NCBI GenBank assembly: GCA_023249255.1
Contig: JAHFCY010000025.1
Location: 1 to 19,096 of the forward strand
Direction: 5' to 3'
Length of the DNA: 19,096 nt
Source of the DNA: Candidatus Lindowiibacteriota bacterium
Lineage (GTDB): Bacteria > Lindowbacteria > 2-12-FULL-62-27
The stretch's first letter is position 1; every line of letters starts with the position of its first letter. The position numbers were made by a program, and so were the translations under genes. Below are positions 1 to 19,096 of this stretch, one piece after another. The notes under the pieces were generated by a model. That model had not been told where the DNA came from and made no database searches. It saw nothing but the letters and a program-made list of their open reading frames with translations.

Positions 1-377
1 GGAGCGAACCGGACGTTCTCCCGAAGCGCCCGGACATCTTCTATTTTCCGGTTCGACGCGCCATCCATTTCGATCACGTCCAGAGAATTTCCGGCCGCAA
101 TCTCCCGGCAGGCCACGCATTTGTTGCAGATGTTCGGCCCCGGACCCTCCGCGCAGTTCAGCGCCTTCGCAAACAATCGCGCCGCGGATGTCTTGCCCAC
201 GCCCCGCGGTCCGGAAAAAATATACCCGTGCCCCACCTGCTTGCGAACCAGCGCGTTCACCAGCGTCTGCCGGACGTGCGGCTGGCCGATCAGCTCGTCG
301 AATGTCGAGGGCCTGTATTTCAATGAAAACACGCGATGCGTTTCCGATCCCAATCCGCCAGCCTCCTCGTCACTCAC
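1..377 (-). CDS. dnaX: DNA polymerase III subunit gamma/tau, N-terminal part (partial)
   Basis: This is the first 125 codons of the clamp-loader ATPase that loads the sliding clamp on primed DNA; the rest lies beyond the left window edge. The protein opens with about 17 variable residues, then the conserved FSLKYRPSTFDELIGQ stretch, the Walker A loop GPRGVGKTS, and the zinc-site cysteines (C-x8-C-x2-C-x2-C in ALNCAEGPGPNICNKCVAC). LDVIEMDGASNRKIEDVR is also typical of the family. I chose the GTG at 377 because the nearby ATG is out of frame and runs straight into a stop (ATGTGA); a weak GAGAG sits just upstream. It lies directly downstream of the SRP RNA gene on the same strand, an arrangement also known from Bacillus (scr-dnaX). 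Identity is secure; the exact start is less so. Confidence 0.95.
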   Translation of the reverse strand, partial: MSDEEAGGLGSETHRVFSLKYRPSTFDELIGQPHVRQTLVNALVRKQVGHGYIFSGPRGVGKTSAARLFAKALNCAEGPGPNICNKCVACREIAAGNSLDVIEMDGASNRKIEDVRALRENVRFA

Positions 378-384
378 ATCTCTC

Positions 385-416
385 TACCCGTTACTCGCTA
401 CCCGTTACCCGTTACA
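385..416. repeat. Short tandem heptamer repeat in the dnaX leader
   Basis: Four consecutive 7-base units read TACCCGT, TACTCGC, TACCCGT, TACCCGT and then a partial TACA. They fill the short gap between the SRP RNA 3' end and the dnaX start codon. I see no coding role. It resembles the short tandem heptamers found scattered in intergenic DNA of some genomes, but that is a comparison by form only. Confidence 0.6.
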
Positions 417-423
417 AAATAAA

Positions 424-712
424 GGGGTGTGCACCCGGCGTCGACTGTCCGACCTAACCGGCCTTCCGATTGTCCGGCTCCATCCAAGTGATCCCGCGCA
501 AACGTCCGTATCGGCTTAGGGCTGCTTCCTTCCGGATCTGACCCGGTTCACCGGCGGGCGTTCCGCGGGGCCCGGACTTCAACACTTTTCAAACGGCGCC
601 CACATTCTGCCTTCAAGCCTCAGCGCGGGAATTCGGCCCTGCTGGAGCGGATTGCAGGAAACCCCGCAGTACGGAGCAAAGGAACCGCTGCCTCCCCGCT
701 TAGCACACCCCC
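424..712 (-). ncRNA. ffs: Signal recognition particle RNA, long form with Alu domain
   Basis: This is the RNA of the SRP, which with Ffh delivers nascent membrane and secreted proteins to FtsY and the translocon. Read on the minus strand it carries the invariant Ffh-binding helix 8: GGTCAGATCC, the GGAA tetraloop (530-533) and GGAAGCAGCC. About 150 bases further 5' it carries a block that closely matches the Bacillus scRNA Alu domain: GCTAAGCGGGGAGGCAGCGG, then CCTGCAATCCGCTCCAGC and AGGGCCGAATTCCC. The two ends pair perfectly over nine bases (GGGGTGTGC at the 5' end, GCACACCCC at the 3' end), which sets the boundaries at about 289 nt. An internal GTCCGG/CCGGAC pair (572-577 with 472-477) fits the helix 5 stem. 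A T-rich run follows the 3' end at 415-423. Ends are good to within a few bases. Confidence 0.95.
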
Positions 713-719
713 GGATTTT

Positions 720-747
720 TTGCTGACTACGAAGTTGCGAGTATATA
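720..747 (+). promoter_or_regulatory. Candidate promoter for tRNA-Ser(GGA)
   Basis: TTGCTG (720-725) and TATATA (742-747) are spaced by 16 bases, about 37 bases before the tRNA. The -10 shares bases with the SRP RNA promoter on the minus strand, so the two promoters would compete. An alternative pair, TTGCGA with TAACTT further right, is weaker. Confidence 0.4.
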
Positions 748-768
748 GCGGCAAGTGGTAACTTTCAA
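740..768 (-). promoter_or_regulatory. Sigma-70-type promoter for the SRP RNA
   Basis: On the minus strand TTGAAA (763-768) and TATACT (740-745) are separated by exactly 17 bases. Predicted initiation near 733 lies about 20 bases upstream of the 5' end of the mature RNA, so a short leader would be trimmed. It overlaps the candidate tRNA-Ser promoter on the other strand. Confidence 0.6.
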
Positions 769-783
769 GGACGATAGAACAAT

Positions 784-871
784 GGAGAGGTACCCAAGTG
801 GACGAAGGGGCACGCCTGGAGAGCGTGTAGGCGCCCAAAGTGCCTCGGGGGTTCAAATCCCCCCCTCTCCG
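784..871 (+). tRNA. tRNA-Ser (anticodon GGA)
   Basis: The acceptor stem GGAGAGG pairs with CCTCTCC, with G as discriminator base at 871. The anticodon stem CACGC/GCGTG holds the loop CTGGAGA, giving anticodon GGA (reads UCC/UCU). A long class II variable arm and the T loop GGTTCAAATCC are present. CCA is not encoded. A tRNA-Ser next to scr-dnaX is also seen in the Bacillus chromosome. Confidence 0.97.
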
Positions 872-876
872 TTTGA

Positions 877-905
877 TTGACACCACCTCCCCCACCAACT
901 ACACT
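877..905 (+). promoter_or_regulatory. Sigma-70-type promoter for the bufferin-type operon
   Basis: A perfect TTGACA at 877-882 is followed after 17 bases by TACACT at 900-905. Initiation near 912 would give a leader of about 35 bases with AGGAGG (936-941) before the first gene. I see no clear operator repeat in the leader. Confidence 0.6.
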
Positions 906-946
906 CGAGAACAGAATCTCACACAAATCTTCATCAGGAGGCTTGA

Positions 947-1222
947 ATGAAATCGACGGGGACAAAGACCAGAATTCTCTATGCGGCGGTGGCCGGATTG
1001 CTCACGGTTGCCAGCGCAGGATGCGGACAAAAACCGGCCGAACAGCCGCAACCGGCCGCTCCGGAAGCGAGCACACAACCGGCCGCCACAGACGCCATGG
1101 ACAAACACGCCTGCAAGGGCATGAACGCATGCTCGGGCAAAGGCGGCTGCGCGGTCAAGGACCAGAACGGATGCAAAGGCCAAAATCCCTGCAAAGGAAA
1201 AGGTGGCTGCAAAAGCGCATAA
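947..1222 (+). CDS. Bufferin-type Cys-rich precursor peptide, exported
   Basis: This 91-residue protein has an export signal (basic start, hydrophobic stretch to about residue 24) ending ASAGC. That could be cut by signal peptidase I after ASA, or be a non-canonical lipobox, since -3 is Ser. A Pro/Ala/Gln-rich linker follows, then two near-identical cysteine modules, CKGMNACSGKGGC and CKGQNPCKGKGGC, each C-x5-C-x5-C, six cysteines in all. The next gene is an MNIO (DUF692) enzyme, and bufferin precursors next to MNIO genes are modified on Cys to 5-thiooxazoles and bind copper in the periplasm. By that logic this is the substrate. The repeated modules resemble BufA2-type precursors more than the DUF2282 (BufA1) type, but I cannot confirm the subfamily. 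The start has a perfect AGGAGG five bases upstream. Confidence 0.85.
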   Translation: MKSTGTKTRILYAAVAGLLTVASAGCGQKPAEQPQPAAPEASTQPAATDAMDKHACKGMNACSGKGGCAVKDQNGCKGQNPCKGKGGCKSA

Positions 1223-2106
1223 CTATCGTCCAGAGCGCGACGCACGCCCGAAAAGTCCGGAAAGTTTTTGACGTCCCCTCACTGGGGATCGGTCTTGGTC
1301 TGCGCGCGCCCCACTATAATTATATTCTCGAACACCGGCCGCCCGTCGGCTGGTTCGAAATCATCTCCGAAAATTTCATGGTCGATGGCGGAAAACCGCT
1401 CTCGTACCTCGACCGGTTCCTCGAACACTACCCGATCATCCAGCACGGCGTTTCCATGTCGATTGGCAGTACCGGCCCCTTGGACCGCGAGTATCTTAAA
1501 AAACTCAAACGGCTTATCAAAAAAACTCGCACGCCTTGGTTTTCGGACCACCTGTGCTGGTGCCGCCACAACGCCCACCAGATGCATAATCTCCTTCCCC
1601 TGCCATACACCCGCGAAGCCGCCATGCACGTCGCCGAAAAAGCGCGCATTGTTCAGGATTATATGGAAACACCGTTCCTGCTCGAAAATCTGTCGAGCTA
1701 CGTCGAGTTCACCAGCTCGGACATGACGGAGTGGGAATTTTTGACGATGATCGCCGACAAGGCCGGCTGCGGAATTCTTCTCGACGTCAACAACATCTAT
1801 GTCTCGGCCCGAAATCACGGATTCGATCCCATGGACTACATCCTCGGCATCCCGCCCGAACGCGTCGTTCAAATGCATATCGCCGGCCACACCGATTTTG
1901 GCGCCTATGTCCTCGATACCCACGATCACCCGGTCCGGCGCGAAGTCTGGGAGCTCTACCGCGCGGCCTGCCGGAGAATGGGCGACGTTTCGTTCATGCT
2001 TGAACGTGATGACCACATCCCCCCGTTTCCACAGGTGTTCGATGAAGTCCTCCAGGCCAAAAAATTTCATGCCCACATCCTTGAACCGGCGCGCGATCCG
2101 CACTGA
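1171..2106 (+). CDS. bufB: MNIO (DUF692) family peptide-modifying enzyme, BufB-like
   Basis: A multinuclear non-haem iron oxygenase with a TIM-barrel fold, expected to oxidise cysteines of the precursor encoded just upstream. With numbering from this start, family residues are visible in order: WFEIISENFM (Glu67), IQHGVS (His92), FSDHLCW (Asp126, His127), FLLENLSS (Glu172), LLDVNNIYV (Asp205), QMHIAGH (His236, His240), LDTHDHPV (Asp249, His251) and FMLERDD (Glu278). The iron-ligand set looks complete. Start choice is uncertain. The conserved part begins near GIGLGLR (residue 39) and the only ATG close upstream is at 1171, which overlaps the precursor gene by 52 bases. A non-ATG start after 1222 is possible. 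The longer frame back to 877 runs antiparallel to sense through the precursor gene and is not credible. Confidence 0.93.
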   Translation: MQRPKSLQRKRWLQKRITIVQSATHARKVRKVFDVPSLGIGLGLRAPHYNYILEHRPPVGWFEIISENFMVDGGKPLSYLDRFLEHYPIIQHGVSMSIGSTGPLDREYLKKLKRLIKKTRTPWFSDHLCWCRHNAHQMHNLLPLPYTREAAMHVAEKARIVQDYMETPFLLENLSSYVEFTSSDMTEWEFLTMIADKAGCGILLDVNNIYVSARNHGFDPMDYILGIPPERVVQMHIAGHTDFGAYVLDTHDHPVRREVWELYRAACRRMGDVSFMLERDDHIPPFPQVFDEVLQAKKFHAHILEPARDPH

Positions 2107-3061
2107 TTCACCGGGACTGGCCCGGCTTCAAACCTGGTTCTGCCGCGTGATCACCACGCCCGAATCAAAATTTGAAACCGGCGCAACAGACTTCGCGTCC
2201 CACATTGCCGGAGGAAACCTGGACCGGGCGCGGGAACGCATGAAGGTCTACGTCCGGGATTACTGGGCGCGCTGTATCGACTCCCTCCACGAGGATTTCC
2301 CGGGACTTGCTCATATTCTGGGAAGGAAAAAATTCAACTCATGGATGGAACAATACGTGACGGCCTGCCCCTCCCGGTCTTATACGCTTCGGAATCTTGG
2401 CGCCCGCCTCAAAAACTTCATGCGCGACCACTACCGGGGAAAAAATAAGGCGCTCGTCCTGGACATGATCCGATTTGAGTGGGCCAAGATCGAATCGTTT
2501 GATCAGGGAGCTGACTCGCAGTTTGATCCGGCCCGGCTCGATTCAATTCAGAAATCTGATATCAGCCGCATGCGCCTCTCTTTCCAGCCGCATGTATCGC
2601 TTCTTGAACTCGATTATCCCGTCTTCGATCTATCCGACCGGCTCCGCGCAAAGAATGCTCGCGCCACCAAAATATTCATGCCGCGGAAAAAAAGATGCCA
2701 CACGGTCGTCTATCGCCGGGATGGCGTTGTCCATCACCGCGAGATTGAACGGCCTTTTTTTCTCATGCTGATGGAACTTCAGAAGGGCGCAACTTTGGCC
2801 CGCACAAGTGATTTGGCCGTCAAGCGCCTCAATCGCCGGGAATTGTCCCGGCTGGAAAAAAACGCGCAAAGCTGGTTTCAACTCTGTGTCTCAAACCGCT
2901 GGCTGCGCGCCCCGGGAGGAACACACACCCATGAACGAACCGTGTCAGGTTTCGCAGAAGGTGATGAGTTTTCTGTCCAAAATCGACTGGTTGCCGCCCC
3001 TCCTCGTCCGCCTCGCCGTCGGATACGTGTTCTTAATGACCGGCAAAGGCAAACTGTCTAA
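2069..3061 (+). CDS. bufC: DUF2063-family partner of the MNIO enzyme, BufC-like
   Basis: BufC proteins accompany BufB and are thought to present the precursor's leader to the enzyme. The start of the conserved part, LARLQTWFCRVITTP, matches the family N-terminus, and EDFPGLAHILG and SRSYTLRNLG are also characteristic. The first usable ATG is at 2069, overlapping bufB by 38 bases; there is no good ribosome site, so translation is probably coupled. The conserved region finishes near SNRWLRAP (about 2915), where a family member would normally stop. Here the frame stays open for another 45 or so residues, Arg/Pro-rich, and ends at 3061, 131 bases inside the DoxX gene. The tail is probably a by-product of a lost stop codon. 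Function is inferred from operon context and family. Confidence 0.85.
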   Translation: MPTSLNRRAIRTDSPGLARLQTWFCRVITTPESKFETGATDFASHIAGGNLDRARERMKVYVRDYWARCIDSLHEDFPGLAHILGRKKFNSWMEQYVTACPSRSYTLRNLGARLKNFMRDHYRGKNKALVLDMIRFEWAKIESFDQGADSQFDPARLDSIQKSDISRMRLSFQPHVSLLELDYPVFDLSDRLRAKNARATKIFMPRKKRCHTVVYRRDGVVHHREIERPFFLMLMELQKGATLARTSDLAVKRLNRRELSRLEKNAQSWFQLCVSNRWLRAPGGTHTHERTVSGFAEGDEFSVQNRLVAAPPRPPRRRIRVLNDRQRQTV

Positions 3062-3389
3062 CCTCGACCGGACGACGGAATTTTTTCAAAGCCTCGGCAT
3101 CCCCATGGCTCACGCCAATGCCATCCTCGTCTCCACGCTCGAATGCGCGGGCGGAATTCTTTTCATGGCCGGATTTCTCACGCGACTCATTTCCATTCCG
3201 CTTGCGGCCATCATGGCCGTCGCCATCGCCACCGCCAAATGGGGCGACGTGGCCGACCTTGCCGACTTTGCAGGCCTGTCAGAGTTGGCCTACCTGTTGA
3301 TTTTTCTCTGGTTCATCACCGCCGGCGCTGGCCGAGCCAGCGTCGATCATCTGATTTGCAGCAAGTGCGACAAACCGACCCCCGTTTGA
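2931..3389 (+). CDS. DoxX family membrane protein
   Basis: A 152-residue inner-membrane protein with about four hydrophobic segments. The first, PLLVRLAVGYVFLMTGKGKL, has the DoxX hallmark of an Arg in the helix followed by GxxKL. The downstream helices contain LECAGGILFMAGFLTRL and YLLIFLWFITAGAGRASVD. The C-terminus ends in a short CSKCDK pair of cysteines. DoxX genes commonly close bufferin operons, where a quinone- or membrane-linked redox role has been suggested but not proven. The start at 2931 has GGGAGGA about 12 bases upstream and begins inside the bufC frame. The last codons overlap the -35 box of the following tRNA promoter, so the operon is packed against tRNA-Ser(GCT). Confidence 0.88.
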   Translation: MNEPCQVSQKVMSFLSKIDWLPPLLVRLAVGYVFLMTGKGKLSNLDRTTEFFQSLGIPMAHANAILVSTLECAGGILFMAGFLTRLISIPLAAIMAVAIATAKWGDVADLADFAGLSELAYLLIFLWFITAGAGRASVDHLICSKCDKPTPV

Positions 3390-3414
3390 AGAGCGGTTCC
3401 GCGCGTGTTATAAA
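3386..3414 (+). promoter_or_regulatory. Promoter for tRNA-Ser(GCT)
   Basis: TTGAAG (3386-3391) and TATAAA (3409-3414) are spaced by 17 bases, giving initiation about five bases before the tRNA. The -35 box overlaps the doxX stop codon. Confidence 0.6.
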
Positions 3415-3425
3415 AGGTGCGTCAT

Positions 3426-3518
3426 GGAGAGGTGGCCGAGTGGCCGAAGGCAACCGCCTGCTAAGCGGTTGAACGCTTAATAGGTGTTCCCCGGGTTCAA
3501 ATCCCGGCCTCTCCGCCA
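3426..3518 (+). tRNA. tRNA-Ser (anticodon GCT)
   Basis: GGAGAGG pairs with CCTCTCC; the discriminator is G and CCA is encoded (3516-3518), unlike the other two tRNAs here. The stem ACCGC/GCGGT holds the loop CTGCTAA, so the anticodon is GCT (reads AGC/AGU). A long variable arm confirms class II. The stop codon of the convergent activator gene begins two bases after the CCA. Confidence 0.97.
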
Positions 3519-3520
3519 AC

Positions 3521-5086
3521 CTAAATTCCGAACTCCTTGATTTTTTTTGACAGGGTATTGCGGTGTATCCCCAGAACTTCTGCGGCTTTGACTTTGTTCC
3601 ACCGCGTTTGATTCAGCGCGGCGAGGATTACATCCCGCTCCATTTTGTCCATTTTTGGGACGGAAGTTGAAATATGAACATTCTGAATATTGGTTTCGCG
3701 GGCCGCCGCATCCGGCGCCGTGCCTCCCTCGGCGGGCTTTTGATCCGCACTTCCCCCGTCCGAGGGTGGGACGGATCCGATGCCGTGATAGGCATGTTGC
3801 AGGGTGAGCGATTTCAGATGATACGGAACATGCTCCGCAAGGATATCGTCCGACGGGGCCTCGAGCACCATGCGTTCGACGCAATTTTCAAGTTCACGGA
3901 TGTTCCCGGGCCAGTCGTACTGGTGGAGAATGTCGAGGACTTTCGGCGAGACGTATTTGACCTGCTTGTTGTTTTTCTTGTTGTACTTCTTGATGAAATT
4001 TTCGATGAGATACGGAATGTCCTCCTTGTGGTCCCGAAGCGGCGGAATTTTGATCGGGATCACATTCAAGCGGTAAAACAGATCCTCCCGGAACCGGCAC
4101 GCTTTGACTTCGGCTTCGAGATTCCGGTTCGTCGCCGCGATGATGCGCACATCGCCGTGAAACGTTTCCGTCCCGCCCAGCCGCTCGTAACTTCCGTCCT
4201 GCAGGACTCGAAGCAGTTTGGTCTGGATGGAAACCGGGATTTCGCCGATTTCGTCGAGAAACAGAGTTCCGCCATTCGCCCGTTCGAACCGGCCCTGCCG
4301 CCGGCTGATCGCCCCGGTGAAAGCCCCCTTCTCGTGGCCGAAAAGTTCGCTTTCGAGCAGAGTCTCCGGAATGGCGGCGCAGTTGACTTTGATGAACGGC
4401 TTGTCCCTTCGTAGGCTGTTCTGGTGAACCGCGTTGGCGAATAGTTCCTTGCCGGTGCCCGTCTCGCCCAGAAGCAAAACCGTCGCACTGCTCTTTGAGA
4501 ATTTGAGAACGGATGAGTAAAGATCCGACATGGCCTTGCTGTTTCGGATGATCGCCGTGTCCTGCCGGCGAAGATCGTCCAGACTCGAGAGTTTTGTTGT
4601 GTGAACAGGCTCCGATTTGAATGACTCGAACTGCTCCTCCGAAATGTTGTAGTATCTGCAGATGTTGTCGATCATCTGGGTCTTCCCCGCGACGACCAGG
4701 TCGACGGTCTTGTCCAGAAAAAGTTGAAAATCCGTCAGGATCGTCCGGGTAGCGTGAATGGGATAGCACGTGCAGAGCGTCAGCGTGGTGTGATCCTCTT
4801 TCAACGGCATGATCACAAATTTACAGGCAAATCTTACGGGGATGCGTTCAATGACATTGAGCGGAATGTCATAATCGTCGAGATTCACGCACCGAAGTCC
4901 GTTCTGAAGACCATACGCCATGAGGACTTCGTCCTGCGTGGCCGATCCTTCCTCAATCAGAATTTCTCCGAGCAATTTATAAGGCGAATCCTCCTGAATC
5001 CTCAATGCCCTGTCCAGCTGTTCCTTGGAAATAACATTGGCCTCGACAAGGATATGTCCAATTCGCTCTTTTTTTTCTGATTCCAT
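3521..5086 (-). CDS. Sigma-54-dependent activator with N-terminal MshEN (c-di-GMP receptor) domain
   Basis: A 521-residue regulator in three parts. Residues 5-145 match the MshEN / T2SS ATPase N-terminal fold: [20 protein letters not shown] and [11 protein letters not shown] are the two MshEN-type motifs (in the first, the usual Gly of LVxxG is replaced). Residues 175-415 are an AAA+ sigma-54 activator domain: Walker A GETGTGKE (207-214), the sigma-54-contacting loop GAFTGA (254-259), Walker B GGTLFLDE (272-279) and the [11 protein letters not shown] segment (391-401). A Gly/Pro/Ala-rich linker leads to a Fis-type helix-turn-helix (485-519). No phosphoreceiver domain is present, so the sensory input should be the MshEN domain, which in MshE-type proteins binds c-di-GMP. 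The start at 5086 has AAGGAG six bases upstream; an in-frame ATG 20 codons earlier lacks this. It is divergent from the PLD gene, whose promoter looks sigma-54-type. Confidence 0.93.
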
Positions 5087-5117
5087 TCCATTCTCCTTAA
5101 GAAACGTGCAAAATGCA

Positions 5118-5146
5118 TATTTAATGTGCATTACGTATATAGTCAA
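5118..5146 (-). promoter_or_regulatory. Candidate sigma-70-type promoter for the activator gene
   Basis: TTGACT (5141-5146) and TAAATA (5118-5123) on the minus strand are spaced by 17 bases; the -35 is good and the -10 is poor. Initiation near 5111 would give a 25-base leader containing the AAGGAG ribosome site. Confidence 0.4.
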
Positions 5147-5198
5147 TATGCAAATCGAACTTCAGCGACAATATATCTGCATATCAAATTATTTTCAA

Positions 5199-5228
5199 TA
5201 GACATCTGCAGAGTTCTTTGTATGTCTA
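5199..5228. promoter_or_regulatory. Candidate upstream activating sequence (inverted repeat)
   Basis: TAGACAT (5199-5205) and ATGTCTA (5222-5228) form a perfect 7-base inverted repeat with 16 bases between. Its centre lies about 102 bases upstream of the predicted PLD transcription start, which is where sigma-54 activators usually bind. A third half-site ATGTCTA occurs at 5308-5314, close to the start site. That the neighbouring activator binds here is inference. Confidence 0.45.
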
Positions 5229-5289
5229 ATATCTAATAATATCAATTAGTTATGAAAAATTAAGGATATAACTCCGAAATATGTGCAAT

Positions 5290-5305
5290 TGGAACACTAG
5301 TTGCA
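5290..5305 (+). promoter_or_regulatory. Sigma-54 (-24/-12) promoter of the PLD gene
   Basis: TGGAAC, five bases, then TTGCA matches the consensus TGGCAC-N5-TTGCA at all but one position, with the required ten bases between the GG and GC pairs. The predicted start near 5316 rules out the ATG at 5318 as a normal start and fits the one at 5357. The divergent neighbour is a sigma-54 activator. Confidence 0.7.
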
Positions 5306-5356
5306 ATATGTCTATACATGAACGATATGAAAAACAATGGGGTGACAAAGACAAAT

Positions 5357-7354
5357 ATGAAAAAAGACGTCATTTTTGGTTGTTTCCTTGCATTTATCGC
5401 ATTCATTCAGCCGGCATTTTCAGCCGATTCCGACATGCGGATCACAGAAATTGCCGCCGCGCCGATTTCCGCCGAGGAATGGGTCGAGATCTACAATCGC
5501 GGCAGTGCCGATGTGAACGTCAGCGGTTGGAAATTCTGGGAGTCCGCCACGAACCACGGCCTGTCGCTGATTCAAGGGTCGACGACGATCCCCGCCGGCG
5601 GATACGCCGTCATTTGCAACAACGAAACCTCCTTCCTCGCCGCCAATCCGGGATTCAGCGGGACCTTGATCGACGCCTCCTGGTCGAGCCTTTCGACGAC
5701 CGGCGAGGAAATCGGATTGAAAACGTCGGCGCTCACCGCGATCGAAATCTTCACCTATCCGGCGACGACCGCCGGTACGCTGGAGCGGGTCAACGGCGAC
5801 TGGGCCGATTATACTTCGGCCAACTGGAAGCAGTCCCAAGTCGCCAAAGGCACACCTGCCAAGGTCAACGACGATTACTGGTTTCATTTCTATACGAATG
5901 AGCCGTCCAACTCGAAGAACATCGACATCCCCCTCGTGAACCTCATCGACTCGGCCACGACCCGGATCTACGCCGCGATCTACGATTTGACTCTCCAGAA
6001 TGTCTGCACGGGACTCGTCAAAGCGAAAGCCCGCGGAGTGGACGTCAAAGTCGTATGCGAATTCGACAATTACAATCCCAATTTCACCTATCTTGAGAAC
6101 AACGGCATCGTCGTCATCAAGGACAACTCGACTTCCTATGACATGCACAACAAATTTTTCGTGATCGATGACAAGGTCTGGACCGGATCATTCAATCCGA
6201 CCGTCAACGACAGGAGCAACAACGCCAACAACGCGATCTGGATTCGCGACAATTCGCTGGCCAATACTTTCACGGACGAATTCAACCAGATGTTCAACGG
6301 CTCTTTCCACAATGCCAAGACGGTCGACGCCAACCATATCTTCACCGTGGCCAATCAACCGGTCAAAGCGTGGTTCGGGCCCAAGGACAATCTCGAACAG
6401 AAGGTCAACACCGAGATCGACAGCGCCCTTCACACCCTGAATTTTGGAATATTCACGTTCACCCTCCCGTCCGTGGCCGCCAAGATTGATCAGGCCCGGG
6501 TTCAGGGCGTGAATGTACAGGGAATCTGCGACGCCGCCCAGGCCGCCAGCGTCTACGCCCAATACCAGCCGCTCAAGGATTCCGGTGTGAACATCCGCAA
6601 GGATGATTACAACACCAACCCCGGATTTTTCCATTGGAAAGGGTTCGTGGCCGACTATGCCGACCCGACATCCGATCCGACGGTCGTGATCGGTTCGGCC
6701 AACTGGACGAACAAGGCGCTTCCGGTGGCCGGCGGCGGGAACGATGAAAATCTTCTGTTCGTCATTTCCTACGATCTGGCGAACCGCTATTACGTCGCCT
6801 GGAAAAACGACTGGGACAAACACACGCAGGCCCCGGCAAGCCCGGCGGGCCACATCGTCATCAATCAATTCGCCAGCCGCGGCGCCTCTTCCGCTTCGGA
6901 CGAATTCGTCGAACTCTACAATCCGAGCGCCGCCAACATTTCGATCGCCAACTGGAAACTCCAGTACAAATCCTCAACCGGCGCAACCTGGAGCGACCGC
7001 GTAACGTTCCCGGCCGGCACGGTCATCAACGCGGGCAAATTCCGCCTGACCGCCAACAGCGCCGGTTACACGGCTCCGGCCTCCGGTGTGACCCCCGACA
7101 ACTGGTGGAGCGTCACGAGCGGCTCCGCGGATGACGGCCATTTCAGGGTCATCAGCGACACCGGCAGTGTGGTCGATCTCGTCGGCTACGGCACAACGGC
7201 CGACAGCCCGGAAGGCGCATCCCCCGCCCCCAGCCAGGGCACGACCGCGAACGGCAAATCGGTCAAGCGATTGACAGACGGCGGCGACTCGAACAACAAC
7301 GGCGCCGATTTCTCCGTCATCACCGCGCGAACCCCCCGGAACAGTTCGAACTGA
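5357..7354 (+). CDS. Exported phospholipase D-family protein with two lamin-tail domains
   Basis: A 665-residue secreted protein. The signal peptide (residues 1-23) ends in AFSA. Residues 25-165 form a lamin-tail-like beta domain (MRITEIAAAP, EEWVEIYNRG, VNVSGWKF). Residues 180-490 are a two-motif PLD domain: HNKFFVID (His264, Lys266, Asp271) and HWKGFVAD (His426, Lys428, Asp433), each followed by a GSFNPT or GSANWT turn. Residues 498-660 form a second lamin-tail domain (IVINQFASRG, DEFVELYNPS, ISIANWKLQY). Both catalytic HxKx4D motifs are intact, so it should be an active phosphodiesterase; in exported proteins with this layout a nuclease is more likely than a lipase, but the substrate is not visible. 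I chose 5357 because of the signal peptide and the promoter position. It appears to be a single-gene unit. Confidence 0.9.
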   Translation: MKKDVIFGCFLAFIAFIQPAFSADSDMRITEIAAAPISAEEWVEIYNRGSADVNVSGWKFWESATNHGLSLIQGSTTIPAGGYAVICNNETSFLAANPGFSGTLIDASWSSLSTTGEEIGLKTSALTAIEIFTYPATTAGTLERVNGDWADYTSANWKQSQVAKGTPAKVNDDYWFHFYTNEPSNSKNIDIPLVNLIDSATTRIYAAIYDLTLQNVCTGLVKAKARGVDVKVVCEFDNYNPNFTYLENNGIVVIKDNSTSYDMHNKFFVIDDKVWTGSFNPTVNDRSNNANNAIWIRDNSLANTFTDEFNQMFNGSFHNAKTVDANHIFTVANQPVKAWFGPKDNLEQKVNTEIDSALHTLNFGIFTFTLPSVAAKIDQARVQGVNVQGICDAAQAASVYAQYQPLKDSGVNIRKDDYNTNPGFFHWKGFVADYADPTSDPTVVIGSANWTNKALPVAGGGNDENLLFVISYDLANRYYVAWKNDWDKHTQAPASPAGHIVINQFASRGASSASDEFVELYNPSAANISIANWKLQYKSSTGATWSDRVTFPAGTVINAGKFRLTANSAGYTAPASGVTPDNWWSVTSGSADDGHFRVISDTGSVVDLVGYGTTADSPEGASPAPSQGTTANGKSVKRLTDGGDSNNNGADFSVITARTPRNSSN

Positions 7355-7369
7355 TCCCGACCCGCGGGA
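7355..7369 (+). terminator. Weak candidate terminator after the PLD gene
   Basis: TCCCG and CGGGA form a five-base stem with a five-base loop directly after the stop codon, followed by a pyrimidine-rich run with only short T stretches. It may be a poor intrinsic terminator. Confidence 0.3.
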
Positions 7370-7402
7370 CTTCTCCTTCTCTCGCCCGGTTTGAAATTCC
7401 AC

Positions 7403-7431
7403 TTAAAAAATTCGGATGCTCGTGCTATACC
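7403..7431 (+). promoter_or_regulatory. Candidate promoter for tRNA-Ser(TGA)
   Basis: TTAAAA (7403-7408) and TATACC (7426-7431) are spaced by 17 bases, about 35 bases upstream of the tRNA. Both boxes are only moderate matches. Confidence 0.4.
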
Positions 7432-7466
7432 GACCCGGAGTTTCGGTTTTAGATTCCCTGATTTTT

Positions 7467-7553
7467 GGAGGCGTTGCAGAGTGGACGAATGCACCGGTCT
7501 TGAAAACCGGAGTGCCCTCACGGGCACCGGAGGTTCGAATCCTCCCGCCTCCG
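7467..7553 (+). tRNA. tRNA-Ser (anticodon TGA)
   Basis: GGAGGCG pairs with CGCCTCC, with G as discriminator at 7553 and no encoded CCA. The stem CCGGT/ACCGG holds the loop CTTGAAA, giving anticodon TGA. The variable arm is a clear hairpin (GTGCCC, TCAC, GGGCAC). The convergent glycosyltransferase stop codon begins three bases after its end. Confidence 0.97.
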
Positions 7554-7555
7554 AT

Positions 7556-8701
7556 TCAAAAACGGTTCCGGTAGAGTTGATCTGTCCGATCCACCATTGA
7601 TTGGAGATCAAATTCGTCGCGCCAGGATGAGGCGGCGGTTTCGCCAAGCCGGGACAACTTCTGCGGATCGAGGAGAAGGTCGCTGATATAATTGGCGCAT
7701 CCGGCCGTGTCGCCGGGAGCGAACAAAAATCCGTTGACTCCGTCCTGAACGGCCTCGGGCGTTCCATCCACGGCTGTTGCGATCACCGGCACGCCGGCCG
7801 CAATCGACTCCAATACCGCGCGCGGCAATCCTTCCCACCGGGACGTCAGAAGCGTCAAATCCGAAGCGCGGACAATGTCCGGCACGTCCCGGCGCCATCC
7901 GAGGAGCCTGACGGTGTTCTGAAGACCGCAACGCGATATTTCGTTTTCGATCTCCCCGCGCAAGGATCCATCTCCCACCAGTAAAAAAAGAACTTTCTCC
8001 ACTTTTTGTCGAACCCGGTCGGCAACATCGACAAAATCCAGCGGCGATTTTTGGGGTTTGAGACAGGCGATCATGCTGACGATAGATCGATCCTGCTCGA
8101 CGCCGAGTTTCCGCCGCAGGCCGATTTTGTCCGCACACGCGCGAAAGAGTCCCGAGTCGATTCCCTCGCGGATGACGCGATACTGTTCAGGTTTGCCGAT
8201 CCCGGCCGCCAGACCCTTTTGCCGCGTCGCCTCGGACACCGCCACGATGACGTCCGAACACCGCGCGGCGCGGCGCTCGACGAGGACGAAAAGGCTGTGG
8301 GTGATGGCCGATTGCCGGTCGTGAAACCCCCATCCGTGCGCCGTGTGAAAAATGTTCGGCGTGGCGGCCGCGCGGGCCGCAAGCCTGCCGATGACGCCCG
8401 CTTTGGAACTGTGCGTGTGGACGATGTCGAACCGTTCGCGTTGAAAAATGCGTTTCAGTGAAAAATAGGCAAGAGAATCGTGAATCGGGCAGACCCGGCG
8501 AATCAGGGACGGAACAAAAATGCACCGATCGCCCAAGCAAGCGCGAACTTCCTCATCCAGGATTCCGCCCGGCCCGCAGATGAGATGTGTTTCGTAACGG
8601 TCAGCCGGAAGACGTTCCACCAGCGCAAGGGTGTTTTCCTGCGCGCCGCCCAATTCCAATTGCGTGATGACATGACAGACGCGAATGTGTTTTTTGCCCA
8701 T
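7556..8701 (-). CDS. Glycosyltransferase family 4 (GT-B fold)
   Basis: A 381-residue cytoplasmic retaining glycosyltransferase. The N-terminal half has the GT4 acceptor-side loop VCHVITQLELGGAQ (Gly18-Gly19) and FDIVHTHSSKAGVIGRLAAR. The C-terminal half has the donor-site signature E-x7-E in EGLPRAVLE (Glu290, Glu298) followed by AAGVPVIAT and GTPEAVQDGVNGFL. Related enzymes act in capsule, O-antigen or exopolysaccharide assembly; the actual sugar and acceptor are not visible. I chose the ATG at 8701, where the conserved beta strand begins shortly afterwards; an in-frame TTG at 8737 lacks a ribosome site. It lies 120 bases downstream of the FecR/TSP3 gene on the same strand and may be read from that promoter. 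Confidence 0.92.
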   Translation of the reverse strand: MGKKHIRVCHVITQLELGGAQENTLALVERLPADRYETHLICGPGGILDEEVRACLGDRCIFVPSLIRRVCPIHDSLAYFSLKRIFQRERFDIVHTHSSKAGVIGRLAARAAATPNIFHTAHGWGFHDRQSAITHSLFVLVERRAARCSDVIVAVSEATRQKGLAAGIGKPEQYRVIREGIDSGLFRACADKIGLRRKLGVEQDRSIVSMIACLKPQKSPLDFVDVADRVRQKVEKVLFLLVGDGSLRGEIENEISRCGLQNTVRLLGWRRDVPDIVRASDLTLLTSRWEGLPRAVLESIAAGVPVIATAVDGTPEAVQDGVNGFLFAPGDTAGCANYISDLLLDPQKLSRLGETAASSWRDEFDLQSMVDRTDQLYRNRF

Positions 8702-8775
8702 CGTCGGGATCGTATCCAAGGTTTGATGAACGGTCAAAAGAATAAACTAATCTGGCTGACCCACTATCCGACCCG

Positions 8776-8821
8776 AAAGTGTCAAAGTGTCAGAATGACC
8801 CCTTCTACTTCTACTGACTTT
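8776..8821. repeat. Small repeat cluster with a bulged inverted repeat
   Basis: Two tandem copies of AAAGTGTC (8776-8791) are followed by CAGAATGACCCC and two tandem copies of TTCTAC (8803-8814). AAAGTGTCAG (8784-8793) pairs with CTGACTTT (8814-8821) with a two-base bulge. It sits between the FecR/TSP3 stop codon and the GT4 gene, so it could be a mobile-type intergenic element or a transcript-end hairpin. Confidence 0.4.
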
Positions 8822-11800
8822 TTAGTGATGGAAGGGGTTGGGGTTGTTCGACCACGTGTGGTGATCCGGATCGGTTGATGTGGATTCTGAAACCATGCTC
8901 TGCGGCAACGGAGTATTGAAGTTGCCGTCATTCGGATCGTAAAACACCGTTCCCTGAAATGCCGCCTGCGGCGAATGGCCGTCACCGTCACCGTCCTGGA
9001 TGGTCTGGCCGCCGCCCGGCCAGCTGCCGCCCGTCATCGGCACCGTCCCGCCCACGTTGACGTAACCGGGTCCGGCGTAGGCGGTCATTTGGAAAGCTGT
9101 CGTCAGCGTCCAGGGGGGGCCGCCATTTCCTCCGGTGACCGATCCTGCCCGATCCGGGTTGAAATATGTGCGGAATCCGTCCGTATGCTGGTCATATCGA
9201 ACGCCCAGCGTGGCATCGTATTGATTGCCCATGCCCGTCACGATCAGCCCGTGCGACCGCGCCGGCTGTGACCACTTGTTGCGAGGGTCGGTGTGGTTGA
9301 AATATTCTTCGATTGCTGAAAACCCGTCGGCGTCGGCATCGGATGAAGCATCCGACGCGGAACTGGAAGACAAACCATTTGCGTCCTCCCAGATATCCGG
9401 GAGCATGTCCATATCGGCGTCGGTACTCGCATTGGTGGGACGCTGCGTAAGCGTCTTACTGGGTTCAGGCCCGCTTCTGCGCGGATTGGATCCCGCGTTA
9501 TACTCGTCTTTATTTGTAAATCCATCGCCGTCGGGGTCCGTCAGCCCGTTTGCGGTCATCAATCCATCCGCGTCGTTGTTGGGATTCAGGCCGTATTTGC
9601 GTTCCCACGCGTCGTTCATTCCGTCACCGTCCAGGTCCGACTCGGGCTTGTTCGGTTTGGAATTTGCGCTCTTGGGGTCGGACCCGTCGATGAACTCCGA
9701 CACGTTTTTGTATCCGTCGTTGTCGAAATCTCCCGCCGCATCCGCCGCATTGTTCGGATTAAACCCGTTGGCGACTTCCCAATTGTCGGGCATCTCGTCG
9801 TGGTCGGCGTCCGCGACGGTGACGCTTCCCGGATTTGACGCGGCCGAATGCGGGTCGGTTCCGTTCTGGAATTCCTGCTTGTTCGTGTATCCGTCGCCGT
9901 CGGGATCGGTCGTCGGGTTCACGGTCATCGATCCATCCACGGAGCTGTTCGGATTGAATCCATTCGCGATCTCCCAGTTGTCGGGAAGCCCGTCCATATC
10001 GACGTCGACGATCGTGACCGTGCCGGGAGTCGAGGTCGCAAGGAGCGGATTGGACCCGCTCTGAAATTCCTGGAGATTGGAATATCCATCGACATCGAAG
10101 TCCGTGGAGGCATCGGCGGCGTTGCTTGGGCTGAATCCGTTGGAGATCTCCCAGTTGTCGGGCAGTCCGTCATGGTCGGCGTCGCCGCTTGTCGAAGCGC
10201 CGCTGGTCGCGGGATTGGAACTCGAATTTTTCGGATCTGTCCCGATTTGAAATTCCTGAAGATTCGTATACCCGTCGTTGTCGTAGTCGCTTGAGGCGTC
10301 GTTTGAGTTCGGATTAAACCCGAACGCAATTTCCCAGCTCGTCGGCATCCCGTCGCCGTCGGCGTCGGAACTGGCCGCGCCGGGCGTGGACGAGGCCGAC
10401 TGCGGATCGGAGCCGCCAAAAAACTCGTTGATGTTGATCACGCCGTCGTGGTCGAAGTCCTGGTTGGCATCCGGGAAATTTGAATTGAGACCGTGCGCAA
10501 TTTCCCAGTCGTTGGGCATCCCGTCGCCGTCGTTGTCCACAAACGTCACGCTCGACGCATACGGAACGCTGTAAGACGAAGTCGGGCTGGAATGGCCCGT
10601 GAATTCCTGAAGATTGGTATATCCATCGCCGTCGAGATCGCCGGAAGCGTCCAGCGCACTGGCCGGATTGAGGCCGTTCGCCCTTTCCCAGTCGTCGTAC
10701 ATGCCGTCTTTGTCGATGTCCGGATCCAGCGTGGAGGGATTGAAAAGAAGACCGTTTCCGTTCGGGTCAAGGTTTAAATTCTGAGTTAAAAAGGAGCTGA
10801 CGATATTGGTGACAGGTATAAATCCTTGGCCCGCAATATTCACCGATGCCACACCGCCGACAGTTTGAAGGGTCGGGAAGGATGTCGCGCTTTTTGGATT
10901 CGTTCCCGCGCCGAATTCAAGAATGTTCGGATATCCGTCCTTGTCTGCATCCCGCGAGGCGTCGGACGGATCGTCCGGATTCAGCCCATTGGCCAATTCC
11001 CAGTCGTTGGGCATGCCGTCATGATCGCGGTCAAGCATATTCCCGCTCAATACATTCGGGTCCACCAGCGGCCCCGGGCCGATGAGACCGCCGCCGGGAG
11101 CCGGGCCAATGGGAGACAACGGCCCAATTTGACCCAGAGGACCAGGACCGCCGGGACCAAGACCAATGGGACCGAGGACAAGCGGAATAATCGGAACAAC
11201 ATTCGGGCCTTGTCGCCCATTATTTTCCGCAGAAAATCCAGACTGACCATTTCCAAGACTGCTCACAGGACCAAACGCGCGGGCAAAATCAAATGGCCCG
11301 CCAATCGGACCGCCTGCCGGGCCGGCAATCGCAGGTACACCCGGACCTCCTCCGACAGGCCCGCCCGGAATCGGAGCGCCCGGAACACCCGGAGCGCCGA
11401 TGGGTGATCCTGCCGGACCTGCAGTGACTCCGGGAATCGGAGCCCCGACAACCGGCTGTTGGGGAACACCCGCCGGTGCGCCGCCAAACGGCGCGCCCGG
11501 ACCAGCTGCAGCAACAAGACCCGGAACGGTCGCGAGGAGCGCAGCCATTCCTTGCATCGGATTGCCCGCCGGACCGCCGGCTGGACCGACACCTGCGGCC
11601 GCAGGAACACCGCCAACTCCGGGTACGGCTCCAGCGGCAGACGCCGCGACCATGGCTTCCATCCCCTTCACCGCAGGTTTCGCGGCCTCCGGCGCCGCGC
11701 CCGGACCGGCAGCGTCGCCAACCGGCGCGCCCACAGCAGGTGCGGGGGCGCCCGGCGCAGGTGCAATAGGCGCAACATCGGCACCGACGACTGGAACTTC

Positions 11801-12592
11801 AGGGATCGTGAGAGACGACGCAATCGCCGCAAACGATCCGAACCCCTGTTCAATCGCCGCGGCCGCTTCCGGCGACGCTCCGCCGGCTATCGCGATATCA
11901 GACATCACAGCGCGCGCTTCTTCTGTCGGCGCGGCGCCGGCGGCGATCTGCGCCACCACCGATGCCGACGCGCCGGCTTTTTCAGCCGCCTTGGCCGCCG
12001 CCTCCCGGACTTCCGCGGACGGCGGAATATTCAGAATCTGTTGAATCGCCGGCGGCAGTTTGTCCGCCTGAACCGGCGCAACGTACCCGGCGCCCTCCGA
12101 GATCGTGTTGACCGCGCCAACGCCCGGCGTGTAGGCGCACTCAAGAACAGTCCCGCGAATGCCGGCAACAGAAGAAGGTGTAGTCACAGTAAATTTATTG
12201 GCTTTTCCACTTTTTTTATCGACGTCTGATTTGATCTTGCCAACCTGGAGAAAGACTTCTGAAAAAAACTGGTCCTTGGTTTCGTAATTCCGGCCGACGG
12301 AAAACTGGGCGAGAGGTTCGACGTCCGTCTTGCTGTTCGCAAACGCGATCTGAGCCTTGCCGTCGACTCCCGATGCAACCTGGTCGCCGGATCCGATCTC
12401 CATGCCCTCTTTAGCCTGGACCCACTCCTGCGTTCCGAATTTCTGGACTTCGACCGTACCTTCAATTTTACTGAATTTTCCCACCATGGGTTTGACATCC
12501 GGTTTATCATCCGCGGCCGACGAAATGCCCGCCGGGATCAAAAATGCCGCAAGCAGGAAAAATATCGTCACCAGGAACCGGATCTTTTTCAT
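8822..12592 (-). CDS. Large exported protein: FecR domain, Gly/Pro-rich region, nine TSP3-like calcium repeats
   Basis: A 1256-residue exported protein. The signal peptide runs to about residue 26 (ISSAA). Residues 38-150 are a FecR-type domain (KIEGTVEVQ, GSGDQVASGVDGKAQI, TTPSSVAGIRGT). Residues about 170-340 are Ala-rich, and residues about 340-515 are a Gly/Pro/Ala low-complexity stretch without a strict collagen triplet. Residues about 521-1110 hold nine thrombospondin type 3 / EF-loop-like repeats of the form DxDxDGxPDxWE-x-ANGxNP, DxDxDGYTNLQEF, GTDP. The last 145 residues end in a GGSWPGGGQ and DGDGDGHSP segment. The Asp spacing fits calcium binding. No membrane anchor, LPXTG or PEP-CTERM tail is seen. 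The start at 12592 has GAGGTG eight bases upstream. Probably a calcium-stiffened surface or matrix protein; FecR domains of this exported kind are of unknown function. Confidence 0.88.
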   Translation of the reverse strand: MKKIRFLVTIFFLLAAFLIPAGISSAADDKPDVKPMVGKFSKIEGTVEVQKFGTQEWVQAKEGMEIGSGDQVASGVDGKAQIAFANSKTDVEPLAQFSVGRNYETKDQFFSEVFLQVGKIKSDVDKKSGKANKFTVTTPSSVAGIRGTVLECAYTPGVGAVNTISEGAGYVAPVQADKLPPAIQQILNIPPSAEVREAAAKAAEKAGASASVVAQIAAGAAPTEEARAVMSDIAIAGGASPEAAAAIEQGFGSFAAIASSLTIPEVPVVGADVAPIAPAPGAPAPAVGAPVGDAAGPGAAPEAAKPAVKGMEAMVAASAAGAVPGVGGVPAAAGVGPAGGPAGNPMQGMAALLATVPGLVAAAGPGAPFGGAPAGVPQQPVVGAPIPGVTAGPAGSPIGAPGVPGAPIPGGPVGGGPGVPAIAGPAGGPIGGPFDFARAFGPVSSLGNGQSGFSAENNGRQGPNVVPIIPLVLGPIGLGPGGPGPLGQIGPLSPIGPAPGGGLIGPGPLVDPNVLSGNMLDRDHDGMPNDWELANGLNPDDPSDASRDADKDGYPNILEFGAGTNPKSATSFPTLQTVGGVASVNIAGQGFIPVTNIVSSFLTQNLNLDPNGNGLLFNPSTLDPDIDKDGMYDDWERANGLNPASALDASGDLDGDGYTNLQEFTGHSSPTSSYSVPYASSVTFVDNDGDGMPNDWEIAHGLNSNFPDANQDFDHDGVININEFFGGSDPQSASSTPGAASSDADGDGMPTSWEIAFGFNPNSNDASSDYDNDGYTNLQEFQIGTDPKNSSSNPATSGASTSGDADHDGLPDNWEISNGFSPSNAADASTDFDVDGYSNLQEFQSGSNPLLATSTPGTVTIVDVDMDGLPDNWEIANGFNPNSSVDGSMTVNPTTDPDGDGYTNKQEFQNGTDPHSAASNPGSVTVADADHDEMPDNWEVANGFNPNNAADAAGDFDNDGYKNVSEFIDGSDPKSANSKPNKPESDLDGDGMNDAWERKYGLNPNNDADGLMTANGLTDPDGDGFTNKDEYNAGSNPRRSGPEPSKTLTQRPTNASTDADMDMLPDIWEDANGLSSSSASDASSDADADGFSAIEEYFNHTDPRNKWSQPARSHGLIVTGMGNQYDATLGVRYDQHTDGFRTYFNPDRAGSVTGGNGGPPWTLTTAFQMTAYAGPGYVNVGGTVPMTGGSWPGGGQTIQDGDGDGHSPQAAFQGTVFYDPNDGNFNTPLPQSMVSESTSTDPDHHTWSNNPNPFHH
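9262..11032 (-). repeat. Nine in-frame TSP3-like coding repeats
   Basis: Each unit is about 55-65 codons and contains an acidic DxDxDG loop, a DNWEIANGFNP-type helix cap, a second DxDxDG loop and a YTNLQEF-GTDP ending. Units 1 and 2 are separated by about 48 unrelated residues, and units 6 and 8 carry an insertion with an NPTTDPDGDG or NGLTDPDGDG loop. Unit 9 is more divergent: the DG of its first loop is DM. Confidence 0.85.
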
Positions 12593-12690
12593 CGATATAC
12601 ACCTCGTCCTTTTTTTTATCGCGCTGGCTCTATGATCGGCTTTCGGCTGATACCTGATACTATGTAGTTTAATATTAGTGTGTATATCGA
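12592..12690. promoter_or_regulatory. Perfect 11-base inverted repeat spanning the FecR/TSP3 promoter and start codon
   Basis: TCGATATACAC (12592-12602) overlaps the ATG and the bases just before it; its exact reverse complement GTGTATATCGA (12680-12690) lies in the spacer between the -35 and -10 boxes. This is the layout of a two-operator repression loop, but that is inference. Confidence 0.4.
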
Positions 12691-12700
12691 CGGGAATCAA
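12672..12700 (-). promoter_or_regulatory. Candidate promoter of the FecR/TSP3 gene
   Basis: TTGATT (12695-12700) and TAATAT (12672-12677) on the minus strand are spaced by 17 bases. The -35 box lies right behind the terminator of the preceding gene. The leader would be about 73 bases. Confidence 0.5.
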
Positions 12701-12701
12701 G

Positions 12702-12727
12702 AAAAAAGTGTGTGATCTTGGTCACAC
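12702..12727 (-). terminator. Rho-independent terminator after the small exported protein gene
   Basis: On the minus strand GTGTGA, loop CCAAGA, TCACAC and then AC plus six T form a six-base stem with a U tract, starting a few bases after the TAG stop at 12730. Confidence 0.75.
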
Positions 12728-12729
12728 TG

Positions 12730-13266
12730 CTACTTTTTATCAGCGGCCGCGGCTTTCTGCTGTTCATTGATCTCCTTGATTCGGACGAGAAGACCGAGCA
12801 GATCGTTGCCGCTCAGGGTCTGGCCGAGAAACGAATTCGGCGGGATGATCCCCATATCCACCGCCTCTTTCAGGGCATACCGCTGTTTATCGGGAAAAAA
12901 ATTATACATGAACGATTTGCCTTTGATCCCCATGGCCTTCATCAGCATGTGCGCGGCGCTGCCCATGGTCAGCGTCTCGTCTTTTCGTTTGACTATGGCT
13001 TTTGGAAAATGGACTCCCACCTTGTCGAGTGAAGCCATTTCATCCGCAAGCGGCATTAATTCCTGCGACCCGCCTTTATCCCGGGCGATGGCCCGGATGG
13101 CGTCTTCGATGGTCGCCGCCGGCTTTCGAGCCAGAAGCCGGTAGAACATGGTTTTACTCGACATGGGGGCCGACGCTTTCTGTTGCGGCTCCTCCGTCGC
13201 CGCCGACCAGCCCGACACCCCGATCAACACAGCCACACCCGCCAGAAAAATGGGGACGGTTCTCAT
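12730..13266 (-). CDS. Small exported protein of unknown function
   Basis: I do not recognise a family. The 178 residues begin with a signal peptide (MRTVPIFLAGVAVLIGVSGWSAA), and the mature part is mainly helical. It contains RLLARKPAATIEDAIRAIAR, a central segment around KVGVHFPKAIVKRKDETL, and a C-terminal YALKEAVDMGIIPPNSFLGQ followed by a charged tail ending in KAAAADKK. No cysteine is present. The start at 13266 has GAGGAAG four bases upstream. Strikingly, both that ribosome site and the start codon with the first codons lie inside a REP-like palindrome. It sits 61 bases after the outer-membrane barrel gene without a promoter that I can see, so the two are probably co-transcribed up to the terminator. 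The signal peptide argues that this odd start is genuine. Confidence 0.75.
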   Translation of the reverse strand: MRTVPIFLAGVAVLIGVSGWSAATEEPQQKASAPMSSKTMFYRLLARKPAATIEDAIRAIARDKGGSQELMPLADEMASLDKVGVHFPKAIVKRKDETLTMGSAAHMLMKAMGIKGKSFMYNFFPDKQRYALKEAVDMGIIPPNSFLGQTLSGNDLLGLLVRIKEINEQQKAAAADKK

Positions 13267-13308
13267 TTATCTTCCTCAGCTCTAAAGAGATAAATTAGAA
13301 CCGTCCCC
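13252..13308. repeat. REP-like palindromic element
   Basis: The 21-base arms at 13252-13272 and 13288-13308 are reverse complements with a single mismatch, around a 15-base loop. The arm tips are GGGGACGGTTCT and AGAACCGTCCCC. The form and size match REP-type elements mobilised by Y1/RAYT transposases; no such transposase gene is in the window. The mismatch is the base that turns TTAG into the ATG start of the downstream gene. Confidence 0.7.
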
Positions 13309-13327
13309 TTTATTTCTGCTGAACTCA

Positions 13328-14875
13328 TCATATATCGAGCGTCCACTGGACTCTCCAGTAAACTTCGGAGGCGGCGTGGGACCGTGTCGTCCGGCCGATC
13401 TCATCGACTGTGTCATAGGCATTACCCGGCATGAATTTTCCCCATCGGATGTTGAGAGCAAGATCGGTCCATATCCGCCAGGTCGTTTCGAGGTTCAGTT
13501 CCTTGCCGAGATCTTTTTTCGAATTGGCGTCGGAGGGGACGTCAAAATCCGAGACGGGACCGGCGTCGTAGTGTTTGGCATACGTGTAAAAATCAGCCGT
13601 CATCCGGATGTTCCGGAGCCGCTCAATCGACGATCTGGCAAACGGCAGGGCTGTCCCGCTGAATTTCCTTGCACGGACATTCGCGAGAGACGATGCGAAA
13701 GCATAGCCGAGACTCAGTCCGCCAAACGGCCGAAAGGCCCGGTCCTCGCCGGCGACGTTGCCGAAGAGCGTACTGTTGACCGTGCTCTGCCGGTCCGGAT
13801 CGCCGCTGCCGAAGGCCCATTCGGACGAGAGGACAGGCTGATAGAGGCCGGGAAGCCGATATCGAACCCCCCCGTCATATGCGTGAGCGCGAACAGGCGT
13901 AGAGTCCGACATGTTGCCGACGCTTGTGGTGGTTCCGGTCACATGGATCCATTCCGCAAAATAACTGAGGCTTCGCGTAATCGCTCCATTGACGCCGAAT
14001 CCCTCGAATCTCGACTGATAAATGTGAATGAGATCCGCCTCCTGGGTCGCACTGCTCTGCGGATCGACGACTCTGGGATTTCTGTCAAAATTCCGGACCC
14101 AAAAATAGTAAGGACTCAACATCGGATGGAAACTCCATGTAAATTGTCCGCCCAGAAAATTCCTGTGGGTGTGGCCGCGGTTCGGGCTTGGGGGGCTTAG
14201 ATTGCCGGGGTCTATATCGTCGTCGGATCGATTGGCCTGGACGCCGAATATATATAACTCGTATTGATTATAATTTGTGCGAATCTGAACGCCGTCAGCC
14301 GTGGCGGCGTAGGCAATGCCGCGGCCGACAGACGCAAACTGCCGGCCAATCGTCAGAGTCGTACGAGTCGGCCCCGCCTGATACTTGCGCTCAAAATACA
14401 TGGCGTCGAGCGCGAACTGGGTCCACTCGTGGCCGCGCGTGGCCGAGGAATTTTTTTTGCGGGCGGTATAGGTGGTCCTGATCCGGGTATAAAATTTGGT
14501 TTTGCGGGCAAGGTCCGTCATGTTGAGAAAGGCGTTCAGTTCGTAGTCCTTGGCAAACGCCAGAGAATCCTGAATGCCGTAGCTTCGGTCGTTATCATGT
14601 CCGCCTGTGTAGGCCAGCCGGATATTTCCGCCGTAATCGGCGTACCAGCCGAGGTGTTTGGCGATATTGGCGATGAGGCCGGACGAGACGCCGGTCACCT
14701 GCTCTGTGCGGCGAAAGTCCTCAATCCGCTCGACACGAAGACGCCTCTCGTCTTCGGTTTCCGCCCGAACCGCCGATGTCCACAGAACGCAGAATCCGCA
14801 GACCAAGATGAAACCCGCCCGGCGACACAACCCGCGGGGACAGCCTCTTTTGCCATCTAACCGATACATACCCAT
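13328..14875 (-). CDS. Outer-membrane beta-barrel of the alginate-export (AlgE-like) type
   Basis: A 515-residue exported protein. A Cys- and Arg-rich N-terminus leads into a hydrophobic signal peptide ending SAVRA near residue 38. The mature protein has alternating beta-strand patterns throughout. AlgE-like landmarks include LTIGRQFASVGRGIAYAATA and DGVQI (residues about 175-200), AYDGGVRYRLP, and LSSEWAFGSGDPD. The last strand is EVYWRVQWTLDI at the very C-terminus, as expected for an outer-membrane barrel. The role is probably passage of a polysaccharide or small anion across the outer membrane; the substrate is unknown and alginate itself need not be involved. A strong promoter lies immediately upstream and the ATG at 14875 is only about four bases from the predicted transcription start. 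The ATG two codons later is an alternative. Confidence 0.82.
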   Translation of the reverse strand: MGMYRLDGKRGCPRGLCRRAGFILVCGFCVLWTSAVRAETEDERRLRVERIEDFRRTEQVTGVSSGLIANIAKHLGWYADYGGNIRLAYTGGHDNDRSYGIQDSLAFAKDYELNAFLNMTDLARKTKFYTRIRTTYTARKKNSSATRGHEWTQFALDAMYFERKYQAGPTRTTLTIGRQFASVGRGIAYAATADGVQIRTNYNQYELYIFGVQANRSDDDIDPGNLSPPSPNRGHTHRNFLGGQFTWSFHPMLSPYYFWVRNFDRNPRVVDPQSSATQEADLIHIYQSRFEGFGVNGAITRSLSYFAEWIHVTGTTTSVGNMSDSTPVRAHAYDGGVRYRLPGLYQPVLSSEWAFGSGDPDRQSTVNSTLFGNVAGEDRAFRPFGGLSLGYAFASSLANVRARKFSGTALPFARSSIERLRNIRMTADFYTYAKHYDAGPVSDFDVPSDANSKKDLGKELNLETTWRIWTDLALNIRWGKFMPGNAYDTVDEIGRTTRSHAASEVYWRVQWTLDI

Positions 14876-14885
14876 AATGCGAACT

Positions 14886-14914
14886 ATTTTATAGTGTTAC
14901 AAGGTGTGTGTCAA
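14886..14914 (-). promoter_or_regulatory. Strong sigma-70-type promoter of the outer-membrane barrel gene
   Basis: A perfect TTGACA (14909-14914) and TAAAAT (14886-14891) on the minus strand are spaced by exactly 17 bases. Initiation near 14879 leaves almost no leader before the ATG at 14875. The -35 lies 12 bases after the stop codon of the preceding gene. Confidence 0.7.
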
Positions 14915-14926
14915 ACAAAAAGTAAC

Positions 14927-15190
14927 CTATTCACCCATCTGCTCGCGCATGGCCTGGATCGCATGCTTGAGCCGAAGGCCGGCGATGAGGACAATGCTGA
15001 CAAAGACGAGCGTACTCAAAAGCGCCACTTGCCCCTGCCACGGCGGGAAATGTTCGAGAAAAAGATACATGCCCCAACCCAAAAATCCGACCCCGAAAAT
15101 CGCGTTGATGACTTTGCCGGGATAGAGACAGACTTCGATCAGTAAAAACACGTTACCGGTGAGGATCAGGCCGAGAGCGAACCAGAACAT
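14927..15190 (-). CDS. Small membrane protein of unknown function
   Basis: An 87-residue protein with three probable membrane segments: FALGLILTGNVFLLIEVCLY, VINAIFGVGFLGWGMYLFL and VALLSTLVFVSIVLIAGLRL, then a short charged tail. I do not recognise a family. Its ATG shares one base with the stop codon of the GT2 gene (TAATG), so translation is coupled, and a role with that membrane-anchored glycosyltransferase is likely, for example in lipid-linked sugar handling. This is inference from position only. No terminator hairpin follows before the next promoter. Confidence 0.75.
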   Translation of the reverse strand: MFWFALGLILTGNVFLLIEVCLYPGKVINAIFGVGFLGWGMYLFLEHFPPWQGQVALLSTLVFVSIVLIAGLRLKHAIQAMREQMGE

Positions 15191-16056
15191 TATTTCTTGC
15201 GGGTGGCGGTTCGAAGAACATCCATGACCATGCCGGCGGAGGCTGTGAGGCAGGCGCCTGTCATGAGGACGGAACCGGAAATGAGCGCCCAGCTTGGAAA
15301 ATTGCCGATGAACCAGACCATAAACAAAAGGGCCGACGGGACGGCCTGGATGAGAACCAGCGGCAGGACGGCTTTGAGAGGATTATAAAACGCTATGGCC
15401 TGGATCAGAATCTGCGCCGCTCGAAGCGTGTCCCGGAAATAGCGGACTTTGGATCGGCCGACGCGGGTGTGGTATGGGATCGGCACGAACCGCACAGTCC
15501 GGTTTTCGGACAGATAGGCGACGGTCAACGTGGTGGTGAACGAGAACCCCTGGCTGAATTTCAACTCCACGCCCGGAATGTCGCCGCGGCGAAAGACGCG
15601 CATGCCGGAATTGAGGTCGGGAATTTTCTGGCCCGTGACGTACTCGGCGAGCTGATGAAAGAGCAGGCGAGCCGGAGGTTTCACGGCAGAGCCCCAGAAA
15701 ATCATGCCGGTGCGGGCGCCGACGACCATGTCATATTTTTCGACGTAAGGCAGAAGGTCGAGGAAGGAGGCTGGAGCGTAGGAACCGTCGGCGTCGGTCA
15801 AACCGATCCATTCGTGCGACGCGTTCTGGACGCCGGTCAGGATCGACCGGCCATAGCCGCGGTTCATGGGATGCTCCATGACGCGCGCGCCGGCCTCGCG
15901 GGCGGCGGCGACGGTTCCGTCGCTTGAACCGTCATCGACGACAAGTATCTCCAGCGCCGAAACTTTATCCGTCAGAGCCTCGCGACACCGGCGAACCACA
16001 TCCCCGATGGCCGATTCCTCATTGTAGGCGGGAATGAGAACGGTGAGGGAGATCAT
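15190..16056 (-). CDS. Glycosyltransferase family 2, polyprenyl-phosphate sugar transferase-like
   Basis: A 288-residue enzyme with a GT-A domain and two C-terminal membrane helices. Motifs are LIPAYNEES (7-15), LVVDDGSSDGT (38-48), HPMNRGYGRSILTG (62-75), the metal-binding DAD (88-90) in TDADGSY, and DLNSGMRVFRR. This pattern is that of the DPM1/GtrB/ArnC-like group, which moves a sugar from a nucleotide carrier to polyprenyl phosphate at the inner membrane. The last 60 or so residues form two hydrophobic helices (LPLVLIQAVPSALLFMVWFI and ISGSVLMTGACLTASAGMVM). The start overlaps the rho stop codon by one base (TAATG) and the end overlaps the next gene the same way. Which sugar it uses cannot be told. 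Confidence 0.92.
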   Translation of the reverse strand: MISLTVLIPAYNEESAIGDVVRRCREALTDKVSALEILVVDDGSSDGTVAAAREAGARVMEHPMNRGYGRSILTGVQNASHEWIGLTDADGSYAPASFLDLLPYVEKYDMVVGARTGMIFWGSAVKPPARLLFHQLAEYVTGQKIPDLNSGMRVFRRGDIPGVELKFSQGFSFTTTLTVAYLSENRTVRFVPIPYHTRVGRSKVRYFRDTLRAAQILIQAIAFYNPLKAVLPLVLIQAVPSALLFMVWFIGNFPSWALISGSVLMTGACLTASAGMVMDVLRTATRKK

Positions 16057-17315
16057 TACCCTTTGTTCAGCAACGCCAGGAATTCCTTGTTGGTCTTGGT
16101 CGTTTTGATTTTGTCGAGGATGAGTTCCATCGCCTCCTGCGGGCCGAGCTGGTCGAAGAGGACTTTGCGGAGAATCCAGAGTTTGTTGAGTTCCTCCTCG
16201 GACAGGAGGAGTTCCTCCTTGCGGGTGCCGCTGCGTTTGATGTCCATGGCCGGAAAAATCCGGCGGTCGGACAGTTTACGTTCGAGTACGATTTCGCAGT
16301 TGCCGGTGCCTTTGAATTCCTCAAAAATCACGTCGTCCATGCGGCTGCCGGTTTCGATCAATGCCGTGCCGACAATCGTGAGACTGCCGCCTTCGTCCAG
16401 GGCCCGGGCCGCGCCGAAGAATCGTTTCGGAAACTGCAGACAGTTCGAGTCAACGCCGCCCGACAGGACTTTGCCGCTCGACGGCACGACCTGATTGTAC
16501 GCGCGGGCCAGGCGCGTGATCGAATCAAGCAGAATCACGACGTCTCGGCCCATCTCCACAATGCGCTTGGCTTTCTCCAACACCATTTCCGTCACCATCG
16601 TGTGCCGCTTGGCCGCCTCGTCAAACGTCGACGACACGACCTCGCCCTTGACGCTCCGCTCCATGTCCGTCACTTCCTCCGGACGCTCGTCGATCAGAAG
16701 GACAATGAGGTAGACGTCCTTGTGGTTCGCCGTGATGGCGTTGGCAATGTCTTTCAGCATGATGGTTTTTCCCGTGCGGGGCGGCGCGACGATCAAAGCG
16801 CGCTGGCCCATGCCGATCGGCGTGAACAGGTTCAGGATGCGCGTGAGGTAATTGGTCGACTTGAATTCGAGTTCAAGTCGTTTGGTCGGGTAGTAGGGCG
16901 TGAGGTTGTCGAACATCGGACGCTCGGATGCTTTTTCGGGATTTTCGAAATTGACCTTTTCGACTTTCAGCAGGGCGAAAAACCGCTCAGTGTCCTTGGG
17001 CGGGCGCACCTGACCGGTGATGGTGTCACCCTTGCGAAGGCTGAACCGCTTGATCTGGGACGGCGAGACGTAAATGTCGTCCGGGCTTGTCAGGTAATTG
17101 TACTTGGGCGACCGCAAGAAGCCGTATCCATCCGGCAAAATTTCGAGGACTCCCTCGCCCCGGACCTCGTCTTTCTGTTTGACCGTTTCGTCGGCCTCGA
17201 TGATTTTGACGATGAGTTCCTGTTTGCGAAGACCGCTGTAGCCGTCGATCTTGGCTACTTTTGCTATCGAAACAAGCTCCGTGATGGTTTTCTGCTGAAG
17301 TTCCGCCAATTCCAC
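16056..17315 (-). CDS. rho: Transcription termination factor Rho
   Basis: The hexameric RNA helicase that ends transcription at untranslated, C-rich RNA. The 419 residues match the usual length. The order is an N-terminal helical domain (1-45), the cold-shock-like RNA-binding domain with [16 protein letters not shown] (55-70), then the RecA-like motor: PPRTGKT (Walker A, 178-184), [27 protein letters not shown] (Walker B, about 261-274), GKVLSGGVD (Q loop), PKRFFGAAR (R loop), and FKGTGNCEI with the SGTRKEELL ending. Residues around the Q loop read DSNCLQFPK where many bacteria have DANALxxPK. The start is GTG at 17315, chosen for the strong AGGAGGTG eight bases upstream. It is followed without a gap by a glycosyltransferase gene. 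Confidence 0.97.
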
Positions 17316-17348
17316 TGAACTCGCACCTCCTGAATTTTGGTTGGAATT

Positions 17349-18083
17349 TTAGAGCGATGCTTTTTCCAACAACTCCTCATATTCAAAAAAATCCTTGGGA
17401 AACGTAAATTTCCGGATTTCCCGAATCGGGCATGAAATCTGCTTCAACGCGTTCTCAACATCGGGGACGAAGCGATCGGAAGCGGCGGCCGCCTGGCCAA
17501 TTTTGATGAAATCCACCCGCGATTGATCGAGGAAACAGATGGATGGCTCAAACGGGCGGAGAACCCGGCGAACCCCGTCGCCGATCCGTTCCTCATGAAC
17601 ATCCTCCGATAGATTGAGATAATTCCTGTAATATGTCAAGAACACGTTGTAGCGTTTTCCGCGCTCGATCTCATACCAGATGCGCCGCCTGTAAAAATCG
17701 ACATCCGCCGACGTAAAATGTTTTTTCGAGAAAATGTGGGCATGCCCAACCACGGCCACAAGCCGGCGACGGAAAGCGAGAATCCATGGATAGAGATAAG
17801 AATCGATTTCCTGTGTCTGCTGTCCTTCCAGCGGCCTGAATGACCAGACTGTCACGCTTCCGAATGTCACATCTCCCGACGCAATCGGGTATGACTTGCG
17901 GTGAAAGAGATCGCTTTCCAGAAAGGAAGTCTGGACCGGCGTGTAGATTTCCGGCGGGACGTTCAACCCCACCGTGGCGTGCATCCGAAATTCGGCCAAA
18001 AATGCGTGGAGGTCATTTTCCGTGGCAGACAGCGCCCGCGGCTCGCCGATGAGTTTCAGCACGGGCGATTTTGGATCGGACAC
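17349..18083 (-). CDS. Unknown protein, possibly with a degenerate GGDEF-like domain
   Basis: A 244-residue soluble protein with no signal peptide or membrane segment. The first 110 residues look like a small sensory-type alpha/beta domain (VTFGSVTVWSFRPLEGQ, YLYPWILAFRRRLVAVVGHA). From about residue 130, DFYRRRIWYEIERGKRYNVFLTY has the spacing of a GGDEF-domain entry (an Arg-rich helix, then a core strand), but no GGDEF or substrate Asp is present. The later FLDQSRVDFIKIGQAAA and DVENALKQISCPI fit the equivalent positions only loosely. It starts with GTG two bases after the stop of the preceding gene, without its own ribosome site, so it is translationally coupled. The domain suggestion is weak and no function is claimed. 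Confidence 0.6.
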   Translation of the reverse strand: MSDPKSPVLKLIGEPRALSATENDLHAFLAEFRMHATVGLNVPPEIYTPVQTSFLESDLFHRKSYPIASGDVTFGSVTVWSFRPLEGQQTQEIDSYLYPWILAFRRRLVAVVGHAHIFSKKHFTSADVDFYRRRIWYEIERGKRYNVFLTYYRNYLNLSEDVHEERIGDGVRRVLRPFEPSICFLDQSRVDFIKIGQAAAASDRFVPDVENALKQISCPIREIRKFTFPKDFFEYEELLEKASL

Positions 18084-18085
18084 GG

Positions 18086-18832
18086 CTATACCAGCGCTCC
18101 TTCGGCCTCGGACAGCAGATCATCGACTGTTTCGCCCTGCTGGGGATAGAGGGAGTATCCGGCGGCGACGAGACGATTCCCGAGACTCTTCTTCAATCGC
18201 ATCAGGATCGCTTCACTGCCGTGGGCCGAGCACTCGACCAGCATGAGCAGAAGGTCCGTGGCGTTCAGTTTGAAGAGGTAGTCTGTCCGGCGCATGATCC
18301 GGCGGACTTCATCGATTGTCGCGGACCGCGTATCAAGGCGCAGACGGACGATCAGAAATCCGAGGCTGGCGCCGAAATCCTCCGCCCTGGTTTTTTCGAT
18401 GTCAAAGAGCTGGGGGATGACGTTGCGCGACAAAATTCCCGAATCGCAATCGTACACGGCCGTCGCGCGGAATCGCTCCATGCGGCCCTCTGTTTCGGAA
18501 CGCGTTTCGTACATCCATTTGAACAGATGAAGCTGATCGAGGTCGACATGCCGGAGCGACCCTTCGGCCATGATGTACCGCAGACGGCCTGGCCAGGCCA
18601 CGATCGGCATGAGCAGGACGTCCATGGCCCGGTCGCCTTCCGTCCGTTCCAGAATGCTGATCGATTCGGGATTGGCCAGCTCCCGCACCACGCCCTCAAG
18701 CTGGCGCTCTTCCAGCTCCTCCAGCCTGCTGACGGCGCCGAGCAAAAGCCGAAGCTCGCGGTGGAATACCTGGAGGAAATCCTCAAAGGGGCTTTCGATC
18801 GAACTTTTAAAGAGCGACATGAATTCTTTCAT
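18086..18832 (-). CDS. Protein with a probable degenerate GGDEF-like C-terminal domain
   Basis: A 248-residue soluble protein. The N-terminal 120 residues are helical and charged (FHRELRLLLGAVSRLEELEE, then ANPESISILERTEGDRAM), possibly a GAF-like sensory domain. The C-terminal 100 residues follow GGDEF-fold order: FGASLGFLIVRLRLD (core strand), IDEVRRIMRRTDYLFKLNATDLLLMLVE (where an active enzyme would have RxGGDEF, here LNATD), then AGYSLYPQQGETVDDLLSEAEGAL, like the family's SxGxAxYPxxGxTxxELLxxADxAL ending. The catalytic motif is gone, so it should not make c-di-GMP. It lies between a regulator and a similar-sized partner gene in one operon. Domain order is visible; function is inference. 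Confidence 0.7.
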   Translation of the reverse strand: MKEFMSLFKSSIESPFEDFLQVFHRELRLLLGAVSRLEELEERQLEGVVRELANPESISILERTEGDRAMDVLLMPIVAWPGRLRYIMAEGSLRHVDLDQLHLFKWMYETRSETEGRMERFRATAVYDCDSGILSRNVIPQLFDIEKTRAEDFGASLGFLIVRLRLDTRSATIDEVRRIMRRTDYLFKLNATDLLLMLVECSAHGSEAILMRLKKSLGNRLVAAGYSLYPQQGETVDDLLSEAEGALV

Positions 18833-18863
18833 CGGAGTATCTGTTTTCCCGAAATTGCCCTGG

Positions 18864-19096
18864 CTATTTCTGTTTGGACAGAAGCCTGTGTTTTTTCATT
18901 TTATATCGCAGGCTCTGCCGGGAAACGCCAAGAAGCCCAATCAGACGCCGGACGTCGCCGGACGATCGGGCCATGCCGCGTTTAAGCAGAAACTGCTCGA
19001 ATGAATTCACCACCCGCCGGATGGACTGCGCGCCGATTTTTTTTCGAACGCCGCCGCCGGATGCCGCGCTTGCCGTGCTCAGCACGTCCGCCGACA
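18864..19096 (-). CDS. C-terminal Fis-type HTH of a regulator (partial)
   Basis: The reading frame enters from the right window edge and ends at the TAG at 18864. The visible 77 or so residues start with a low-complexity Ser/Ala/Gly stretch (STASAASGGG). They continue with SIRRVVNSFEQFLLKRG and finish with the helix-turn-helix VRRLIGLLGVSRQSLRYKMK typical of Fis-family DNA-binding tails. Such tails often close sigma-54-dependent activators, so this may be the end of one, but the AAA+ part is outside the window. The following gene starts 31 bases downstream on the same strand. A GTG at 19085 could be mistaken for a start, but the frame stays open to the edge. Confidence 0.75.
   Translation of the reverse strand, partial: SADVLSTASAASGGGVRKKIGAQSIRRVVNSFEQFLLKRGMARSSGDVRRLIGLLGVSRQSLRYKMKKHRLLSKQK

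Follow-up and report, generated by a model that had tools for sequence, protein, structure and literature searches.

A sigma-54 activator with an MshEN domain divergent from an exported PLD protein in Candidatus Lindowiibacteriota

Introduction

Known c-di-GMP-dependent sigma-54 activators (bEBPs) include BerB, FleQ and VfmH, and in the literature we found none of this kind that senses through an MshEN domain. BerB of Burkholderia cenocepacia has no N-terminal sensory domain and targets a regulator gene for exopolysaccharide (PMC5552954). VfmH of Dickeya dadantii and FleQ, bEBP-type proteins without MshEN, use Arg residues of the AAA+ domain to bind c-di-GMP; VfmH, which carries REC and GAFTDA and with which no RpoN was found, controls pectate lyase, a secreted enzyme (PMC10714721). 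In the literature found, the role ascribed to MshEN itself is mostly the regulation of ATPases for pili and secretion, as in the two-motif N-domains of MshE and the PilF GSPII domains; among these, variants with (R/K/L)LG have nM affinity for c-di-GMP (PMC5013675, PMC11731258). Nuc (1byr) and NucT (6ehi, PMC5714352) are chains of about 155-180 aa with HKD catalytic motifs and a single PLD domain.

Here, we analysed a window of 19,096 nucleotides in which a bEBP gene (3521..5086, minus strand, 521 aa) lies divergent from the gene of an exported LTD-PLD-PLD-LTD protein (5357..7354, plus strand, 665 aa). The activator is like BerB in its possible dependence on c-di-GMP, but it has MshEN as a candidate sensor and its presumed target encodes an exported enzyme. 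It shares with VfmH the probable control of such an enzyme and differs in having GAFTGA and an RpoN gene in its genome. Its MshEN domain is homologous to those of MshE and PilF, yet it sits in a transcription activator, with G18 and L58 replaced. The exported protein has HKD motifs like those of Nuc and NucT, which are similar to its first PLD domain, whereas it combines two PLD with two LTD domains. We found no published description of MshEN as the sensor of a sigma-54 activator.

Results

From the ATG at 5086, preceded by AAGGAG (5093-5098), the bEBP reads, by Pfam matches and the family alignment, as an MshEN domain (residues 1 to about 151; 4634..5086, minus strand; 34.7 bits against a Pfam cutoff of 23.1), a Sigma54_activat AAA+ core (4049..4552, minus strand; 242.9 bits) with Walker A GETGTGK and GAFTGA both intact, an AAA_lid_14 match and a Fis-type DNA-binding domain (HTH_8; 3530..3649, minus strand; 54.8 bits). 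Residues 6-149 align with the N-domains of PilB and MshE of known structure, covering both subdomains. A sequence-only reading of the window had proposed a sigma-54 activator with MshEN as its only visible sensory part, and indeed Pfam recognises no other input domain. The spans of both genes in that reading were right, but the start codons had to be corrected, to the ATG at 5086 for the bEBP and to the ATG at 5357 for the PLD gene. An AlphaFold model of the N-domain, made with no alignment supplied, was poor (mean pLDDT 43.8). For the bEBP gene, a sigma-70-like site was rejected because it scored no better than chance. RpoN, which we sought in the same genome, is encoded on contig C315 (175.7 bits), and 12 GGDEF matches were found in that genome. 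A scan of genome contigs returned only bEBPs that lack MshEN as judged by our profile.

For the PLD gene the preferred start is the ATG at 5357, which follows a Shine-Dalgarno-like GGGGTGA (5339..5345, plus strand), and not 5318. Its product starts with a putative Sec signal peptide, MKKDVIFGCFLAFIAFIQPAFSA (5357..5425, plus strand), read from the sequence to end at FSA before D. Two PLDc_2 and two LTD matches follow, the C-terminal LTD domain lying at 6836..7192 (plus strand; best stretch residues 494-612). Both HxKx4D motifs are intact and come with GSxN: HNKFFVID (6146..6169, plus strand), then GSFN, and HWKGFVAD (6632..6655, plus strand), then GSANW. An exported protein with two intact PLD motifs, as had been claimed, is therefore borne out; the word "secreted" reaches no further than export through Sec. 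Identity with DrmC or DpdK, raised by PADLOC, was rejected, as the matches are weak and reflect the common PLD fold. The AlphaFold model of this protein, again with no alignment supplied, was also poor (mean pLDDT 30.8).

The intergenic region holds a sigma-54 -24/-12 element, TTGGAACACTAGTTGCA (5289..5305, plus strand), with correct GG-N10-GC spacing and the best score of the 19-kb window on both strands, in line with the near-consensus promoter that the sequence-only reading gave the PLD gene. It places the predicted transcript start near 5316, which leaves about 41 nt of leader before the ATG at 5357. A search upstream of the PLD gene for a sigma-70-like site found none. Upstream of the -24 GG, with its centre 169 bp away, lies an inverted repeat, ATGCATATTTAATGTGCAT (5113..5131); 0.07 such dyads are expected in the window. 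A related dyad in a second genome of the family (G001, contig C40) adjoins a paralogous MshEN-bEBP and precedes another -24/-12 site by about 160 bp, with 0.02 expected there. An ATGCA-N9/10-TGCAT dyad some 160-170 bp before the -24 element is thus common to the two loci, and we regard the dyad at 5113-5131 as a likely candidate site of the bEBP. Further inverted half-sites, ATATGCAAAT and ATCTGCATAT, form the inverted-repeat pair I2 at 5146..5184.

Is the divergent arrangement conserved in relatives? This had been set beforehand as a refuting test, and we found the same pair in G001, a second genus of the family, with the bEBP at C24:34480-36021 (minus strand) and the PLD gene at C24:36337-37251 (plus strand; E=2.3e-45). 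The G001 promoter, GGTACTCTAATTGCAATA, aligns with that of the window at 15/18 identical positions from GG onward, which none of 5000 shuffles reached, and its spacing to the signal-peptide ATG is similar. The first HKD motif is conserved in the G001 protein and the second aligns with HDKFMAID, while LTD domains are absent from it by alignment and Pfam scan. The exact TGCAT dyad is absent from the C24 intergenic region. In a third genome of the family, G002, both genes are absent, and the divergent pair was seen in two genera only. In the tree, the two regulators linked to a PLD gene do not group as sisters (AU p=0.014), so the linkage of PLD gene and regulator is not a simple orthologous pair. 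A longer match in G059 (query 44-425) was rejected for its response-regulator-like N-terminus, read from the sequence. The tRNA-flanked position of the window's pair, considered as an island signature, was also rejected: the G001 pair has no tRNA, and the flank is therefore not part of the system.

Discussion

We propose that the pair forms a sigma-54 switch that acts locally, probably on a single target. The bEBP would use its Fis-type HTH to bind the TGCAT dyad between the two genes, where the DNA is AT-rich, and its AAA+ ring would touch the RpoN-RNA polymerase held at -24/-12, so that the promoter opens. The divergent PLD gene would then be transcribed and its product would leave via Sec, to act outside the cytoplasm as a PLD phosphodiesterase with two HKD motifs, most probably a nuclease on nucleic acid; in the window species, the LTD domains may serve as adhesive or tethering modules. 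With MshEN as the input, a cyclic dinucleotide, most likely c-di-GMP, would alter AAA+ assembly or ATPase activity. The conserved divergent pair with its promoter, the RpoN gene and the GGDEF matches speak for such a switch, but the "complete switch" of the sequence-only reading exceeds the evidence.

That the window bEBP drives this promoter is very probable. It might instead control another promoter or regulon, with the PLD gene a mere neighbour under separate sigma-54 or sigma-70 control; bEBP candidates are numerous in the genome (25 at first pass), and a paralogous MshEN-bEBP (C240) adjoins a LacI regulator and hydrogenase-like genes, with no PLD gene beside it. We consider this improbable: arrangement and promoter are kept in the second genus, the PLD gene lacks a sigma-70-like site, and among own-genome TGCAT dyads (six of the eight matches read) only that of the window lies in strongly A+T-rich DNA before a strong -24/-12 site. 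As to the enzyme, the PLD superfamily includes lipases and synthases besides nucleases, the solved-structure matches include mitochondrial cardiolipin hydrolase, and the G001 protein weakly matches cardiolipin synthase (E=5e-4), all of which would fit a phospholipase or another lipid- or polymer-modifying PLD. Against this, the best solved-structure match is the Nuc endonuclease (1byr, E=2e-11), with NucT also present; the best NCBIfam models are NucT, though at 51.8 bits well under the cutoff of 351; and an exported paralogue in the same genome fuses PLD to a helix-hairpin-helix domain of the DNA-binding type. By its sequence the protein is a relative of NucT, not a member, and resembles the PLD-type nucleases Nuc and NucT more than lipases. 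The proposed "nuclease or phosphodiesterase" fits, and a nuclease is favoured because these are the nearest named relatives; we lean towards nucleic acid as the substrate and regard a lipid or other polymer as rather unlikely.

Does the MshEN domain bind c-di-GMP? The key-residue tally shows G11, Q32, G40 and Q61, the polar-contact residues of both motifs, to be invariant in 4/4 family members, and G47, L25 and L29 are kept. The motifs start with R-I-G and L-L-G, whose first residues fit the extended (R/K/L)LG consensus, with I replacing L in motif I. We first took the missing Arg of motif II to rule out binding, and dropped this view because a domain with K and L replacing the two Arg binds c-di-GMP at 6 nM; Leu in motif II fits the extended consensus (PMC11731258). 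However, G18 is N, K or R across the four family members (N in the window bEBP), Y replaces L58 in all four, L54 is V, and the PLD-linked regulator of G001 starts motif I with Q-I-G, so that Q stands at R9, and carries K in place of G18. Ligand binding may therefore differ between the two pairs. These deviations would also suit a domain that no longer binds nucleotides and serves for dimerisation or docking of a partner, e.g. a secretion or pilus component, with the switch thrown by protein contacts or bEBP abundance. Precedents exist in PilF GSPII-A (PMC12002112) and Xanthomonas GspE/XpsE (PMC5013675), but one would expect drift at the four invariant residues in a non-binding domain, and GSPII-A, unlike the window domain, retains neither Gln nor the Gly of motif II. 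We rate a non-binding domain as a real but lesser possibility. The c-di-GMP claim of the sequence-only reading keeps the invariant contacts and the fitting Leu on its side and loses ground at G18, L58 and the second-genus R9: binding by the window domain is plausible from its residues, and c-di-GMP as the ligand an evenly balanced proposition. We slightly favour the combination of the regulatory link with an input of some small ligand through MshEN. The full proposal, in which the activator detects c-di-GMP, or a cyclic dinucleotide related to it, via MshEN and commands an exported nuclease through one sigma-54 promoter, is tentative, at somewhat less than an even chance.

If true, this would be, as far as we found, the first one-component MshEN transcriptional sensor, and the lineage would have placed duplicates of it next to other genes, exported or metabolic. 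MshEN as the input of a sigma-54 activator would give c-di-GMP one more predictable way to act on transcription and would bring under c-di-GMP control an exported nuclease-like enzyme, which could act on matrix or scavenged DNA.

Conservation of a divergent activator-enzyme pair

We found that the sigma-54 activator (bEBP) encoded at 3521-5086 on the minus strand, from ATG 5086 preceded by AAGGAG, carries an MshEN domain (Pfam, 34.7 bits versus a cutoff of 23.1) N-terminal to its AAA+ core and Fis-type HTH. Residues 6-149 of this single protein also align with N-domains of known structure, that of PilB at E=5e-14 and that of MshE at E=6e-8, and both results bear out the MshEN activator of the sequence-only reading. 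Divergent from it, the 665-aa PLD protein starts on the plus strand at ATG 5357, with GGGGTGA at 5339-5345; this start was preferred to 5318. It comprises a signal peptide, as judged by reading the sequence, an LTD, two PLDc_2 domains and another LTD. Indeed, the two PLD motifs claimed for this exported protein are both present (HNKFFVID...GSFN and HWKGFVAD...GSANW). In comparison with known structures, the first PLD domain is closest to the Nuc endonuclease (1byr, E=2e-11), followed by MitoPLD and NucT; the best NCBIfam models are NucT, at a score far under the cutoff. Our best single guess is that the protein would act as a nuclease. In the same assembly, an exported paralogue joins a helix-hairpin-helix domain to two PLD domains as PLD-HhH-PLD and is directly divergent from a second two-PLD-domain protein, an arrangement at 4715-7459 of locus L014 (contig C322). 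Counterparts of this PLD-HhH protein occur in both family relatives (C33 of G001, C4 of G002).

GG-N10-GC sites were ranked by a simple, self-made consensus score, and TTGGAACACTAGTTGCA (5289-5305) came first across both strands of the 19 kb window. The near-consensus -24/-12 element proposed for the PLD gene is thus borne out as a predicted promoter, and an RpoN gene was found in the assembly. It predicts a start near 5316 and a leader of about 41 nt up to ATG 5357. No sigma-70-like site was found upstream of the PLD gene.

Is the pair conserved in relatives? The genome set contained two relatives of the same family; beyond these, even the closest genomes have no more than the taxonomic domain in common with the assembly. 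In G001, which represents another genus, an MshEN-bEBP (C24:34480-36021, minus strand) is again divergent from a PLD protein (C24:36337-37251, plus strand) with a signal peptide by reading and both HKD motifs. No LTD domain was found in this protein, and the conserved core is therefore the bEBP and a two-HKD enzyme. Upstream of the G001 PLD gene, GGTACTCTAATTGCAATA is identical at 15 of 18 positions to GGAACACTAGTTGCAATA of the window and lies about as far from the start codon. When the G001 intergenic region was dinucleotide-shuffled 5000 times, no shuffle reached this level of identity anywhere. Because this site ranks only third by its own score in its 18 kb locus, the G001 promoter argument rests on position and identity to the window site. 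Neither pair gene was found by these searches in G002, which is 81% complete. Among the few candidates scored per genome, a search of 386 genomes with N-domain and full-length profiles yielded no MshEN-bEBP like that of the window outside the family, and neither did 195 genomes from another phylum. That the bEBP and the PLD gene form a regulatory pair is, in our view, a solid claim.

The four MshEN-bEBPs of the family, two from each of two genomes, form a single fully supported clade, in which the window bEBP and the PLD-linked G001 bEBP are not sisters (AU p=0.014). Since the latter also sits on a long branch, the ancestor of the clade already had the PLD linkage, or else the tree was misled. 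The other two come after LacI-type genes: one (contig C240 of the window's assembly) overlaps the LacI-type gene end and has an HTH-PTS EIIA gene and hydrogenase-4-like genes behind it, the whole group lying at 972-6380 of locus L013, and one (G001 C40) lies upstream of a malectin/glucoamylase protein.

Genes around the pair

Three plus-strand tRNA-Ser genes (GGA, 783-872; GCT, 3426-3518; TGA, 7466-7554) leave two gaps, which hold a bufferin-type RiPP locus (947-3389) and the bEBP-PLD pair; no tRNA was found near the G001 pair. The RiPP locus comprises a Cys-rich precursor-like peptide (947-1222, repeated CKG.N.C.GKGGC), the MNIO maturase BufB (domain from near 1285; NF050167, 345 bits versus a cutoff of 310), another ORF that runs on to about 3061, and DoxX. 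A 1292-aa protein (8822-12700) combines a FecR-like domain with TSP3 repeats and a long region rich in Pro, Gly and Ala; within its coding sequence, ARAGORN calls a minus-strand tRNA-Ala (11777-11860), probably falsely.

A candidate activator site

The intergenic region of the window pair has 30% GC versus 57% for the window. It contains inverted half-sites and a dyad, ATGCATATTTAATGTGCAT (5113-5131), a candidate activator site 169 bp upstream of the -24/-12 site. A related dyad, ATGCACATATAATTGTGCAT, lies on G001 C40 about 160 bp upstream of the -24/-12 site before the glucoamylase gene. For ATGCA-N8-11-TGCAT, the window is expected to hold 0.07 matches and the C40 locus (L156) 0.02, numbers that serve only as a guide because the C40 dyad was spotted by eye ahead of testing. 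Across three genomes, 2 of 18 dyad matches adjoin MshEN-bEBP genes (window and G001 C40). No exact dyad was found at the PLD-linked G001 locus, where the bEBP recognition helix reads HRHTL in place of HRNTL, which would fit a changed site. At L156 10206-10450, downstream of the second G001 MshEN-bEBP and before the malectin-glucoamylase-F5/8C protein, the TGCAT dyad and -24/-12 site are accompanied by two LacI-operator-like repeats (GTAAGCGCTT).

The putative ligand

The MshEN domain of V. cholerae binds c-di-GMP through two motifs of 24 residues each (PMC5013675). The polar-contact glycines and glutamines (G11, Q32, G40, Q61) are kept in all four bEBPs, as are L25, L29 and G47. The R9 position reads R, L, Q and L, with Q in the G001 PLD-linked partner; at R38, three carry L, and the G001 C40 protein has V by direct reading of the aligned K-L-V-G (the residue tally gives L here, since it puts L before V). 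The G18 position holds N, K or R, L54 is replaced by V and L58 by Y. PilF GSPII-B carries K and L in place of the two Arg and binds with an affinity of 6 nM; an (R/K/L)LG motif was proposed (PMC11731258). The Gln residues and the Gly of motif II are important for binding, which is lost in PilF GSPII-A constructs when Ser replaces the Arg of motif II, and large, hydrophobic residues suffice at positions 55 and 59 (MshE L54/L58) (PMC12002112). Based on the kept polar-contact residues and these PilF findings, the window MshEN is a plausible c-di-GMP binder. The sensing role first proposed for it agrees with the conserved glycines and glutamines but, given Y58 and N18 of the window copy and the Q that its G001 partner has at R9, is only a possible one. 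With 12 GGDEF matches and a canonical MshEN ATPase (C111, both motifs RLG), c-di-GMP signalling is available in the genome.

No MshEN-bEBP was found among the open-licence papers listed for MshEN, or for MshEN or T2SSE_N together with sigma-54. Nla24 binds c-di-GMP (PMC8844925), and VfmH and FleQ do so through the AAA+ domain (PMC10714721), whereas the candidate sensor of the window bEBP is its MshEN domain.
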